From contig NZ_PEND01000001.1 in assembly GCF_002844195.1 (NCBI RefSeq), positions 682,001-746,000 on the forward strand: a stretch of 64,000 nt of DNA, read 5' to 3'. Numbering within the stretch: position 1 is the first letter of the stretch; the number at the start of each line of letters is the position of its first letter. The notes beneath the pieces were generated by a model. It ran no database searches. It was not told where the DNA came from and was given only the letters and a program-made list of their open reading frames with translations. The position numbers and the translations under genes are program-made. This document shows positions 1 through 64,000 of this stretch, piece by piece. The DNA is from Halegenticoccus soli. Its GTDB lineage: Archaea > Halobacteriota > Halobacteria > Halobacteriales > Haloferacaceae.

Positions 1-198
1 GTCGGTCATGATGGTCGCGGGGTTGGAGTTGACGAGGACGACTCGGGCCCCCTCCTCCTGTAGCGCGCGGCAGGCCTGCGCGCCGGAGTAGTCGAACTCC
101 GCGGCTTGCCCGATCTGGATGGGTCCGCTGCCGATGAGCAGTATCGTCCGGTTCTCGGACTCCGCCCGAGAGTCAGTCGAAGTCGCCTCGTCGGTCAT
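1..198 (-). CDS. carB: Carbamoyl-phosphate synthase large subunit, N-terminal fragment
   Basis: This is the first 66 codons of the large subunit that makes carbamoyl phosphate from bicarbonate, ammonia (from glutamine via CarA) and two ATP, feeding arginine and pyrimidine synthesis. After a short polar leader the fragment carries the family's first-domain signature GSGPIQIGQ, then EFDYSG and [11 protein letters not shown], which is diagnostic for CarB. The ATG at 198 follows a non-coding stretch and gives the expected short N-terminus. The gene continues off the left edge, so the ATP-grasp core and the C-terminal allosteric domain are not visible. Confidence 0.96.
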
Positions 199-637
199 TG
201 TTCCCTCGAAGTCCGCACATCGTAATAAGTCCGGCGAAAAATTACGATGGGCGTAGAACGATTTCGAATTTCGTAAATACTGCGAACCGTGGCGGAGCTG
301 ACGGCCGTACGGACCGGCCGTAGGCTCCGCGGTGACGGGCGACGCTGCCTCCTCGGGCGGTGAACCGCCGATCCGGCGGCTCGTCGAAAGATCCCGGTAG
401 TCGCTGCCGGGTGACCGCGCCGCCGGCCGCGTGCCGCACCGAACGGGAATCGCGTCTCCGTCTCGGGAACGAAAAGCGGCGTGCGACGGACGCGCCACGG
501 TCGGCTCCCGGAACCCTCCGGGCGAGGAGTCTCCGAAGCCGTCCGTCGGTTACGGCGCGGCCGGCGTACCTGTTCGAGACTCGCTGTCGTCCGGATACGT
601 CGACCGGTTCGATCGGATCGATCAGCCCGGCCGAGCG
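199..637. other. Intergenic stretch without a supported gene
   Basis: These 439 bases separate carB from the next small gene. An AT-richer patch (about 220-290) lies just upstream of carB and probably holds its promoter. Long open frames on both strands are arginine/proline-rich, typical of antisense frames in GC-rich DNA, and resemble nothing I recognise. Confidence 0.6.
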
Positions 638-850
638 TCACCGGGCGAGTTCGTACCGGTACGGTCGGTCGGGGATCACCACGACCCGGCCGCGCTCAGC
701 CCACCGGCCGAGTATCGTGGCGACGCGGTGCGGGCTGTCGAGCGTCTCGTGCCCTTCGAGCGACGAGAGGATCTCGCTCGCGGTCAGCGGCTCCTCCGCC
801 TCGGAGAGCACGCCCCGAAGCGGTTCGAATTCCCCCGTGCGAACGCGCAT
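638..850 (-). CDS. Small winged-helix-like protein
   Basis: This is a 70-residue protein with acidic, haloarchaeal composition. Its central part reads as a compact helix-turn-helix (LTASEILSSLEG, then HRVATILGRWAERG) followed by a short wing (VVVIPDRPYRYEL), so a DNA-binding or protein-binding winged helix is likely. It stands alone, with no partner on the same strand within 100 bases. I do not recognise a named family, so the role is inferred only from fold-like spacing. Confidence 0.72.
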   Translation of the reverse strand: MRVRTGEFEPLRGVLSEAEEPLTASEILSSLEGHETLDSPHRVATILGRWAERGRVVVIPDRPYRYELAR

Positions 851-970
851 GTGGACCGCGATGCGATCGACCGACTTAACCCTCAGTGTGACGGGCGTCC
901 GACAAAACGGGGATCGCCGCCGTCGCGCTTCGGGGGCCCTTCGGGGACGATTCGCGGTCGTTCGGTCGGC

Positions 971-1504
971 TCAGACGAACACGTCCTCCTCGCCCAGGTC
1001 GCGCTCGGCGCGGTACTGTTCGACGAACGCCGACACGTCGAACTCGAGCATCTGCGCTTCGAACTCGGAGATCGCGGCCTCGTCGTCGGCGTGGCTGACG
1101 GCGTGTTCCATCAGTTCGACGACGAGTTCGACGATGATCTCGTGGAGGCGGCGGGAGTCGAAGTCGGTCACCCACAGGAGGGCGTAGCCGATCTCCTGGT
1201 CGTCGGTCACGTCCTCGCTCACGACCTTCTCGGGGAACTCCTCGAGGACGATACCCATGAGGTGGGGCGTGCCGAACTCCGGCATCTCCTCGCTCGTCGT
1301 CTCGATCGCCTCCCGCAGGATCTCGACCAGGAACTCGGGGAGAAAGCGGTCGGGCGGGTGGACGTCGGTGACGACGGCGTGGGTCCCACCGCAGGCGCAG
1401 TCGAACTCCCGCATCCCCATGTCGATGTCCCTCACGCGCTTCGTCTCGCCGCAGGGGAGTTCGAGTTCCTCCCCCCGTCCTCCGGGGACGCGCGGTTGTG
1501 CCAT
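971..1504 (-). CDS. DUF5815-like haloarchaeal protein with CxC motif
   Basis: This is a 177-residue acidic protein of a type found throughout haloarchaea and, as I recall, classed as DUF5815. The N-terminal part has a putative metal-binding CACGG motif near residue 36, followed by HAVVTDVHPPDRFLPEFL. The rest is strongly helical and rich in Glu/Asp (for example LHEIIVELVVELMEHAV). There is no signal peptide or membrane segment, so it is cytoplasmic. No function is established. The downstream gene at 638 is on the same strand but separated by 120 bases. Confidence 0.85.
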   Translation of the reverse strand: MAQPRVPGGRGEELELPCGETKRVRDIDMGMREFDCACGGTHAVVTDVHPPDRFLPEFLVEILREAIETTSEEMPEFGTPHLMGIVLEEFPEKVVSEDVTDDQEIGYALLWVTDFDSRRLHEIIVELVVELMEHAVSHADDEAAISEFEAQMLEFDVSAFVEQYRAERDLGEEDVFV

Positions 1505-1596
1505 ACCGGTGGTTGCCGTTTGGGGCGGTTAAAACTCGCGCTCCGCGCCCGGTTTCCGCCACGTTCGGCCCGTCCTTCGAACCGAGGCCGGACCGA

Positions 1597-1640
1597 CCTC
1601 GATTCGGCCTCGATTCGGCCTCGATCCGGCCTCGGTTCGG
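1597..1640. repeat. Tandem repeat, four 11-bp units
   Basis: There are four head-to-tail copies of an 11-bp unit. Copies one and two are CCTCGATTCGG, copy three is CCTCGATCCGG and copy four is CCTCGGTTCGG. The array lies in the short gap between the genes at 971-1504 and 1687-2028, upstream of the former, and is not in any supported coding frame. It looks like replication slippage; no regulatory role is visible. Confidence 0.85.
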
Positions 1641-1686
1641 CTCGGCGTTCCGACGCCGGGGTGCGGCGGTCGTCCGTTCCTCCGAC

Positions 1687-2028
1687 TCACTCCTCCCGGT
1701 CGTCTCCCTCCGACTCCGATTCGTCCGCGCCCGTCGGCTCCGACTCGCCCTCGTTCTCCTCGTCGTTCTCCTCCGCCTCGCTCCCGTTCGCTTCCTCGCC
1801 TTCGTCGGTCTCCTCGCTCGCGTCCTCGTAGTCGCTCAGCTCGCTGTCTTCCCCGTCCGACTCCGTCCCGCCCGCTCGTTCGACCTCGACCTCTACTTCG
1901 ATCTCCAGCCCGTCGACCGAGAGCTCCGCCTCGGCGGTCTCGACGTCGCCGACCTCGATCTCCAGTTCGTCCTCGTCCACCTCGACTTCGACCTCCACGT
2001 CGACCGAAAGCTCCTCTTTCTCGGACAT
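1687..2028 (-). CDS. Highly acidic low-complexity protein
   Basis: This is a 113-residue protein starting at the ATG at 2028 (MSEKEELS). The upstream in-frame ATG would add a basic MRRRRFVR leader unlike the rest. The first half alternates Val/Ile with Glu/Asp (EVEVEVDEDELEIEV), suggesting beta strands. The second half is a disordered Glu/Ser/Asp-rich tail. The biased composition is typical of haloarchaeal acidic proteins, and codon periodicity on this strand supports coding. The function is unknown. A chance open frame is possible but less likely given the sharp Asp/Glu bias. Confidence 0.68.
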   Translation of the reverse strand: MSEKEELSVDVEVEVEVDEDELEIEVGDVETAEAELSVDGLEIEVEVEVERAGGTESDGEDSELSDYEDASEETDEGEEANGSEAEENDEENEGESEPTGADESESEGDDREE

Positions 2029-2206
2029 GCGGACGAACCTACGACGGCGCAACCTAAAAACGAGCGGGCGGGTGACGGTCGGAGTGGACTACTCCGCTTC
2101 TGCTCCGGGAGCGGTCTCTGACTCCTTACCGCCGCGCCGCGCTCTTCAGTCTTCGGGCGGCCGGCGACCCACAAGCGACATAAACGGACGTGCCGGAGGG
2201 ACAGTC

Positions 2207-3523
2207 ATGATCAGTGTCGTGGGCGGCGGCATCGCGGGACTCGCGGCCGCCTATCGCCTTCAGCGGCGGGGATACGACGTGCAGGTGTTCGAGGCGTCGG
2301 ACGAGGTCGGCGGGCTCGCCGCGGTGTACGAGACGGCGGGCGACCCGATCGAGAAGTTCTACCACCACCTCTCGAAGTCCGAGCGGACCATCGTCGAACT
2401 CGCGGAGGACCTCGGCGTGGGCGACCGCCTCGAATGGCTCGTCGGCAAGAACGCCTACTACGTCGACGGGGTGGTCCACCCCCTCGACACGCCCTGGGAG
2501 ATCCTCGCGTACCCCCACATGAGCGTCTACGACAAGTTCCGCCTGGGGATGCTCACGATGGAGATCGACGTCCGCGGCGGGATCCCGCAGTTCGACACCT
2601 ACGACGACCTCGCCGCGTTCGAGGACGTGCCCATCAGGGACTTCCTGATCGAGCACACGACGCGGGGCGTCTACGAGAACTTCTTCGAGCCGCTGCTCGA
2701 CGCGAAGTTCGGCTCACGGAAGGACGACGTGAGCGCCGCGTGGCTGCTCGGCCGCATCAAGTTCCGCGGCGAGCGCGACCTGCTCCGGGGCGAGATCCTC
2801 GGCTACTTCGAGGGCGGGTTCGCCCCGCTCGTCGACGCGCTGGTCGACGCGGTCGGCGAGGAGAACATCTCCACGGGCGCGCGCGTGACGGGTCTCGATC
2901 TCGACGGCGGCGCGGTCGACGCGATCACCGTCGAGACCGACGACGGCGAGGCGGCCTGGAGCACGGACGCGGCGGTCGTCGCCGCGATGCCGAACGTGCT
3001 GGAGGAGCTGACGGGGTACGACTGCGAGATCGACTTCCAGGGGGCCGTCTGCGCGGTCGTGACGATGGACGAACCGCTGACGGACACGTACTGGCTGAAC
3101 ATCGCCCACGACGCCCCCTTCGGCGCGCTCATCGAGCACACGAACTTCGTGCCGCCCGAGCGCTACGGCGGCGACCACCTCCTGTACGTCGCCAGCTACA
3201 TCCAGGACTACGAGGAGGACAACTGGCGGATGGACGACGACGAACTGGAGGACGCGTGGCTCGACCACGTCGAGGAGATGTTCCCGGCGTTCGACCGCGA
3301 CGCCGTCTCGGCGTTCCGCGTCGCCCGCAACCCCCGCGCCGCGCCGGTCTACGAGCGCGGCTACCTCGACATGATCGTCCCGTACGACCTCGCGGACGAG
3401 GTCGCGGAGGGGGTCTACTACGCCGGAATGGCGAGCCGAGCGCAGTATCCGGAGCGGAGCCTGAACGGCGGCATCGTCGCCGGCTACGAGTGCGCCGACC
3501 GGATCGCCGAAAAGCGGAACTGA
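2207..3523 (+). CDS. FAD-dependent amine-oxidase/protoporphyrinogen-oxidase-like protein
   Basis: This is a 438-residue flavoprotein. The Rossmann motif GGGIAGLAAA sits at residues 6-15, followed by the ribose-binding EASDEVGG and a C-terminal FAD-contact segment (YYAGMASRAQYPERSLNGG). This is the architecture of the amine oxidase / UDP-galactopyranose-mutase-like superfamily. Haloarchaeal relatives are annotated only as NAD(P)/FAD-dependent oxidoreductases and the substrate is unknown. The ATG at 2207 puts the Rossmann motif at the very N-terminus as in the family. An open reading frame upstream to 2027 lacks that structure. It converges with the ABC permease gene 13 bases downstream. Confidence 0.92.
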   Translation: MISVVGGGIAGLAAAYRLQRRGYDVQVFEASDEVGGLAAVYETAGDPIEKFYHHLSKSERTIVELAEDLGVGDRLEWLVGKNAYYVDGVVHPLDTPWEILAYPHMSVYDKFRLGMLTMEIDVRGGIPQFDTYDDLAAFEDVPIRDFLIEHTTRGVYENFFEPLLDAKFGSRKDDVSAAWLLGRIKFRGERDLLRGEILGYFEGGFAPLVDALVDAVGEENISTGARVTGLDLDGGAVDAITVETDDGEAAWSTDAAVVAAMPNVLEELTGYDCEIDFQGAVCAVVTMDEPLTDTYWLNIAHDAPFGALIEHTNFVPPERYGGDHLLYVASYIQDYEEDNWRMDDDELEDAWLDHVEEMFPAFDRDAVSAFRVARNPRAAPVYERGYLDMIVPYDLADEVAEGVYYAGMASRAQYPERSLNGGIVAGYECADRIAEKRN

Positions 3524-3536
3524 GACCATTCCCCGG

Positions 3537-4799
3537 CTATTCGTGCCGAAGCGCTTCTATCGGATCCGTCCGCGCCGCGCTCCACGCCGGGTAGAGTCCG
3601 GACGCGATCCCGACGAGCAGGCCGACGACCACCGCGACGACGAACCAGATCGGCCGAACTTCGAGCGGGAGCCCGATGACGGCGGTGGCCAGCGCGCCGC
3701 TCGCCAGCCCCACCACGGATCCGATCGCGGAGCCGAGGAGACCCAGCAGGATCGCCTCTAGCAGGAACAGCTGGATGATGTCGCGCCGCCGGGCCCCGAT
3801 CGCCTTCATGACACCGATCTCGCGGGTCCGCTCCGTGACGCTGACGAGGATGATGTTCGCGATGCCGATCGCGCCGACGACGAGCGAGATGACGGCGACG
3901 CCGGTGATGTAGGCGGTGAACGTCGCGCTGATCCGCTCGATCTGGTCGACGATCTGCTCGTGGGTCAGCACCTCGAACTGGTTCCCCTGCGCTTTGAGCA
4001 CGCGCGCGTCGGACCGCTGGGTGAGGTACGAGTACACCCGCCCCTGGACCGCCTCGATCCGCTCCACGTCGTCGACCCTGACGAGCACCTGCGCGTACAC
4101 GCGCTGTTCGGACCGGGTCGAGGGGGCGATCACGGTCCGCTCGTAGTAGGGGTCGGCGGGCGCGTAGATCGCCGGCCTGTCGTCCCCGACGAGCGACTGG
4201 ACCCGACCGGACCGGTCGGGGCTCTTCGCGATGCCGACGACGGTCGCGTTCAGCTCCTCCCCGGAGCCGGCCCGGGTGAACGTGATCTCGTCGCCCACGG
4301 AGACGTTCCCCCGGAACATCCGGGCGGCCTGCTGGTTCACCACGACCTCCCGCTGGCCCGACCGGAACGTGCGCCCCGCGACGATCGTCTGGTCGTTCAC
4401 GCCGAAGTACCCCGGCGTCGTCACCGTCACGAACTGCCGGCCGACGGTGTCGTCCCCGTGTGCGACGCCCGCGGTCGCGAACCCGCCGACCGGAACGGCG
4501 TTCTCGACCCCGTCGATCCGGCGGATGCGGTCGACGTCGCGGTCGGTGAACACCGCCTGTCCCCGCGAGGGGAGGACGCCGATCTCGCCTTCGGTCTGCG
4601 ACTCGGCGGAGACGTACATCACGTCCGTGGTGTCGCCCGCGAGCGTCTGGACGATGTCCGCCTGGAGGCTCGCCCCGAGCGTGACGAACGCGATGACGGC
4701 GGCGACGCCGATGATCACGCCCAGCGTCGTGAGCGCCGAGCGGAGCTTGTGGTCGGTGATGCTCCGCCAGCTCATCCGCAGCGCCTCGATTACGTCCAT
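3537..4799 (-). CDS. MacB/FtsX-type ABC transporter permease
   Basis: This is a 420-residue permease with the MacB layout. There is one N-terminal transmembrane helix (about residues 20-42, LTTLGVIIGVAAVIAFVTLG), a large extracytoplasmic MacB_PCD domain (about 45-280), and three C-terminal helices ending in the typical PIEALRHE tail. The cytoplasmic coupling segment TREIGVMKAIGARRRDI is present. It overlaps the upstream ATPase gene by 10 bases, so the two are co-expressed as an exporter or a lipoprotein/peptide-handling complex. No dedicated extracytoplasmic partner is adjacent and the substrate is unknown. Confidence 0.95.
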   Translation of the reverse strand: MDVIEALRMSWRSITDHKLRSALTTLGVIIGVAAVIAFVTLGASLQADIVQTLAGDTTDVMYVSAESQTEGEIGVLPSRGQAVFTDRDVDRIRRIDGVENAVPVGGFATAGVAHGDDTVGRQFVTVTTPGYFGVNDQTIVAGRTFRSGQREVVVNQQAARMFRGNVSVGDEITFTRAGSGEELNATVVGIAKSPDRSGRVQSLVGDDRPAIYAPADPYYERTVIAPSTRSEQRVYAQVLVRVDDVERIEAVQGRVYSYLTQRSDARVLKAQGNQFEVLTHEQIVDQIERISATFTAYITGVAVISLVVGAIGIANIILVSVTERTREIGVMKAIGARRRDIIQLFLLEAILLGLLGSAIGSVVGLASGALATAVIGLPLEVRPIWFVVAVVVGLLVGIASGLYPAWSAARTDPIEALRHE

Positions 4800-5542
4800 C
4801 GGTCGTTCGCCGAGGCGGTTCGTCGGCCCCCCAGTTCTTCGACGGACTCGACCGTGCCGTCGAGCACGTGGACGATCCGCTCCGCGCGCTCGGCGACGGT
4901 CCGCTCGTGGGTGACGAGGAGAACCGTGTTGCCGGCCGCGTGGACCCGGTCGAGCAGATCCAGGATCTGTCCGCTCGTCTCGCTGTCGAGGCTCCCGGTC
5001 GGCTCGTCGGCGAGGACGATCGTCGGGCGGTTGACGAGCGCCCGCGCGACGGCGACGCGCTGGCGCTGCCCGCCGGAGAGCTCGGTCGGCCGGTGGTCCA
5101 TCCGGTCTTCGAGCCCGACCCGTTCGAGCAGCTCCGCGGCCCGGTCGCGCCGCTCCTCGCGCGCGACGCCCCGAAACACCAGCGGCAGCGCCACGTTTTC
5201 GAGCGACGACAGGCGCGGCAGCAGGTTGAACGTCTGGAACACGAAGCCGATCTTCTCCCCGCGGACGGTCGCCCGCTCGTCCTCGGAGAGCGTCGTCACG
5301 TCGCGCCCGTCGATCTCGACGATCCCGGCCGTGGGCGCGTCGAGACAGCCGATGAGGTTGAGGAGCGTGCTCTTGCCCGAGCCGCTCGGCCCCATGATCG
5401 CCGTGTAGGACCCCTCGGCGAGGGTCAGCGACAGGTCGTCGAGCACGGGCACGGGCTGGCCCAGCTCGTACACCTTGTACACGCCCGTGAGCGATACCAC
5501 GGCCTCCGCCCGGGCGTCCTCCGACGGCGTTCCGTCCCCCAT
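4790..5542 (-). CDS. ABC transporter ATP-binding protein (MacB/LolD type)
   Basis: This is a 250-residue nucleotide-binding subunit that powers the permease encoded immediately downstream. The Walker A motif GPSGSGKS lies at residues 51-58, the Q-loop in VFQTFNLLPRL, the signature LSGGQRQRVAVARAL near residue 155, and Walker B with D-loop IVLADEPTGSLD near 175, followed by the switch histidine in VTHE. The start at 5542 (MGDGTPSED) gives the usual family length; an in-frame ATG at 5569 would add a basic nonapeptide. Its 3' end overlaps the permease start by 10 bases. Confidence 0.96.
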   Translation of the reverse strand: MGDGTPSEDARAEAVVSLTGVYKVYELGQPVPVLDDLSLTLAEGSYTAIMGPSGSGKSTLLNLIGCLDAPTAGIVEIDGRDVTTLSEDERATVRGEKIGFVFQTFNLLPRLSSLENVALPLVFRGVAREERRDRAAELLERVGLEDRMDHRPTELSGGQRQRVAVARALVNRPTIVLADEPTGSLDSETSGQILDLLDRVHAAGNTVLLVTHERTVAERAERIVHVLDGTVESVEELGGRRTASANDRWT

Positions 5543-5675
5543 GTCCGTTCGAAGGCGACAGGGGGCCAAATAGTTACAGGCGGAACCGAGATCCGGCGAC
5601 GGGGCGCGACGGGCGACCTCGCCCTCGCGGTCGTCGTTCGACTCCTGCGGACGCGTCCCCCGAGAGCGCGGCCGA

Positions 5676-6278
5676 TTACCGGGAGTCGTCCGCGTCGGAC
5701 TCGGCGTCGTCCATCCCCGGCGCGGCTCGGACGTCGACGTCCGCGGGCTCCTCCCGGCCGCCGACGCGGACCTCGCCGTCGTCGCCCTCGACGTACACGT
5801 CGTCGGCGAAGCCGCCCTCTGCGTGGGGGTGTTCCGGCGCGTCGAGCTTCTCCGGCGTCGACGGGGCGTCGGGGATCTCGCGGGTGCGGAAGTCGCCGAG
5901 CGGGTCGGCGATCGTGATCCCGTGCCGCTCGAAGAAGTCTCGGTAGCGCTCGTAGTGGGCTTCGAGCTCGTCGCTCGGGATCTCCATCATCTCCGTCCAG
6001 CCGTGGTTGAAGAAGTCGAAGTTCGCCTGCACGTGCGTGATCTCGCGGGCCTCTGCCTCGGAGTAGCCCTCCTCCAGCGCCGCGACGTACGCGTCCATCG
6101 TCGCGTCGAAGAACGCGTCGAGGTGGTCCTCGCGCTCGTCCTCCCGGCCCTCCTCCGCCTTCCCGAGGAAGATGTTCGTGTGCAGCCGCACGAGGCCGGC
6201 GGTGACGACGCGGCCGACGCCCGGCGTCGTGAGCGCCTTCTTCGCGGCCCAGTGGCGAGCGTTCTGGCGGATCTTCAT
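5676..6278 (-). CDS. DUF6149-like haloarchaeal protein
   Basis: This is a 200-residue soluble acidic protein, conserved in haloarchaea and, as I recall, classed as DUF6149. The first third (MKIRQNARHWAAKKALTTPG) is basic and helical. The centre contains a helical stretch with HVQANFDFFNHGWTEMM, and the last 70 residues are a disordered Asp/Glu-rich tail. The start at 6278 is chosen because upstream codons to 6371 encode a serine/arginine-rich segment unlike the family. It diverges from the flavoprotein gene at 6405. No function is known. Confidence 0.85.
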   Translation of the reverse strand: MKIRQNARHWAAKKALTTPGVGRVVTAGLVRLHTNIFLGKAEEGREDEREDHLDAFFDATMDAYVAALEEGYSEAEAREITHVQANFDFFNHGWTEMMEIPSDELEAHYERYRDFFERHGITIADPLGDFRTREIPDAPSTPEKLDAPEHPHAEGGFADDVYVEGDDGEVRVGGREEPADVDVRAAPGMDDAESDADDSR

Positions 6279-6373
6279 CGGCCCGGGCTTGGCGTCCCGG
6301 CGCCTTGAAGGCCACGCATACCCCCCAAAGCTCCTTAAATCCCTATACGCACGGAATGACGAAGATAGCAACC

Positions 6374-6384
6374 GACATTAACCC
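6374..6384 (+). promoter_or_regulatory. TATA box for the oxidoreductase at 6405
   Basis: The TATA-like sequence CATTAACC is centred about 26 bases before the ATG at 6405. That is the spacing expected for archaeal transcripts that begin at or next to the start codon. A second TATA-like element (CCTTAAATCC, about 6333-6342) may serve the divergent gene or a longer leader. Confidence 0.5.
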
Positions 6385-6404
6385 CGAACGCAAAGCACGT
6401 CCAC

Positions 6405-7643
6405 ATGACCCAGTCGTTCGTGATTATCGGCGACGGGATCGCGGGGAGTTCTGCCGCGGAGACGCTCCGCGAGGAGGCCCCCGACGCCGATGTCACCGTT
6501 ATCACAGACGAGGGCGAGTCCCTCTATAATCGAATTCTGATCAAGGAGTTCGCCAAGGGGAAACTGCCCGAGGCGCCGATCTCCATCCACGACGAGTCGT
6601 GGTACGACGAACGCGACATCGACCTGCGGCTGAACACGCTCGTCACCGACATCGACCCCGAGGCGCACGCGGTCGAAACGCACGAGGACGAGACGATCGA
6701 GTACGACAAGCTGCTCGTGGCGACCGGCGGGACGCCGACCCAGCTCCCGGTCGAGAACAGCGACGCCGAGGGGATCCACCACTTCTGGACGTTCCAGGAC
6801 GCCCGGAAGATCCGCGAGAGCGCGGAAAGCGCCGACGACGCCGTCATCGTGGGCGCGGGCCTGCTCGGCATCGACCTCGCGGCCATCTGCGGCGCGCAGG
6901 GCGTCGAGGCGAAGTACCTGATGCGCGGCAACGCCTGGTGGCGCTACGCGCTCTCCGAGTCGGGGGCGGAGATCATGCACGACGCCATGCGCGAGATCGG
7001 CGTCGAGCCGGTCTTCGAAAGCGGCGTCGACCGCTTCGAGGTCGACGACGGGGGTCGCATCGTCGCCGCCGTCGATCCGAACGGCGACCGCTACGAGTGC
7101 GACTGGGCCGGCGTCGCCATCGGTCTCAACTTCAACACCGAAATCCTGCACGGCACCGGCGTCAAGCAGAACGACGGCGTCGTCGTCGACCAGCACATGC
7201 GGACGAACGTCGACGACATCTACGCCGCGGGCGACCTGACGCGCTTTTACGACACGATCCTCGGCGAGTACGCGCAGAACGGCTCGTGGGGTAGCGCCAA
7301 GGAACAGGGCACCATCGCCGCGAAGAACATGGTCGAGCCTGAATCCGCGGAGTTCCGGTGGGTCTCGTCGTACTCCATCACGCACTTCGACTTCCCCTTC
7401 CTCTCCTTCGGCCACCCGACCATCGGCGACGACGAAGTCGAGCGCAAGTACTCCGACACCGAGTACCGCCGCCTCGCCCTCAAAGACGGCAAGATCGTCG
7501 GCGGCGTCCTCATCGGCGATCTGGCCCCCCAGAGCGCCTACAAGCGGCTCATGCGCGAAGAGCGCGTCGTCGGAGACCAGAAGGAAATCCTGCTGGAGAA
7601 GAAGTTCGACGCCGACGAACTCGCCCCGCCGCAGGAACAATAA
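6405..7643 (+). CDS. NAD(P)/FAD-dependent oxidoreductase
   Basis: This is a 412-residue flavoprotein of the pyridine-nucleotide-disulphide-reductase fold, close in layout to rubredoxin/nitrite-reductase-type NAD(P)H reductases. It has an FAD Rossmann motif (GDGIAG, residues 9-14), ATGG near 106, an NAD(P) Rossmann motif (GAGLLG, 150-155) and the second FAD motif ending in AAGDLTRF near 270. No CxxC redox-active disulphide is seen near the FAD domain, so it is not a thioredoxin- or lipoamide-type enzyme. The electron acceptor cannot be told from the sequence. The gene is monocistronic with a near-leaderless promoter. Confidence 0.93.
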   Translation: MTQSFVIIGDGIAGSSAAETLREEAPDADVTVITDEGESLYNRILIKEFAKGKLPEAPISIHDESWYDERDIDLRLNTLVTDIDPEAHAVETHEDETIEYDKLLVATGGTPTQLPVENSDAEGIHHFWTFQDARKIRESAESADDAVIVGAGLLGIDLAAICGAQGVEAKYLMRGNAWWRYALSESGAEIMHDAMREIGVEPVFESGVDRFEVDDGGRIVAAVDPNGDRYECDWAGVAIGLNFNTEILHGTGVKQNDGVVVDQHMRTNVDDIYAAGDLTRFYDTILGEYAQNGSWGSAKEQGTIAAKNMVEPESAEFRWVSSYSITHFDFPFLSFGHPTIGDDEVERKYSDTEYRRLALKDGKIVGGVLIGDLAPQSAYKRLMREERVVGDQKEILLEKKFDADELAPPQEQ

Positions 7644-7712
7644 CCCCGGACTCTCCTCGTTTTCTCCCCGAGCGGGGGAACGTTTATCAACCATCGTGGT
7701 ATTTGATACCTC

Positions 7713-7934
7713 ATGTCACGGTCTATCGTGCGCCCCGAACTCGCGGTCCGCCGCGTCGAGTCCGTCCCGTCCGGCTCGCGCGTGCGCCACTTCGACGAAC
7801 TCAGCGACGCGGCGCAGGATCGCGTCCTCGCCGCCGCGGAGGGGGAGGCGACCGACGCCGGCCCCCTTCCCGCCGACCTCCGCGAGAACGAGGTCATCGT
7901 CTTCACCCGGCTCTACCGGGTGACGGGGCGCTGA
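7713..7934 (+). CDS. Small conserved haloarchaeal protein (DUF7979-like)
   Basis: This is a 73-residue protein. The recognisable core is [14 protein letters not shown] followed by [15 protein letters not shown], a pattern I associate with the small haloarchaeal DUF7979 group; that assignment is from memory. A TATA-like GTTTATC centred at about 7685 lies 28 bases before the ATG, which supports a leaderless transcript and this start. No catalytic residues or membrane segments are visible and the function is unknown. Confidence 0.72.
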
Positions 7935-8068
7935 ACGCCGCGAACCGGCCGTCTTTCGGCCGCCTCTCGCCCGCTCCTCGCCCGCCGCATCCCTTCTGAT
8001 CGCTTTTCGCCCGCCGTTCGGTTCCGTCGGACCGAAGGCGTTTTCCACGGGCCCTCGGTACCACACGT

Positions 8069-8479
8069 ATGGAATCCGGCGGCACGATGACGCTCGCGTT
8101 CGAGCTGGAGGCGCTGAAGGGACTGGCCGACCCCAACGCCGTGTTCAACGACGCGCGTCAGTGGACGAAGTACGTCGGGGTCGTGAGCGAAAAGCCGACG
8201 TACGTGGTGACGAACTTCACCCGCAAACAGCGGATTCGGCAGGACTTCTTCTCGGGGCCACGAGGGGTGAAAGAGAGCCTGGAGAACGTGAAGCGGCAGT
8301 TCGACACCGACCGGCACGTCTTCGTCGGCACGAGCGACGACGACGAGGCGGTGGCCGAGGAGACCGGCTGGGAGTTCCTCCCCGTCGAAGACGCCGCCGA
8401 GGCCGCCGGGTGGGAGATCGCGGAGGAAACGGGCGACGAGGACCCCTTCGACGCCGGGACGCGGGACGACTGGCCCTGA
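8069..8479 (+). CDS. DUF7124-like haloarchaeal protein
   Basis: This is a 136-residue acidic cytoplasmic protein of a family widespread in haloarchaea (DUF7124 as I recall). The conserved part is [15 protein letters not shown], then [19 protein letters not shown] and [12 protein letters not shown], followed by a variable acidic tail. Translation may instead start at the ATG at 8087, which matches the family N-terminus better. The gene ends 92 bases before mptA on the same strand, so co-transcription is possible. The function is unknown. Confidence 0.85.
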
Positions 8480-8571
8480 CCCGCCGAACGTCGCGGCGGT
8501 TCAGGCGGGCCGCGCGGCGTTCGTTCCCGGTATCGAAAGCCCTAATCGGCGAGCATCCCTCGGTTCGAACG

Positions 8572-9504
8572 ATGAGCCACCAGTTGCCTGACGTACAGGC
8601 AAACCGCCCCGACGTGACCGTCGGGCTGAGCCAAGTCGGCGTGACGGGCGTCGAAAAGCTGGTCAAGGTCGCCCGCGACGGCAAGCGGCCGATCGTCCTC
8701 ATGGCCGACTTTTCGGTGTTCGTCGACCTGCCCGCGAACCGCAAGGGCGCGGACATGAGCCGGAACATGCAGGTCATCGACGAGACGCTCGAATCCGCCG
8801 TGAGCGAGCCGACGTACCGGGTCGAGGACGTCTGCGGCGACGCCGCCGAGCGGCTGCTCGAAAAGCACGAGTACACGAGCACGGCGGAGGTCCGCATGAC
8901 GGCGGAACTCATGACTCGCGAGCGAACGCCCGCGAGCGACCTCGGGACGCAGGGCACCGCGACGATCATCGCCAGCGCGGTCGCCACCGAGGAGGGGACG
9001 AGAGAGGAGATCGGCGCGCGCGTGACGGGCATGACCGTCTGCCCGTGCTCGCAGGGGATGTCCACGGCCCGCGCGAAGGACAAACTTCAGGACCTCGGCG
9101 TCGATGACGAGGTCATCGCGGAGTTCCTCGACGCGGTCCCGCAGCCCGGCCACTCTCAGCGGGGGCACGCCACGCTGACCGTCACGAGCGACGGGTCGCC
9201 GGACGTCGACCTGCTGGACGTGATCGACATCGCCCGCGACGCGATGAGCGCGCGCATCTACAACCTCGCAAAGCGCCCGGACGAGGACCACATGACCTAC
9301 CACGCGCACGCGAACGCGAAGTTCGTCGAGGACTGCGTGCGCTCCATGGCCGAGTCGGTCGTCGACCGGTTCGACCACCTCCCGGACGACGCGGTGATCC
9401 ACATGAAGCAGTCGAACGACGAGTCGATCCACCAGCACAACGCTCACGCCGAGCGCGAGGTTGCGATGGAACAGTTGCGCTCCGAGATCGTGCTGTCGCG
9501 GTAG
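8572..9504 (+). CDS. mptA: GTP cyclohydrolase MptA (GTP cyclohydrolase IV)
   Basis: This is a 310-residue enzyme of the FolE2/MptA family. It converts GTP to 7,8-dihydroneopterin 2',3'-cyclic phosphate, the first step of archaeal methanopterin-type and haloarchaeal folate cofactor synthesis. The metal-binding cysteine motif CPCSQ is at residues 157-161, and HSQRGHATL about 40 residues later supplies the conserved histidines. C-terminal [14 protein letters not shown] is also typical. The start at 8572 gives MSHQLPDVQ, the usual N-terminus. No other pterin gene is adjacent. Confidence 0.95.
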
Positions 9505-9683
9505 GCGGTCCCCCGACCTTCCTCCCCGCTCCGGCTCCAGCCCCGTTTCCCTCGAAATCCCGTTTCGGTCCCTTCGAACCCGCTGTTTTCGAGGGCGGTA
9601 GCCACGCTTTCGAACCGACTTCGTCGACTTCGCCGCCCCCGGGAGGACGAGACGATCGAGTACTCGGTCGCCGCGTCCCGGCG

Positions 9684-9986
9684 TCAGTCGTCGACCGGTT
9701 CCGGCTCGGCCGCCCGCCGGTCGCACACCCGGATCTCGTCGGGGGAGACGACCACTTCGCGACCGCAGTACCGAAACGTCAGTCGGAGCGCTTCCGCGCC
9801 CCGGTCCGACCGAAAGAGCGCGTCCAGCGCGTCGGGGTCGATCGCGACGTCGAGCGGTTGTAGCTCCAGCGGCGAACAGTTCTTCGCCGCGGCCACCGCG
9901 AAGTACACGCCTTCGCTGGGCAGTTCGAACGGCCGCAGGCGGTATCGACTCGGATCGGACTCGCGCGGAGTTTCTTCGGTCGTCAT
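9684..9986 (-). CDS. HalOD1 output-domain protein
   Basis: This is a 100-residue stand-alone HalOD1 domain. The diagnostic features are SEGVYFAVAAAKNCSPLELQPL, then IDPDALDALF and the closing beta segment RLTFRYCGREVVVSPDEI. HalOD1 is a haloarchaea-specific putative output domain of signal-transduction systems. It lies 9 bases downstream of, and on the same strand as, the double-DUF7344 gene ending at 9996, so the two very likely form an operon. How the domain acts is unknown. Confidence 0.9.
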   Translation of the reverse strand: MTTEETPRESDPSRYRLRPFELPSEGVYFAVAAAKNCSPLELQPLDVAIDPDALDALFRSDRGAEALRLTFRYCGREVVVSPDEIRVCDRRAAEPEPVDD

Positions 9987-9995
9987 GGATCTCGT

Positions 9996-11237
9996 TCACA
10001 GCGGAATCTGCGACAGGAAGTCCTCGCTCTGGGCGTCCAGGTGGTCGAGGCGCGGGCCGAGCATCTCGCGCATGAGTACGACGAACGCGTTGTCCGCCCC
10101 CTCGCCCGCGATGGCCGTCTCCCTCGGAACGCCCGCGGCGCCCTCCTCGCCGAGCGTGCCGAGCATGAGCGCCTCGCGGTCGACGAACACGAGCCGTCCG
10201 ACCCGCTCCCGCGTCGGAGGGAGGTTGAGCCAGTCCGTCTGCGGCTCCCAGATCGTCACGTCGGGGGTACGCTCGCGGACGAGGTCGCGGACTTCGGGGG
10301 TCTGCGAGCCGAGGTACACGTCGACGCCCCGGTCGACGGCGTCCTCCAGCCGCGCGATGCACTCCTCTTCGAGCAGGCCGTCCGTCGTTATCATGAGGAA
10401 CAGCTCCTCGTCGGCGCGGTCGAAGAGCGACTGCCCGTGGGCGACGACGTCCTCCCGCCCCTCGATCGTCCGGATCTCGTCCGAGCGCCCCTCGGCGGAC
10501 GGGGCGGTCCGGGGTGACTCGCCCGGCTCGGCGTCGAGCCACCGCTCGGTCAACGCCGGGTGCCCCCGGTACGCCACCGTCTCCCGCTCGGCGTCGTACT
10601 CGACGATCCCGGCCCGACGTAACTTGGGGAGGTGGACGTGGTGAAGCGAGACGAGAATCCTGTGCCGCTCGTCCTCGGTCGGGCACCGCGTCTCCTCGCT
10701 TCCCGCTCCCTCGCGTTCCGCCTCCTCACTTTTCGATCCCTCGCTCACCTCGGATCGGTCGCCCGTCCGCGCGGCGACGAGGGCGGCGAGTTCCCTCCGG
10801 TCGACCGGCTCTCGCCGTCGGCGCAGAACGCTCAGGACCGCTCGGCGGCGGGGGTTCGCCAGGGCCGAGAGGGCGGGGTCCCACGAAGGGTCGTGGGTGT
10901 CGACGGCCGCCGCGAACGCGGGGTCCCGGAAGGCGGGGTGGTCGGTCGCGGCGACCGTTCTCCGCTCCGCGTCGCGCGCGACGAGACCAGCGTCTTCCAG
11001 CTTCGGAAGCTGCGTCTGAGCCAGGTCGACGAGCGCCCGTCGCTGCTCCTCCCTCGTGACCGCCAGCAGCTCCTTGTCCTCCTCTCGGGCGACCAGCTGC
11101 GTGGCGAGGTCGGCGAGCGGAACCGGCGACGTCCGGTCCGTCAGGAGCGCGAGGACGCGTCTCCGTCGGTGGCTCGCGACGGCGCCGAAAAGGTCGCGGC
11201 CGGATGCTCCCTCCCCCCTCGAAAATCTATCCCCCAT
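9996..11237 (-). CDS. Transcription regulator with two DUF7344 winged helices and a C-terminal TrmB-like domain
   Basis: This is a 413-residue protein starting at the ATG at 11237 (MGDRFSRGEG). It contains two DUF7344-type winged helices in tandem. The first is at about residues 15-115, with HRRRRVLALL and LPKLEDAGLV. The second is at about 125-240, with NPRRRAVLSVL and HHVHLPKLRRAGIVEYD. The last 170 residues (AHGQSLFDRADEELFLMITTD onward) resemble the effector half of TrmB-like regulators. A single chain with both winged helices could bind DNA without dimerising. It is followed 9 bases later by the HalOD1 gene. An upstream in-frame start at 11318 is possible but adds a basic, poorly conserved leader. 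Confidence 0.88.
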   Translation of the reverse strand: MGDRFSRGEGASGRDLFGAVASHRRRRVLALLTDRTSPVPLADLATQLVAREEDKELLAVTREEQRRALVDLAQTQLPKLEDAGLVARDAERRTVAATDHPAFRDPAFAAAVDTHDPSWDPALSALANPRRRAVLSVLRRRREPVDRRELAALVAARTGDRSEVSEGSKSEEAEREGAGSEETRCPTEDERHRILVSLHHVHLPKLRRAGIVEYDAERETVAYRGHPALTERWLDAEPGESPRTAPSAEGRSDEIRTIEGREDVVAHGQSLFDRADEELFLMITTDGLLEEECIARLEDAVDRGVDVYLGSQTPEVRDLVRERTPDVTIWEPQTDWLNLPPTRERVGRLVFVDREALMLGTLGEEGAAGVPRETAIAGEGADNAFVVLMREMLGPRLDHLDAQSEDFLSQIPL

Positions 11238-11336
11238 GTGGTCTCTCAGGCGCTCTCGGGCAGATAAAGGCGGCGGGAGGCCGCGGCTCGTCACGGGCGC
11301 GTGTTCCGAACGGAACACCCGTCCGGACGAGAGTTT

Positions 11337-12143
11337 TCAGAACGACAGCGGCTCCGCGTCCTCCCACCGGGGGTCGAACACGTCCCGCACGTTCGAGGCG
11401 AACTCGGCGTCCTTGAGGTCGATCATCGCGAACACCTCCTCGGGGTTCAGCGGATTCGGCACCTCGATGCAGACCTCCGTGTCGTCGATCAGGTTGAACG
11501 TCCCGGTCACGGCCTCCGCCGTCCGAACCGCGAACGACGGGTGATCCGACAGCCGCTCCTCGTACCGCTCGCCGACGCTCGGCGGGAGCGTCCCGACGAG
11601 CTCCGGCGACAGGAGCACCGACACCGACACCCCGCGGTCGAGCGCCTCCTCCAGCGCCTGGGCGACGAGGTCGCCGACCCGACCGAGGTCGAACTGCGCG
11701 GCCGACGACGACCCCGCGACCACGACGACGTGATCGTCGGCGGCCGCCAGCCGTTCGAGCAGGAGATCGACGGTCTCCTCCGGGCCGACGGCGGCGGTCC
11801 AGAACTTCTCCTCGACGGGTTTCGCGGCGTCGAGTTCGCCGACGAGCTCGTCGACGATGGCCTCGTACTGCGCGGCTTTCTCGTCCAACTCCCGCCGCTT
11901 GTCTTCGAGGAGGCGATCCAGAGCCGCCTCCGGCTCGACCGCGACGTACTTCTTGGGACGGCTCGCCGCCTGGCTCCGGACGAGGTTGTACTGTTCGAGG
12001 GCGTTGAGCACGTCGTAGATCCGGCCCATCGGCACGTCGCTCGCGCGGGACAACTCCTTCGCCGTTGTCGGACCCGTTCGAAGGAGCGCGCGGTACGACC
12101 GGGCCTCGTATTCCGACAGCCCGAGGTCGCGCAGACTCGCCAT
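11337..12143 (-). CDS. TrmB-family transcription regulator
   Basis: This is a 268-residue regulator. The N-terminal TrmB winged helix (residues 1-75) reads LGLSEYEARSYRALL, TAKELSRASDVPMGRIYDVLNALEQYNLV. A coiled-coil linker follows (RELDEKAAQYEAIVDEL), then a sugar-sensing-like domain (WTAAVGPEETVDLLLERL onward). TrmB proteins bind promoters of sugar or energy-metabolism genes; no obvious target operon adjoins. A TATA-like GTTTATCTC on the minus strand just upstream suggests a short leader. The C-terminal domain is shorter than in classic TrmB, as in many haloarchaeal members. Confidence 0.93.
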   Translation of the reverse strand: MASLRDLGLSEYEARSYRALLRTGPTTAKELSRASDVPMGRIYDVLNALEQYNLVRSQAASRPKKYVAVEPEAALDRLLEDKRRELDEKAAQYEAIVDELVGELDAAKPVEEKFWTAAVGPEETVDLLLERLAAADDHVVVVAGSSSAAQFDLGRVGDLVAQALEEALDRGVSVSVLLSPELVGTLPPSVGERYEERLSDHPSFAVRTAEAVTGTFNLIDDTEVCIEVPNPLNPEEVFAMIDLKDAEFASNVRDVFDPRWEDAEPLSF

Positions 12144-12286
12144 GGGTGAACGTGCGGCTCGAATGAGATAAACGCACCGGGTGTTTACGTCGCGTCGACC
12201 GGATCCCACGGCCGTCGAGGCGACGCGAACCGTCCGATCTCGTCGACGCGACGCGGGTCCGCGCGTTCGACCCCCGCGACGCGAAC

Positions 12287-13918
12287 CTACGCTCGCTCGG
12301 CGACCCGCGCCACGAGTTCGTCCGGCGTTCGCGCCGGAACCGCCTCGCCGTCGCCGAGAACGTACGCCGCGCCGGGGTCGAGGTCGAACCGCTCGTCGGC
12401 GTTCGGGACGACGACCTTCTCGTGGTCGGCGACGCGGAGCGCGGCGCGGTGGAGGTCCGAACCCGGCTCCGTCGCGACGGCGACGACGAGCGGTTCCCGA
12501 CAGAGCCGCGCCGCGACGGAGCCGTACTCCGCGACGTGGACGCCGATGCGATCCCACGCGCCGGCGAACGCCGCGATCGACTCGCGCGCGACGCGGCGGT
12601 AGGACTTGTCGCCCGTGACCGCCGCGAGGTCGACGAGCGCGTCCGCCATCTCGACGTTTCCGTCGAGGGGCCGGAGCGGTCGGTCGAGCAGTCCGGGGCC
12701 CTCGGCGGGGCCGTCGAGGAACGAGCCGTCGTCGTGGAGCGACTCGATCGCCTCGTCGGCGACGGCGCGGGCGGTCGCCAACCCCTCCCCGAGCACCTGC
12801 TCCGCCCGGACGAACGCGGCGGCGACCCGGGCGTGATCGACGAGCAGCCGCGACTCGCCGCGGTCGCCGCCGTCGGCGTAGCGGGTCACGACGCCCCCGT
12901 CGACGAGTTCGGAGTCGAGGTACTCCAGCGTCCGACGGGCGTAGCGACGGGCGCGCTCGTCGTCGGTGTAGGCGTGGTAAGTCAAGAGCGCCTCCGCCGC
13001 GACGGCGTTCGCGCCGGCGTACGCCGTCAGGTCGGTCCGGGGGCGGGTCGTCCCCTCGCGCCCCGCCTCGTCGAGGGCGTAGTACTCCCGGCCGGCCGCC
13101 GGTCCCTGACTGCCGCCGAAGGCGACGCCCGTCCAGAGGTCGTCCGCGAGGTACGCGACCGTCCGCTCGGCGGGGCGGCGGTAGGCCCCCTCGCCGGTGT
13201 AGAGGTAGGCGTTCGCGAACGCGCGGACGAGCGCCGCGTTGTCGTCGAGCCGCTTTTCGTGGTGCACGTCGGACCAGTTTCGGTTCCCCGCGTACCGGAA
13301 GAAGCCCCCGGCGACGGGGTCGAGGAGGTTGTCCCGGACGGCGTCGAGCGTCCGGAGGGCCTGGCCGCGCTCGCGCTTGAGGGCGAACTCGACCGTCCGC
13401 GGCAGCGGGAACTTCGCGTCGGTCCCCCACCCGGCGTAGTCGGAGTCGTACTTCTCGCCCAGCTGCCCCGCGATGTGCTCTTCTATGACCGGCGTGACCT
13501 CGCCCGCCGGCGTCGGGTCGCCGGAGAGGCTGCGCGGGACGCGACCGGCGTCCGCCCCCTTCTCGTTCCACACGCCCCGGACGCTTTCGAGGACCTGCCG
13601 CATCCCCTCGGGACCGAGGTACATCGCGCCGGTCAGGATCTCGCCGTCGGGCGTGGCGAACACCGTCGAGGGAAACCCGCCCATGTTGTACCGCTCGCGG
13701 ACGCGGGGGTGCCTGTCGACGTCGACGCGGACGGGGACGAACCCGTCGTTGACGTTCGCGGCGATCCGCGGTTCGGCGTACGTCTCCGCGTCCATCTCGT
13801 GACAGCCCGCACACCACGTCGCCGACAGCGAGAGGAGCACCGGCTTGCCCGTCCGCCGCGCCTCGTCGAACGCGTCGGGGCCCCAGTCACGCCACTCGAC
13901 GCGCGTCTCGTCGTTCAT
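12287..13918 (-). CDS. DUF255 thioredoxin-domain protein (YyaL/SSP411 family)
   Basis: This is a 543-residue protein with a thioredoxin-like DUF255 domain at residues 1-150 and an (alpha/alpha)6-barrel-like C-terminal region. The N-terminal core VEWRDWGPDAFDEARRTGKPVLLS is typical. The active-site region reads WCAGCHEM, a CxxC arrangement, where many relatives have WCHWCHVM. MGGFPSTVFATPDG supplies the cis-proline loop. The length is shorter than the roughly 700 residues of bacterial members. The physiological role of the family is not settled. The gene is transcribed away from the FxsA gene. Confidence 0.92.
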   Translation of the reverse strand: MNDETRVEWRDWGPDAFDEARRTGKPVLLSLSATWCAGCHEMDAETYAEPRIAANVNDGFVPVRVDVDRHPRVRERYNMGGFPSTVFATPDGEILTGAMYLGPEGMRQVLESVRGVWNEKGADAGRVPRSLSGDPTPAGEVTPVIEEHIAGQLGEKYDSDYAGWGTDAKFPLPRTVEFALKRERGQALRTLDAVRDNLLDPVAGGFFRYAGNRNWSDVHHEKRLDDNAALVRAFANAYLYTGEGAYRRPAERTVAYLADDLWTGVAFGGSQGPAAGREYYALDEAGREGTTRPRTDLTAYAGANAVAAEALLTYHAYTDDERARRYARRTLEYLDSELVDGGVVTRYADGGDRGESRLLVDHARVAAAFVRAEQVLGEGLATARAVADEAIESLHDDGSFLDGPAEGPGLLDRPLRPLDGNVEMADALVDLAAVTGDKSYRRVARESIAAFAGAWDRIGVHVAEYGSVAARLCREPLVVAVATEPGSDLHRAALRVADHEKVVVPNADERFDLDPGAAYVLGDGEAVPARTPDELVARVAERA

Positions 13919-14075
13919 ACCCGGTGGTCGGGGAGCGAGGGGCGTAAGCGCTTCGAGGCGACGGGGACGGCGCGGGGCGTCCGACCGTCCTCACGGGTCC
14001 GCCGCGTCCGGTTCGACGAATCGCCGACGCGCCGACGGCAAAAGGGCTATACAGCCGGGCCGGAAAGTGCGTAGT

Positions 14076-14564
14076 ATGCGAACGCGGTGGCTCATCGCAC
14101 TCCTGTTGCTCATCCCCCTCTCCGACGCGCTGTTGCTCATCCCGGTCTCCGGGATCCTCGGCTGGCAGGCCACCGTCGCGCTGGTGGTGCTCACCGGCCT
14201 CGTCGGGATGCTGCTCGTCCGGGCCGAGGGTCGCAGCGCGCTGCGGCGGCTCCAGCGCAAGCTCTCCGTCGGGGAGCCGCCGACGAACGAACTCCTCGAC
14301 GGCGGGCTGCTCATCGCCGCCGGGGCGTTCCTGCTCACGCCGGGGCTCGTGACGGACGCGATCGGGTTTCTGCTCGCCGTCCCGGTGACGCGGTACCCCG
14401 TCCGCGAGGCGCTGAAGCGCTTCGTCGTCCGCCCGTACCTCGACGAGCGGATGGAGGGGTTCGTCACCGGCCGGGTCTGGACCGCCGGCTTCCCCCGGGA
14501 CGACACGTACAACGTCGACCCCGAGTCGTACCGGTTCGACGACGAAGAGCGGAGCGACGGCTAG
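14076..14564 (+). CDS. FxsA-family membrane protein
   Basis: This is a 162-residue protein with the FxsA domain. There are two N-terminal transmembrane helices (LIALLLLIPLSDALLLIPVSG, split by a turn, and ATVALVVLTGLVGMLLVRAEG) and two further hydrophobic segments (LLDGGLLIAAGAFLLTPGLVTDAIGFLLAV) with the hallmark LLTPGLVTD motif. The cytoplasmic tail is acidic. The E. coli member influences phage exclusion when overproduced, but the general role is unknown. The ATG at 14076 opens the first helix directly. Confidence 0.93.
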   Translation: MRTRWLIALLLLIPLSDALLLIPVSGILGWQATVALVVLTGLVGMLLVRAEGRSALRRLQRKLSVGEPPTNELLDGGLLIAAGAFLLTPGLVTDAIGFLLAVPVTRYPVREALKRFVVRPYLDERMEGFVTGRVWTAGFPRDDTYNVDPESYRFDDEERSDG

Positions 14565-14654
14565 CGCCGTCGCGTCCGCGTCGACTCGGACGACGTGCGA
14601 ACCGACGGCGCAACGCGGCCAAACCGTAAGACGCAAACGGGGCGCTAAAAGGAA

Positions 14655-14665
14655 ACTCTTAAACG
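14655..14665 (+). promoter_or_regulatory. TATA box of tRNA-Ile
   Basis: The TATA-like element CTCTTAAAC lies about 37 bases before the mature tRNA 5' end. This leaves room for a transcription start and a short RNase P-removed leader. Confidence 0.55.
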
Positions 14666-14697
14666 GCATTGTGCGCAACAACAGAGTGCGCTCGCCT

Positions 14698-14771
14698 GGG
14701 CCAATAGCTCAGTCAGGTTGAGCGCTCGGCTGATAACCGGGAGGTCCGCGGTTCAAATCCGCGTTGGCCCA
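14698..14771 (+). tRNA. tRNA-Ile (anticodon GAT)
   Basis: This is a 74-nt tRNA that folds completely. The acceptor stem is GGGCCAA with TTGGCCC and discriminator A. The D arm contains AGCTCAGTCAGGTTGAGC and the T arm GGTTCAAATCC. The anticodon loop CTGATAA gives anticodon GAT, reading isoleucine AUC/AUU. No CCA is encoded and no intron is present. A hairpin terminator follows within 10 bases. The downstream DNA is gene-poor and of different composition, as often seen at tRNA integration sites, but no integrase is present here. Confidence 0.97.
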
Positions 14772-14780
14772 CCTTCCAAA

Positions 14781-14801
14781 CGCCCGACTTCTGGTCGGGC
14801 G
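14781..14801 (+). terminator. Hairpin after tRNA-Ile
   Basis: The perfect 8-bp stem CGCCCGAC / GTCGGGCG with a 5-nt loop begins 9 bases after the tRNA 3' end. Its position suits transcript termination or tRNA 3'-trailer processing. Confidence 0.6.
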
Positions 14802-15194
14802 TCATCGGGGGCTACAACTCCCCAGCCACCTAATTTCGCGATATCCTCGAAAACTGAAAGCGCATTCTCCAGCGGCGTCCGTCCGGATCGCGGCCTCAGT
14901 CGATCCGCGGAGCCGACGGTCACCCCCGATCTCGGCCGAAACGCGGGTACCGAATCGATCTGTCTCTCTATCACAACGGCCCGGTGGGAGTAGTATTCTT
15001 CACTCGACACCGTTCAATTCATAGGCCATAAGTCATATGAATAACCGGTTCGTTTCGCTAAACGCCCGTCGGGGGCACCGAAAGTGTGGGGAACCGTGCC
15101 CGCCGTCAACCACCGAGCCTGTCAACCGTTACCCCACCTTTCCATCGGAATAGCGCATCGGCGAGTTGCACCCAGCGAGGATAATTTTCAACCG
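14802..15194. other. Gene-poor leader region with a possible long-range stem
   Basis: No supported gene is present here, although an open minus-strand frame (14753-15010) runs into the tRNA. The sequence GTGGGGAAC (15086-15094) can pair with GTTACCCCAC (15128-15137) with one bulge, forming a structured element upstream of the micro-ORF at 15208. Base composition is less GC-rich than the flanking core genes, which fits an accessory origin. Confidence 0.45.
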
Positions 15195-15203
15195 AGGAGG
15201 TGA
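15195..15203 (+). promoter_or_regulatory. Near-perfect Shine-Dalgarno sequence
   Basis: AGGAGGTGA matches the complement of the archaeal 16S rRNA 3' end over nine bases. There are seven bases between the GGAGG core and the GTG at 15208. This is stronger than most ribosome-binding sites in the window and is the main reason to take the following 41-codon frame seriously. Confidence 0.65.
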
Positions 15204-15207
15204 TTTC

Positions 15208-15333
15208 GTGTTTAAAACCGAGACTTTCGATCATCGAAACGAGTCCGACCGAAAACTACATGGTGGTACAACGCAGTTATGCTACCAGCCCACCCGAGTG
15301 GGTCGAGCGGGTGCCTCTGACAACCGTGAATGA
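15208..15333 (+). CDS. Micro-ORF of 41 codons behind a strong Shine-Dalgarno
   Basis: This is a GTG-initiated frame encoding a 41-residue, moderately basic peptide (MFKTETFDHRNESDRKLHGG, then TTQLCYQPTRVGRAGASDNRE). I recognise no domain. The evidence is the AGGAGGTGA site at ideal spacing; composition alone is not convincing. Its 3' part overlaps a second frame (15260-15403). It also runs into an inverted repeat (AGCGGGTG / CACCCGCT, 15306-15356) followed by CTTTCTCC, so it could be a leader peptide or a relic of a mobile element. Confidence 0.4.
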   Translation: MFKTETFDHRNESDRKLHGGTTQLCYQPTRVGRAGASDNRE

Positions 15334-15362
15334 GCTCCGATGGCGCTTCACCCGCTTTCTCC
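15306..15362 (+). terminator. Long-loop inverted repeat followed by CTTTCTCC
   Basis: The arms AGCGGGTG (15306-15313) and CACCCGCT (15349-15356) form an 8-bp stem around a 35-nt loop that can fold further. CTTTCTCC overlaps the end of the right arm. The same stem-then-CTTTCTCC arrangement recurs at 30272 and 54914. It may be a terminator or the relic right end of an insertion element. Confidence 0.4.
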
Positions 15363-15681
15363 TTCGAAGATCGAGGTACAACCGGCGCAGAGCCGCCTTT
15401 TGACGGATCGGTCAGAAGTTCCTTTTACCGAGAACTCGTTGGACAAGGTGCCCCGTTGACGTGAGGACGAGGGAGGAGCGAATTCCCGTCAGAGGCACCC
15501 GCCGTCCTCCACTCCTCACTTTCCTTCCGCGACGACCGGAGAGCGCCGTCGCTGACGCCCTCGTAAGGGCTCTGACGGCGCCCGAACGGGAACAGACGCG
15601 TGACGAATGCGACGGCGCGGATCCCGAGAGTGAACCGTGGCGGGTCGTCGGCGCGACCGCCTGTCGACCTCAGGAGCGCCC

Positions 15682-15990
15682 TCAGTCGTCGATTTCCGCG
15701 TCGTAGACCAGCTCGATCCGGGCGTAGCCGTGTCCCTCGGTGTCCGTCGCCACCGAAAAGCGGAGGTCGTCGGCGGCCGACCGCTCGTAGAGCCGCCGGG
15801 CGCTCGCCCGCATCCCGTCATCCGCGAGCAGTTCGACGTGGCGCGGTCGCTCCCGCTCGTTCTGCTCCGCTCCGGCTCGGTCGGCCCCCGCGCCGCCTGC
15901 CGACCGCGGCTGGGGAACGGCAGTCGCGACTCGATCGCAGAGGAGCGAGAACCGCCGCCGAATCGCCGTCACGTCCCCGTCAGGGGCCAC
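15682..15990 (-). CDS. Uncharacterised protein, translationally coupled
   Basis: This is a 102-residue frame starting at a GTG at 15990 that overlaps the stop codon of the 46-codon frame upstream. The C-terminal half is convincingly protein-like (RHVELLADDGMRASARRLYER, then RFSVATDTEGHGYARIELVYDAEIDD) with alternating beta-strand character. The N-terminal half contains a helix (AIRRRFSLLCDRVATAV) and a low-complexity Ala/Gly linker. The overlap with the preceding gene suggests coupled translation. A single frameshifted gene is the alternative. I do not recognise a family. Confidence 0.55.
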   Translation of the reverse strand: MAPDGDVTAIRRRFSLLCDRVATAVPQPRSAGGAGADRAGAEQNERERPRHVELLADDGMRASARRLYERSAADDLRFSVATDTEGHGYARIELVYDAEIDD

Positions 15991-16120
15991 GGAAGTCCTC
16001 TCGAAGTAGCAGACGCCGCAACTTCGACGTCCGCTCGTCTTCGTCCCGGTCTCCGCCCCCGTCGACGGTCGATCGCGCGCCGTCGTCGCCGTTCTCCCAT
16101 ATATTTGATACCCTCGCCAT
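15980..16120 (-). CDS. 46-residue acidic/basic small protein
   Basis: This is a small frame beginning MARVSNIWENGDDG and ending LRRLLLREDFRGP. A canonical TATA element (TATTTATAAG on the minus strand, centred near 16147) lies 27 bases before the ATG, the spacing of a haloarchaeal leaderless promoter, which argues that this start is used. The stop overlaps the GTG of the next gene. No domain is recognised. Confidence 0.55.
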   Translation of the reverse strand: MARVSNIWENGDDGARSTVDGGGDRDEDERTSKLRRLLLREDFRGP

Positions 16121-16141
16121 TTGAGTTTCCTGTCTCCTATT

Positions 16142-16152
16142 CTTATAAATAC
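16142..16152 (-). promoter_or_regulatory. TATA box of the 16120 gene
   Basis: TATTTATAAG on the minus strand is centred 27 bases before the ATG at 16120. It is one of the clearest core promoters in the window. Confidence 0.65.
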
Positions 16153-16429
16153 TTTCTGCACGATCGGTAGAACCGCTCTCTCGCCCTCCGTGCCGATCGG
16201 CGACGGCCGGCGACCGTCCTCTCGTTCGAAGACACGGAGCTGTCAGTTCCGCTGCGGCTGATCCGGGTGAAAGCATCGCGTAACCGACGCCGAGGCAACT
16301 TCGACGAACCCCCCGTCCGGCGGTTCTCGTTCTCTCCCGCGCGATCGGATTGACCCGGGCGGGACCACCCGTCAGCGCGTCCGCGCGCAGACCGCCGCAT
16401 TTCGGCCGGCCTAAAATCGACACGCTTTT
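16153..16429. other. Divergent intergenic region, no gene seen
   Basis: This stretch separates the minus-strand gene pair starting at 16120 from the iron-operator-controlled plus-strand frames. Open frames across it are arginine-rich and look antisense-like. A half-site GGCCTAAAA (16408-16416) resembles half of the DtxR-type operator that follows and may be a second, weaker binding site. Confidence 0.45.
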
Positions 16430-16450
16430 CTATTTTAGGCCAGCCTAAAC
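16430..16450 (+). promoter_or_regulatory. DtxR-family iron operator overlapping a TATA box
   Basis: The sequence contains a perfect inverted repeat, TTTAGGC-CA-GCCTAAA (16434-16449). This is the form of palindrome bound by DtxR/IdeR/SirR-type metal-dependent repressors, and similar TTAGGC/GCCTAA boxes precede iron genes in haloarchaea. The TATA-like TCTATTTTAGG overlaps its left arm and is 25-29 bases before the ATG at 16459, so a bound repressor would block the basal transcription machinery. The repressor itself is not in the window. Confidence 0.72.
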
Positions 16451-16458
16451 CATCGTGT

Positions 16459-16584
16459 ATGCAGGCAGTGATCGAAACGTCGTCGCCGACGAGTGCGGAC
16501 GGATTCGCGGCCACGGTCCGGAGTTCGAAGAGCGGCGTCGCCCCCGGTGACGCGCTCGCGGCCGGCACGGCGTGGAGGCGGTGA
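16459..16584 (+). CDS. 41-residue micro-ORF under iron-type operator
   Basis: The frame opens with ATG 9 bases after the DtxR-type palindrome, at leaderless spacing from the TATA element. It encodes MQAVIETSSPTSADG..., a Ser/Ala-rich peptide ending GTAWRR without cysteine or membrane segments. Its TGA overlaps the ATG of the following frame (TGATG), the arrangement of translational coupling. It may be a leader peptide for the second gene or a small iron-stress protein. I recognise no family. Confidence 0.5.
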   Translation: MQAVIETSSPTSADGFAATVRSSKSGVAPGDALAAGTAWRR

Positions 16585-16760
16585 TGCGGGCGCGCGAGTG
16601 GGCGCTGGCGTCTCTGTACCGGGAGCCCGAGGACTACGAGATTCCGGCGCTGCCGGTCTGGACGGAGCGATGCGACGACGAGGGGGGACTCTCGCTTTTC
16701 GCGCGCGGGTCCGACGAGCCGTTCATCTCGGCCGGAAAGCCGGTGAGAGTTCGACGGTAG
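16584..16760 (+). CDS. Small uncharacterised protein, coupled to iron-operator micro-ORF
   Basis: This is a 58-residue protein starting at the ATG that overlaps the upstream stop. The body looks like a real folded protein (EWALASLYREPEDYEIPALPV, two cysteine-poor strands) and the C-terminus DEPFISAGKPVRVRR is of a kind I associate with small haloarchaeal proteins. A GTG at 16572 is an alternative start. With the palindrome at 16434 it should be made under iron limitation if the operator is genuine. The function is unknown. Confidence 0.58.
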   Translation: MRAREWALASLYREPEDYEIPALPVWTERCDDEGGLSLFARGSDEPFISAGKPVRVRR

Positions 16761-16864
16761 CGGGTCGACCGTCCGGCGGAGCTGTCCGTCGGTTTGGTAT
16801 TCATTCTCGCGTGAATCGTCATTCATTACCGTGGGCGTCGATCCACTAACCGGAGGTCACTCGG

Positions 16865-17293
16865 ATGACAGACATGGAACTGGCGAGTCACGAATGGTGG
16901 GAGCGGTACAAGGAGACGGTGAACGACGACCCCGAGATGCGGGTCCGCGGACACGACGAGTTCGACGCCAACTTCTACGTGGAGATCGGCGACGAGCGAT
17001 TCCTGATCCAGATGGACCGGGGGCGAGTTCGGGACGTCGTCCCGAATCCGGGCCTGAACCACCGGTGGGAGTTCGGCGTCGAGGGGTCGCGCGAGGCCTG
17101 GGAGGAGTTCGTCCGGGAGACGCCGCCGCCGTTCAACCACGAGATCATCGCGTCGCACTACCGCAGCGCGGTTCGCGGCGAGGACGGGCACCTCGTGCTG
17201 ACCGGGGACAACAAGCGGATCTTCCAGAACCTGCGGCCGTTCCAGCGTGCGCTGGATCTGATGCGCGTCGCGCACAACGGAGGTGGCAGCTGA
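16865..17293 (+). CDS. SCP2-like sterol/lipid-carrier-fold protein
   Basis: This is a 142-residue protein with the size and strand-helix pattern of the SCP2 sterol-carrier fold (DANFYVEIGDERFLIQMDRG, FGVEGSREAWEEFV, then a C-terminal helix FQRALDLMRVAH). SCP2-like proteins bind hydrophobic ligands or act as accessory domains in lipid metabolism. A good ribosome-binding site (GGAGGTCA) precedes the ATG. The alpha/beta hydrolase gene starts one base after its stop, so both act together, plausibly on a hydrophobic ester or ring-cleavage product. The fold assignment is by pattern, not alignment. Confidence 0.82.
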   Translation: MTDMELASHEWWERYKETVNDDPEMRVRGHDEFDANFYVEIGDERFLIQMDRGRVRDVVPNPGLNHRWEFGVEGSREAWEEFVRETPPPFNHEIIASHYRSAVRGEDGHLVLTGDNKRIFQNLRPFQRALDLMRVAHNGGGS

Positions 17294-17294
17294 G

Positions 17295-18251
17295 ATGAGC
17301 GGCGCGATCGAGGAGATCACGGGGAGGTACGTACACGTGGAGATCGGCGGCGTCGATCACCGCGTGTACTTCGAGGAGAACGGCCCCGAGGACGGCATCC
17401 CGCTTCTCTGTCAGCACACGGCGGGCAACAACTGCCAGGAGTGGCGAAACCTCCTGACCGACGAGGAGATCACGGATCGGTTCCGCGTCATCGCCTACGA
17501 CCTGCCGTTCCACGGCAAGTCCGTCCCGCCGACCACCCAGCGGTGGTGGACGGAGGACTACACGCTCACGGCGGACCGATTCGCCGAGACGATCGTCGGC
17601 ATCGCCGACGCGCTGGAACTCGACGACCCGATCTACATGGGGTCGAGCATGGGCGGCAACGTCGTGCTCGAACTCGCGGACTGGTACCCGGACCGATTCC
17701 GCGCCCTCATCGGCCTGGAGTGCGCCGCCCACAGCCCCGGCTTCTACATCGACTGGCTCGACCACCCGCACGTGAACACGACCGAGGTCAACGCCTACTC
17801 GTGCTGGGGTCTCATGGCCCCGCAGAGCCCCGAGGAGGCGCGCCGGGAGACGATGTACCTGTACGAGCAGGGCGCGACGGGCGTCTTCAAGGGCGACCTG
17901 TACTACTACTCGGTCGACCACGACTACCGGGACAAACTCGACCAGATCGACGCCGAGCGGTGCCCCGTCTACGTCGTCAACGGCGAGTACGACTACCTGA
18001 CGACGCCGGACGACGGCCGCGAGACGGCGAAGGGGATCGGCGACGGGGCGGTCGCCGTCGAGATGGCGAAGATCGGCCACTTCCCGATGAGCGAGAACCC
18101 CGAGCTGTTCAACGCGTACCTGGGGGAGATACTCGACGACATCACCGGGGAACGCGAGGGGGAACTCCCCGACGTCATCGCGCCGGAGGACGTCGGCGTC
18201 GAACTCCACCCCCCGGCGCCCGTTCGGAAGCCCGAAGGCGGGGGCGAGTGA
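17295..18251 (+). CDS. Alpha/beta hydrolase
   Basis: This is a 318-residue alpha/beta hydrolase. The oxyanion region is CQHTAGNNCQEW (near residue 40), the nucleophile elbow GSSMGG has Ser118, an acid residue is likely in NGEYDYLTTPDD, and the histidine is in IGHFPMSENP near the C-terminus. The order and spacing are those of the family that includes haloperoxidase-like and C-C bond hydrolases of aromatic catabolism. The substrate is unknown. The start at 17295 has an SD-like GGAGGTGG and directly follows the SCP2-like gene. About 40 C-terminal residues extend beyond the fold as a Pro-rich tail. Confidence 0.92.
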   Translation: MSGAIEEITGRYVHVEIGGVDHRVYFEENGPEDGIPLLCQHTAGNNCQEWRNLLTDEEITDRFRVIAYDLPFHGKSVPPTTQRWWTEDYTLTADRFAETIVGIADALELDDPIYMGSSMGGNVVLELADWYPDRFRALIGLECAAHSPGFYIDWLDHPHVNTTEVNAYSCWGLMAPQSPEEARRETMYLYEQGATGVFKGDLYYYSVDHDYRDKLDQIDAERCPVYVVNGEYDYLTTPDDGRETAKGIGDGAVAVEMAKIGHFPMSENPELFNAYLGEILDDITGEREGELPDVIAPEDVGVELHPPAPVRKPEGGGE

Positions 18252-18328
18252 CGGATCGGGGAGCGCACGCGCGATTTCATTCTGGATCGAAGCACATCCT
18301 TCACTTTTTATAGTTCGGGATCGGGAAT

Positions 18329-18340
18329 TCTTAAATACGC
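18329..18340 (+). promoter_or_regulatory. TATA box for the 18372 gene
   Basis: CTTAAATAC lies about 37 bases before the ATG at 18372, giving a leader of roughly ten bases. A second AT-rich stretch (TTTTTATAG, about 18305) may be an upstream alternative. Confidence 0.5.
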
Positions 18341-18371
18341 GCGGTTCGTCCGCCGGGACACGGACGTATCA

Positions 18372-18509
18372 ATGACTGAAACGGACAGCCGGCGCGGCGT
18401 CTATCTCTCGAAGCGGACGGGCGGCGGCGAGACGAAGATCTACGAACGCGGGAACGACAACGCCTGGATAACGTCGAACGTCTCCGTTCGACTCGCCTGG
18501 TACACGTGA
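18372..18509 (+). CDS. Small DUF7331-like haloarchaeal protein
   Basis: This is a 45-residue protein (MTETDSRRGVYLSKRTGG...). Its C-terminal half KIYERGNDNAWITSNVSVRL matches the pattern I associate with DUF7331, a family of tiny haloarchaeal proteins (variable head, then Y-[DE]R-x-N-x-x-A-W-[IV]-x-S-[DN]-V). The family identification is from memory. A TATA element precedes it. It converges on the membrane-protein gene at 18592. The function is unknown. Confidence 0.72.
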   Translation: MTETDSRRGVYLSKRTGGGETKIYERGNDNAWITSNVSVRLAWYT

Positions 18510-18591
18510 CCGCGAGCGGTCGATTTCGCTCTTCTCCGGACGGTCGCTTCGGCGAAAGGCGGGCGGTTCGCGGAGCCGTCGCCGCGCGCCG

Positions 18592-19071
18592 CTACGACCG
18601 GGAGTCGCCGTCCGCCGCCTGACCCGTCCGGCCCGCGGTCGACCGTCGCGCGACCGAAGCGCCCGCGTACCACGCCGCACAGACCAGCGCGGCGAGTGCG
18701 AACCCCAGTAGCGCCCACCGGTGGTATCGGAGGGCGTCGACGGTCGACAGCGAGAACACGATCGCCTCCGAGACCCGCGTCAGCCAGAACACCGTGATCC
18801 CCACCATCGCGAGCGAGAGCGCGAGGAGGGCTCCGCCGACGATCGCCGGCCAGATCCGGAACAGCGGTCCGAGCGCGCCGACGAGCGCGAAGAACGCGGC
18901 GAGCACGCCGACGGCGACGGGGCCGACCGCTGGACGCGCGTAGTACACCCACACGCCCGTTCCGGGCAGGGAGAACGGCGCGGCGACCAGGGCGATCACG
19001 GCGAGCGCGGCGACGACGCCGCCGATCAACGAGCCGGGCCACCGCCGTCCGGCGGGGTCGCCCCGGCTCAT
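18592..19071 (-). CDS. Four-helix membrane protein coupled to Rieske gene
   Basis: This is a 159-residue integral membrane protein with four predicted helices (SLIGGVVAALAVIALVAAPFSL; AVGPVAVGVLAAFFALVGALG; WPAIVGGALLALSLAMVGITVF; WALLGFALAALVCAAWYAG). Its ATG overlaps the stop of the Rieske gene (ATGA), so translation is coupled and the two products probably work together at the membrane. No haem-ligating histidine pairs are evident, so it is not cytochrome b. I recognise it only as a haloarchaeal protein of unknown function. Confidence 0.85.
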   Translation of the reverse strand: MSRGDPAGRRWPGSLIGGVVAALAVIALVAAPFSLPGTGVWVYYARPAVGPVAVGVLAAFFALVGALGPLFRIWPAIVGGALLALSLAMVGITVFWLTRVSEAIVFSLSTVDALRYHRWALLGFALAALVCAAWYAGASVARRSTAGRTGQAADGDSRS

Positions 19072-19922
19072 TCGCCGTCCTCCTCCGGCCGCGGGAACGC
19101 GACGAACGACTGCCTGATGATCGTGAACGGGTTGTAAACGGACTGGTGGCACGGGCAGTAGATCTCGTTTTCGGCGTCGAACCGCGCGCTCGCGGGGTCG
19201 ATCTTGTACCCCGGAACGCAGCAGAAGTGCGTGCACTTGTTGAGGATCGCGACGAACCCTTCCCGCGTGCTGGCTCGGAGCCACGCGTCGTCCCGCGCGG
19301 CCTGTCCGATCCGATCACTCCGGATGAGTAGGACGGGGATCGTGCTCGCCGCGTCGGCGCCCTCGGAGCGCCACGTGACCGACGCGGGCTTTCCGACGCC
19401 CGGCTGGCCGATCTCGTTCCCCCACGTCCGGTAGTCGGCGAAGTCGTCGACGTTCACGGGGTCGCCCGGCGACACCTCCTGGTTCTGCCAGTCGTACTGC
19501 GACGACTCGGCGTACCGGAAGTGGTTGTCCCGGTCCGCCGTCGGCTCCAACCCGGGAAAGGTTTCGACGCCGCAGTACTGGAACCACTCGCTGCTGTAGG
19601 TGATGTCGCCCAACCGCATCTGAGCGACCGCGACCGTCTCCCCCTGCCGGGTCACCTCCCGGACAGGGGGCCAGACGCCCAGAACGTTCCCCTCGTCGTC
19701 GATCTCGATCGGGATCTGCGGCATCGGCCGCGGGGCGGGGCCGCCGACCACGTTGACCCCGTAGTACTCGATGAGCCCGCCGCCCTCTCCGGTCGGACTC
19801 GTCGTCAGGTTGATGCCGGCCGCCCCCGCCGCGGCGAACGCCGAGAGGGCGGCTCCGCCGACGACGCCCTTCACGAAGCGCCGCCTGCTCGTCGGTTCCG
19901 GATACTTGTCCTCGGTAGACAC
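19068..19922 (-). CDS. Rieske [2Fe-2S] protein, Tat-type N-terminus
   Basis: This is a 284-residue Rieske protein. The cluster motifs are CTHFC (first Cys/His pair) and CPCHQS (second), with a further disulphide-type cysteine in FCCVPG. The N-terminus SRRRFVKGVVGGAALSAFAAAG is a twin-arginine signal or anchor helix, placing the cluster outside the membrane. Haloarchaeal relatives belong to quinol-oxidising or nitrate/halocyanin electron-transfer complexes. No cytochrome b gene is adjacent; only the small membrane protein follows. The GTG at 19922 gives MSTEDKYPEP, matching family starts, and another GTG at 19934 is possible. Confidence 0.94.
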   Translation of the reverse strand: MSTEDKYPEPTSRRRFVKGVVGGAALSAFAAAGAAGINLTTSPTGEGGGLIEYYGVNVVGGPAPRPMPQIPIEIDDEGNVLGVWPPVREVTRQGETVAVAQMRLGDITYSSEWFQYCGVETFPGLEPTADRDNHFRYAESSQYDWQNQEVSPGDPVNVDDFADYRTWGNEIGQPGVGKPASVTWRSEGADAASTIPVLLIRSDRIGQAARDDAWLRASTREGFVAILNKCTHFCCVPGYKIDPASARFDAENEIYCPCHQSVYNPFTIIRQSFVAFPRPEEDGE

Positions 19923-20190
19923 GGATTCCCACACCCTTTGCGGGAAGTACGCCCCCTACGGGAATCACTGTTCGTGAATCGTGCAACGCCCGACGGTGCC
20001 GACCGAACGACTGTCACCGGGCGCGGCGACTCCCGACATCGGCGGCAGAAGGCGTAGAGGAGTCGGTTCGATCGCGCGGGACGGTCAAGCGGGCCGTAGG
20101 TCCTCACCCGCACCCCGGAAGTGCGGCCCACAGCCCCGTCCCGGCGACGGTCGGCGCGGTCGGTGGGATCGACGCGATCGGTCGTCCGTT

Positions 20191-20307
20191 TCAGGCGTGC
20201 AGTGCGGTTCGCCGTTCGATTATCTCGCCCGCGTAGCCCGGCAGGATCACCCCGCGGTCGAGGTAGAGTTGCCAGGCGACGTCGGCCTCGTCGGTGTCGT
20301 GTTCCAT
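20191..20307 (-). CDS. Possible 38-residue small protein
   Basis: This minus-strand frame encodes MEHDTDEADVAWQLYLDRGV followed by ILPGYAGEIIERRTALHA. The acidic, helix-forming composition is that of a haloarchaeal protein rather than an antisense frame. The frame stays open upstream without another start codon, so it may be the end of a degraded longer gene. No promoter or family is evident. Confidence 0.35.
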   Translation of the reverse strand: MEHDTDEADVAWQLYLDRGVILPGYAGEIIERRTALHA

Positions 20308-20400
20308 CTCGTTTTCACCCCGGCGGCGGGTTCGCGTATGCGCCTGGTTACCAAAAGTCCTGTGTATGTCTGGACGACTGATACGTCCGCGGTCGGGCGT

Positions 20401-20724
20401 TCAGTACAGCGTTCCGCCGAGGGGGACGTCCTCGTCCGGGACGACGAGCACGGGGTTCCCGTCGTCGCCCGGCACGCCGACGGTCAGCGCCTCCGACTCG
20501 AACCCGGCGATCCGCACGGATCCGAGGTTCGTCGCGCAGAGCACCCGCCTGCCGACGAGCTCCTCCGGTTCGTAGTGGTAGCCGAGCTGCGCGGCCGATC
20601 GGACCTCGGCGTCGCCGAGATCGATCCAGAGCTTCGTCATCTCGGGCTTGTTCGCCTCCTCGAAGCACTCGGCCCGACGAACTTCGCCGACCCGGATCGT
20701 CACGTCGAACGGGCTTTCGGTCAT
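20401..20724 (-). CDS. CsaA-like tRNA-binding-domain protein
   Basis: This is a 107-residue stand-alone OB-fold tRNA-binding domain of the CsaA / methionyl-tRNA-synthetase C-terminal type. Typical elements are FDVTIRVGEVRRAECFEEANKPEMTKL, then LGYHYEPEELVGRRVLCATNLGSVRIAGFESEAL. Members bind tRNA or act as export chaperones in bacteria; the archaeal role is undefined. The ATG at 20724 starts the domain directly, so the in-frame ATG at 20766 is less likely. Confidence 0.93.
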   Translation of the reverse strand: MTESPFDVTIRVGEVRRAECFEEANKPEMTKLWIDLGDAEVRSAAQLGYHYEPEELVGRRVLCATNLGSVRIAGFESEALTVGVPGDDGNPVLVVPDEDVPLGGTLY

Positions 20725-21132
20725 GCGGCAGCCCTCGGCCGGAGGCGAGATAAATTGGCGGGTCACGCGCGGCCGCGACGAGCGCCCGGCGGAAGCGCTC
20801 GCCGGCGACCGCGATCGCGGAGGGGGTCGCCGGCGCCGTCTACGGCGCGACTGCCGGCTCCGTGTCGGATCCGGATACAGTCTATTTTCCCTGTCACTAC
20901 CGTTCGCGGAACGCTACGTAGGGGGATCATATCCGCATCGATAACGACGCCTTCAGGACCGTTTTCTCCGTTCAGACGGTTCGCCGACGCCGAAACCGAC
21001 GGCGTTCGAAGCCCGAAAACGCGAGCGACGGGCGGCCACCTCCCGACGGGCGTCGAAAACGGCGTGAAACGGAGGCGAACGGTGGACAACGGTCGTGATG
21101 GCTCTTATTACTGTAGTCGTGACATAGGAGCG
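20725..21132. other. Intergenic region without a supported gene
   Basis: The 408 bases separate divergent genes. A TATA-like CTTATTACTG about 25-30 bases before the ATG at 21133 probably serves the DUF7344 gene. Otherwise I see only arginine-rich open frames with no protein-like features. Confidence 0.5.
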
Positions 21133-21492
21133 ATGGTAACGCAGAAACAACGACCGCGAAACGGGAGTCGGGTCGACAGCGTGGTCGACGCGCTCGCGCA
21201 CCCGCGGCGGCGGAACGTCCTCGAGGCGCTTTCCGACCTGTCGGCCGACCCGGTCGACTTCGACACCCTCGTCGACCGGGTGTCGCGGCTGGAGACGGGC
21301 GAGGGACGGACGGACCCCGACCGGAGACAGATCGCGACGTCCCTCCACCACATTCACCTGCCGAAGCTGGCCGACATCGGCGTGATCGTCTACGACTCGC
21401 GGCGGCGGCGCGTCTCCCACCAGCGGACGCGGGTCGCGGACGTGCTCGCCGTCGCGAGCCGGGCGGTTACCGTCGAGCGGGGGGCGATATGA
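21133..21492 (+). CDS. DUF7344 winged-helix protein
   Basis: This is a 119-residue single-domain member of the DUF7344 group, haloarchaeal winged-helix putative regulators. The signature parts are LAHPRRRNVLEALSDL, a helix with LVDRVSRLE, and HHIHLPKLADIGVIVYDSRRRRV, which forms recognition helix and wing. It is paralogous to each half of the double protein at 9996. The downstream zinc-ribbon gene overlaps its stop (ATGA), so the pair is co-translated. Confidence 0.9.
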   Translation: MVTQKQRPRNGSRVDSVVDALAHPRRRNVLEALSDLSADPVDFDTLVDRVSRLETGEGRTDPDRRQIATSLHHIHLPKLADIGVIVYDSRRRRVSHQRTRVADVLAVASRAVTVERGAI

Positions 21493-21740
21493 CGTCCGGG
21501 CGGGCGCGGGTCGGGCGCGCGGCGGCCCGGATCCGCGGCTACCTCCGGGCGCCACGGTTCCGCCTCGGGGGAGGTTCGAGGAGCGCCTCCTCCGACGACG
21601 CGTCGAGCGACCTCGGGTGGTTCTGTCGCGTCTGCGGGTCTGTCTTCGAGGGGCGGCCGCCCGCCTGCGCCGAGTGCGGCAGCCGTCAGATCGAGGGCGA
21701 CGCCGACGTGGCGGCCGATCCGGCCGTCGCGGCGCAGTGA
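21489..21740 (+). CDS. Small zinc-ribbon protein coupled to DUF7344 gene
   Basis: This is an 83-residue protein with a basic N-terminal half and a C-terminal zinc ribbon (FCRVCGSVFEG, then PACAECGSRQIEG), i.e. two CxxC knuckles 13 residues apart. The start codon overlaps the DUF7344 stop by four bases, implying coupled translation and a possible shared complex. The function is unknown; rubredoxin-like or nucleic-acid-binding roles are both conceivable. Confidence 0.82.
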   Translation: MTSGRARVGRAAARIRGYLRAPRFRLGGGSRSASSDDASSDLGWFCRVCGSVFEGRPPACAECGSRQIEGDADVAADPAVAAQ

Positions 21741-21907
21741 TCGAAACGGGGAGGCATTCCGGCCCGGGTACGCGGGGGCGGCTCCCCCCTCTCGGCGACC
21801 GCGAGTGCCGGTCGTGCGGCGCAGGCCGTCGGTCCTCCGTCGGGCAGCGTCGCCGTCAGCCGATTGTCTGACGGGTATTCTTAATGTTTCGGCCAGAAGG
21901 ACGGGAT

Positions 21908-22420
21908 ATGCCTTCGAGAGGCCGTCCACGGAGAAGGACCTCGCTGTCGCGGCGGAACAGAGGGACGCTCGACTCGCTCGCGGGCCGGCTCAGGTCAGCG
22001 CTTCGATCAGGCGGTCGATCCGGCCGGTCCGCTAACCGGTCGCGGAAGCGATCGCAGCAGCGTCGGGGATCGAATCGGTCGCGGCGTCGTTCGACCGACC
22101 GGACGCAGCGACACTCCTCGAACGGGTCGGGGCGGTCGCAGCGGCGCAAAGAGCCGGGCGCGATCGACGTGTTGAATCCGTTCCTCTTCGTCACCGGCTG
22201 CTGGCTGCTCGGGAACGGGCTTTTCATCTCGCTCGCCTCCGCGGATTTTCTGTTCGTCGCGCTGTTCAACGTGCTGCTCGTCGCAGCTCCGGCGATCCTC
22301 GTGAGCCGACTCGCGGGAGGCGCCGCCGAGGCGGGGCGCATGGACGCGCTGGTGGCCGAACTCAGAGAGCTCGCGGCGCGGGGCGGGCGATCCTCCCGGG
22401 GCGGCATGGATCGCCTCTGA
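21908..22420 (+). CDS. Arg/Ser-rich membrane protein
   Basis: This is a 170-residue protein. The first 90 residues are almost entirely Arg, Ser and Gly, unusual in an acidic haloarchaeal proteome. The next 55 are two hydrophobic helices (AIDVLNPFLFVTGCWLLGNGLF and FLFVALFNVLLVAAPAILVS), ending with an amphipathic helix MDALVAELRELAARGG. The membrane part is convincing. The basic head suggests contact with nucleic acid or acidic surface polymers, but may be low-complexity drift. The start at 21908 is chosen over 21884 because it begins the basic region. Confidence 0.72.
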   Translation: MPSRGRPRRRTSLSRRNRGTLDSLAGRLRSALRSGGRSGRSANRSRKRSQQRRGSNRSRRRSTDRTQRHSSNGSGRSQRRKEPGAIDVLNPFLFVTGCWLLGNGLFISLASADFLFVALFNVLLVAAPAILVSRLAGGAAEAGRMDALVAELRELAARGGRSSRGGMDRL

Positions 22421-22614
22421 GCGCGGCGGGCGGTCTCTCGCCCGGAGACGGGGCGTTTTCACCGGAAATATAGTGTCCGATATATAGTGCTACCGAATTT
22501 CTACTCGCGGTACGGTCCGGAGAGGGGACTCGCCTTCGCCGCTCGATCGGGCGTCGTCCGATCGAACGCGTCCGCGACGCGCTTGCGACCACGGATCGGA
22601 GAACGCGGACCGCG
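22421..22614. other. Intergenic stretch with a direct ATATAGTG repeat
   Basis: This short gap between convergent genes holds the AT-rich double motif ATATAGTG-N4-ATATATAGTG (about 22466-22486). No gene is seen. The motif could be a promoter for an unrecognised transcript or simply a local AT patch. Confidence 0.35.
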
Positions 22615-23835
22615 TCAGAAGCCCTCGCGGAGGTACGCCGATTCGCGGGGGAACAGTTCGTCGAGCGATTCGGCCGCCGCCGCGTCGTCGACGGTCAGCT
22701 CGTCGTACCGCTTCAGCGAGTCGACCGACTGCGAGCCGACGGCGAGCTGCGAGAGCGCGCCGACGCCGGTCCGAACGTCCGGCTCCGCGTCGCTCGGCAG
22801 GCACGCGCCCGCTCCGCCCTCGACGTCGAGCTCGAAGACCCCGTCGTTCCAGGGACAGCGGGCATCGTCGACGGCGATCGTCACCCTGCCGGCGGTCCCG
22901 GCGGGATACGACAGCGCCGAGAGCGCGGCCTCGACGTCGACGATCCGAACCATCGGTCCCGGTTCGACCTCGACGGAGGCGGCGCGGGGGTCCGAAAGCG
23001 TCTCCAGGAGCGTCGTCTCCGTCGGGCCGCGGATGCGGACGCGATCGACCTGCGAGTCGTGGTCGCGGCAGAACCGGAGGAGCTGCCGCCGCGCCGCGTA
23101 GTCCGTCGCTGCGAGCTCTCGGACCTCCATCACCTTCTCGTCGTCCTCCTCGTCGACCGTGTAGGAGACGTACCCGCGGAGGTCGCCGCCGTCGTCCTCC
23201 CAGCCGTACACGTAGGGATCCTTCCGCCACCCCGAAAAGACGCGGTGTCGCCACCATCCCTCGGTTCGCCGGATCGCGAGCGCCTCGGTCACCCACTCGC
23301 GGTGGACGGCGTCGAGGGCCGAACTGTCGTCCGGATCGAGCGGTCGGAAGCGCCCCCGCGGTTCGCCGACGACGTCGCTCAGCTCCCCCGGCGGGACGGT
23401 CGTCGCACAGCGATCGTTCGACATCGCGTAGCCGAACCGGCGGTAGAACTCGTACTCGAATGGCCAGAGCGCGGAGAAGTACGTCCCCTCCTCGCGGAAC
23501 TCGCGCAGTAGATCGTCGAGCAGCCGCGCGACGTGGCCCCGCCGGCGCGTCTCGGGCGGCGAAGCGACCGCCGAGACTCCGCCCATCGGGTGCCAGCCCC
23601 CGCGGACGCGGGCGGTGAACGCGTAGTAGCCGCAGACCGCGAGCAGGTCGTCCGCGTCGAGCGCCGCGTCCGGCGTCTCCGGCGCGACGTCGTACAGACC
23701 GCGGCGGCTGTAGATCTCGGGACGCTCGATCTCCTCGTCCTCGTCCGGGTCGGGACCGCGCTCCGGACTGAACGCGTATCGGACCGTCCGCCTGAAAGCC
23801 GTCCGGTGTTCGTCGGGGAGTGGACGGGTGTCCAT
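22615..23835 (-). CDS. Eis-like GNAT N-acetyltransferase
   Basis: This is a 406-residue protein with the three-domain Eis layout: an N-terminal GNAT domain containing GGVSAVASPPETRRRGHVARLL (acetyl-CoA loop R-R-x-G), a second GNAT-like domain, and a C-terminal SCP2-like domain (about 300-406). The tail DELFPRESAYLREGF resembles the usual C-terminal carboxylate end. Eis enzymes acetylate lysines or aminoglycosides in bacteria; the haloarchaeal substrate is unknown. The start at 23835 follows family length. Confidence 0.92.
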   Translation of the reverse strand: MDTRPLPDEHRTAFRRTVRYAFSPERGPDPDEDEEIERPEIYSRRGLYDVAPETPDAALDADDLLAVCGYYAFTARVRGGWHPMGGVSAVASPPETRRRGHVARLLDDLLREFREEGTYFSALWPFEYEFYRRFGYAMSNDRCATTVPPGELSDVVGEPRGRFRPLDPDDSSALDAVHREWVTEALAIRRTEGWWRHRVFSGWRKDPYVYGWEDDGGDLRGYVSYTVDEEDDEKVMEVRELAATDYAARRQLLRFCRDHDSQVDRVRIRGPTETTLLETLSDPRAASVEVEPGPMVRIVDVEAALSALSYPAGTAGRVTIAVDDARCPWNDGVFELDVEGGAGACLPSDAEPDVRTGVGALSQLAVGSQSVDSLKRYDELTVDDAAAAESLDELFPRESAYLREGF

Positions 23836-23956
23836 GGTCGGCCCAGGGCGAGAGAGCATATATGGTTCGTGGAGGTGTGATCGTCGTCACCACGGACCGC
23901 GGCGGATCGGCCGTCGAATCGAGCCATTGACGGCCCTGGAACGCGATTTCCGCGAC

Positions 23957-24187
23957 ATGGGCGAAAACCACAGCGGACGCCGACTGGGCCGGGGAAGCCT
24001 GCTCCTCGCGGCGGTTCTGGTCGTCGGCGTCGTCGGATCGGGGCTGGCGAAGTGGGCCCTGGACGCGGCGGGCTACGACACCCTCGGCAGCGTCGTGTTC
24101 GTCATGGGATACACCGCGATGATCCTGACCGTCTGGTTCGGCTGGATCCGACCCCTCGACATCACCGGGCCGTCGTCCGAACGGTAG
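23957..24187 (+). CDS. Small two-helix membrane protein
   Basis: This is a 76-residue protein with two transmembrane helices (SLLLAAVLVVGVVGSGLAKWAL and SVVFVMGYTAMILTVWFGWI) joined by a short polar loop, with a polar head and tail. It is compatible with a small haloarchaeal membrane protein of unknown function. It precedes another small membrane-protein gene on the same strand by 43 bases and may share a transcript with it. Confidence 0.75.
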   Translation: MGENHSGRRLGRGSLLLAAVLVVGVVGSGLAKWALDAAGYDTLGSVVFVMGYTAMILTVWFGWIRPLDITGPSSER

Positions 24188-24230
24188 AACGGAACTTTAA
24201 AGCAGGTTTCCGGGCGAGATAGGCGTAAGA

Positions 24231-24482
24231 ATGCTCCCGCTACAGGTCATCGACAGTTTCCTGCTCGAGTACAACGTCGGGCAGGCGCTGCTGCTGGCGT
24301 TCGTACTGACGACTCTCGCGACGCTCCCGCTGAAGTCGCAGAAGGTACTCGCGCTCAACACCATCCTCTTCGGGATCATCTTCACCCTGACGCCGCAGAG
24401 CCTCGCGCCGCTGCACTACCTCTTTCTCGGCATCGTCCTCGTCGTCATCGGCCCGATGCTGTACGTGACGGCGCGCGCCTGA
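24231..24482 (+). CDS. Small conserved membrane protein
   Basis: This is an 83-residue protein with two or three hydrophobic segments (QALLLAFVLTTLATLPL, VLALNTILFGIIFTLTP, YLFLGIVLVVIGPMLYVTA). A TATA-like TTTAAAG about 30 bases upstream suits a near-leaderless start. The pattern is familiar from haloarchaeal genomes but has no assigned function. Confidence 0.82.
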   Translation: MLPLQVIDSFLLEYNVGQALLLAFVLTTLATLPLKSQKVLALNTILFGIIFTLTPQSLAPLHYLFLGIVLVVIGPMLYVTARA

Positions 24483-24490
24483 CCGGCCCA

Positions 24491-24530
24491 AACCGACGCG
24501 AACCGGCGCGAACCGGCGCGAACCGACCCG
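24491..24530. repeat. Tandem repeat, four 10-bp units
   Basis: There are four adjacent units of AACCGRCGCG: the first and last carry A at the variable base, the middle two G, and the last unit ends CCCG. The array lies in the 88-base gap upstream of thrB. It is likely slippage-generated; its closeness to the thrB promoter (CTACCTTTTTG, about 24537) could affect expression. Confidence 0.8.
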
Positions 24531-24570
24531 CCTCCGCTACCTTTTTGCCCCGACTCCGGAAAGGCAGGAC

Positions 24571-25446
24571 ATGATCGCTGTGAGGGCCCCCGCGACGAGC
24601 GCGAACCTCGGGAGCGGTTTCGACGTGTTCGGCGTGGCCCTCGACCGTCCCGCCGACGTGGTCCGCGTCGAGGAGGCCGACAGGACCACGATCGAAGTGA
24701 CCGGCGTCGGCAGCCACTACATCCCCGAGGACCCCGACAAGAACACGGTCGGCGCGGTCGCCGACGCGCTCGACGCCCCCGCGCACATCAGGATCGACAA
24801 GGGCGTCAGACCCGCCTCGGGACTCGGATCGTCGGCGGCCAGCGCCGCCGCCGCGGCGCTCGCGCTGAACGAACTGTACGACCGCGGCCTCTCACGGCAG
24901 GAGCTGGTTCCCGTCGCGGGCGAGGGCGAGGCGGTCGTCTCCGGCGAGGCGCACGTCGACAACGTCGCGCCGGCGCTGCTCGGCGGGTTCACCATCGCGT
25001 CCGAGGCCGGGGTGACGGCCGTCGACGCGTCCATCCCGCTCGTCGCCTGCCTCCCCGAGATCGCCGTCTCGACCCGCGACGCCCGCCGCGTCGTTCCCAC
25101 CGAGACCGACATCGGCGATCTCGTCCGCACGGTCGGCTGCGCGGCCACGCTGACGGCCGGGATGTGCCGCAACGACCCGCGGCTCGTCGGCGAGGGGATG
25201 TACGACACGGTCGTCACGCCCGCGCGGGCGGAGCTCATCACGGGGTACGAGGCGGTCCGGGAGGCGGCGCTGGCGGCGGGCGCGACGGGCGTCACCGTGA
25301 GCGGGGCCGGCCCGGCCGTCCTCGCCGCCTGCTACGGGGCCGATCGGCGGGCGGTCGCGAGCGCCATGGTCGACGCCTTCGCGGACGCCGGGGTCGACGC
25401 GCGGGCCTACCAGACGGCGATCGGCGGCGGCGCGACGGTGCTCTGA
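24571..25446 (+). CDS. thrB: Homoserine kinase
   Basis: This is a 291-residue GHMP-superfamily kinase that phosphorylates L-homoserine with ATP on the way to threonine. Motif 1 is APATSANLGSGFDVFG at residues 6-21, the ATP-binding motif 2 is PASGLGSSAASAAAAA (81-96), and motif 3 is GVTVSGAGPAVLA near 255. The length and order match archaeal ThrB. No threonine synthase or homoserine dehydrogenase gene is adjacent. The permease downstream is separated by 93 bases with its own upstream region. Confidence 0.96.
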   Translation: MIAVRAPATSANLGSGFDVFGVALDRPADVVRVEEADRTTIEVTGVGSHYIPEDPDKNTVGAVADALDAPAHIRIDKGVRPASGLGSSAASAAAAALALNELYDRGLSRQELVPVAGEGEAVVSGEAHVDNVAPALLGGFTIASEAGVTAVDASIPLVACLPEIAVSTRDARRVVPTETDIGDLVRTVGCAATLTAGMCRNDPRLVGEGMYDTVVTPARAELITGYEAVREAALAAGATGVTVSGAGPAVLAACYGADRRAVASAMVDAFADAGVDARAYQTAIGGGATVL

Positions 25447-25539
25447 ACGCCGGCACTGCGTCAGGATCGCGACGACGTTTAAAGCGACGGGAGAGGCGGC
25501 CACGTCGTTCATTGTACTCAGGGGAGTCCGTGAAACACG

Positions 25540-27846
25540 ATGGTAGAGCACACCCGATCCCTGGGGTTCCGAGTCGCGTTCGCGCTCGGCCTCGGAACGA
25601 TGATCGCCGCCGGCATCTTCTCCCTGTCCGGCACCGCTATCGCCGAAATCGGAAGTAGCGCCGTCATCGCGTTCGTCATCGCCGCGGCGGTCGCGGGCAT
25701 CACGGCGGCGTCGTACTCGGAGTTCGCCTCCATCTACTCGGAGAACGGGGGCGGCTACCTCTTTTCGTCACGGACGTTCGAAAACGAGTACCTCCTCTTC
25801 GGTATCGGCGTCTCGCTCTTTCTTGGGTACACCGGCACCACCGCGTTCTACCTCGCGACGATGTCCGAGTGGGTGCAGGAGTTCGTTCTCCCCTCCGCCG
25901 TCCACCTCCCCCACGGGACGTCCGCGGTGGGGACGGCGATCCTGCTCGGCGTTCTCAACGCGAGGGGGACCGAAGAGAGCGGGACGTTCCAGGTCGTCGT
26001 CACCGGCGCGAAGGTCGCCGTCCTGCTCGCGTTCGTCGGCGGCGCCTTCGCGTTCAAACCCGTGTCGGCGACGGCGGGGACGTTCACGAGTCGGTTCGTG
26101 CTCGATCCGGTCGGCATCCTCCAGATCGCGTCGCTCGCGTTCATCACGTTCTTCGGCTTCTCCGCCATCGCCGCGAGCGCCGGCGAGATCATCGAACCCC
26201 GAAAGACGGTCCCGAAGGCGATCGCCGCGAGCATCCTCACGGTGACGGTGCTGTACGTCTTCGTCATCGTCTCGATGATAAACGCGCCGACGCCCGCGAG
26301 CGTCATCGCCCGGCAGGGGGAAACCGCGATGGGTCGGGTCGCCGCCGACTTCCTCGGCGGGATCGGGCGGAGCCTCATCGTCGCCGGCGCGATCTTCAGC
26401 ATGGTGAGCGCCTCGAACGCCAGCATCCTCGCGGCCACGGGCATCGGGAACCTCATGGGCCGGCAGGGGCAGGCCCCGCGCCGGTTCTCGCGCATCCACC
26501 CCGAGTACGGGACGCCGTTCTGGAGCGTCGTCGCCTGCACGCTCGCGATCACTGCCCTCATCGTCGCCTTCATCGCCGTCTTCCCGGCGGAGGGCGGGTT
26601 GTTCGGGCTGAATCTGGGGCTGACAGCGCTCACCGGGTTCGCGACGCTGAACCTCCTCGTGCCGCTGTCGGTCGTCAACCTGGCGCTCGTCTACTCGCGG
26701 CGGAAGTTCCCCGACGTCGAGCGCCCGGTGAAGGTTCCGCTCTCGCCCGTCGTCCCGGCGCTCGGCATCGTCGCCAACCTCGCGCTCATCTACAACCTGC
26801 CGCTCGAAGGTATCGTCACCGGTTTCGCGCTCGAAGCGGCGCTGATACTCGCGTACGTGGCGTGGGGCGGCGCGCCGGACGTCGAGACGCTGTCGGAAGT
26901 GGCCGTCTCGCCCCGATCGCCGCTGAACGCGGGCGGCGACGTCGAATCGAGACGCGGCGCCGCGCCGACCGAAGACCGGTTCCGGGTGCTCGTCCCTGTC
27001 GCCCGTCCGGTCAACGCCCCCAAGTACGTCCGACTGGCGTCGGAACTCGCGACGGCGCGGGGCGAGGATCCGGTGGTACAGGTCGTCAACGTCACGTGGA
27101 TTCCGGACCAGACGCCGAGCGAGTCGGTCGTCGACCACGCGAACAAGCGCGCCGAGGCGTTGACCGACGCCCTCGCGGACGTCGAACTGGACGTCCACTA
27201 CACGGTCGAAGGGCACATCTGCCGCGACATCGCGTTCGACGTCCTCCAGACGGCGCGCAACGACGGCGCGGACGCGATCGTCATGGGCTACCCGGAGGAA
27301 CACCCCCACGTCACGGAGAAGGTCGAGTACGACGCGCCGTGCGACGTGTTCTTCGCCGACGGCTTCGCCGAGTCGACCGACCTCTCGCCGGTCACCATCG
27401 GCGCCGGGGGCGGGCCGCACCACGAAGCGCTACTACCGTGGGTGCGTGAGATGGCCGCCGGGGGAACCGACGTCCACGTCGTCGCCGTCGAACCGGCCGG
27501 ACGCGGCGGCACGCCGGAGGACGTAGAGGAGACGCTGCGGTCGTTCGCCGAGTCGGGCGCGGTGCAGACCCACCGGGTGAACGCGGACACCGTCGCCGAC
27601 GGACTCGTCTCGACGGCGGCAGAACTCGGCGGGATACTGCTCGTCGGAGCCTCCCGGACCCGGTTCCTCCGCCGGTGGGTGTTCGGGAGCACGCCCGACC
27701 GTGCGGTCGATCTCGCCGGCGACGTCGGCGTGCCCGTCCTCGTGTACGCGAGTCCGACGGGCGTGCGCGGCCGCGTCGGGGGCGCGCTGTTCACCGCGTA
27801 TCGGTACGCGAGGAAACTCGGCACCTCGCCCCAGTCGGCGTCCTGA
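25540..27846 (+). CDS. APC-family amino-acid permease fused to two UspA domains
   Basis: This is a 768-residue fusion. Residues 1 to about 450 form an APC-superfamily transporter with about 12 helices; helix 1 carries GLGTMIAAGIFSLSG, the substrate-coordination motif. Two universal-stress-protein domains follow in the cytoplasm: about 470-610 (RVLVPVARPVNAPKYVRLASE, DAIVMGYPEEH) and about 615-755 (VTIGAGGGPHHEALLPWV, GILLVGASRTRFLRR). UspA domains may bind ATP and tune transport. A paralogue lies at 42002. The substrate is not predictable. Confidence 0.95.
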   Translation: MVEHTRSLGFRVAFALGLGTMIAAGIFSLSGTAIAEIGSSAVIAFVIAAAVAGITAASYSEFASIYSENGGGYLFSSRTFENEYLLFGIGVSLFLGYTGTTAFYLATMSEWVQEFVLPSAVHLPHGTSAVGTAILLGVLNARGTEESGTFQVVVTGAKVAVLLAFVGGAFAFKPVSATAGTFTSRFVLDPVGILQIASLAFITFFGFSAIAASAGEIIEPRKTVPKAIAASILTVTVLYVFVIVSMINAPTPASVIARQGETAMGRVAADFLGGIGRSLIVAGAIFSMVSASNASILAATGIGNLMGRQGQAPRRFSRIHPEYGTPFWSVVACTLAITALIVAFIAVFPAEGGLFGLNLGLTALTGFATLNLLVPLSVVNLALVYSRRKFPDVERPVKVPLSPVVPALGIVANLALIYNLPLEGIVTGFALEAALILAYVAWGGAPDVETLSEVAVSPRSPLNAGGDVESRRGAAPTEDRFRVLVPVARPVNAPKYVRLASELATARGEDPVVQVVNVTWIPDQTPSESVVDHANKRAEALTDALADVELDVHYTVEGHICRDIAFDVLQTARNDGADAIVMGYPEEHPHVTEKVEYDAPCDVFFADGFAESTDLSPVTIGAGGGPHHEALLPWVREMAAGGTDVHVVAVEPAGRGGTPEDVEETLRSFAESGAVQTHRVNADTVADGLVSTAAELGGILLVGASRTRFLRRWVFGSTPDRAVDLAGDVGVPVLVYASPTGVRGRVGGALFTAYRYARKLGTSPQSAS

Positions 27847-27989
27847 GGCGCCGACGGACTCGCCGACTCACCCGAGCGCGGACGGTCGCGGGAAGCGAGG
27901 GGCGACCGCGGCGACCCCGTCGGCCGGAGCGACCGGAGGTGCGGAAGGGGGCGGACGCACCGGAAATCGAACGGCGGCGGGGGCCGCTC

Positions 27990-28898
27990 TCAGACGCCCC
28001 GTCCCTGGAGCCGCTCCTCTTCGGGCATGCCGACGTTGGACTGCCCTTTCATCCCCTTGCCGATGTCGGAGGCGATGTCGGCGAGGCGCTCCGGGTCGTC
28101 CCAGTTGTTCACCGCCTCGACGATGGCGTTCCCCATCTCGACCGGGTCCTCGGCGCCGAAGATGCCCGAGCCGACGAAGATGCCGTCGCAGCCGTGGTGC
28201 ATCATGAGCGCGGCGTCGGCGGGGGTGGCGATGCCGCCCGCCGCGAAGTTCACGACCGGCAGGCGACCGAGCTCCGCGGTCTCGTGGACCAGGTCGGCGG
28301 GCGCTTCGTTCTCGCGGGCCCACCGCTCGCGCTCCTCATGCGTTTTCCCCCACAGCTCGCGGATGGTGCCCTTGATCGCTCGCTGGTGGGTGACCGCCTG
28401 GTTCACGTCGCCGGTGCCGGCCTCGCCCTTCGTGCGGATCATCGCCGCGCCCTCGTCGATCCGGCGCAGCGCCTCGCCGAGGTTCCGGGCCCCGCAGACG
28501 AACGGCGCGGTGAACTCGCGCTTGTCGATGTGGTAGTCGTTGTCCGCCGGGGTGAGCACCTCGGACTCGTCGATCATGTCGACGCCGATCGCTTCCAGGA
28601 TCTGCGCTTCGGTGCGGTGGCCGATCCGGGCCTTCCCCATGACCGGAATCGACACCTCGTCGATGATCTCGGCGACCCGCGCCGGGTCCGCCATCCGCGC
28701 GACGCCGCCGCGCTTGCGGATGTCGGCCGGGACCGCTTCGAGCGCCATGACCGCGACGGCGCCGGCGTCCTCGGCGATCCGCGCCTGCTCGCGGGTGACG
28801 ACGTCCATGATGACGCCGCCCTTCTGCATCTGCGCGAACCCGCGCTTGACCAGTTCAGTGCCCCGCTTTAAGTCCTCTAGGTCGGTCTCTTCGGGCAT
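27990..28898 (-). CDS. pdxS: Pyridoxal 5'-phosphate synthase subunit PdxS
   Basis: This is a 302-residue (beta/alpha)8 enzyme that builds PLP from ribose 5-phosphate, glyceraldehyde 3-phosphate and ammonia supplied by the glutaminase PdxT. The Schiff-base lysine is K89 in VMGKARIGH, the phosphate-binding segment is [16 protein letters not shown], and [19 protein letters not shown] with GIFVGSGIF closes the barrel. The start at 28898 ([10 protein letters not shown]) matches family starts. pdxT is not nearby. Confidence 0.97.
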
Positions 28899-29037
28899 GC
28901 CCGTTGCTTGGAGCGGACGCACTTATCCGTGTCCTTTGCCGAAACCCCCGGACCGAACGGCGCGCGGACGCGGCGAGCGTCTGACGCGCGTCTGACGCGG
29001 ATTGAATAGCCTCGAACGCCGTAATTCCATCCAAGCC

Positions 29038-29547
29038 ATGCCTGAGAGCCTCGACGACCAGGACGCGGCGGACACGGCTAGCGGCGGTCGGCCCGGGACC
29101 GACTCCGTCATCGCCGGCATCCAGGGCGAGCTGGACGAGCGGATGGCGCAGCTCAAGAGCGAGCGCGCCCGGCTCGAAGATCAGTGCGACCGACTCGAAC
29201 GGGAGTACGCCGAACACCAGCGGCAGATCGATCAGATCGGGCGCGAGCTGGCGCACCTCACCGAGCTGTACAAGGCGGTCGAGCGGAACCACACCGCGTA
29301 CCTCGACGGGGAGACCGACCCCGCCACCACCGGCAAGTCGCTGCGGACGGTGAGCGACGCGTCGCCGGGGGCGCTCTCTATCGACGACATCGTGCCGCCC
29401 GATCTGGGGGCGGGGCTGGACGCCCGATCGAAGCGCCACCCCGAGCGACGGGCGTGGCAGGACGACCGCGACCGGATGCAGGCGCACCTCTTGAAGCGCC
29501 TCAAGTGGTGGGTGTTCGGCAAGAAGAAGGGGCGCGACCGGCTCTGA
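29038..29547 (+). CDS. Coiled-coil haloarchaeal protein
   Basis: This is a 169-residue soluble protein. Residues 20-85 form a heptad-patterned coiled coil (ELDERMAQLKSERARLEDQC, then DRLEREYAEHQRQIDQIGRE). A linker follows, then a basic tail KRLKWWVFGKKKGRDRL that could touch membrane or nucleic acid. The start at 29038 is preferred over 29002 because the upstream codons interrupt the acidic N-terminus. I do not recognise a function. The plus-strand cysE follows after 138 bases. Confidence 0.82.
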   Translation: MPESLDDQDAADTASGGRPGTDSVIAGIQGELDERMAQLKSERARLEDQCDRLEREYAEHQRQIDQIGRELAHLTELYKAVERNHTAYLDGETDPATTGKSLRTVSDASPGALSIDDIVPPDLGAGLDARSKRHPERRAWQDDRDRMQAHLLKRLKWWVFGKKKGRDRL

Positions 29548-29685
29548 TCGTCGTTCGGTTCTCCGTTTTCTGTTTCTCTTCGGCGGATCGAACGCCGCCC
29601 CCGCGCGCCGAAGAGCGCCAGCGTTACGAGGGGAGGGGGCGTACGGGTAAGCGATCGCAGAGTACCTTCGCCAGGAGACCGAACG

Positions 29686-30264
29686 ATGCTCGACCGAATT
29701 AGATCACTGCTCGCACGGGGGAGAGAGGACGTCAGAACCGCGCTCTCGAAGGATCCGGCGGCCAAGAGCGCGGTCGAGGTGTTGCTGTGTTACCCGGGTC
29801 TGCACGCGATCTGGATGCACCGGATCGCACACGCCCTGTGGGAGCGGGACATCCGTCTCGCGGGGAGGGTCGTGTCCCACGCCGCGCGCGGCCTCACCGG
29901 CGTCGAGATCCACCCCGGCGCCGAGATCGGCAGGCGCTTTTTCATCGATCACGGGATGGGGGTCGTGATCGGCGAGACGGCGGAGATCGGCGACGACGTG
30001 ATGCTGTACCACGGCTGCACGCTGGGCGGGGACACGCTGGAGGACGAAAAGCGGCATCCGACCCTCAAAGACGGCGTGACGATCGGCGCGAACGCCACGC
30101 TTTTGGGGCCGATCCTCGTCGGCGAGAACTCGAGCGTCGGAGCGGGGTCGGTCGTCCTCGATTCGGTGCCGCCGAACTGCACGGTCGTCGGCAACCCCGC
30201 GAAACTGGTCGGCGAGTGCGGCGAGGACGGCTCGATCGAACTCGGAAGGGAGTTCGGCGATTGA
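29686..30264 (+). CDS. cysE: Serine O-acetyltransferase
   Basis: This is a 192-residue enzyme that acetylates L-serine with acetyl-CoA for cysteine synthesis. The left-handed beta-helix hexapeptide repeats run from about residue 65 ([19 protein letters not shown]), with active-site and CoA-contact motifs [20 protein letters not shown] and [20 protein letters not shown]. It is the short (EpsC-like) form with a reduced N-terminal helical region. A strong hairpin lies 8-25 bases past the stop. No cysK neighbour is present. Confidence 0.95.
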
Positions 30265-30271
30265 CGTCCTC

Positions 30272-30297
30272 CCCGCCCTGCAGGGCGGGCTTTCTCC
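30272..30297 (+). terminator. Perfect hairpin followed by CTTTCTCC
   Basis: The 18-base perfect palindrome CCCGCCCTGCAGGGCGGG is followed directly by CTTTCTCC. As a structure 8 bases beyond cysE it can serve as a terminator. The same layout also occurs at the ends of IS200/IS605-type elements in haloarchaea and recurs elsewhere in this window, so an insertion-element relic is the alternative. Confidence 0.55.
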
Positions 30298-30521
30298 TCG
30301 ATTCTCCGTAGGAGCGACGCCGCTCGGAAGGCCGAGACACCCTCGTTTCGGCGCGCTCTCGTCCCCGCACGCGGGGGTCGGTCACCGGATCGTGTCCGTC
30401 CGAATTCATAATGGAACCTCTATGCGGTTGGCGACCGTCTCTCCGCACGGAATGGAGAGAACTGTCGGTGCGTGATCGAGCGTCGGGGCGCTACGAGACG
30501 TGACCGCGACGTGGTGGTACC

Positions 30522-31187
30522 GTGATACTCGCCGAATTTCGCGTTGATCAGCCGATTCTCCGCCGGACGCTCGACCACGTTCCCGGGATGACCGTGACGT
30601 GGGAGCGATCCGATCGGATCGGCGGCGATCGAACGCAGTTTCTCGTGTGGGCCGAGGGCGGCGACTTCGAGGCGTTCGAGGCGGCGCTCGCGGACGACCC
30701 GACCGTCACGCCGCCGCGACAGACGATGAACTTCGTGAGTCGACGCCTCTACGTGCTGGAGTTGACCGAGGAAGGGCGTCAAACCTGCATCTACCCCCTC
30801 ATGGTCGACGAGGGTGGACTCGTTCGGGAGATGACCGCGACGTCGGACGGGTGGCGCCTGCGCGTAGCGCTTCCGGACCGCCGGGCGCTCACCCACCTCC
30901 ACCGGTTCTGTCGAGAAAGCGGCATCGACTTCGACCTCCGGCGGCTCTACGTCCGGGCCGACGAGACGGGCGTCTCCGCGTACGGTCTCTCCCCGAAGCA
31001 ACGCGACCTTCTCCTGCAGGCCTTCGAAGCCGGCTATTTCGAGGTTCCCCGGAAAATCACGCTGTCCGAACTCGCGGACGAGTTCGGGGTCTCGAACCAG
31101 GCGCTCTCCGAGCGCCTCCGTCGCGGCGTCCGGACGCTCATCGCGCAGACGCTGGCGAACACGGTGGAAACGTCCCGCGGAGAGTAG
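30522..31187 (+). CDS. Bat-type HTH_10 transcription regulator (copy 1)
   Basis: This is a 221-residue haloarchaeal regulator. The N-terminal 155 residues form the sensory or dimerisation domain typical of bacterio-opsin-activator-like proteins. The C-terminal HTH_10 domain reads LSPKQRDLLLQAFEAGYFEV, then ITLSELADEFGVSNQALSERLRRG. It starts at the GTG/ATG region at 30522 (MILAEFRVDQPILRR). An 81-bp tract (30640-30720) is identical to the paralogue at 32221. Targets are unknown. Confidence 0.94.
   Translation: MILAEFRVDQPILRRTLDHVPGMTVTWERSDRIGGDRTQFLVWAEGGDFEAFEAALADDPTVTPPRQTMNFVSRRLYVLELTEEGRQTCIYPLMVDEGGLVREMTATSDGWRLRVALPDRRALTHLHRFCRESGIDFDLRRLYVRADETGVSAYGLSPKQRDLLLQAFEAGYFEVPRKITLSELADEFGVSNQALSERLRRGVRTLIAQTLANTVETSRGE
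30640..30720 (+). repeat. 81-bp tract identical to 32339-32419
   Basis: This segment within the first HTH_10 gene is identical base for base, third codon positions included, to the segment at the same place in the paralogue at 32221. The flanking sequence of the two genes is clearly diverged. That pattern points to recent gene conversion or very strong constraint. Confidence 0.85.
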
Positions 31188-31688
31188 CCGCGGCCGCCGG
31201 CGGGACGCGAGGGGGTTTCCGTCGAACGTTCGATCGCGCCTTCGAAGGCCGTCACGCGCGTCCGGCGGGCGTTTGCCGCTCGGCGACTTCCCCTGCGGCG
31301 GGATCGCGTCGATGTCGCCCGGTTTCGCGGCGACGCCGCGGGAACTGTCCGAAGGTAATAATATTCATACGTACAAATGTGATTATTTTCGAATCGGTGA
31401 AAATATAGATCAGGGACGAACAGCACAAATCGACACGTTTAACAACGGACTCGTGGTCCAATGGCTTGGAGCGGGACAGCCACCGAGAGCACGGTATCGA
31501 CAGCCGACCCAGGTGTCTGCGATTGTCTGGTTGGGGGCAATCGGAGCGCAGCGTTTCGCTGGACCGCTTACAACCGGGCAGGCCAGCCATGTACACTGAA
31601 GAGAGCCATCTCTCGAAATCCGTCGAACGCCAACCGAAATCGATTCCAACCCCGGACGCCGGGCGAATCGGCAGGTGGGGGTGTTGAG
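31188..31688. other. AT-rich intergenic region, no supported gene
   Basis: The 501 bases hold a conspicuous AT-rich block (about 31355-31445) with AATAAT ... ATTATT arms 19 bases apart, flanking AATATTCATACGTACAAATG-like sequence. This is a plausible promoter/operator zone. Frames over the rest are low-complexity and not protein-like. A stretch at 31461-31688 is open in phase with the next gene, so the latter might have a longer, degenerate N-terminus. Confidence 0.4.
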
Positions 31689-32078
31689 ATGCCGAGCTCG
31701 CCGCAATCCGAACTGGAGAGCGAAGCGGGTATCGACGGACGGGCGGAAGACATCTCGGAGATTTTGACGGACGAACGGTCGCGGGCGATCGTTCAAGCCC
31801 TCGTCGAGAACGAGGGGGAGCTTCACATCTCCGAGCTCGTGGACGAGGTCATAGAACGGGAACGGAACGGCTTCGACGGCGGCGGGGACGATCTGTCGGT
31901 CGGTTGGAGATCGATCCCCCCGTGGGCGTTTAGCCTCGTGAGCCTGGGGGGGATAACGACCGTCCTCGGCTCGCACTTCGAAATCGGCCATTTCGTCGTT
32001 CTCTCCATCGAAGCCTGGGCGAGCGTCTTCTTCGGACTCCTCGTCGCCCTCCACGTTTATTCGACCGCCCGATCCTGA
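31689..32078 (+). CDS. Truncated DUF7344-like winged helix fused to membrane helices
   Basis: This is a 129-residue protein. The N-terminal part resembles the first half of a DUF7344 winged helix (EILTDERSRAIVQALVENEG, ELHISELVDEVIERE), but the usual second half with HxHLPKL is missing. Instead the chain passes to two hydrophobic helices (FSLVSLGGITTVLGSH and FVVLSIEAWASVFFGLLVAL). It may be an internally deleted gene or a membrane-tethered variant. It sits between two HTH_10 paralogues. Confidence 0.68.
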   Translation: MPSSPQSELESEAGIDGRAEDISEILTDERSRAIVQALVENEGELHISELVDEVIERERNGFDGGGDDLSVGWRSIPPWAFSLVSLGGITTVLGSHFEIGHFVVLSIEAWASVFFGLLVALHVYSTARS

Positions 32079-32220
32079 TCGCGAACGGCGATGGTCGACT
32101 GACGCTGCAGGCGAGAGAAAGCAGAGGATAGATACCGCCCGATCCGGAGTAATCAGATGACCGCGCCGAAGAACGTTCGGTTCTCCCGGATAGAGCGGAT
32201 GACCGTCGCGGGACCGCACC

Positions 32221-32877
32221 ATGATAATCACCGAATTCCGCCTCGAACATCCAATCCTCCGGGAAGCGCTCGCTCGCGTTCCCGACATGGAGATCGCGTG
32301 GGAGCGATCAGACGTGGTCGATCAGCGTCGCGTTCGGATTCTCGTGTGGGCCGAGGGCGGCGACTTCGAGGCGTTCGAGGCGGCGCTCGCGGACGACCCG
32401 ACCGTCACGCCGCCGCGACGGACCGTCGAAATCGGGGATCGCCGGCTGTACCAGATGGACCTGATCGGCGAGGGGCTTCGAACCAGCATCTACCCGCTTC
32501 TCGTCGAAGAAGGCGGAATCATCCGGGAGCTGACCGCGACGTCCGACGGGTGGCACTTCCGGGCGACGTTTCCGGATCGCCGGACGTTTTCGCGCTTCTA
32601 CTCGTTCTGCGAGGAGCGGAACGTCGACTTCGAACTCCAGCGACTGCACGTCGAGGTCGCGGGTACCCGAAATTCGACATACGATCTCTCGTCCAAGCAG
32701 CGCGAACTTCTCCTGCGGGCGCACGAAGCGGGGTACTTCGAGATCCCTCGGCGGACCACGCTGGACGAGCTCACGGACGAGTTTCAGATATCGAGTCAGG
32801 CGCTCTCCGAACGGCTGCGTCGCGGGCTGGACACGCTCATCGCGGAGACGCTGGCGAGAGCCGAGTCGACGGAGTAG
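32221..32877 (+). CDS. Bat-type HTH_10 transcription regulator (copy 2)
   Basis: This is a 218-residue paralogue of the regulator at 30522 with the same layout: N-terminal domain starting MIITEFRLEHPILREA and a C-terminal HTH_10 domain (LSSKQRELLLRAHEAGYFEI, TLDELTDEFQISSQALSERL). Most of the protein differs at many positions, yet residues in the 81-bp tract are identical. The two copies flank the truncated DUF7344-membrane gene, suggesting a local duplication. Confidence 0.94.
   Translation: MIITEFRLEHPILREALARVPDMEIAWERSDVVDQRRVRILVWAEGGDFEAFEAALADDPTVTPPRRTVEIGDRRLYQMDLIGEGLRTSIYPLLVEEGGIIRELTATSDGWHFRATFPDRRTFSRFYSFCEERNVDFELQRLHVEVAGTRNSTYDLSSKQRELLLRAHEAGYFEIPRRTTLDELTDEFQISSQALSERLRRGLDTLIAETLARAESTE
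32339..32419 (+). repeat. 81-bp tract identical to 30640-30720
   Basis: This is the second copy of the identical segment shared by the two HTH_10 genes. Both copies lie in the same orientation, 1.7 kb apart. Confidence 0.85.
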
Positions 32878-32912
32878 CTCGCCCGTTCGAGCGCGTTTCG
32901 GCGATCCGGCGT

Positions 32913-33128
32913 TCAATCGCCATGGAACCGCGACTGGTGCGACTTCGCCCCGCACGCCTCGCAGAGCGCCGTCCGGACGGGTTTGCGAGCGTGCTTTGCG
33001 TTTTCGGGGGCGACTTCGTCCCTCGTCGTCGTCTCTCGAAGCGCGATTTCGATCCGGTGGACCGTTTCGCGGCCGCAGTGCTGACAGTACGACACCGCTT
33101 CGTCGGGCTGTAGATCGAACGAATCCAT
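32913..33128 (-). CDS. Small zinc-binding protein (DUF7835-like)
   Basis: This is a 71-residue protein with two zinc knuckles, CQHCGRETVH (residues 15-24) and CEACGAKSHQS near the C-terminus, separated by about 40 residues. The pattern is that of small haloarchaeal zinc-finger proteins I know as DUF7835. The start at 33128 gives MDSFDLQPDE; longer upstream frames are arginine-rich and implausible. The function is unknown. Confidence 0.8.
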   Translation of the reverse strand: MDSFDLQPDEAVSYCQHCGRETVHRIEIALRETTTRDEVAPENAKHARKPVRTALCEACGAKSHQSRFHGD

Positions 33129-33496
33129 TGCAGTGACAGCTCCTGATCGCTGGTCGGGCGTCTCGCCCCGGCGGTGCGGAGACGACACCGTGTGCCGTTC
33201 GCGGAGACGTTCGGGGTCGTATTTACCGAACGTGGGAGTCGGTCCGTACGCGGAGGCGGGTGTTTCGAGCGAAATCCTCGACGCCGCCGATAGATCACCT
33301 CTCGGATACCGGCCCCCCGAAGACGCGAGGCGGGCAGAGTCGGCCGCGGGTACGCGCGCGGACGCCACACGCTCGTCGAGCGCGCGCTGCGCGCAAAGCG
33401 AAAGCCGCTGCCGCACAGGCCGAAACTGTTCGGCTCTGCGCGAAACTCCCGTATTCGTTACTGAGACCTTTTCTGCCCTCAAATCGTGCCTCCACT
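33129..33496. other. Divergent intergenic region, no gene seen
   Basis: The 368 bases lie between the zinc-protein gene and the flavin-binding-fold gene. A CGTATTTACCG element (about 33215-33225) may be a TATA box for the minus-strand gene. The rest is rich in antisense-like frames only. Confidence 0.45.
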
Positions 33497-33946
33497 ATGC
33501 AAGCTCTCCGGTGGGTACGGATGACCGAGAACGAACTGAGCGAATTCCTCGGAAAGGGCGGCACGGGCGTGCTCTCGTTTTCGACGGACGCCGACGCCCC
33601 GCCGTTCTCGCTGCCGGTGTCGTACGGGTACGACGCGGACACGGCGAACCTCTACTACCGTCTGGCGTTTCCCCCGAACAGCGGGAAAGCGGACGTCGTC
33701 GACAACCCCGTCGCCTTCGTCACGCACGCCCGGACGGACGCCGGATGGCGCAGCGCCGTCGCGACCGGCCGCCTCGACGAGCTGACGGACGCGCCGTACG
33801 AATCGGCCGCCGTTCAGGGGCTGTGGGCGGTCCAGATCCCGATGGTCGACATCTTCGATCGCCCCCCGGAGGAGCTGACGTTCCGCCTGTTCCGCCTCGC
33901 CCCCGACACGCTGACGGGGCGGAAGGAGGTCCAGTCCCAACCCTGA
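33497..33946 (+). CDS. Pyridoxamine 5'-phosphate oxidase-like flavin-binding protein
   Basis: This is a 149-residue single-domain protein of the split-barrel FMN-binding family (PNPOx-like). Diagnostic parts are GTGVLSFSTDADAPPFSLPVSYGY, YYRLAFPPNSGKADVV and the segment WRSAVATGRLDEL. Such proteins bind FMN or F420 and reduce or oxidise unknown substrates. The ATG at 33497 is used; a second at codon 9 (MTENELSEF) is equally plausible. Confidence 0.88.
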   Translation: MQALRWVRMTENELSEFLGKGGTGVLSFSTDADAPPFSLPVSYGYDADTANLYYRLAFPPNSGKADVVDNPVAFVTHARTDAGWRSAVATGRLDELTDAPYESAAVQGLWAVQIPMVDIFDRPPEELTFRLFRLAPDTLTGRKEVQSQP

Positions 33947-34026
33947 CCGGCGGGTATTCCGCGGACCGTCGGGGGACCGACGATCCGCGAACGTCCGGAC
34001 GCTCGGCTCGGCCGGTCGACGGGGTC

Positions 34027-34350
34027 CTACGAGCCGTTGCCGGGATCTCGGCGGTTGTTTCTGGCGGTCACCGCCGCTCGGTTCAGGGATTCGCCCAGGT
34101 CCTCCGCCCGGTCCGGGCTCAGCCGCATGACCTGTCGTTTCCCGTCGTACGTTATGACCACGACTACGGTGTCCCCGCGAACAGTGACGGTGTAGCTCCT
34201 CGTCGAACCCACCTCAGAGGCCCCCCGTTTCGGTACCCACGCGGATCGGGTACGGGGGCAAACACCCCTCCCCGGAAACCGACCGCTCCGATTCACCGGA
34301 AGAGGCGTCGCGTCGCCCCCCTTCCGATCGTCGCTGTCCGATCCGGACAC
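34027..34350 (-). CDS. Small protein with conserved C-terminal helix
   Basis: This frame encodes up to 107 residues. The last 60 are protein-like: strands SYTVTVRGDTVVVVITYDGKR, followed by a helix LSPDRAEDLGESLNRAAVTA. The first 45 residues are irregular and the true start could be internal, for example a GTG near 34233. It may be a small beta-helix protein common in haloarchaea. The function is unknown. Confidence 0.55.
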   Translation of the reverse strand: MSGSDSDDRKGGDATPLPVNRSGRFPGRGVCPRTRSAWVPKRGASEVGSTRSYTVTVRGDTVVVVITYDGKRQVMRLSPDRAEDLGESLNRAAVTARNNRRDPGNGS

Positions 34351-34440
34351 CTCGGTCGAGTAGGGGCCCGGTTTGTCGGAGTCGAGCCGTGAAGAAAAAA
34401 CGGGTCATGTTCGTCTCGGTCGAGCTCGAGCGCGACCTGC

Positions 34441-34923
34441 TTACTCGCTCGTCGGATTGACCGTCGCCTCGACCAGGTTGAGCTGGTCGGCGAAGTAGTT
34501 CGCACCCTCGGTCGCGAATCTCATGGAGTCTCCCTGCGAGACGTTCACGTCGCCGGGATCGTTGAACATGAGCGCGTAGAGCGCGGTGGGCGTCTCGGTG
34601 TAGCGGATGACCCATCCCTGGTAGTCGCCGGGGTTCTGCACTACGTTGATGTTTCGGCCCCTCCCACCCTGCAGAAGGTCGATCGTCAAGGAGTTCGGAA
34701 GACTTCCCGTGACTCTGAACCGCGCACCCGGGATGAAGTCGTTGGCTTGCACGAGCACCGACCCCGACTCCTGGGCCGCGACGCTTCCAGTCGCACCGAG
34801 ACCGAGCGCCAGCGCCCCGGTCGCCACCGCTCCCTTCTTCATGAACGAGCGGCGGGATTCGTCGCTGTTCAGTTGTCCGAGGAGACTCTCCTCTTCCGCC
34901 GGTCGGGTTTCTCTTTCTGTCAT
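34441..34923 (-). CDS. Tat-exported uncharacterised protein
   Basis: This is a 160-residue precursor with a twin-arginine signal: RRSFMKKG (about residues 24-31) followed by the hydrophobic stretch AVATGALALGLGATGSVAAQ and probable cleavage after AQ. The mature 110 residues are polar beta-rich sequence (SGSVLVQANDFIPGARFRVTG, GWVIRYTETPTALYALMF) resembling a small exported beta-sandwich. No cofactor ligand is obvious. Haloarchaea export folded proteins by Tat, so this product acts outside the cell. Confidence 0.85.
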   Translation of the reverse strand: MTERETRPAEEESLLGQLNSDESRRSFMKKGAVATGALALGLGATGSVAAQESGSVLVQANDFIPGARFRVTGSLPNSLTIDLLQGGRGRNINVVQNPGDYQGWVIRYTETPTALYALMFNDPGDVNVSQGDSMRFATEGANYFADQLNLVEATVNPTSE

Positions 34924-35293
34924 GGTTCGATAGATCGATCCTTTGAGTGTCCGGTTTGATAGTCGGCTTCCGTTACCACCCCACTCAATTCGGAACACCC
35001 TAGTTTGACTGGAGACTTCGCTCGGACACAAACCACACTCTCGCATTTCAGCCTCCTTAACTCCGGACGCGAAACGCATCGAGACCCGACAGCTTACGCC
35101 GATCCCTCCCAACGCACGCCGGTGGCCGGGGTCGGAGACGCAGCCGCCCCGCGGTAATGCGGGAGCGTAGGCGATTCACGGAACGGCGGGGTCCGCGAAG
35201 CGTTTCGGGCGCAGACCGATCCGCGCCGGGCGCGGCACCGCGTTCGATCCTCCCCTCGCGCTTCTGTGCGCCGACGGGGGAATTCGTCACCGA
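34924..35293. other. Intergenic region upstream of the Tat-exported gene, no gene seen
   Basis: No convincing coding frame was found here. Immediately upstream of the exported-protein gene (34924-34960) is a relatively AT-rich patch that may carry its promoter. The remainder is GC-rich with arginine-rich frames. Confidence 0.4.
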
Positions 35294-35503
35294 TCACCTG
35301 CGGTCCGTCTGTTCGAACCGGGGTTCTACCCCCTCAAAGAGCGGTCTCGACGGGATCAGCGAGACGACGAGAAGAACGACGAACACGGCACCGCTCATCC
35401 CGGCCGGCGGTCCGAGGTGGTACAGTCCTACGTTCCGACGATCGCTGTCAGCAGGCCGTCGGTCTCGGCGGCCCGTAAACCGCTGAACGCGCCGGTCGAA
35501 CAT
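35294..35503 (-). CDS. Possible small membrane protein
   Basis: This 69-codon frame has a basic head and one clear hydrophobic helix (AGMSGAVFVVLLVVSLIPS). The hydrophobic segment and Tyr/His/Gly before it are more protein-like than the antisense frames nearby, but there is no promoter or family support. Treat it as provisional. Confidence 0.3.
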   Translation of the reverse strand: MFDRRVQRFTGRRDRRPADSDRRNVGLYHLGPPAGMSGAVFVVLLVVSLIPSRPLFEGVEPRFEQTDRR

Positions 35504-35650
35504 CGCCGTCGATTGCTCAGTTGCAGACGAATGATAGCGGGGGCCGATACGCGCGTTCGGCGACCAGTTGATCCGGAGAGGAAAGCGAGAAACGGAACGC
35601 AGGTCGACGGAGAAACGAGGCCGCGTCCTTCGGCGGCATCCGGGGTCGCA

Positions 35651-35824
35651 TCACTCACGATCGTCGAAATCACTGTGAAACGGGCTACTCTCCCTGTTCC
35701 ACTGTTCGACACCCGGGCAGTCGTGATTCTCGGGAAGTTGATGTTCCGGACAGTAGGCGTTACCGCAGTAAGAACACGCTCGATCTCCAGCGATTTTTTC
35801 ACCACACCGTTTGCACGCTCCCAT
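35651..35824 (-). CDS. AN1-type zinc-finger protein
   Basis: This is a 57-residue protein whose first 36 residues carry the complete AN1 pattern C-x2-C-x9-C-x2-C-x4-C-x2-H-x5-H-x-C (C4, C7, C17, C20, C25, H28, H34, C36), including CSYCGNAYCPEHQLPENHDC. AN1 fingers in eukaryotes mediate stress or ubiquitin-related binding; in haloarchaea these tiny proteins are of unknown role. The gene is short and easily missed. The ATG at 35824 starts the finger directly. Confidence 0.9.
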   Translation of the reverse strand: MGACKRCGEKIAGDRACSYCGNAYCPEHQLPENHDCPGVEQWNRESSPFHSDFDDRE

Positions 35825-36095
35825 GCGGTACCTACACGATCGACACTTATAGTCTCACGCCGGAGTAGTTGCTCGACTTGGCGGAAGCGGCGGCTACCCC
35901 CGGAGGGATTGACTGCGCATTCGATCTGCTCTACGCCGTCGTAGTCTTCTCGAATTCGGTTTCCTCGAGATCGTCGAACGGCATCGGAATTTCAGTTGCA
36001 TGAATTCTCATAAGGAATCAAATAATTATAGACAATCTCTAAATGAATCATAACGAAAATAAAAATACTCAGTTTACGCGGGGGTTGTCTGCGTT
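35825..36095. other. AT-rich intergenic patch with a possible decayed frame
   Basis: The AT-rich part (about 35990-36075) contrasts sharply with the genome average. On the minus strand a short frame begins MPFDDLEETEFEK and stops after 17 codons, while another phase continues protein-like (DYDGVEQIECAVNPSGG). This may be a decayed gene, though the evidence is thin. Confidence 0.35.
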
Positions 36096-36761
36096 TTACT
36101 CTTTTCCTTGACGGTGGATGGTGGTGAATATATCATCGAGAATGGCTTTGACCGCTCGCCGAATCCGCTCGGAGACCGCCTGCCCAGAGATCCCAAGCTC
36201 GGCTGCAAGCTCTTGTTGACTCACTTCGCGTGGGATATCGAAGTAGCCGCGAATATAAGCTTCGACCAGTGCATCGTACTGGCCCTCAGTGATGTCGGCT
36301 GTAAGTTCTTCAGCGCCATGCTCGGTGTATATCGCTCTAAAATCAGCCGGGATACCGTGTTCTTGCAATTTTTCCCCAACGGTTGAGACGGCATTTTTGT
36401 CGAGCGCGCGCAGCCAGAAGTGCCAGCCGTCGGTAGTGATCACTCCTTGTTTAAGAACGGTATCGTGATCATAGAAGAGGATGCGAAAGAGCGATCGCAG
36501 CTCCTCGTTTTCTGACTCAAGTCTGTAAAGTCGAGACGAACCCTCCGTTGTCAGCGTAGTAATATCCTTTATTAGTGGGTTCTCGCGTGCCTGTGCTTCG
36601 AACCGGTCGAAGTCGTCCCCCGTCGCCCAAACAAGGAGTTGAATTGTCTTTTCGCCAACGAACGGGAACTGTCCCGGCTCGATCCGAAGTTCCATGTCTG
36701 GGACTGCTGTAAGTGACTCTTGGAGGAACGGGAACTGCAGCGTGAATTTGGCGGTGATCAC
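36096..36761 (-). CDS. Bat-type HTH_10 transcription regulator (divergent, AT-rich)
   Basis: This is a 221-residue protein with the same two-part layout as the regulators at 30522 and 32221: an N-terminal domain (MITAKFTLQFPFLQESL) and a C-terminal HTH_10 (ITEGQYDALVEAYIRGYFDI, SQQELAAELGISGQAVSERI). Its codon use is much more AT-rich than its neighbours, which together with its place next to tRNA-Pro suggests recent acquisition from another haloarchaeon. Regulated genes are unknown. Confidence 0.93.
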   Translation of the reverse strand: MITAKFTLQFPFLQESLTAVPDMELRIEPGQFPFVGEKTIQLLVWATGDDFDRFEAQARENPLIKDITTLTTEGSSRLYRLESENEELRSLFRILFYDHDTVLKQGVITTDGWHFWLRALDKNAVSTVGEKLQEHGIPADFRAIYTEHGAEELTADITEGQYDALVEAYIRGYFDIPREVSQQELAAELGISGQAVSERIRRAVKAILDDIFTTIHRQGKE

Positions 36762-37086
36762 AGGCTGTTAATTCTTGGTGGCCCTGTGCAGCCGCGGACG
36801 ATTCTCTGTGATATTTCTCCTTTCATAGGGATCGTTGTAGGGGAATGCTGACCGCCTGTGGGGAAAATGTTGCCGGCGAAAGATACTTGTGGAACCTGAC
36901 ACGGGACTAACGGCAGGCAGACAGGAGAGATTCGAACTCGTCGAGACGATCGTCCGAACGGAGTGAGGACGCTGCGACTCGCCTCTCGAATCTCGTCGCT
37001 CGACACGTTCGCACGTCTCGCTGTCGCTCGGCGAGCAGGAACAGTGGGACCGCCGACGGCTCGCTCCGCTCGCCCTCGTGCTCCCA
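36762..37086. other. Gene-free stretch between the island gene and tRNA-Pro
   Basis: No coding frame is supported. The left part is AT-richer. GAGATTCGAACTC-like sequence (about 36927-36938) repeats the tRNA T-arm, and AGTGGGACCGCCGA (37043-37056) repeats the tRNA 3' end, so this looks like remains of tRNA-targeted integration events. Confidence 0.45.
37043..37056. repeat. Direct repeat of the tRNA-Pro 3' end (possible att remnant)
   Basis: AGTGGGACCGCCGA here is identical to 37103-37116, where it includes the last 12 bases of tRNA-Pro. A 3'-tRNA-end duplication is the usual trace of integration by a tRNA-targeting integrase. No integrase gene is present in the window. Confidence 0.5.
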
Positions 37087-37103
37087 TTTTCGCGGAGCGA
37101 AAA
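37087..37103 (-). terminator. Hairpin after tRNA-Pro
   Basis: The perfect 7-bp stem TTTTCGC / GCGAAAA with a 3-base loop begins 1-2 bases beyond the tRNA 3' end on the minus strand. It is suited to terminating or processing the tRNA transcript. Confidence 0.6.
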
Positions 37104-37104
37104 G

Positions 37105-37175
37105 TGGGACCGCCGAGATTCGAACTCAGGTCCGACGCACCCCATGCGCCGAGGATACCGCTACCCTACGGTCCC
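37105..37175 (-). tRNA. tRNA-Pro (anticodon GGG)
   Basis: This is a 71-nt tRNA on the minus strand. The acceptor stem is GGGACCG / CGGTCCC with discriminator A, the T arm contains GAGTTCGAATCTC, and the anticodon arm is GGCGC-ATGGGGT-GCGTC, whose loop gives anticodon GGG (proline CCC/CCU). There is no intron and no encoded CCA. It lies 190 bases downstream of cbf5 on the same strand. Confidence 0.95.
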
Positions 37176-37365
37176 GCATATCGGGGAACGGGCGTCCCTT
37201 AATTAAGGGCTTCGTTTCGCCGTCGGCGTCCGCGCCTCCGCCTCGCGATTTCCGCGGCGCGACCTCGATCCGTCGGGATCGGGCGGTCCGTCCCCGCCCT
37301 CCCCGTACCCGCCGGGAGCGTCGCTCCCGGCTCGGAAACGAGAGCGCGCGAATCCCGCCGGGAGG

Positions 37366-38232
37366 TTAGACGAGGACGCGCTCTAACCGCACTACCTCGC
37401 CGCGCTCCGCGTCGGGATCGCCGACTAACCGTCCGAGGCACACTGCGGCGCCGTCGGGCGTGTAACACGCGAGCAGCCGTCCGCGTTCGACCCCGCCGTC
37501 GGCGGCGACGACGCCGGGGGCGTACACCGGCGCTCCCTGCGCCACCTGCTCGGCCGCGCTCTCGGCGATGACGACCCGCGGGAGGTGTTCGAGCGCCCGT
37601 TCGGCGGGTCGGACGGTCTGCCGCAGGAGCTCCTCGTCCCCCTCCGCGGCGAACGCCAGCGCGTCCGCGAGGTCGTGCAGCGTCGCGAGGTCCGAGTCGT
37701 CGAACGGGTCCGTCGCCGTCCGGCGGAGGTGGCCCATGTGCGCGCCGGTTCCGAGCGCGAGGCCGAGGTCGTGACAGAGCTTCCGGACGTACGTTCCGCT
37801 CTCGCACCGAATCCGGAGGAGCGCCTGTCGGTCCCGAAGCTCCAGCAGGTCCAGGTCGTACACCTCGCGCGTCCGCAGGCGGCGCGAGACGGCGCTCTTG
37901 CGCGGCGGTTTCTGGTACAGTTCGCCTTCGAACTCCGCGACGACGGCCTCCAGATCGCTCGGCGGCCGCCCGTGCAGTTCGAGCACGGCGACGTACTCCT
38001 TCGCGCCCTCGAGGAACACCTGCGCCAGTCGGGTCGCGTCGCCGAGCAGCACCGGCAGACAGCCCGTCACCTTGGGATCGAGCGTTCCGGCGTGCGCCGC
38101 CCGCTCCGCGCCCGCCAGGTCGCGGACCCACCCGGTCATCTGGTGGGCCGACGGACCGGGCGGCTTGTCGAGGTTCACGACTCCGAATTCGAGGAGGGCG
38201 TCCGCGTCGCGCTCGTCGGGCGGGCCGCGCAT
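37366..38232 (-). CDS. cbf5: tRNA/rRNA pseudouridine synthase Cbf5 (TruB family)
   Basis: This is a 288-residue archaeal Cbf5, the catalytic subunit of H/ACA guide RNPs that isomerise uridine in rRNA and also act on tRNA U55. The catalytic aspartate is D52 in HAGTLDPKVTGCLP; the RNA-binding KSAVSRRLRTREVYDLDLL and RCESGTYVRKLCHDLG segments follow, then a C-terminal PUA domain (about 210-288). Its ATG is 2 bases past the cmk stop, so they are one operon. The order adk, DUF106, cmk, cbf5 is conserved in archaea next to secY. Confidence 0.96.
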   Translation of the reverse strand: MRGPPDERDADALLEFGVVNLDKPPGPSAHQMTGWVRDLAGAERAAHAGTLDPKVTGCLPVLLGDATRLAQVFLEGAKEYVAVLELHGRPPSDLEAVVAEFEGELYQKPPRKSAVSRRLRTREVYDLDLLELRDRQALLRIRCESGTYVRKLCHDLGLALGTGAHMGHLRRTATDPFDDSDLATLHDLADALAFAAEGDEELLRQTVRPAERALEHLPRVVIAESAAEQVAQGAPVYAPGVVAADGGVERGRLLACYTPDGAAVCLGRLVGDPDAERGEVVRLERVLV

Positions 38233-38234
38233 CG

Positions 38235-38813
38235 TCAGAAGTCGTACCGGACGCCCTCGACGGGATGTTTGCCTTCGTCGGCGTCGGGGTCGTACGCCTC
38301 GACCGCGTTCGCGAGCACGTCGATCACGGCCTCCGGGCCCCAGCGCGCGGTGTTGAACGCGAGGTCGTAGATCGAGAGATCGTCGATCGGGATGTCGTAG
38401 TACTCCCTGTAGCGCTTCTTCTCGCTCGCCTCGCGCCGCTCGGTCTCCTCGCGCGCGGCGGCGACGGCCTTGTCCTCGCGGTCGGCGATCCGGGCCGCGC
38501 GGACTTCGAGCGGGGCGTCCAACCAGAGGCGGAGGTCGGCGAAGTCGCCCGCGAGCCAGCCGGCGAGCCGGGATTCGAGCACGACGTCGTCGCGCTCCTT
38601 CGCGATTTCGTACAGCCGCCGGTCGAGGTCGCGGTCGATCGCCTCGTCCTCCTCCGCCAGTTCGTTGAACTCGACGGGCGAGTACCCCCGCTCGGCGGCC
38701 AGCGCGCGGAAGATGTCGCCGCCGCTCACGTGGTCGAGTCCGAACCGCGCGGCCAACTCGGCCGCGTTGGTGCTCTTGCCGCTACCCGGCGGGCCGGAAA
38801 CGGTGATCAACAT
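38235..38813 (-). CDS. cmk: Cytidylate kinase
   Basis: This is a 192-residue archaeal CMP kinase that transfers phosphate from ATP to CMP/dCMP. The P-loop GPPGSGKST is at residues 7-15, followed by [17 protein letters not shown] and the LID-type region [18 protein letters not shown]. The start at 38813 ([10 protein letters not shown]) puts the P-loop at the usual position. It lies 102 bases after the DUF106 gene and directly before cbf5 in the same operon. Confidence 0.95.
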
Positions 38814-38915
38814 ACTCACTCTCGAACGGACGGATTAAAATGCGTTACCTTCCCGAGCGGGCGCGACAGTGGTTGTACCGCCGCACGGGAGGTCGGTTCG
38901 GGGCGGTACGGGATC

Positions 38916-39836
38916 CTACGACGTCGACGGCGTCGTGCTGATGTTCAGCCCCTTGCGGATGATCTGGGTGAACGCCATCGAGCAGAGGAAGTACCAGACG
39001 ATCCACAGCTGGATGGGGCCGAGGAGCGAATCCTGCCACCCGACTTCGCCCGCAAGCGGGATCGTCATCGGGGTTAGATCGATGTGCGCCGACGCGTTCG
39101 CCCCGATCCCGACCGCCCAGTACATCCAGAGGAACACGGGGATGGTGAGGAACATGATCCACACCATGGGGCGGAACTGCTCTTTGAACATGCCCATCTG
39201 GTCGCCCATCGCCTCCATCTGCTCCTCCTGGATCTTCTCCAGGGCGGCATCGTCGCCCGACTCCTGGGCTTCTTTGCGGCGGCGCTGGATGTCCTTCATC
39301 CGCTCCTGGTACATCCCCATCTTCTCCATGTTCATCAGGTTCGCCTGCAGCAGCGTCGAGTACAGGCCGGTCGCCAGCGCGAGCACCATCACGACCGCGT
39401 AAAAGGGGAGCATCTCCGCGATCGGGCCGAGCACGACGTGGAAGGCGCTGCCGACGAGATTCCGAACGGGCGCCCACGAGTAACCGAGGAACAGCCCGAC
39501 GGTCACGAGCGCCGCGCCCTTGTCCCACTTCGACCACGTCGTCCCCTCGATTTCGTCGTCGCCGCCGGCGGCGGCCGTCGCGCCGGAGTCGTCGTCCTCC
39601 GAGAGCGCCCGGCGGGTCGCCTCGGGGTCGGCGAGCGAGAACCCCTCGCCCCCCTCGCCGTCGACGAGGACGCCCTTCTCGATGAGCCGCCCCCACTGTC
39701 CGCTGGTCAGGTCGTCGCGGACGTCGACCCACCGGACCTCCCCGCGGTCAGCCCGATCGAGCACGGTCTCGACGGCCGACCGCATCTCCGGATCCTCGGC
39801 CACGAGCGACCTCACCTTTGCTTCGATACGTGCCAT
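38916..39836 (-). CDS. DUF106 / EMC3-like membrane insertase homologue
   Basis: This is a 306-residue protein of the archaeal DUF106 family, part of the Oxa1/YidC/EMC3/TMCO1 insertase superfamily. Residues 1-110 are soluble and acidic. Three core transmembrane segments follow (AALVTVGLFLGYSWAPV, FYAVVMVLALATGLYSTLLQ, MVWIMFLTIPVFLWMYWAVG, plus a final LWIVWYFLCSMAFTQI). A cytoplasmic coiled-coil insert (MKDIQRRRKEAQESGDD, EQMEAMGDQMGMF) is typical. It probably helps insert membrane proteins next to SecY; its operon position supports that. Confidence 0.95.
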   Translation of the reverse strand: MARIEAKVRSLVAEDPEMRSAVETVLDRADRGEVRWVDVRDDLTSGQWGRLIEKGVLVDGEGGEGFSLADPEATRRALSEDDDSGATAAAGGDDEIEGTTWSKWDKGAALVTVGLFLGYSWAPVRNLVGSAFHVVLGPIAEMLPFYAVVMVLALATGLYSTLLQANLMNMEKMGMYQERMKDIQRRRKEAQESGDDAALEKIQEEQMEAMGDQMGMFKEQFRPMVWIMFLTIPVFLWMYWAVGIGANASAHIDLTPMTIPLAGEVGWQDSLLGPIQLWIVWYFLCSMAFTQIIRKGLNISTTPSTS

Positions 39837-40034
39837 TACCCGTCGGTAGTAATCGACTGGTTATGAAGCTTTTACTCTCCGATTCCCGCCGCGGGACCCG
39901 TGCCCCGCCGCGGGCGGCTGCGCTGGCGGGGACGCGCTGGTCCGACGGTCCGGTCTTCCGTCGGTCGAAAGCGCGGCCATTCCCGGCTCCGATCCGACGA
40001 GTCGGGCGATCTCTGATCTTCCGCCCGCTCGCGG

Positions 40035-40658
40035 TTACCCGGCCTGCTCGCGGACCACGTCGGCGATCCGTTCGAACACCTCGTCGGGCGTCCCCTCGCC
40101 GTCGACCTCGACGAGTTTGCCCCGCTCGCGGTAGTGTTCGATGACCGGCTCCGTGTTCTCGCGGTAGACGCGCAGCCGTTCGCGCACCGTCTCCTCCGTG
40201 TCGTCGTCGCGCTGGACGAGCCGCTCGCGGACCGCCTCGTCCTCGGGCATGTCGAACTCGACGTGGTAGATGTCGCCCGTCTCGGGGTCGAGCCGACGGC
40301 CGGTGAGCCGCCGGACCAGTTCCTCCTCGCTCACGTCGAGGTAGACGACGGCGTCGAGGTCGGTGATCTCCGAGAGGTACTCCGCCTGCGAGAGGTTGCG
40401 CGGGTAGCCGTCGAGGACGTAGCCGTCAGCCTGCGACAGCGCCTCCCTGACGATCTCGTTGACGACCTCGTCCGGCACGAGCTCGCCCTCGTCCATGTAC
40501 TCGCGCGGCGTCCCGTACTCGGTCTCCATGTCCTTGTTCGCGCGGAGGGCGTCGCCGGTCGTGACGTGTTCGAGGTCGAACTCCCCGGCGAGACGCTTGC
40601 TCTGCGTTCCTTTCCCCGCACCGGGTGCTCCGAGCAGAAGCACGTGATAATCCGCCAT
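40035..40658 (-). CDS. adk: Adenylate kinase
   Basis: This is a 207-residue adenylate kinase (AMP + ATP to 2 ADP). The P-loop [10 protein letters not shown] starts at residue 10, the NMP-binding region is [14 protein letters not shown], the core [13 protein letters not shown], and the LID domain [19 protein letters not shown] lacks the zinc cysteines. It starts at the ATG at 40658, which gives the standard N-terminus. It heads the adk - DUF106 - cmk - cbf5 gene line. Confidence 0.96.
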
Positions 40659-40758
40659 GTCCCCAGGTTCACCAGCCTTCGTTAAGGAGGTGTTGTTTCC
40701 GGCGAGCGTGCGCCGCTCGAAGCCGATCCTTTTTGACGCTGACGACGTACCCGCCGCC

Positions 40759-41172
40759 ATGACGCGATTCGACGCCGACACGCCGACGGAGCGGCGCAAG
40801 CTGTTCGCCGACGCCGTCGCCGCCCACCGCGAGCGCGCCAGTCCCTACCTGACGATCGAGGTCCCCGCCGACCCCGACCTCGACGGGGTCGACGAGGAGG
40901 GCGACCCGCTTCCGGGGCCGTGGATCCAGTTCACGGAGCGGACGTTCAACCTGGACGCCACCGACGAGGAGCTCGACCGCCTGAAGGCCCTCGTCTCGGA
41001 GTTCCCCGAGTTCCGGATCGACCAACTGGAGAGCCCGGAGAACGCCGAGGGGACGAACGTCCGGATCACGGCCCGTTCAGACGCGAATCGGCTGGCCGGT
41101 TTCGTCGACCGCGCGTTTCAGGAGGTGTACGGTCGCGACGAGGGATACCGGGCGTGGGTGACCGCGATCTGA
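40759..41172 (+). CDS. Conserved haloarchaeal hypothetical protein
   Basis: This is a 137-residue soluble acidic protein diverging from adk. The body alternates helices and strands ([59 protein letters not shown]). I believe the family is DUF7975 but cannot verify it. The ATG at 40759 is 100 bases from the adk start, leaving a small shared promoter region. The function is unknown. Confidence 0.82.
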
Positions 41173-41349
41173 CGCCGGGCGGCCGCGCGCCGGCGCGAGT
41201 TCGATCGAAACTGGTCGCTCCGGCGGAATCACCTAAGGCGTCGGCCCCCGTACCCCGGCGCATGAGCGCCGACCGACCGTCACCGCGGACGCGCCGCGCC
41301 GGGACCGCCTCCTGCGACTCCCCCCTCTCGACCGCCGGGGGTGTCCGCC

Positions 41350-41793
41350 GTGTCTGATCCGCTCCTCGCGTATCCGATCGTGCCGATCGCGAACGAGGAC
41401 GACGCGCGCGCGACGTGCGACGCCGTTCTCCCGTACGTCGCCGACGCCGGCGGGCGGATGCTCGTCGTCCACGTCGTCGAAAAGGCCGGCGGCGCACCGG
41501 ACAAGGCCTCCGTCGAACAGCGAGAGGAGCTCGCCTCGGAGATGTTCGCCCTCGTCCGCGAGCGCGCCGCGGAAGCCGGCGTCGAGGCGGAGACGCGGGT
41601 GCTGTACGGGACCGACGTGGCGACGGCGATCCTCGAAGCGGCCGCCGAGGCAGACGCGAGCGCCGTCGTCTTCTCCCCCCGCGGCGGGAAGCGCTGGTGG
41701 GAGCTCTTCGCCGAGAACGTCAGGAGGTCGCTCGTCACTGAGAGCGACAGGCCGGTCGTCGTGCTGCCGCGGGATCGCGGGGGCGACGAGTAA
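41350..41793 (+). CDS. Universal stress protein (UspA)
   Basis: This is a 147-residue single UspA domain: an N-terminal strand with PIVPIANEDDARATCDAVLPY, a hydrophobic core strand MLVVHVVEKAGG, and the closing SDRPVVVLPR. The canonical ATP-binding G-2x-G-9x-G-S/T motif is not clear (VVFSPRGGKRWWELF), so nucleotide binding is uncertain. A GTG at 41350 is preferred; another at 41341 adds three residues. It precedes the permease-UspA gene on the same strand by about 200 bases. Confidence 0.9.
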   Translation: MSDPLLAYPIVPIANEDDARATCDAVLPYVADAGGRMLVVHVVEKAGGAPDKASVEQREELASEMFALVRERAAEAGVEAETRVLYGTDVATAILEAAAEADASAVVFSPRGGKRWWELFAENVRRSLVTESDRPVVVLPRDRGGDE

Positions 41794-41968
41794 CCGGCGA
41801 TCCGTCGACCCGTCGATCTCCCCCGCATCCGCGGCCGATCGGCACCGCGCTCCGCGGGCCGTCCGGCGCGGCGATCCGGATGACGTTCACCGCGCGGCCG
41901 ACGTGACCGCTCCGTCGCACGTCCGGCGAATCGCGGATCGAAGCCGTCGAGCGTCCTCGATTACGAAT

Positions 41969-41980
41969 CAGTTAAACCGG
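41969..41980 (+). promoter_or_regulatory. TATA box 27 bases before ATG 42002
   Basis: CAGTTAAACC places a TATA-like core 27 bases upstream of the ATG at 42002, the standard leaderless spacing. It supports 42002 as the ancestral start of the permease gene, which is one base out of frame with the body. Confidence 0.55.
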
Positions 41981-42001
41981 GCGATTCGAATACCATTTGG
42001 T

Positions 42002-44283
42002 ATGAAGACACGTCCGGAGAGAGTCACGACGATTCCGTCACCCCCGCGACGATTCCGCGCATAAGCGACGAGGAGCTCGCGAAGGACCTCGGTCCGCTCG
42101 CCGCGCTGACAATCGGCGTCGGCACGATGATCGGCGCGGGCATCTTCGTCCTCCCCGGGGCGGCCGTCGAGCGGGCCGGACCGCTCGCCGCCGTCGCGTT
42201 CGTCCTCGGCGGCGCGATCGCGCTCCTGACGGCGCTCTCGGCCAGCGAACTGGGGACGGCGATGCCGAAGTCGGGCGGCGCGTACTACTACGTCAACCAC
42301 GCGCTCGGGCCGCTGTTCGGCAGCGTCGCCGGCTGGAGTAACTGGATGGGGCTCGCGTTCGCCAGCGCGTTCTACATGACCGGCTTCGGACAGTACGTGG
42401 TGCTGTTCCTCCCGGTCCCCGACCTCACCGTCGGCGGCGTCACGCTCGCGGCGACCAAACTCGTCGCGCTCGCGGGCGCGGCGCTCTTCGTCTTCGTCAA
42501 CTACGTCGGCGCGAAGGAGACCGGGCGGCTCCAGAACGTCATCGTCGTCACGCTCGTCGGCATCCTCGCCGCGTTCACCGCGGTGGGCGCGCTGAACGCC
42601 GACCTCGCCACCCTCCGGCCGATCGTCCCCCCGGACAGGGGCTTCGCGCCGCTGCTGCCGGTGACGGGGCTCGTGTTCGTCTCCTACCTCGGGTTCGTCC
42701 AGATCACGTCCGTCGCCGAGGAGATCAAAGACCCCGGCCGGAACCTCCCGCGGGCGGTGATCGGCAGCGTCCTCATCGTGACGACGATCTACGCCCTCGT
42801 GCTCGTCACGGTGCTCGCGGCCGTCGACAACAGCCTCGTCGCCGGAAACGACACGGCGGTGGTCGACGTCGCCCGGGCGCTCGCCGGTCCGCTCGGGGCG
42901 GCGGCGCTCCTCTTCGGCGGGCTGCTCGCCACGGCCTCGAGCGCGAACGCGTCCATCCTGGCCTCCTCGCGGATCAACTTCGCGATGGGCCGGGACCGGA
43001 TCGTCAGCGCCGAACTGAACGAGATCCACCCCCGGTTCGGGACGCCGTACCGATCGATCGGCGTCACGGGCGCGTTCATCCTCCTCTTCGTCCTCGTCGC
43101 CGACGTCGAGACGCTCGCCACCGCCGGCAGCGTGCTCCACCTGCTCATCTACGGGCTGTTGAACGTCGCGCTGATCGTGATGCGCGAGGCCGACCCCGAG
43201 GACTACCGTCCGGACTATCGCGTCCCGCTGTACCCTCTCGTTCCGGCGCTCGGCGCGGTGGTCTCGTTCGCCCTGATCGCGTTCATCGAACCCTTCGTCG
43301 TCCTCCTGAGCCTCGCGTTCGTCGCCTTCGCCGGGCTCTGGTACCTCGGCTACGCCCGCGGCAAGGCGGACAAACAGGGCGTGCTCGGCCACTACATCCT
43401 CCACCGATCCGAGGAGATGCCGCGCTCCGCGGTGTCGGTGGCGACGTCGGTGCAGCCGGACGGCGGAACGTACCGCGTCATGGTGCCGCTCGCCAACCCG
43501 GCCCACGAGACGGATCTCATCACCCTGGCCAGCGCGATCGCGAAGCACCGCGGCGGAACGGTCGTCGCCATCAACGTCGTGCAGGTGCCGGACCAGACGC
43601 CGCTGGAGGCGGCGCGCGAGCAGGGGGATCTGGACGACGCCCACGCCATCCTCGCCGCCGCCCGCGACGACGCGGAGACCTTCGGCGTGTCGGTGGAGAC
43701 GCACGCGGTCCTCTCGCACCGCTCGTTCGAGGAGGTGTTCGACGCCGCCCGGACCTACGGCGCGGACCTGACGGTGATGGGATGGGGGCCGGACTCCCAC
43801 GGCGCGCCGGGCCGCGCCGAAGGGGCCGTCGACGAGTTCGCCCACTCGCTCCCCTGCGACTTCCTCGTCCTGAAGGACCGCGGGCTCGATCCGTCCCGGA
43901 TTCTGGTGCCGACCGCGGGCGGCCCGGACTCGGATCTCTCCGCCGCCATCGCGGCGACGCTCCGCGCCGAGTACGGCTCCGAGGTGACGCTTTTACACGT
44001 GACCGACCACGAGACGGATGGAGAGGAGTTCCTCCGGTCGTGGGCCGAGGCGCACGACCTCGGCGACGCCCGCCTCGTCGTCGAGTCGGGCGACGTGGAG
44101 GCGGCCATCGAACGGCACGCCGCCGCCGCGTCGCTGCTCGTCATCGGCGCGACCGAGCGCGGGCTGCTCTCGCGACTCGTCCGGGGGACGCTCGTCCTCG
44201 ACGTCGTCGAGGACGTGGACTGCTCCGTCCTCCTCGCCGAGACGGCTCGCGAGCGGACGCTCCGCGAGCGGCTGTTCGGCTGA
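42002..44283 (+). CDS. APC permease fused to UspA domains; start codon frameshifted
   Basis: The body is an APC-superfamily transporter of about 12 helices (LTIGVGTMIGAGIFVLPG at helix 1; GRDRIVSAELNEIHPRFGTP loop) followed by two UspA domains (about residues 490-620 and 625-750; YRVMVPLANPAHE and RILVPTAGGPDSD). It is paralogous to 25540. The plausible start ATG (42002) reads off frame (stop at 42062). The +1 phase continues protein-like EDTSGESHDD...PRISDEELAKDLG with no ATG or GTG before 42127. A single base missing after the ATG explains this. Either it is a recent frameshift or sequence error, or translation starts at the ATG at 42127. Confidence 0.85.
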
Positions 44284-44367
44284 TCGCCGCGATCGCCGCT
44301 TTTCAATCCCTGTATTCCAAGGCCGAGCCCATATCCCCCGGCGGGCGTAACGTTTCACGCGAAGAAA

Positions 44368-44601
44368 ATGACCCCCTCCAACGGATCCGACCGGGCGCCG
44401 GGCATCGAAAAGCGGGTTTTCGAGGCGTTCAACGACGACCAGCCGCGGTCGACCGCGGACGTCGTCGAGCAGGTCGACGTCGAACCCGCCCTGGTCGAGG
44501 ACGCGCTCGTCGCGCTGGAACGGCAGGGCGTCCTCGAACGGCACGAGGTCGAGAAGCCGGACGAAGAGGGCGAGTCGGAGACGCTCTGGTACGCCGTCTG
44601 A
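44368..44601 (+). CDS. Small winged-helix protein
   Basis: This is a 77-residue protein with an N-terminal helix (PGIEKRVFEAFNDD) and a winged helix (TADVVEQVDVEPALVEDALVALERQGVLERHEVEKP) ending in WYAV. It looks like a small haloarchaeal transcription-related or initiation-factor-like winged helix. It lies 84 bases downstream of the permease. The function is unknown. Confidence 0.8.
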   Translation: MTPSNGSDRAPGIEKRVFEAFNDDQPRSTADVVEQVDVEPALVEDALVALERQGVLERHEVEKPDEEGESETLWYAV

Positions 44602-44668
44602 GGCGGCTCCCCCGCACGCCTCCCGCCGGCGACCGCGCGGCGAACCGGGCCCGCGGTCGCCGACGGTC

Positions 44669-45631
44669 CTACCGACCGCGGGCGGTTTCGTCGGCCGAGT
44701 CGTCCGGCTCGTCGGTCAGGTCGGCCGCCATGACGAAGTCCGGCTCGTCCGACACCGCCGCGCGGGCGGCCGCCGTGTCGCTCACCCACCGGACGCTCTC
44801 GGGGACGAGCACGCGCGTCCGATCGGCGCCCGCGTCCGCGGCGTCGCGCTCGATCGCCCGGTAGAGCGCCCGGGCCGCCTCCGCGTCCGCCCACGCGCCG
44901 ACCGCGTACTCGGCCCACGTCTCGGAGGCGCCCGCTTCGTTCTCGCGCTCGTAGCTCCGGTTTCTGAGCGAGAGCGCGCGCGTTCCCCCGTCCTGCACGG
45001 TGAAGAGCCGCCCCTCGTCGGCCGCCTCGCGCAGCCGATCGCGCGTCAGCTCGGAGAGCGCCCACGACTCCGCGCCGTCAAGCGCCAGCCCCTTCAGGTG
45101 CGCGCGGGCGTCGCTCGCGGTCCAGAACGCCCACCCGCCGTCGGGGTCTCCGGTCACGCGGAGGTCGGGCTCCGCGTCCGCGTCGGGCGTCGGCGTCGCC
45201 CACCGGAACTCCGTACAGGGGTCGAACCCCGCGGCGCGCGACTGGCCGAGTCCGGCGACGTTCCACGAGAAGACCATGTTCCGGACGACCGTCGCCCCCG
45301 CTCCCGCGGCCCACTCGAACAGCGCGTCGGTGAGCGCGAGCGCGACGCCGCGACCGCGGTACTCGGGGTGGACGCGCATCCCCTGCCCCCACGCCTCGTA
45401 CTCGGAGAGCAGGACGCCCTGGCAGATACCGGCGACGTTCGTCGAGGGCGTGCCGCCCGCGCCGTCGCCCGCGTCGAGGACGAACGTCATCTGGCCGTCG
45501 TCGTCGCCCTCGATCCACTCGTGGTAGATTCGCGGGATGTAGTCTCCGCCCCGGTCCGGCCACGTGTCGGTCGTGAACGCGGCCACCGCGTCGTAGTCCT
45601 CCGGGCGGGCGCGCCTGACCGTCAGGTCCAC
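44669..45631 (-). CDS. GNAT-family N-acetyltransferase
   Basis: This is a 320-residue protein with an N-terminal GNAT domain (VRRARPEDYDAVAAFTTDT, acetyl-CoA loop HPEYRGRGVALALTDALFEW) and a C-terminal extension of about 150 residues that resembles a second, degenerate GNAT. The GTG start at 45631 overlaps the gatD 3' end by 10 bases, so it is likely translationally coupled. The substrate is unknown. Confidence 0.88.
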   Translation of the reverse strand: MDLTVRRARPEDYDAVAAFTTDTWPDRGGDYIPRIYHEWIEGDDDGQMTFVLDAGDGAGGTPSTNVAGICQGVLLSEYEAWGQGMRVHPEYRGRGVALALTDALFEWAAGAGATVVRNMVFSWNVAGLGQSRAAGFDPCTEFRWATPTPDADAEPDLRVTGDPDGGWAFWTASDARAHLKGLALDGAESWALSELTRDRLREAADEGRLFTVQDGGTRALSLRNRSYERENEAGASETWAEYAVGAWADAEAARALYRAIERDAADAGADRTRVLVPESVRWVSDTAAARAAVSDEPDFVMAADLTDEPDDSADETARGR

Positions 45632-46869
45632 GGTCGTGACCGCTCCCGCAGTTCGCCCGCCAGCGACTCGCCCATCGCGCCCGCCGGATCGCCGAGGTTG
45701 GCGAGCGCCCACATGAGCTTCACCTTCGCCGTCCCGGGGAGCGTGTCGCCCGCCTCGACGACGCCCGCGTCGAGCAGGTCGCGCCCGGTGTCGTAGACGC
45801 GGTCGCAGACGCGCCCGCCGAGGCACTGGCTCGTCATGGCGACGACCGCGCCCTCGTCCACGAGCTCCTCGATTCGGGGGACGAGGTCCGTGTGGACGTG
45901 GCCGAGGCCCGTCCCCTCGATCACGACGCCGGACTTGCCGTCGAGGTAGTCCCACGCCGCCGGATCCATCCCGGGGGTGAACTTCACGAGCTCGACCTCG
46001 GTGTCGAGGTCGGGCGCGATGTCGAGCGTCGCCGCGCCGCGCTCCCTGTACTCCCGGCGGAAGGCGACCTCCTCGGTCTCGTAGTTCACCTCGCCGAGCG
46101 GCCTCGCGCCGACCGTCTCGAAGGCGCTCCGACGGGAGGTGTGGTTCTTCCGGACGCGGGTGGCCCGGTGGAGCGCGCAGACGTCGTCGCTCTCCGTGGC
46201 GTGCATGCAGACGAGCACCTCCGCGCAGTCGCTCTTGGCGGCTTCGACGGCGCAGACGGCGTTCATCACGTTGTCGCTGGAGGGTCGATCGGCCGAGCGC
46301 TGGCTCCCGGTGAAGACGATCGGCACCGGCGCGTCGAGCATGAACGCGAGCGCCGACGCCGAAAACTGCATCGTGTCGGTGCCGTGCATGACGACGACGC
46401 CGTCGGCGCCGTTTTCGATCTCCTCGTGGACCGCCCGCGCGAGGCGCTGCCAGACCGCCGGCGTCATGTTCTCCGAGAGGATGTTCGCCACGACCCGGCC
46501 GCGGTAGTTCGCCCGCCCCGCGAGGTCGGGAACCGCTCGGAGCACGTCCTCGGCGTCGAACTGCGCCGTCACCGCGCCCGTCCGGTAGTCGACGGTCGAG
46601 GCGATGGTCCCCCCGGTCGAGATGAGCGCCACCGTCGGCAGGTCCGGGTCGAACTCGACGACCGAGCTCTCGTCCTCTCCGTCGCCCTCCCCGCCGACCT
46701 CGTACGAGCCGGATTCGAGCACCTCGACGTCGGCGCCCTCGCGCGCGACCCCGACGTTGTACCCGCCGTCGAGCTTGACGACCAGGTGTTCGGCCGTCGT
46801 CGACGGCATCAGCACCCCTTCGTTCGCGACGCCCCCGCGCTCGACGCGGACGCGGTCCCCTGGGTTCAT
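45622..46869 (-). CDS. gatD: Glutamyl-tRNA(Gln) amidotransferase subunit D
   Basis: This is a 415-residue archaeal GatD that, with GatE, converts Glu-tRNA(Gln) to Gln-tRNA(Gln). An N-terminal SH3-like domain (residues 1-70) precedes an asparaginase-like amidase domain: STGGTIAS (residues 84-91) with catalytic Thr, MHGTDTMQFSASALAFML, and the second active-site triad including GSQRSADRPSSDN. The start at 46869 (MNPGDRVRVE) gives the proper SH3 start. gatE is not adjacent in this window. Confidence 0.96.
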   Translation of the reverse strand: MNPGDRVRVERGGVANEGVLMPSTTAEHLVVKLDGGYNVGVAREGADVEVLESGSYEVGGEGDGEDESSVVEFDPDLPTVALISTGGTIASTVDYRTGAVTAQFDAEDVLRAVPDLAGRANYRGRVVANILSENMTPAVWQRLARAVHEEIENGADGVVVMHGTDTMQFSASALAFMLDAPVPIVFTGSQRSADRPSSDNVMNAVCAVEAAKSDCAEVLVCMHATESDDVCALHRATRVRKNHTSRRSAFETVGARPLGEVNYETEEVAFRREYRERGAATLDIAPDLDTEVELVKFTPGMDPAAWDYLDGKSGVVIEGTGLGHVHTDLVPRIEELVDEGAVVAMTSQCLGGRVCDRVYDTGRDLLDAGVVEAGDTLPGTAKVKLMWALANLGDPAGAMGESLAGELRERSRPWT

Positions 46870-46957
46870 ACAGCGTGGTACCGCCGGACCGGACTTGAAA
46901 GCATCCGTTCGGCCGTCCGGCACAAGAGCCTTGACCGACGCCCGCCCATCGTCCCGC

Positions 46958-47452
46958 ATGCAGCGCAGCGATCAACGCGAACGCGAGTCCGTCGCGTTCG
47001 ACGACGAGGCCGCCGGGGCGGGCGACGACGAGCGCGGCGGACAGCTCTCGGGGCTGGCGCGGCGGACCGGCTCACTGTTCTCGATCAAGGTGTTCCTCGC
47101 CGCGCTCGCGGCCTCGCTCGTCGGGCTGCTCCTCGGCGGGTCGATCCCGATCGTCGGGTTCCTCGGCCGGATCGCCGGGCTGTTCGTCGTCGCCTTCGTG
47201 GTCGGGCTCGCGAGTCGCCGCCGCCGGTACGTCGAAGTCGGGCTGGCCGCGGCGCTCGCGTCCGGGCTCGTGCTGGTCCTGACCACGCTCGGAACGTTCG
47301 GCACCGTCGCATTCCCCTTCGCGGTCCGGGCGTTCTCCCAGTACGGTACCGCGATCGCGGGCGTCGGCGCGGGCACCGGCCTGCTCGTCGCGCTCGTCGG
47401 ACACTACTTCGGCCGGGATCTGCGCGCCGGGCTGACGAGGGAGGTCAGCTGA
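46958..47452 (+). CDS. Four-helix membrane protein
   Basis: This is a 164-residue protein with a polar acidic head and four hydrophobic segments (IKVFLAALAASLVGLLLGG, VGFLGRIAGLFVVAFVVGLA, VEVGLAAALASGLVLVLTTL, YGTAIAGVGAGTGLLVALVG). It shows the glycine-rich hairpin pattern of DUF456-like proteins, but the match is weak. It overlaps the convergent regulator by 8 bases at 47445. The function is unknown. Confidence 0.82.
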   Translation: MQRSDQRERESVAFDDEAAGAGDDERGGQLSGLARRTGSLFSIKVFLAALAASLVGLLLGGSIPIVGFLGRIAGLFVVAFVVGLASRRRRYVEVGLAAALASGLVLVLTTLGTFGTVAFPFAVRAFSQYGTAIAGVGAGTGLLVALVGHYFGRDLRAGLTREVS

Positions 47453-48104
47453 TCCGCCACCGGCCGCCCCGGTTCTGCACCAGCCCGCGCTCGGCGAGCC
47501 GGCGGAGGGCGTCCTCGACTGCGCCGGCCGGCGCGTCCACCTCCGCGGCTATCTCGCCGGCGGTCCGCTTTCCGTCCGCGAGCGCGCCGAGGATTTCGGC
47601 GTAAAATCGGCTGTCCGCGTCGACCCCGAGCGCCTCGTTCAGCCGGTCGAGCACGTCGGTCATCCGCCCGTGAACCCACCGCTGGGCGAGCGACAGTTCG
47701 TTTTCGAGCTCCTCCAGCCGGGAGAACTCGGCCGCGAGATCGGAGAGGTCCTCCTCGTCGTCGTCGAGCGCGCGCGTCTCCAGGGAGACGTGCGGACAGC
47801 GTCCGGTCATGTCGAAGCTCGGGTTCGCCGGGTACGCGCTCTTCGCGCCGAAGCCGTACGGCGAGACGCTCACTTCGAGACGGAGGTTGCGCGAGATGTG
47901 GAAGTACTTCCGCCGCTGGTCGTCGGTGCGGCTCTCTATGAGCCCGGCCTCCTCTAACTTCCGCAGGTGGTCGATGACCGCCTTCGGACTCACGCCGAGG
48001 TACTCGCTGATCTCGGTGACGTAACACGGCTTGTGCGAGAGCAGCCGGAGAATGCGCCGACGGTTCTCGTTGCCGAGGAGATCGAGGAGCACCGCAGAGT
48101 CCAT
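47445..48104 (-). CDS. ArsR-like winged-helix regulator
   Basis: This is a 219-residue protein with an N-terminal ArsR-type winged helix (LLGNENRRRILRLLSHKPCY, VTEISEYLGVSPKAVIDHLRKLEEAGLIES) and a C-terminal helical region ending in a second winged helix (GALADGKRTAGEIAAEVDAPAGAVEDALRRL). It has been seen near membrane or secretion genes in haloarchaea, but its target is unknown. It may regulate the secreted protein gene just upstream on the same strand (48119). Confidence 0.9.
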   Translation of the reverse strand: MDSAVLLDLLGNENRRRILRLLSHKPCYVTEISEYLGVSPKAVIDHLRKLEEAGLIESRTDDQRRKYFHISRNLRLEVSVSPYGFGAKSAYPANPSFDMTGRCPHVSLETRALDDDEEDLSDLAAEFSRLEELENELSLAQRWVHGRMTDVLDRLNEALGVDADSRFYAEILGALADGKRTAGEIAAEVDAPAGAVEDALRRLAERGLVQNRGGRWRIS

Positions 48105-48118
48105 GCTGTGGTCGTACG

Positions 48119-49240
48119 CTACGAAAACTCAAAAGGCTGACTCACCGCGTCAACCAACCCGGCGATAAAAACGGGCGGCGTCAGCGACCCGACGAGCGAA
48201 GCGAGCGCCGGACGGTCGCCGGAGGCGTCCGCCGGCCCGTCGGCGGCGGCCGTCAAGTCGTCGGAGCGGTTCGTCGAACCGTCGGCGGCGGCCGTCGAGC
48301 CGTCGGAGGCGTTCTCGTCGCTTCGGCTCCGATCTGCGGCGTTCGGGTCCGCGTTCTCGTTGCGATCGCCCGGGTCGGTCGTCTCTCCGCCGACCGGTCG
48401 ATCCGCAGTCGGCGCGTCCGCGGTTGCCTTCGCGTCGGCCGCGTCGCCCGGCGCGCCCGTTGCGCCGCGGTCCGCGTTCGGTCGGCTCGCCGGAGCCGAG
48501 CGGGACCGGTTCGTCGCGGCGTCGACCGATTCGCCCGCGGCGTCGGATCGGTTGACCGCCCGTTCGGCGGCGGTTCCGTTCGCGTCGGCCGTCGGCGCTC
48601 CTCCCCCGACCGACGCGCTCGCGCCGCGGGCCGGCTCTCCCGCCGGTCGGCTCGCGGCCCACACCGGGCCGTCGGTCGGCGGGCCCCGGACGCGGTCGAC
48701 GCCGGCGTCGATCTGGTCGAGCCGCGTCGTGTTGGCGCCGAGCTCGGCCGCGGGTTCGCGCGCCGAGTCCACGACGGCGTCGAGGATCAGAAGCTGCGTT
48801 TCGATCCGACTCAGCCGCGCCCGGTACTCGAGATCCGAGACGTTCCCGTTCTCGTACTCGCTTTCGAGCTGCTCGCGCTCCGATTCGAGCGCGATGAACT
48901 TCGACCCGAGGTCGTCGATCCGCTGCTCCATCGTCGCGGCCGTCTCCGTCCGTTCGAGTCGGCGCTCCCACAGCTCGCGGTCGACGGTCCCCCTCGTCTG
49001 GGCGCTCATCGACTGCACGAACGACGAGAGCTCCGTTCCGAATCCCATACTCGCGCCGGCCCGCTTTCCGCTCGTCGCGTTCCGGATCTGCGCCTCGCTC
49101 GCCACCGGCGGCTCGCCGATCGGCTCCGACGGGGCGTGCAGCGACTCCGCGACCCCGGACGACGCCGACGCTGCGGCCGCCGGACCGCACGCGGCGGCGA
49201 CGAGAGAGAGGCAGGCGACGAGAACGTAAACCGTTCGCAT
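48119..49240 (-). CDS. Secreted protein with DUF7096-like N-terminal domain and Thr/Asp-rich tail
   Basis: This is a 373-residue precursor with an N-terminal hydrophobic signal (VYVLVACLSLVAAACGPAAAASA, a lipobox-like AACG at the cysteine), a helical coiled-coil domain (residues 65-175, LERTETAATMEQRIDDL, EREQLESEYENGNVS) and a long Ala/Asp/Ser/Asn-rich low-complexity tail. I associate the helical part with DUF7096. The tail contains a short tandem segment (GSTAAADGSTNRSDDLTAAADG). It ends with a hydrophobic C-terminus (VFIAGLVDAV), perhaps an anchor. Confidence 0.85.
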   Translation of the reverse strand: MRTVYVLVACLSLVAAACGPAAAASASSGVAESLHAPSEPIGEPPVASEAQIRNATSGKRAGASMGFGTELSSFVQSMSAQTRGTVDRELWERRLERTETAATMEQRIDDLGSKFIALESEREQLESEYENGNVSDLEYRARLSRIETQLLILDAVVDSAREPAAELGANTTRLDQIDAGVDRVRGPPTDGPVWAASRPAGEPARGASASVGGGAPTADANGTAAERAVNRSDAAGESVDAATNRSRSAPASRPNADRGATGAPGDAADAKATADAPTADRPVGGETTDPGDRNENADPNAADRSRSDENASDGSTAAADGSTNRSDDLTAAADGPADASGDRPALASLVGSLTPPVFIAGLVDAVSQPFEFS

Positions 49241-49340
49241 AGGTAACCGGTAGCGTCGTCCCCTAGTATAAACGAGAGCCTTCGTTCGTTTCGTTCATTG
49301 GGTGTGAACTGTCTCGGTGCGTAAGTTTGCACCGTTCACC

Positions 49341-49988
49341 TCAGTCGTTTTCGGCCAGCGGGGCGAACTCCCGCGCCGCGAACGCGACGGAAAGCACCGA
49401 CAGCGCGACCGTCGCGGCCGCGAGCGTCGCGCCCGGTTCGTACCGGATAGGCGGGTGATAACCGAACGCGTAGTCGAAGGCGTCGCTCGCGAGCATCAGC
49501 CCCAGCGCGAGCGCGAGCGCGCCCCGCGTCGTCCGCCCCACCCGCGCGATGAGGAGGGCCTCGACGACGAACAGGACGTGGGTGAGGATGATCCCCCAGT
49601 AGCTCCACAGCGAATCGAGCGTGAACCCGACGTACAGGTCGGGGCGGAGGTTCAGCGCGACGACGGTCCAGAGGCCGTACTTGACGAGCCAGACGAAAGA
49701 GAGCGTGTGGAGGTACGCGAGCGGGCGGTTCGTCGGCGCGTCGAGCGGCGAAACGCGCCCGAGCGCCGGCAGAAGCGTCGCGAGGGAGAGCGTCGCCAGC
49801 GCGAGGGCCGTCGGCGAATCGCCGTACAGCGGCCACAGGAACGTCCCCACCGCCGGCATCGTCTCGACGTAGTACCGCACGCCGACGAGGAACGCCGTCG
49901 CGTTGACCACGAGCAGCCAGACGAGGCTCGGGCCGTTGCCGAGGTAGTACTCGACGAGTCGATCCGGGACGACGCGCTCTGCGACCAT
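49341..49988 (-). CDS. DUF1405 membrane protein
   Basis: This is a 215-residue integral membrane protein of the DUF1405 family with about six to seven helices; hallmark PRLVEYYLGNGPSLVWLLVVNA is near the N-terminus, and WVKYGLWTVV and WGIILTHVLFVVEALLI are further segments. Relatives are annotated only as membrane proteins in archaea and Firmicutes. The start at 49988 begins the first hydrophobic stretch. No partner is adjacent. Confidence 0.9.
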   Translation of the reverse strand: MVAERVVPDRLVEYYLGNGPSLVWLLVVNATAFLVGVRYYVETMPAVGTFLWPLYGDSPTALALATLSLATLLPALGRVSPLDAPTNRPLAYLHTLSFVWLVKYGLWTVVALNLRPDLYVGFTLDSLWSYWGIILTHVLFVVEALLIARVGRTTRGALALALGLMLASDAFDYAFGYHPPIRYEPGATLAAATVALSVLSVAFAAREFAPLAEND

Positions 49989-50122
49989 GCGGGATGAGCG
50001 CGCGGCCGGGCAATAGGTCTCGCGGTCGCGCGACGACTCCCCCGCGCGTCGGACCGGCGTGCCCGGCCGCCATCCTCGCCCGAAGCGAAGGGTAGTTACC
50101 CGCGGCGGCGGTGGTATCGCCC

Positions 50123-51637
50123 ATGAAGGTTGCGCTCGTCATTCTCGACGGATGGGGACTCGGCGACCACGACCGCAGAGACGCCGTCAAGGCCGCCGAC
50201 ACGCCGAACTTCGACCGATTCGCCGAGTCGGGCGCGTACGGCACGCTCGACGTGTCCGGGCGCCGCGTTGGCCTGCCGGAGGGCCAGATGGGCAACAGCG
50301 AGGTCGGACACGTCAATATCGGCGCCGGGCGGGTCGTCTACCAGGCGTACACCCGGATCAACGACTCGATCGGGGACGGGTCGTTCTTCGAGAACGACGC
50401 GCTCGATTCGGCGTTCCGGTACGCGGAGGAGCGAGGCGGTCGCGTCCACCTCATGGGGCTCGTCAGCGACGGCGGGGTCCACTCCGACCAGGAGCACCTG
50501 TACGCGCTCGTCCGGATGGCCGCAGACCGGGGCGTCGAGGCGGTCACCCACGCGTTCACCGACGGTCGGGACACCGACCCGAAGGCGGGGGCCGACTACC
50601 TCGCCGAACTGGAGTCGGTCGTCGCCGACCGCGGGACGGGCGACGTGGCCACCGTCTCCGGCCGGTACTACGCCATGGACCGCGACCTGAACTGGGAGCG
50701 GACGAAGCGGGCGTACGACGCCATCGTGCGCCGCGAGGCGACGTTCGAGGCCGAAAGCGCCGTCGCGGCCGTCCGCGGATCCTACGAGCGCGGGGAGACG
50801 GACGAGTTCGTCGAGCCGACCCTGATCGAGGGCGGACCGGCGCTCGAAGACGGCGACGCGGTGATCTTCTTCAACTTCCGGTCGGACCGCGCCCGGCAGC
50901 TCGTCCGCATGCTCGCGGACATCCGTCCGGACTGGCCCTTCGACACCTCGCCGCCGGACGCGGAGGTCGTGACGATGACGCAGTACGACAAGACGTTCGA
51001 CCTGTCGGTTGCGTTCCCGCCGACGCAGCCGGAGGACACCCTGGGAGAGGTCGTCTCCGAGGCGGGGATGACGCAGCTGCGCCTCGCCGAGTCGGAGAAG
51101 TACGCGCACGTCACGTACTTCCTCAACGGCGGGCGCGAGGTCGAGTTCGACGGGGAGATCAGGCGCATCATCCAGAGCCCCGACGTGCCGACCTACGACC
51201 AGAAGCCCGAGATGAGCGCCGAGGAGGTGACGGACACGGCGATCGCGATCATCGAGTCCGACGACCCCGACGTGCTCGTGCTGAACTACGCCAACCCGGA
51301 CATGGTCGGCCACACCGGCGATTTCGACGCCGCCGTCAGGGCCGTCGAAGCCGTCGACGAACAGCTCGGACGGCTCGTCGCCGCCGTCCAGGCCGCGGGC
51401 GGGCACGCCCTGATCACGGCCGATCACGGGAACGCGGACGACATGGGGACGCCCGAGGAGCCGCACACCGCGCACACCTACAACCCCGTCCCGATCGTCT
51501 ATCTCGCGCCCGACGGCTCGGACGGCGGTCGGACCGTCAGGCCGGGCGGGTCGCTCTGCGACCTCGCGCCGACGATCCTGCGGCTCGTCGGGGTCGAGCA
51601 GCCCGGGGCGATGACGGGCGAGTCCCTCCTGGAGTGA
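50123..51637 (+). CDS. gpmI: 2,3-bisphosphoglycerate-independent phosphoglycerate mutase
   Basis: This is a 504-residue metal-dependent enzyme interconverting 3- and 2-phosphoglycerate in glycolysis and gluconeogenesis. The opening VALVILDGWG, phosphoserine loop GNSEVGH (Ser59), TDGRDTDPKAG in the transferase domain, and DHGNADDM with metal ligands near the C-terminus identify it as iPGM of the bacterial type. The start at 50123 matches family N-termini. Confidence 0.97.
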   Translation: MKVALVILDGWGLGDHDRRDAVKAADTPNFDRFAESGAYGTLDVSGRRVGLPEGQMGNSEVGHVNIGAGRVVYQAYTRINDSIGDGSFFENDALDSAFRYAEERGGRVHLMGLVSDGGVHSDQEHLYALVRMAADRGVEAVTHAFTDGRDTDPKAGADYLAELESVVADRGTGDVATVSGRYYAMDRDLNWERTKRAYDAIVRREATFEAESAVAAVRGSYERGETDEFVEPTLIEGGPALEDGDAVIFFNFRSDRARQLVRMLADIRPDWPFDTSPPDAEVVTMTQYDKTFDLSVAFPPTQPEDTLGEVVSEAGMTQLRLAESEKYAHVTYFLNGGREVEFDGEIRRIIQSPDVPTYDQKPEMSAEEVTDTAIAIIESDDPDVLVLNYANPDMVGHTGDFDAAVRAVEAVDEQLGRLVAAVQAAGGHALITADHGNADDMGTPEEPHTAHTYNPVPIVYLAPDGSDGGRTVRPGGSLCDLAPTILRLVGVEQPGAMTGESLLE

Positions 51638-51800
51638 ACCGAGTGACGGGCCGACCCGCGAGTCCGCCGTAGAACGGCGGGCGTGTCCCTCTTAGCGTGG
51701 TCCTAAGATCGCGCTCGGGTCGTCCGACGGTCCCCTCGCCCTCCCGCGGTTCGATACCGTCCGTCCATCGCCACCCGCCCGTTCGCTCCCGGCCGCCAGC

Positions 51801-52469
51801 TCACCGCCACCCGCGCCCGAAGACGCGGCCGAGCCGCGAGTCGTCGCCCCGCAGGAACCGGTACGCCGGCCCCGCGAGGAGGAGCGCGGCGAGGAGCGCC
51901 GCGGCGGCGACGAGTCGGACGTCGATCGCGCTCGACAGCGAGTCGGCCGTCAGCGCGTCGAGCGACGCGCCGGCCAGCGCGCCGCCGGCCGCCCACGGCA
52001 GCTCCCCGAGCGCGGTTCCGACGAGGAACGGCCGGAGGGGGACGTTTGCGGCCCCCGCCCCGACCGACACCACGTCGGACGGCGCGGGGAGGAGGCGGCT
52101 CGCGGCGACGCTCCTGACGGTGCCGGCGTCGTCGACGAACCGCTCCCCGGCGTCAGAGAGCCGGCCGCCGCCCCCGGTGCGCCGGGCGAGGGAGTACGGG
52201 ACGAGGCTCGTAACAACCATCAGCGCGAGCGCGACGCCGATCCCCGCCGCGCCGTAGCCGTACCCCGCCCCGACGGCGAGGAGCGTCGTCGGCCACGCGA
52301 GGAACGGCCGGACCAGCGACAGCGCGAGCAGGACCGCGCCGAACCGGACGGGGTCGGAGGAGAGCCCCGCGAGCCACCGCAGCGTTCCGTCCGGGGAGGA
52401 GAGCCACGCTCCGAGCGCGACGGCGGCGATCGCGGCGGCTCCGAGGAGGAACCGGGCCCGGCGGTTCAT
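51801..52469 (-). CDS. VTT-domain (TVP38/TMEM64) membrane protein
   Basis: This is a 222-residue protein with the TVP38/TMEM64/DedA-like VTT domain: helices RPFLAWPTTLLAVGAGYGYG (central re-entrant loop with GxGYGxG) and a second conserved segment SRLLPAPSDVVSVGAGAANVPLRPFLVGTALGELPW. Eukaryotic relatives act as lipid scramblases; the archaeal substrate is unknown. It converges with gpmI and diverges from the DUF5830 gene. Confidence 0.92.
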   Translation of the reverse strand: MNRRARFLLGAAAIAAVALGAWLSSPDGTLRWLAGLSSDPVRFGAVLLALSLVRPFLAWPTTLLAVGAGYGYGAAGIGVALALMVVTSLVPYSLARRTGGGGRLSDAGERFVDDAGTVRSVAASRLLPAPSDVVSVGAGAANVPLRPFLVGTALGELPWAAGGALAGASLDALTADSLSSAIDVRLVAAAALLAALLLAGPAYRFLRGDDSRLGRVFGRGWR

Positions 52470-52567
52470 ACCACCCCTGCCAACCCGCGGTGGAAACGCT
52501 TTGCGCTTCGCGGAGCGCGCTCGGGCTCCGCGGAACGGTTAAGCGTCCGGCGGCGGAACGGGCTCCC

Positions 52568-52942
52568 GTGACCGACGCCGGGAGCCGGGACGAGCGGGTC
52601 GCCCTCGCGCTCGACCTGCTGGCGCACCTCGAACGCGACGAGCTCAGTCTCGCCGAGGTGGTCGACCGGATCGAGACCGTGACGACCGACCCGACGGCGA
52701 CGCGCGAGATCCTCGACGAGGCCGAAAAGCGCGGCATCATCGAGCGCGAGGACGGGCGGATCCGGACGCGCCGCGGCGGGACGTTCGTGCGATTCGAGAG
52801 CCAGGTCGTCACGAGGGAGGGCGACTTCTCCTGTCGCCGCTGCGGGGCGGGCCTCTCGACGGGTCACTTCATCCGCTTCGACTCCGGCGAACTCGGGCCG
52901 TTCGGGTCGTCGTGCATCAGGAAAGTCACGGGTCGAGAGTAG
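52568..52942 (+). CDS. DUF5830-like haloarchaeal protein
   Basis: This is a 124-residue protein with a GTG start at 52568 (VTDAGSRDERV). Residues 10-60 form a helical, winged-helix-like region (LDLLAHLERDELSLAEVVDRIETVTTD). The C-terminal half carries a CRRCGAGLSTGHFI zinc knuckle and FGSSCIRKV. I recall the family as DUF5830. It may be a small regulator. It ends 15 bases before the convergent DUF7115 gene. Confidence 0.88.
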   Translation: MTDAGSRDERVALALDLLAHLERDELSLAEVVDRIETVTTDPTATREILDEAEKRGIIEREDGRIRTRRGGTFVRFESQVVTREGDFSCRRCGAGLSTGHFIRFDSGELGPFGSSCIRKVTGRE

Positions 52943-52956
52943 AATGCGGAGCTCTC

Positions 52957-53997
52957 CTATCGACCCCGCCGCAGTTCCTCGATGAGCTGCTCGACGAGCT
53001 CCCGCTGTTCGCGGAGCGCCTCGTTCTGCCGCTCGACCGCGCCTTCGAGCGCCGCGAGGCGGCTCGCGAGCTCCTCGTCCGAGCCGGCGTCGGCCGGCTC
53101 GAACCCGGTACCCCGGAACTCGTCGGCCGCCGCGCCGTCAGCTCCCGCGCCGTCGGCCGCCGTATCGGCGTGCCGGGGTTCGGCGTTCGGGGGATCGGCT
53201 CGCCCGTCGGCCGCGCGGGGCGCGCTCTCGGACGACCGCGCGAGTTGCGACGGGGTCGCGCTCAGCGGATCCGGACCGTCGCCGAAGTCGACCGCGCTCC
53301 GCGCGGACCCGCCCGAGCCCCTCTCGTCCGCACTCGCGTCTTCGTCTCCGCGCTCGTCGGCCGAGACGGCAGCGCGGAACTCCGAGAGGCTCCCGACGCC
53401 GTGGTACGCCAGCAGCGCGGATTCGAGTCCCTCGCGCACCGCCCGCGCCTCCTCGTTCGGCGCTTTGAACCGCTCCTGTCGGTCGCCGAGCGTGAGGACG
53501 ACCGAGGTCGCGACGCTGCCGTCCTCGAACGCGAGGTCCGTCACGTCGTCGTAGCGGAACACCTCGTAGTCGTCGTCCCAGACGGCCGCGCCGATGTGCT
53601 TCACCACCCGCGAGTCGGTGATGACGAGCGTCAGTTCGCTGAACCGGAAGACGTGCGTCACGGTTTCGCCGTCCTCGACGATTCCGACGGCGGCGAGCGC
53701 GCCCGCGAGAACCGGGTGCAGCGCCTCCCGCAGTCGCTTCGTCGGGACCGCGAACGAACGTTCGCCGTCGAGACCGTAGCCGAGGGAGACCTTCGACTTC
53801 CGCTTGCCTTCGGACACCTCGATCCGCTCGGCGTCGTGCGGGTACGTTTCGACCGCCTCGTCGGACAGCAGCCCGTCGGCCCGGTAGACGAGCGTTCGCG
53901 TCGGGGTGACGAGCAGTTCGTCCTCGCCGCCGAGCGCCACGCGGGCGGTGACGGACTCGCCGTCGAGTTCGGACCGGACGAGTTCCGGGAGACCCAT
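52957..53997 (-). CDS. DUF7115-like protein with PH-like domains and coiled coil
   Basis: This is a 346-residue soluble protein. Residues 1-100 and 105-200 look like two repeated beta-rich PH-like domains (VTPTRTLVYRADGLLSDEAV; LTLVITDSRVVKHIGAAVWD). A disordered Ala/Asp/Ser-rich linker (about 225-290) and a C-terminal coiled coil (LAALEGAVERQNEALREQRE) follow. It is widespread in haloarchaea as an uncharacterised family, DUF7115 as I recall. A membrane-surface or scaffold role is possible. Confidence 0.86.
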   Translation of the reverse strand: MGLPELVRSELDGESVTARVALGGEDELLVTPTRTLVYRADGLLSDEAVETYPHDAERIEVSEGKRKSKVSLGYGLDGERSFAVPTKRLREALHPVLAGALAAVGIVEDGETVTHVFRFSELTLVITDSRVVKHIGAAVWDDDYEVFRYDDVTDLAFEDGSVATSVVLTLGDRQERFKAPNEEARAVREGLESALLAYHGVGSLSEFRAAVSADERGDEDASADERGSGGSARSAVDFGDGPDPLSATPSQLARSSESAPRAADGRADPPNAEPRHADTAADGAGADGAAADEFRGTGFEPADAGSDEELASRLAALEGAVERQNEALREQRELVEQLIEELRRGR

Positions 53998-54081
53998 GGC
54001 GGGGTGTCCCGCTACTATGACATAAATCCGAGGGGTGTGCCGCGAGGCGGCGGCGAGCGATCGGGCGAACCGATATGAGAA

Positions 54082-54092
54082 GGTTAAAGAGT
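54082..54092 (+). promoter_or_regulatory. TATA box of tRNA-Met
   Basis: AGGTTAAAGA lies about 28-32 bases before the tRNA 5' end and is the only TATA-like element in the region. Transcription should start close to the mature 5' end. Confidence 0.5.
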
Positions 54093-54115
54093 CTCATCGC
54101 AATACGTGGAAGTGA

Positions 54116-54291
54116 GCCCGGGTGGCTTAGCTGGACATAGCGCCGCACTCATAGGGTATCGCGTCGGTCCTCCGCGGTCCGACCACCGAGCTTCGGTGCG
54201 GTAACCGCCTTGGAAGCTCCGCTCCCGGAGGCCCGCCGAGCCTCGTACCTGGGACATGCGGAGATCGTGGGTTCGGAGCCCACCCCGGGCA
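54116..54291 (+). tRNA. Elongator tRNA-Met (CAT) with 102-nt intron
   Basis: The exons pair as acceptor GCCCGGG / CCCGGGC with discriminator A54291. The anticodon stem CCGCA (54143-54147) pairs with TGCGG (54257-54261) and the loop CTCATA gives anticodon CAT. The intron (54154-54255) begins after position 37, the canonical site, consistent with a bulge-helix-bulge recognised by the archaeal splicing endonuclease. Haloarchaeal elongator tRNA-Met genes usually have such introns. No encoded CCA. Confidence 0.93.
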
Positions 54292-54444
54292 CTCGACGAC
54301 TTCTCGCCGTGATCCGACCGCCCGCAGAGCGCGGGCTGTCCTCGTGGCCCTCCGTCGGTCGTCGGACCGTCTCGCAGCAGTTTCCGCCCTCCGAGTTCAG
54401 ACGCCAAAAAACGTTCGAGGGGGTCTCAGACTTTTCCCCTCACC

Positions 54445-54549
54445 AGCCATCACGGATGGCTGTTGGACCTGACGGATGTACGCAGCACAACGTGACTGAC
54501 CCAAGTGCTGCGAAACATAGATTCAGGCACCCCGGCATAAGTTTTCTCC
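54445..54549 (+). repeat. Two-hairpin element, copy 1
   Basis: The hairpin AGCCAT-CACGG-ATGGCT (54445-54461) is followed by CCTGAC (54468), then CGCAGCAC / GTGCTGCG (stem 54481-54512) with a loop containing ACGTGACTG, and then GGCATAAG-TTTTCTCC (54534-54549). Order and motifs match copy 2. It may be a relic right end of an IS200/IS605-type element with its omegaRNA-like scaffold; no tnpA or tnpB frame adjoins. Confidence 0.7.
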
Positions 54550-54790
54550 TTTCGCGGAGAATTTTCAAATTTCTATACATTCGGGGCCAGGGTGGATCGA
54601 GCGGTGCCGATGGCGGCGCGTGCGCCGGCGTTCGGTCCATTGATCGACGTTCTTGAAGTTACTATTCCCCATTAATAGCATTCTGATCACACTATGTCGG
54701 GGGGAGTCGCACTACCGCTCTCCGAGGAGCGGGGGCGAGTGGTCGGACGAGAGGTTCCTACAGCTCTCGGCCTTCTCGTTACCGTCGGAC

Positions 54791-54921
54791 GGGCCACCGG
54801 GGGACACGCCCCCTGCCGGCCCACCCGCGGAGATGCCGCTCCTGACAGGAAAGTGCAGCACCACATGACTGCCTTAGTGCTGCGGACCCTTCTCCCGACA
54901 CCGTCGGCATAAGCTTTCTCC
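54791..54921 (+). repeat. Two-hairpin element, copy 2
   Basis: The strong hairpin GGGCC...GGGGG-ACACG-CCCCC...GGCCC (54791-54822) is followed by CCTGAC (54841), GCAGCAC / GTGCTGC (54855-54883) with a loop containing ACATGACTG, then GGCATAAG-CTTTCTCC (54906-54921). Alignable positions to copy 1 run over about 80 bases. Both copies are on the same strand, 373 bases apart. Confidence 0.7.
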
Positions 54922-55014
54922 TCGTCGATTCGTTCGAAAGCGGCGACCGCTCGCCGGCGTCGGCGCGACGCTCTCGACCGGCTTCGGCGTCCGCCCGCCG
55001 AGTCCGGTCGGGTC

Positions 55015-55284
55015 TCACCGCGAGAGCAAGCCGCGCGAGCGCGTCCGAAGCTCGCGCGAGTCCACGATCGTCGGGAACCCGCCGTCGCGCCTGATCTCGA
55101 CTCCTTCGGGGAGATCCACGGGGTCCGTCGGAGCGAGCATCAGCACCTCCTCCGCCTCGGTCTCGACGATCTCCCGCCCGGTGTCCGTCTCCCACATGCG
55201 CGGGGTCCACGCGCCCGATTCGAACCGCTCCCAGAGGTCGTTTTCCGTGTAGTATCTCCCGTTCGATCCCTCGTAGACGGACAT
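55015..55284 (-). CDS. Small haloarchaeal hypothetical protein
   Basis: This is an 89-residue protein (MSVYEGSNGRYYTENDLWER) with regular beta/alpha pattern and acidic middle (REIVETEAEEVLMLAPTDP), then GVEIRRDGGFPTIVDSRELR. It lacks transmembrane or cysteine motifs. Codon pattern and acidity support coding. I do not recognise a family. It is encoded just right of the repeated hairpin elements, on the opposite strand. Confidence 0.7.
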   Translation of the reverse strand: MSVYEGSNGRYYTENDLWERFESGAWTPRMWETDTGREIVETEAEEVLMLAPTDPVDLPEGVEIRRDGGFPTIVDSRELRTRSRGLLSR

Positions 55285-55907
55285 GTCAGTCGCGCACCGT
55301 CGGAGGCTTCGCTCTCCGACGATCCGCCGCGACGGGACGAGAGCGGCGGGAGCCGCGGGCGAAACCGCGCTTCGTCGAGCGCCGAGTGCCCGCCCCGCCG
55401 GGCCTATCGGCGTCCGCCGGCCGTCGCACCCCGCTCGTCGGTTCGCGCGCTCGTGCTGTTCTCCTGTCGATCGTGTGTCGTTCCGACATGTGTCAAATGC
55501 ACCCTCCGTTCCCTACTCGATCCGGTACACACGCGTCCGGTCGGAAACCGAAACGTTCGGCGCTACGAAAGCGATCGGTGCGCCGCCTCCCCTAGTACGT
55601 TTCACCCCGGCTAGCAGGATAAACGGAAACCATGCGTACGCAAGCGACTTATCAGCGTCACGTCTCGTCGGTCGGCGTTCCGGATCCGGATTCGAGGCAT
55701 CTCCGCGGCGGACCGGAGCAGCACGATCCAGCGAGAGCGTCCGGACGGAACGGTCGGGCGTCCAGTAGTCGCGAATCCGCGACCGCTCCGCCGGAATGTC
55801 GCGATCCGCACGGCGAGCGAGCCGCGCGCGAAAGGACGCGGAAGAGCCTAGTAGCGGTCCCGGCGAGCGGGACGAATCCGACGGTCGATCGCGCCCGTCC
55901 GCGGGAG
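55285..55907. other. Intergenic region, no supported gene
   Basis: The 623 bases between the small gene and kptA hold only arginine/proline-rich frames on both strands that look antisense-like. AT-richer DNA near 55490-55640 may mark the promoter side of either neighbour. I see no RNA structure worth naming. Confidence 0.45.
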
Positions 55908-56537
55908 TCACAGGCCGAGGTACCGGGGCGGGACCCGGTCGGCCGTGTACGTCTCGGGGCCCCGGCGGCGAATCGGAAGCCCGTCCGAGAGCATCGCCTC
56001 CGAGTCGACGACGAACACGATCGGCTCGGCGGCGTGACGCCGGCCGACCGACCGCGCGCCCTCCCGCGTCGGGGACAGGTGGACCTCCTGCCGCCCCATC
56101 GGCTTGAGCCCCTCTTCGCGGATCGAACCGACGTTCCTCGGAGCGGTTCCGTGGTAGAGCCGGTCGGGGACCGCCCCGCCGTCCGTTCCGGAACCGAGAT
56201 CGACGTCGACGGAGTGACCGTAGGCCGCCCTGATCCGTCCGTCGGCGCGCTCGAAGCGACCTTTCGGATCCGTCGCGACGACGGCCTCGACGGCCTCCGG
56301 GGTCGCCCACTCGTACCGGTCCGTCGCGGCGCGGACGAGAGCGGCGTACCGCACCCGGCCCGCGTCGTCCATCGAGAGGCCGAGATCCGACGGAAAGTGC
56401 CGGAGCGCGCCGCTCAGGAACCGCGACAGCCGTTCGCGCCGGTCGGCGTCGAGAACGAGCCGTCCCCGCGCGCCGCAGTCCGGGCAGACGCCGGCGTCGA
56501 ACGGACCGTGCGCCTCGCAGGTTCTGAGAGCCGACAT
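55908..56537 (-). CDS. kptA: RNA 2'-phosphotransferase (Tpt1/KptA)
   Basis: This is a 209-residue enzyme that moves the 2'-phosphate of RNA to NAD+, releasing ADP-ribose cyclic phosphate. Its N-terminal extension carries a zinc knuckle (CEAHGPFDAGVCPDCG). The core has the LSRFLSGALRHFPSDLGLSMD head, the NAD-contact YGHSVDVD, LYHGTAPRNVGSIREEG and HLSPTREGARSVGRRH. The start at 56537 is preferred over 56597. Archaeal tRNA splicing leaves no 2'-phosphate, so its natural substrate here is unclear. Confidence 0.92.
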   Translation of the reverse strand: MSALRTCEAHGPFDAGVCPDCGARGRLVLDADRRERLSRFLSGALRHFPSDLGLSMDDAGRVRYAALVRAATDRYEWATPEAVEAVVATDPKGRFERADGRIRAAYGHSVDVDLGSGTDGGAVPDRLYHGTAPRNVGSIREEGLKPMGRQEVHLSPTREGARSVGRRHAAEPIVFVVDSEAMLSDGLPIRRRGPETYTADRVPPRYLGL

Positions 56538-56640
56538 CGGGTTCCATCCGCCCGCCCGCCGGAAGGCAGTTTCGTCCGATCGCCCGGGCGGACGCACGCC
56601 TCCTCGGGTCGGTCTCGCGCGAAAAACCGCAGTTCGGGGC

Positions 56641-56817
56641 TTAAACCGGCCGGCCGTCGCCGTCGGTTCCGAGCAGATACGTGCCCGCCGTGAGAAGGAT
56701 CGCGGCGGGGAGGACCAGCACGCCCATGCCTGCGCCCGGCGTGACTCCCGGGAGGAAGGCGAGCGTACCGACGATCATCAGGACGAGCCCGATCATACCT
56801 TTGCGTGTGACGTCCAT
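56641..56817 (-). CDS. Small two-helix membrane protein
   Basis: This is a 58-residue protein starting at MDVTRKGM (56817) with two transmembrane segments (MIGLVLMIVGTLAFLPGVTP and GMGVLVLPAAILLTAGTYLL) and a short polar tail. The composition is typical for small haloarchaeal membrane proteins, with no known function. It lies 103 bases upstream of kptA on the same strand, so may share its transcript. Confidence 0.75.
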   Translation of the reverse strand: MDVTRKGMIGLVLMIVGTLAFLPGVTPGAGMGVLVLPAAILLTAGTYLLGTDGDGRPV

Positions 56818-56944
56818 GCCTCTACCGAAAGCTACGCCGCGCATCGCATAAGGCGTTTGGTTTATCCGTCGTAACGGACATAATCTATCATCATATTCTC
56901 CGGCCGTCCCGCTCGCTCCGGCAGTCGAGGGTGGACGGACCGGT

Positions 56945-57502
56945 TCACCCCGTTCGCTCGCCGGCCCGGATCGCCGCTTCGAGCCAGTTCTCCTCCGGGG
57001 GGAGCGGACACGAGAAGGTGTCGCTGTAGGCGCAGAACGGCTGGTACGCGAGGTTGAAATCGAGGACGGTTTCGTCGCCGTCCCCGAGGTCGCGCTCCGG
57101 TTCGAACTCCATGTACCGGCCGCCGCGGTAGGTCTCCTGGCCGGTCGTCTTGTCGCGGAACGGGACGAACAGGGTCCGACCCTCCGCTTCTTCCTGGCGG
57201 TAGGCCGCGAGCGTCCGGTCGTCCCCCCGGAGTTCGAACTCGAAGGTGACGACGCGGAGGTAGCGCACGTTCGGACCGCTCGTCGTCTCCATCTCGACCG
57301 GGTCGGGTCGGTCGTGAACCCGCGCGGTCGCCCCGATCCGGTACGTCGGATCGGGGTCGAAGTACGACAGCCCCTCGAAGCCGTCCCGCTCGGCGGGCGG
57401 AATCGGCGACTGGGGGTGCTCGGCGAAAAAGGCGTCCTTCTCGTCCCGCATCCGGCGTAGCTCTGCCGCCCAGGCGTCGGCGTCGAAATCGGTTTCGCTC
57501 AC
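56945..57502 (-). CDS. DUF1684 family protein
   Basis: This is a 185-residue soluble protein of the DUF1684 family. Conserved parts are the N-terminal helix WAAELRRMRDEKDAFFAEHPQSPIP, then the beta-strand core YLRVVTFEFELRG, the motif RTLFVPFRDKTTGQETYRGGRYM, and a family end LDFNLAYQPFCAYSDTFSCPLPPEENWL. A catalytic role has been proposed only from conservation. The gene is transcribed independently. Confidence 0.92.
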   Translation of the reverse strand: MSETDFDADAWAAELRRMRDEKDAFFAEHPQSPIPPAERDGFEGLSYFDPDPTYRIGATARVHDRPDPVEMETTSGPNVRYLRVVTFEFELRGDDRTLAAYRQEEAEGRTLFVPFRDKTTGQETYRGGRYMEFEPERDLGDGDETVLDFNLAYQPFCAYSDTFSCPLPPEENWLEAAIRAGERTG

Positions 57503-57604
57503 GTCCGCCCCTACCGGCCGACGACATAACGGTCTGACGAAGCGCGGCGGGATCTCTCCCCCGCTGCGCGCCGACGATCCGACGATCCGCCGACTTACGC
57601 CGGT

Positions 57605-58579
57605 TCACGCCCGCTTCGCGTCGGCGAGACGCTCGAACTGTTCGTCGGAGATCGAAACCTCGCACGCGGCGAGGTTCTCCCGGAGCTGGTCGACCGTCCG
57701 CGCCCCGACGATCGGCGCGGTGACCTGCTTGTGGCGCGTGAGCCAGGCGAGGCTCACCTGCGCCGGGCTGGCGTCGACCGCCGCCGCGACCTCCTCGACC
57801 GCCTCCAGCGCGTCGAAGTTTTCGGCGGTGAGGTACGAATCGACGAACCGCTGGTCCGTCGCGGCGCGGGAGTCCGCCGGCGGCTCCTCGTCCCGACTGT
57901 ACTTCCCGGTGAGAAACCCGCCCGCGAGCGGCGACCACGGGATCACCCCGACGCCGTAATCGGCGCACATCTCCAGGTAGTTCCCCTCGATCTCCCGGTT
58001 GACGACGTTGTAGCGCGGCTGTGCGAGCCTGAACGGTTCGTACCCCCGCCGGTCGGCGATCTCGTTCGCCTTCGCCACCTTCCAGGCGTTCGGTTCGAGC
58101 GTCGAGGTGCCGAGGTAGTTGACCTTCCCGTCGCGGACGAACCCGTCGAGGGTGCGCATGAACTCCTCGGCCGGCGTGTCGTCGTCCCAGCGGTGGGTGT
58201 ACAGCAGGTCGACGTAGTCGGTGCCGAGGCGATCGAGGATGCGGTCGATCTGCCTGCGGAGGTGCTTCCGATTGAGCCCGCGGCCGTTCGGGTCCTCGCG
58301 GGTGGGCCAGTAGATCTTCGAGGCGATCACGAAGTCCTCGCGGTCGCGCTCCGCGAGCCAGTCGCCGATGTACTCCTCGCTGCGCCCCTCGCCGTACATG
58401 TCGGCGGTGTCGATGAAGTTCCCGCCGCGCTCGGCGTAGGCGTCGAGCAGCTCGTGGGCCCGGTCGCGGTCGACCTCGATCTCGCCGGCGTCGTTCTCGC
58501 GGCCGAACCGCCAGGTGCCGAACGCGACCTCGCTCACCTTCGTCCCGGTCGGTCCGAGCGGAACCGTTTCGAGAGACAT
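57605..58579 (-). CDS. Aldo/keto reductase
   Basis: This is a 324-residue NADPH-dependent (beta/alpha)8 oxidoreductase. The family's catalytic Asp-Tyr-Lys-His tetrad fits IDTADMYGEGRSEEYIGDWL (Asp, Tyr), VIASKIYWP (Lys) and DLLYTHRWD (His). The C-terminal coenzyme-binding stretch is IVGARTVDQLRENLAACEVSI. It resembles haloarchaeal aldo/keto reductases of unclear substrate. It is preceded by a short divergent region and not in an operon. Confidence 0.93.
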   Translation of the reverse strand: MSLETVPLGPTGTKVSEVAFGTWRFGRENDAGEIEVDRDRAHELLDAYAERGGNFIDTADMYGEGRSEEYIGDWLAERDREDFVIASKIYWPTREDPNGRGLNRKHLRRQIDRILDRLGTDYVDLLYTHRWDDDTPAEEFMRTLDGFVRDGKVNYLGTSTLEPNAWKVAKANEIADRRGYEPFRLAQPRYNVVNREIEGNYLEMCADYGVGVIPWSPLAGGFLTGKYSRDEEPPADSRAATDQRFVDSYLTAENFDALEAVEEVAAAVDASPAQVSLAWLTRHKQVTAPIVGARTVDQLRENLAACEVSISDEQFERLADAKRA

Positions 58580-58635
58580 GTCGGTCGCTCCGCCCCGTGT
58601 CGTCTAAAGGATCCTGATTCGCTCGTCCGGGACGG

Positions 58636-58914
58636 TCACCGCTTGTGCGCGCGTCCGACGTACAGCGCGACGAGGTTCGCGGAGAGGAGGCCGACGAAGA
58701 CGAGCGGCGCGGAGCCCTTCAGCCCGTCCAGGAGCAGCGGAACGTAGAGGAACGGGAGCGCGATCGCCGCCCAGAAACAGAGGGCGCGGAGCGGAACGAC
58801 GACGGCGTGCGCCATCGCGCCGAAAACCTGGCGGTCGATCCCGGACGCGAGCGCGTCGTCGGCGCTGCCCGGTCGAGTCGGCTGTTCTTCGACGGTGGTT
58901 GAGGGGCTCGACAT
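58636..58914 (-). CDS. Small membrane protein
   Basis: This is a 92-residue protein starting at MSSPSTTVEE (58914). An acidic polar head is followed by two membrane segments (AVVVPLRALCFWAAIALPFLYVPLLLDG and LVFVGLLSANLVALYVGRAHKR). It is of unknown function. An in-frame ATG at 58956 is possible but adds a divergent leader. It lies 57 bases upstream of the aldo/keto-reductase start, in the same direction. Confidence 0.78.
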   Translation of the reverse strand: MSSPSTTVEEQPTRPGSADDALASGIDRQVFGAMAHAVVVPLRALCFWAAIALPFLYVPLLLDGLKGSAPLVFVGLLSANLVALYVGRAHKR

Positions 58915-59171
58915 GACGTGGGACCTCACGAACTGGTCTTCGCCGGACGGTGACATATAGCCGCGTGAGCCTTCGATCCCTTTCGGCGCGTTTCACCCCG
59001 AGAACGCCGCGAACGGCGACGTTTCACGAACCGATCTCGGGCCTCCTAACAATTTATCGAGACGACTGATTCTTTTATTCTCCGCGTGTGACACCACGAA
59101 TATGTCAGCCGGTCGGCCCTCCGTCCGACCGTTGAGCCGACCGACCGTCGCACCGACCGGCCGCCGATCGG

Positions 59172-59372
59172 GTGCCGATCGTCGTCGCCTCGCGGTGTCG
59201 CGCCGGCCCGACGGAGCCGGTGTACGGGACGCGGGGCGGCGGCGTGACGCTCCGGGAGCGCGGCGCGCTGTTCGCGGGAGACTTGCCCGCCTCGAAGGGC
59301 CGGATCGAGCTCGTCCTCGCGCTGTCGGCGGGGTTGTCCCGCGGGGAGGTCGCGTCGCTGTTCGAGGCGTGA
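59172..59372 (+). CDS. Small uncharacterised haloarchaeal protein
   Basis: This is a 66-residue frame with GTG start. It holds GGVTLRERGALFAGDLPASKGRIELVLALSAGLSRGEVASLFEA, a helix-turn-helix-like end I recognise from small haloarchaeal proteins (possibly DUF7128). The N-terminal part is Arg/Gly-rich and the start is uncertain. The function is unknown. Confidence 0.55.
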   Translation: MPIVVASRCRAGPTEPVYGTRGGGVTLRERGALFAGDLPASKGRIELVLALSAGLSRGEVASLFEA

Positions 59373-59468
59373 CGCCCTCCGCGTACTGTTCGACGCCTGA
59401 CTCCCTCGACCGGCGGCCGCGCGCTCGGGTCGTGACGGATTTATGTCCCGCGCCGCGTTGGCGGACAC

Positions 59469-59747
59469 ATGGCCGATCTCAACCCCCTCGCGAAGCGCAT
59501 CTACAACGTCACCCCCGAGCCGGTTCGGCTCACGCTCGACGACGGCTCGACGGGCGTGTACCACCTCGAGAGCGCGGAGTTCTTCCAGCGGGAGTTCCAG
59601 GGCGAGGGAACGCGCGAGGGCGACGACGCCGAGTACCGATTCGCGACGACGGAGGACAACGAGCGCGTCATCGTCGGGCGGAAGGGCCCGGACGAGGGCG
59701 GCTGGTCGATGGTCGGCACCGTCGTCGAGGCCGAGCGCGCCGAGTGA
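59469..59747 (+). CDS. Small conserved haloarchaeal protein
   Basis: This is a 92-residue beta-rich acidic protein (LAKRIYNVTPEPVRLTLDDG, GVYHLESAEFFQREFQGEG, EYRFATTEDNERVIVGRKGP). It resembles small proteins found across haloarchaea but I recall no settled role. A clean ATG and convincing composition support it. It converges with the EamA transporter gene. Confidence 0.82.
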   Translation: MADLNPLAKRIYNVTPEPVRLTLDDGSTGVYHLESAEFFQREFQGEGTREGDDAEYRFATTEDNERVIVGRKGPDEGGWSMVGTVVEAERAE

Positions 59748-59789
59748 CGGTCGGCGGTCACGGGGCGGGCGCGCTCGCCGACGGGACGA

Positions 59790-60740
59790 TCAGTTCCGCG
59801 AGAAGAGCGCCCGGAGCTCCCCCCCGAGGCGCGGAACCTCCGCGCGGATCGCCTCGCGCTTGATGAGGAGGAAGCCGACGAAGATCAGGAGGAAGCCCGC
59901 CGCGGTCGCGGCTCGCGGCTCCTCCGCGAGGAAGACCCACCCCGAGAGCGCGGCGAACAGCGGCGCGACGTAGGAGACGAGGTTGATCTGGATCGGTCCG
60001 AGCCGATCGAGCAGCGTGAAGTAGATGAGAAAGCCGACCGCGCTCGCGCCGATCGCGAGGTACAGCAGGGCCGCGAGCGCCGCGGGCTCGGTCCACCGAA
60101 CGCCGTCGCCGACGATCGGCTCCCCGAGGCCGAGCGAGACGAGGTGCATCAGGAGCGCGCCGCCGAGCATCGACCACGCCTCCATCGACTCGATCGGCAT
60201 CTCCGCGTCGATCCGCCGCGTCAGCACGCTCCCGAGCGCGAACGCCGCCGCCGCGCCGAACACCAGGAGCTTCGCGATCACCCCGCCGGAAAGGAGGTTG
60301 TTCGGATCGGGTTGCGAGAGCACGGCGACGCCGACGAGACCCAAAAGAAGCCCCGCGATCCCCGCCGCCGTCAGCCGCTCCGCGGGGAGGAACATTCGCG
60401 CGAAGCCGGTCGTCAGCACGGGGCTGAGGCTCACGATGACGGCCGCCGCGGCGCTGGTCACGGCGGGGTCCGCCTCGCCGACGAACAGCATCGCGTGGTA
60501 CGCCGCGATGAGGAGCACCGAGCCGATCCCGACCAGCGCCCACTGCCCCCGCCCGCGGGGGAGCGGGTCGTCGAGGACGTGCCAGGCGTACGCGAGCATG
60601 AGCAGGCCCGCGATGTCGTAGCGGACGGCCGCGAACAGCACGGGCGGGAAGAACTCCAGACCGGCCTTGATCGCCATGAACGCCGACCCCCAGACGGCGG
60701 CGAGAACGACGAACAGCGCGGCGTTTCGGTACCGTGTCAC
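59790..60740 (-). CDS. EamA/DMT-family transporter
   Basis: This is a 316-residue ten-helix transporter of the drug/metabolite superfamily, with two EamA domains (about 10-140 and 155-290). Typical segments are LFVVLAAVWGSAFMAIKAGL near the start, the first-domain end AVIVSLSPVLTTGFARMFLPAERLT, and GFLIYFTLLDRLGPIQINLVSYVAPLFAALSGWVFLAEEP near the end. Substrates range from amino acids to nucleotides; none is predictable here. Confidence 0.94.
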   Translation of the reverse strand: MTRYRNAALFVVLAAVWGSAFMAIKAGLEFFPPVLFAAVRYDIAGLLMLAYAWHVLDDPLPRGRGQWALVGIGSVLLIAAYHAMLFVGEADPAVTSAAAAVIVSLSPVLTTGFARMFLPAERLTAAGIAGLLLGLVGVAVLSQPDPNNLLSGGVIAKLLVFGAAAAFALGSVLTRRIDAEMPIESMEAWSMLGGALLMHLVSLGLGEPIVGDGVRWTEPAALAALLYLAIGASAVGFLIYFTLLDRLGPIQINLVSYVAPLFAALSGWVFLAEEPRAATAAGFLLIFVGFLLIKREAIRAEVPRLGGELRALFSRN

Positions 60741-60831
60741 AGTGACGGTCGCCCCGGACGACGCCTCAAGGTTTCGCTTCCGGCGATCGGATCCACCGAC
60801 GGACGCCCGGGGCGGCCGGGGCGTGCGACGC

Positions 60832-62169
60832 TCAGTCCGCCCGCGCCTCGGCCTCGTCCCTCCCGGCGTCGGGTTCGACCGGCTGATCGTACAGGTGGCA
60901 GGCCGCCGGGTGATCGCGCTCCTGGAGAACCGGTCGCGTCGTCTCGCAGACGCTCTCGAAGCGCTCGCGGAGCGTTTCGGCCGCGCGGTCGCCGTCGCCC
61001 TCGGCGAGGGCGTCGAGCGCCTTCTCGACGACGTCCTCGTTCTCGCCGTCCAGGTCGGTGTCGAACAGCTCCTCCCGGAGGTGCCGCTTGAACGCCGGCT
61101 TGTCCGCCCTGCCGGGATCCCCGACGGCGTCCCAGACCGCGTCCGGGTTCAGATCGCCGGACTCGACGCGGTCGCGGAGGTCCATCACCTCGCGGTACGT
61201 CCGCTGGTCGATGTCGACGTCGTCGGGCGGAATGACGAGCGGGCAGCGCGTCCGGAACCGGCAGCCCGACGGCGGGTCCCGCGGCGACGGCACGTCGCCA
61301 GAGAGCGCCTCGACGCGCCGGCCCTGCTCGGAGAGCTTCGCCCGCGGGACGCTCTCCAGAAGCGCCCGCGTGTAGGGGTGTCGCGGGTCGTCGAACAGGT
61401 CGTCCGTCGGGCCGAGTTCGACGATCTCGCCGAGGTACATGACGGCGACGCGGTCGCAGATGTGCCGGACGACAGAGAGGTCGTGGGCGATGAACAGGTA
61501 CGTCAGGCCGTACTCCTCCTGGAGGTCGTCGAGCAGGTTGAGCACCTGCGCCTGGACGGAGACGTCGAGGGCGGAGACGGGCTCGTCGAGGACGATGAAC
61601 TCGGGTTCGAGCGCGAGCGCGCGGGCGATCCCGATCCGCTGGCGCTGTCCCCCGGAGAACTCGTGGGGGTACCGATCCACCTGGTTCGCCGAGAGGCCGA
61701 CCCGTTCGAGCAGCTCCTTCGCGCGGTCGCGGCGGTACTCGGACTTCGAACGGCCGTCGCCGGTGTCCTCGGGGAGCCCGTGGATCCGCAGCGGCTCGGC
61801 GAGGATCTCGCCGATCGTCATCCGGGGGTCGAGGCTGGAGAAGGGATCCTGGAAGACGATCTGGGCGCGCCGGCGGAAGCGCGTGAGCTCGTCGCCGTCC
61901 ATGTCGAGGACGCTCTCGCCGTCGAACTCGACGCGCCCGCTCGTCGCCTCGCGCAGGCGGAGCAGCGTCTCGCCGGTCGTCGACTTCCCGCAGCCGGACT
62001 CGCCGACGACGCCGAGCGTCTCGCCGCGGCGGACGTCGAAGCTCACGCCGTCGACCGCCTTGACGCTCCGGGACCCCCGACCGAGGAGCCTGTCGAGCAG
62101 CGAGTCGCCCTCGACGTAGTACTTCCGGAGGTCGCGGACGCGGACCAGCGGGTCGCCCGCGTCAGTCAT
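60832..62169 (-). CDS. Dipeptide/oligopeptide ABC transporter ATP-binding protein (DppF-like)
   Basis: This is a 445-residue ABC ATPase of the Opp/Dpp importer type. Walker A is GESGCGKST, signature [17 protein letters not shown], Walker [13 protein letters not shown]. The Opp C-terminal motif begins CRFRTRCPL near residue 300, but its closing part (HPAACHLYD) comes about 100 residues later, after an acidic insertion (about 320-415). The start overlaps the preceding ATPase gene by 8 bases, so the operon is continuous. It may import di-/oligopeptides or nickel-like ligands. Confidence 0.95.
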
Positions 62170-63490
62170 CCGCGTTCACCTCCGGTTCCCGCCGTCGCTC
62201 CGGATCCGCGGACCGCGGCGGACCCGCCGACTCGGGGTCGAAGTAGCCGTCGGGGAGCGCCCTCTCGGGATCGTACTCCCGCTCCGCGAGCACGCAGCGC
62301 GCCCTGTGCTCCGTCCCGTCGTCCCCGCGTTCAGCGCCGCCGTTCCCGCCCCCCGCGGCGTCGTCGACGCCGTCGAGGTCGCTCCCGACGCCGCCCTGCG
62401 GTTCGCCGGCCGACACCGCGAACTCCGGGATCCGGGTCAGGCAGTCCTCCATCGCCATCGGGCACCGGTCGGCGAAGTAACACCGGTCGCCCATCTCCGA
62501 GTCGAGCAGGCTCGGGACGTTCCCCTCGATGGGTTGCAGGCGCGGGGCGGGGTCTTCGAGGTCCGGGATCGACCCGAGGAGCCCCCGCGTGTACGGGTGC
62601 ACGGGGTTCTCGAACACGTCCGCGAGCGTTCCGCTCTCGACGATCTCGCCCGCGTACATCACCCCGACGCGGTCGCACATCCGGGCGATGACGCCGAGGT
62701 CGTGGGTGATCATGACGACGCTCATCCCCTCGCGCTCCTGGAGGTCGCGCAGGAGGGTCAGGATCTGCGCCTGGATCGTCACGTCGAGCGCGGTCGTCGG
62801 CTCGTCCGCGACGAGCACGTCCGGCTCGCCCGCGAGCGCCTGGGCGATCATCGCCCGCTGGAGCATCCCACCGGAGAACTGGTGGGGGTACTCCTCCGCC
62901 CGCTCGGCCGGGTCCGGAATGCCTACCTGTTCGAGCAGTTCGACCGCCCGCTCGCTGCTCTCCTCGGAGACGTAGGACCGCGAGGGGAGCACGCTGTCGA
63001 CGATGAGGTTGCTCAGACCGTACCCCTGCGTCCGCGACCGCGTCCGCCGGGGGTTCGCCCGGGCGCGCCGCTGCACCTCGACGGCCTCGGCGATCTGTTC
63101 GCCGACGGTCAGCGAGGGGTTCAGGCTGCTCATCGGATCCTGGAACACCGTGCTGAACGCCGGCCCGCGGAGCGATCGGCGGACGCCCTCGGGGAGCCGA
63201 CGCACGTCGACGAACTCGCCGTCGACCGCCTCGGGGCGCGTTTCGCGGAACTCCCCGGCGAGGTCGGCGTTCCGGTACCACACCTCGCCGGCCGTGATCC
63301 GCCCCGGCGAGTCGACGAGGTCGATGAGCGAGAGGGCGGTGACGCTCTTTCCGGATCCGCTCTCGCCGACGATGCCGTAGATCTCGCCGTTGCGGACGTC
63401 GAAGCTGACGTCCTCGACGGCGTTGACCTGCCCCTCCTCCGTGAAAAAGCGGGTCGAAAGGCCCCGGACCCGCAGGATCTCGTCGGTCAT
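62162..63490 (-). CDS. Dipeptide/oligopeptide ABC transporter ATP-binding protein (DppD-like)
   Basis: This is a 442-residue ABC ATPase, partner of the downstream ATPase and the permease. Walker A is GESGSGKSV, signature [15 protein letters not shown], Walker [14 protein letters not shown] 40-residue basic insertion (about 135-175, [13 protein letters not shown]) interrupts the region before the signature, and the Opp C-terminal cysteine motif ([14 protein letters not shown]) is followed by an acidic, disordered tail. Its ATG overlaps the permease stop by 4 bases (ATGA). Confidence 0.95.
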
Positions 63491-64000
63491 ACGCCCCCCT
63501 CCCCCTCGATGCCGGGGTCGAGCGCGTCCCTGAGCCAGTCACCGACGAGGTTGATGCCGACGACCGCGAGGACGATGGCGAGCCCGGGCAGCGACGCGAT
63601 CCACCAGGAGGTCGAGAGGTACTGCCGCCCCTGCGCGATGTCGAAGCCCCACGAGAGGTTCGCGCCCGAGAAGCCGAGGTACGCGAGGGAGCTTTCGAGC
63701 AGGATTATCGCGGCGATCTGGATCGTCGCCAGCACGAGGATCGGCGTGAGGCTGTTCGGCAGGACGTGCCGGAGGATGATGGACGCGTCGCTCGCGCCCA
63801 GCGCGCGGGCCGCCTTGACGTACTCCTCGCTCCGGACGGACAGCGCCTCGCCCCTGGCGACGCGGGCGAACCAGACCCAGTTCACGAGCGCGACGACGAC
63901 GATCACCGTCCCCGGAAGGACGATGTTCGGCGGCATCCCCGGTTCGACGCCGGCGGCGACGATCGGATCGGGGATGCGCAACGACGCGCCGCCGAGCAGC
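63487..64000 (-). CDS. Dipeptide-type ABC transporter permease (DppC-like), partial
   Basis: This is the C-terminal 171 residues or so of a BPD_transp_1 permease. The conserved coupling segment EYVKAARALGASDASIILRHVLPNS (EAA-type loop) and helices VVALVNWVWFARVA, ILVLATIQIAAIILLESSLAYLGF and LPGLAIVLAVVGINLVGDWL are visible. The final GDWLRDALDPGIEG is typical of DppC. The gene continues beyond the right edge, so its start and any DppA/DppB genes are out of view. It overlaps the ATPase gene by 4 bases. Confidence 0.95.
   Translation of the reverse strand, partial: LLGGASLRIPDPIVAAGVEPGMPPNIVLPGTVIVVVALVNWVWFARVARGEALSVRSEEYVKAARALGASDASIILRHVLPNSLTPILVLATIQIAAIILLESSLAYLGFSGANLSWGFDIAQGRQYLSTSWWIASLPGLAIVLAVVGINLVGDWLRDALDPGIEGEGGV

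Follow-up and report, generated by a model that had tools for sequence, protein, structure and literature searches.

Two tandem intergenic small-RNA genes are the probable content of the minus strand between tRNA-Met and a small gene in the 64,000-nucleotide stretch analysed here (the window, from Halegenticoccus soli). Each would have its own BRE/TATA promoter and both would be convergent with tRNA-Met, a reading to which a probability of about 0.68 is given. Transcription of the pair and the start and end positions given below are predictions from sequence. The pair would constitute an undescribed tandem family of haloarchaeal small RNAs whose promoter is well defined and whose expression can be clearly predicted.

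A repeat of about 80 bases is read in the window sequence in two copies, at 54468-54549 and 54841-54921. Each copy begins with CCTGAC, continues with a GCAGCAC...GTGCTGC inverted repeat having TGACTG between its arms and closes with GGCATAAG[T/C]TTTCTCC. A sequence-only reading had reported this repeat, and all the features it described are present where it placed them. The local alignment of copy 1 with copy 2 scored 51, against a maximum of 25 for 2,530 other window segments of the same length, and the repeat is far beyond chance similarity. The hairpins of differing sequence said to precede each copy in the plus-strand view were recovered as CAGCCATC-ACG-GATGGCTG at 54444-54462 and GGGCCACCGGGGG...CCCCCTGCCGGCCC at 54791-54822. 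The neighbouring tRNA-Met is likewise real and contains an intron, being detected by ARAGORN only with the intron option.

A model of the element gave 95.8 and 80.2 bits at the two window copies and nothing elsewhere in the 4.6 Mb genome. The sole other bearer found was Halegenticoccus tardaugens, where reading of the locus showed a tandem pair proper to that species (L098 8169-8253 and 8415-8498). The model built from these four copies (R1) recovers them at 80-96 bits, with all remaining scores at or below 28 bits when 392 order and 170 family genomes were searched; the weaker hits, when read back, proved to have this promoter followed by a different hairpin, the one of the mptE leader described below. 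Across the four copies and two species there is conservation of the promoter, of the GCAGCAC/GTGCTGC arms, of a loop core and of a linker; the loop core is GGTCAGTCAYG in two copies, with variants in the other two, and the linker is CTGTCAGGTCC or a variant of one to two bases. The RNA pair thus looks, from the genomes searched, restricted to the genus Halegenticoccus. Searches of plasmids gave no match to the element, and viral contigs matched neither the promoter plus CCGG nor the hairpin pattern, which discards a viral origin.

The strand of the elements is indicated by their promoter. GGCATAAG-YTTTCTCC is the reverse complement of a haloarchaeal-type BRE/TATA promoter, GGAGAAA[A/G]CTTATGCC, on the minus strand; the promoter stretch of the pair is written as GGAGAAAACTTATGCC and agrees with the haloarchaeal consensus, where the TATA box is TTWT, the BRE is CGAAA and WW is found at -10 (PMC4983044). 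A sigma-70 promoter scan was uninformative, the host being an archaeon. When GGCATAAGYTTTCTCC was sought in the host family, 41 of the 170 genomes had a match, usually a single one, and control matches were few. At nearly all of the loci fetched with it a second hairpin with loop CAAGTACCCCTACCCG lies just upstream (plus strand), the exceptions being two TGCATAAG sites (L020 and L021). On the opposite strand of those loci AGAGAAA[A/G]CTTAT[A/G]CC is followed some 20 bases later by a short A-rich tract, then by the hairpin, which lies 25-30 bases away from the TATA-like box, and finally by the start of mptE, and this layout is that of a putative haloarchaeal promoter followed by a structured 5' leader. 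The gene downstream of the motif was PF01973 (MptE) in 11 of the 11 loci tested, which fixes the strand of the promoter; any transcription of the window elements would therefore be from the minus strand, which makes the hairpins taken as upstream in the sequence-only reading the predicted 3' ends of the RNAs. Its coordinates for the repeat hold, but the strand on which it read them was probably the wrong one, and its proposal of standalone structured RNAs survives with the strand reversed.

In each Halegenticoccus genome AGAAARCTTATNNCNG occurs exactly only in one RNA copy and in the mptE leader, and copy 2 and the second copy of H. tardaugens (G001b) differ from it by at least one base. Judged by sequence, the RNA pair and the mptE leader have nearly identical promoters, and each RNA copy looks to have a strong archaeal promoter, as predicted. 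The window genome also carries the standard mptE leader elsewhere (G000:C8:82776), so the window copies would be something else behind the same promoter. The mptE leader of H. tardaugens was located on NZ_SDIC01000009.1. The coordinates of all these features are collected in the table.

Table. Features of the RNA pair and its surroundings (window positions unless a locus or contig is named).
Feature	Position	Strand	Basis or remark
tRNA-Met(CAT) with intron	54116-54292	+	ARAGORN, intron option; convergent with the RNA pair
Interval holding the RNA pair, 742 bp	54310-55051		BLASTN anchors on both sides
Putative promoter of RNA 1	54534-54549	-	BRE-like GGAGAAAA and TATA-like CTTATGCC; GGCATAAGTTTTCTCC of the sequence-only reading
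A/T-rich -10-type element GAAT	54521-54524	-	Position predicted from TATA distance; mptE leaders have an AAA/GAAA tract at equal spacing
RNA 1 predicted transcription start	about 54512-54516	-	Predicted
RNA 1 5' hairpin GCAGCAC-loop-GUGCUGC	54482-54511	-	Sequence, alignments, folding, pair-change count
RNA 1 conserved linker CCGUCAGGUCC	54465-54475	-	Alignments A1/A2
RNA 1 hairpin 2 CAGCCAUC-CGU-GAUGGCUG	54444-54462	-	Folding; not kept as a helix in the other copies
RNA 1 3' hairpin GAGGGG...CCCCUC, terminator-type	54417-54441	-	Folding; sequence shared with H. tardaugens copy G001a
U6 tract after last hairpin, presumed RNA 1 3' end	54406-54411	-	Sequence
Putative promoter of RNA 2, GGAGAAAGCTTATGCC	54906-54921	-	As for the promoter of RNA 1
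RNA 2 5' hairpin GCAGCAC-loop-GUGCUGC	54855-54883	-	Sequence, alignments, folding
RNA 2 conserved linker CCUGUCAGGA	54840-54849	-	Alignments
RNA 2 strong 3' hairpin GGGCC..GGGGG-CGUGU-CCCCC..GGCCC	54791-54822	-	Folding; no U tract
mptE leader of the window genome	L099 about 6719-6810 = G000:C8:82718-82810		Between folP and mptE

Each promoter (54921-54906 and 54549-54534) would direct one RNA start site, placed where the GCAGCAC/GUGCUGC hairpin begins, 25-30 nt downstream of the promoter, and the transcript would pass through the conserved single-stranded linker into a 3' hairpin. RNA 1 would comprise hairpin 1, the linker, hairpin 2, the GAGGGG/CCCCUC hairpin and a U6 end near 54406, about 105-110 nt in all, and both genes would measure roughly 100-120 nt. 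The U6 tract was missing from the output of a generic terminator scan, and a clear U tract is absent from RNA 2 and from both H. tardaugens copies. The 5' hairpin loop is of the type (G)GUCAGUCAYG and the linker of the type (C)UGUCAGG(UCC), with GTCAGG in the four copies and GTCAGGTCC in three of them. Folding z-scores of the full RNAs against shuffles were -2.0 and -1.3 in the window and -0.7 and -1.6 in H. tardaugens, so that the modelled energies are better than those of shuffles only moderately, a modest difference.

Among the four copies, no variation is seen at 6 of the 8 pairs of hairpin 1, and one pair is altered on both sides. Since the arms barely vary, covariation gives no proof of an RNA fold, which on sequence is plausible, and leaves room for a DNA dyad. 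As such, GCAGCAC-N15..17-GTGCTGC would be the operator of a DNA-binding repressor and the transcript incidental; the invariant arms with almost no compensating change, a spacing that shifts by 1-2 bases and the position of the dyad directly at the predicted transcription start all agree with it. However, conservation extends beyond the arms to the loop GGTCAGTCAYG and the linker, the 3' hairpins further downstream are retained, and there is no following gene to control, tRNA-Met being convergent; the operator is accordingly considered unlikely. The notion that the copies are functionless, degenerate duplicates of the mptE promoter region draws on a promoter nearly that of the mptE leader, on a hairpin 1 with comparable spacing to the TATA box and on the confinement to a single genus, but the hairpin, loop and linker are kept across species and paralogues while the intervening sequence diverges, and the transcribed parts are without evident homology to the hairpin of the mptE leader. 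It is regarded as improbable, more so than the operator. An H/ACA or C/D guide RNA, suggested by the presence of small hairpin RNAs next to a tRNA gene in an archaeon, seems very improbable, since on inspection neither an ACA box nor a RUGAUGA/CUGA pair is conserved in the four copies and Rfam was unmatched.

A coding function is not apparent. No reading frame common to the four copies was seen on inspection, and many mptE leaders, like the H. tardaugens copy G001b, have ATA in place of the ATG within CTTATG; not being conserved, this ATG is not a start codon. A small leader peptide from this ATG was rejected on that ground and because the frame is broken by an indel between copy 1 and G001a. 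The covariance models of Rfam 15 gave only two chance-level hits in the window region (E 1.6 and 5), relaxed thresholds included, and left the H. tardaugens copy of the element unmatched. On the minus strand no gene lies between either RNA and the convergent tRNA. With no following gene, no shared frame and no Rfam family, a regulatory sRNA is the most parsimonious interpretation. The small RNAs would most likely act in trans. Both the loop GGUCAGUCAYG and the linker CUGUCAGGUCC contain GUCAG, and these two exposed motifs might be offered to targets or to an RNA-binding protein, the two diverged copies broadening the target set. From the nearly identical promoter, expression parallel to that of the folate-type gene mptE would be expected. 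A scan of both Halegenticoccus genomes with the loop complement CRTGACTGACC revealed no coherent target, the only evident site of this type common to both species being inside a coding region, and duplexes between the conserved RNA parts and the mptE leader were no better than those of shuffles.

The location of the pair differs between the two species. In H. tardaugens the interval orthologous to that of the window measures 82 bp between BLASTN anchors, against 742 in the window, and the pair is absent from it; there the pair is convergent with tRNA-Thr instead of tRNA-Met, and the window genome has no pair at its site orthologous to that of tRNA-Thr. As each species is without the pair at the site used by the other, the pair would have moved, or have been gained and lost, among tRNA-flanking sites of the genus. 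Some mobility or relocation between such sites within the genus is taken, from these comparisons, to be real, and the pair would exemplify small-RNA genes relocating in this way inside one genus. Between 54200 and 55200 neither inverted terminal repeats nor a direct repeat of the tRNA end were found, and no TnpB gene is near the pair, so that none of the three explains the relocation; a tRNA 3'-end attachment site of an integrative element was rejected for lack of the direct repeat. The tRNA-Thr site of H. tardaugens (L098 7406-8137) contains an FxLYD-domain gene along with the RNA pair, and different sequence is present upstream of tRNA-Thr in the window genome (L105), a variable spot beside a tRNA. 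The 89-aa gene adjoining the pair in the window (55015-55284, minus strand) is kept in H. tardaugens and has no Pfam or NCBIfam match.

The sequence-only reading had likened the layout to a structured scaffold with omegaRNA-like function at an IS200/IS605-type element end, had offered MITE-like units as a possibility and had noted the absence of TnpB. The latter point is upheld: the genome contains 35 TnpB-type (PF07282) matches, none of them in the window and the nearest about 130 kb off. The locus does resemble IS200/IS605 right ends in its abundance of hairpins leading to a short conserved end, in its two copies and in a position that differs between congeners. Yet the supposed end reads as a minus-strand promoter, the one preceding mptE in many haloarchaea, no TnpB-type match is nearby or accompanies the element, and no copies are found at IS ends. 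Terminal inverted repeats and dispersed copies, which would befit a MITE, are missing, and the only two copies always form a tandem pair. Such an origin, as an element end or as a MITE derived from it, is therefore largely refuted and has a very small probability, as small as that of the guide RNA. The TnpB-type matches are found on contigs C3 and C5, most of them on C5, pointing to a replicon with many elements of the IS200/IS605 type.

The mptE leader probably outweighs the RNA pair in interest and merits its own study, being a structured, covarying leader before a gene of pterin/folate biosynthesis that is directly testable in Haloferax-type systems. Its hairpin is GCCGG...CGGGUA-GGGG-UACUUG...CCGGC behind the promoter AGAGAAARCTTATRCC, before mptE (PF01973), and in the window genome the preceding gene encodes the pterin-binding enzyme FolP. 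In an alignment of 46 leaders, 92% of the cells pair, two-sided changes occur at 8 of 17 pairs against 3.5 expected from shuffles, and 31 cells have two-sided changes against 6.6 expected, every slid control being far lower; the leader is well supported as a structured RNA. The apex CGGGUA-GGGG-UACUUG retains G-U pairs, further evidence for the mptE strand, and its GGGUAGGGGUAC is invariant among the aligned leaders, partly because GGGUAGGGGUAC was the search key. The leader was found in at least 8 families of the order. No Rfam match was obtained for the loci tested, no description was found in the open literature, of which coverage was incomplete, and the leader is apparently undescribed. 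It is a candidate archaeal riboswitch or protein-bound leader; to our knowledge, few natural archaeal riboswitches are known. Two genomes (G243 and G261) have two exact copies each of the leader loop CAAGTACCCCTACCC, and the second sites might be further genes under the leader. In Halonotius/Halohasta relatives (L011, L028, L094 and L096) a second hairpin lies between leader and gene, with a T run in the Halonotius loci, and might represent either an attenuator or a short RNA of its own. A joint proposal would make the mptE leader a hitherto undescribed RNA switch of archaea (a riboswitch binding a pterin/folate compound, or a protein-bound hairpin) and the RNA pair, under nearly the same promoter, the trans-acting partners of its regulon, spread between tRNA-flanking sites; it is improbable, with a probability below that of the operator.

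Among the systems compared, the mptE leader has nearly identical BRE/TATA and -10 spacing and a hairpin at the predicted transcription start; its hairpin is nevertheless of unrelated sequence and precedes a protein gene, whereas the window RNAs precede none. The THF-I and THF-II (folE motif) riboswitches, which are bacterial (PMC6800512), resemble the mptE leader by analogy only, as structured leaders of a pterin/folate gene, the mptE leaders matching no Rfam family, and are irrelevant to the window RNAs themselves. Intergenic sRNAs are described in Haloferax volcanii, among them sRNA132 and s479 (PMC6560208, PMC8155600), and the window RNAs are likened to them by description only, being also intergenic, non-coding in appearance and haloarchaeal. 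They differ in being predicted from sequence, found only in Halegenticoccus, arranged in tandem and in sharing a promoter with the mptE leader. The best reading of the pair is that of a new, genus-restricted addition to the haloarchaeal sRNAs, a known kind.
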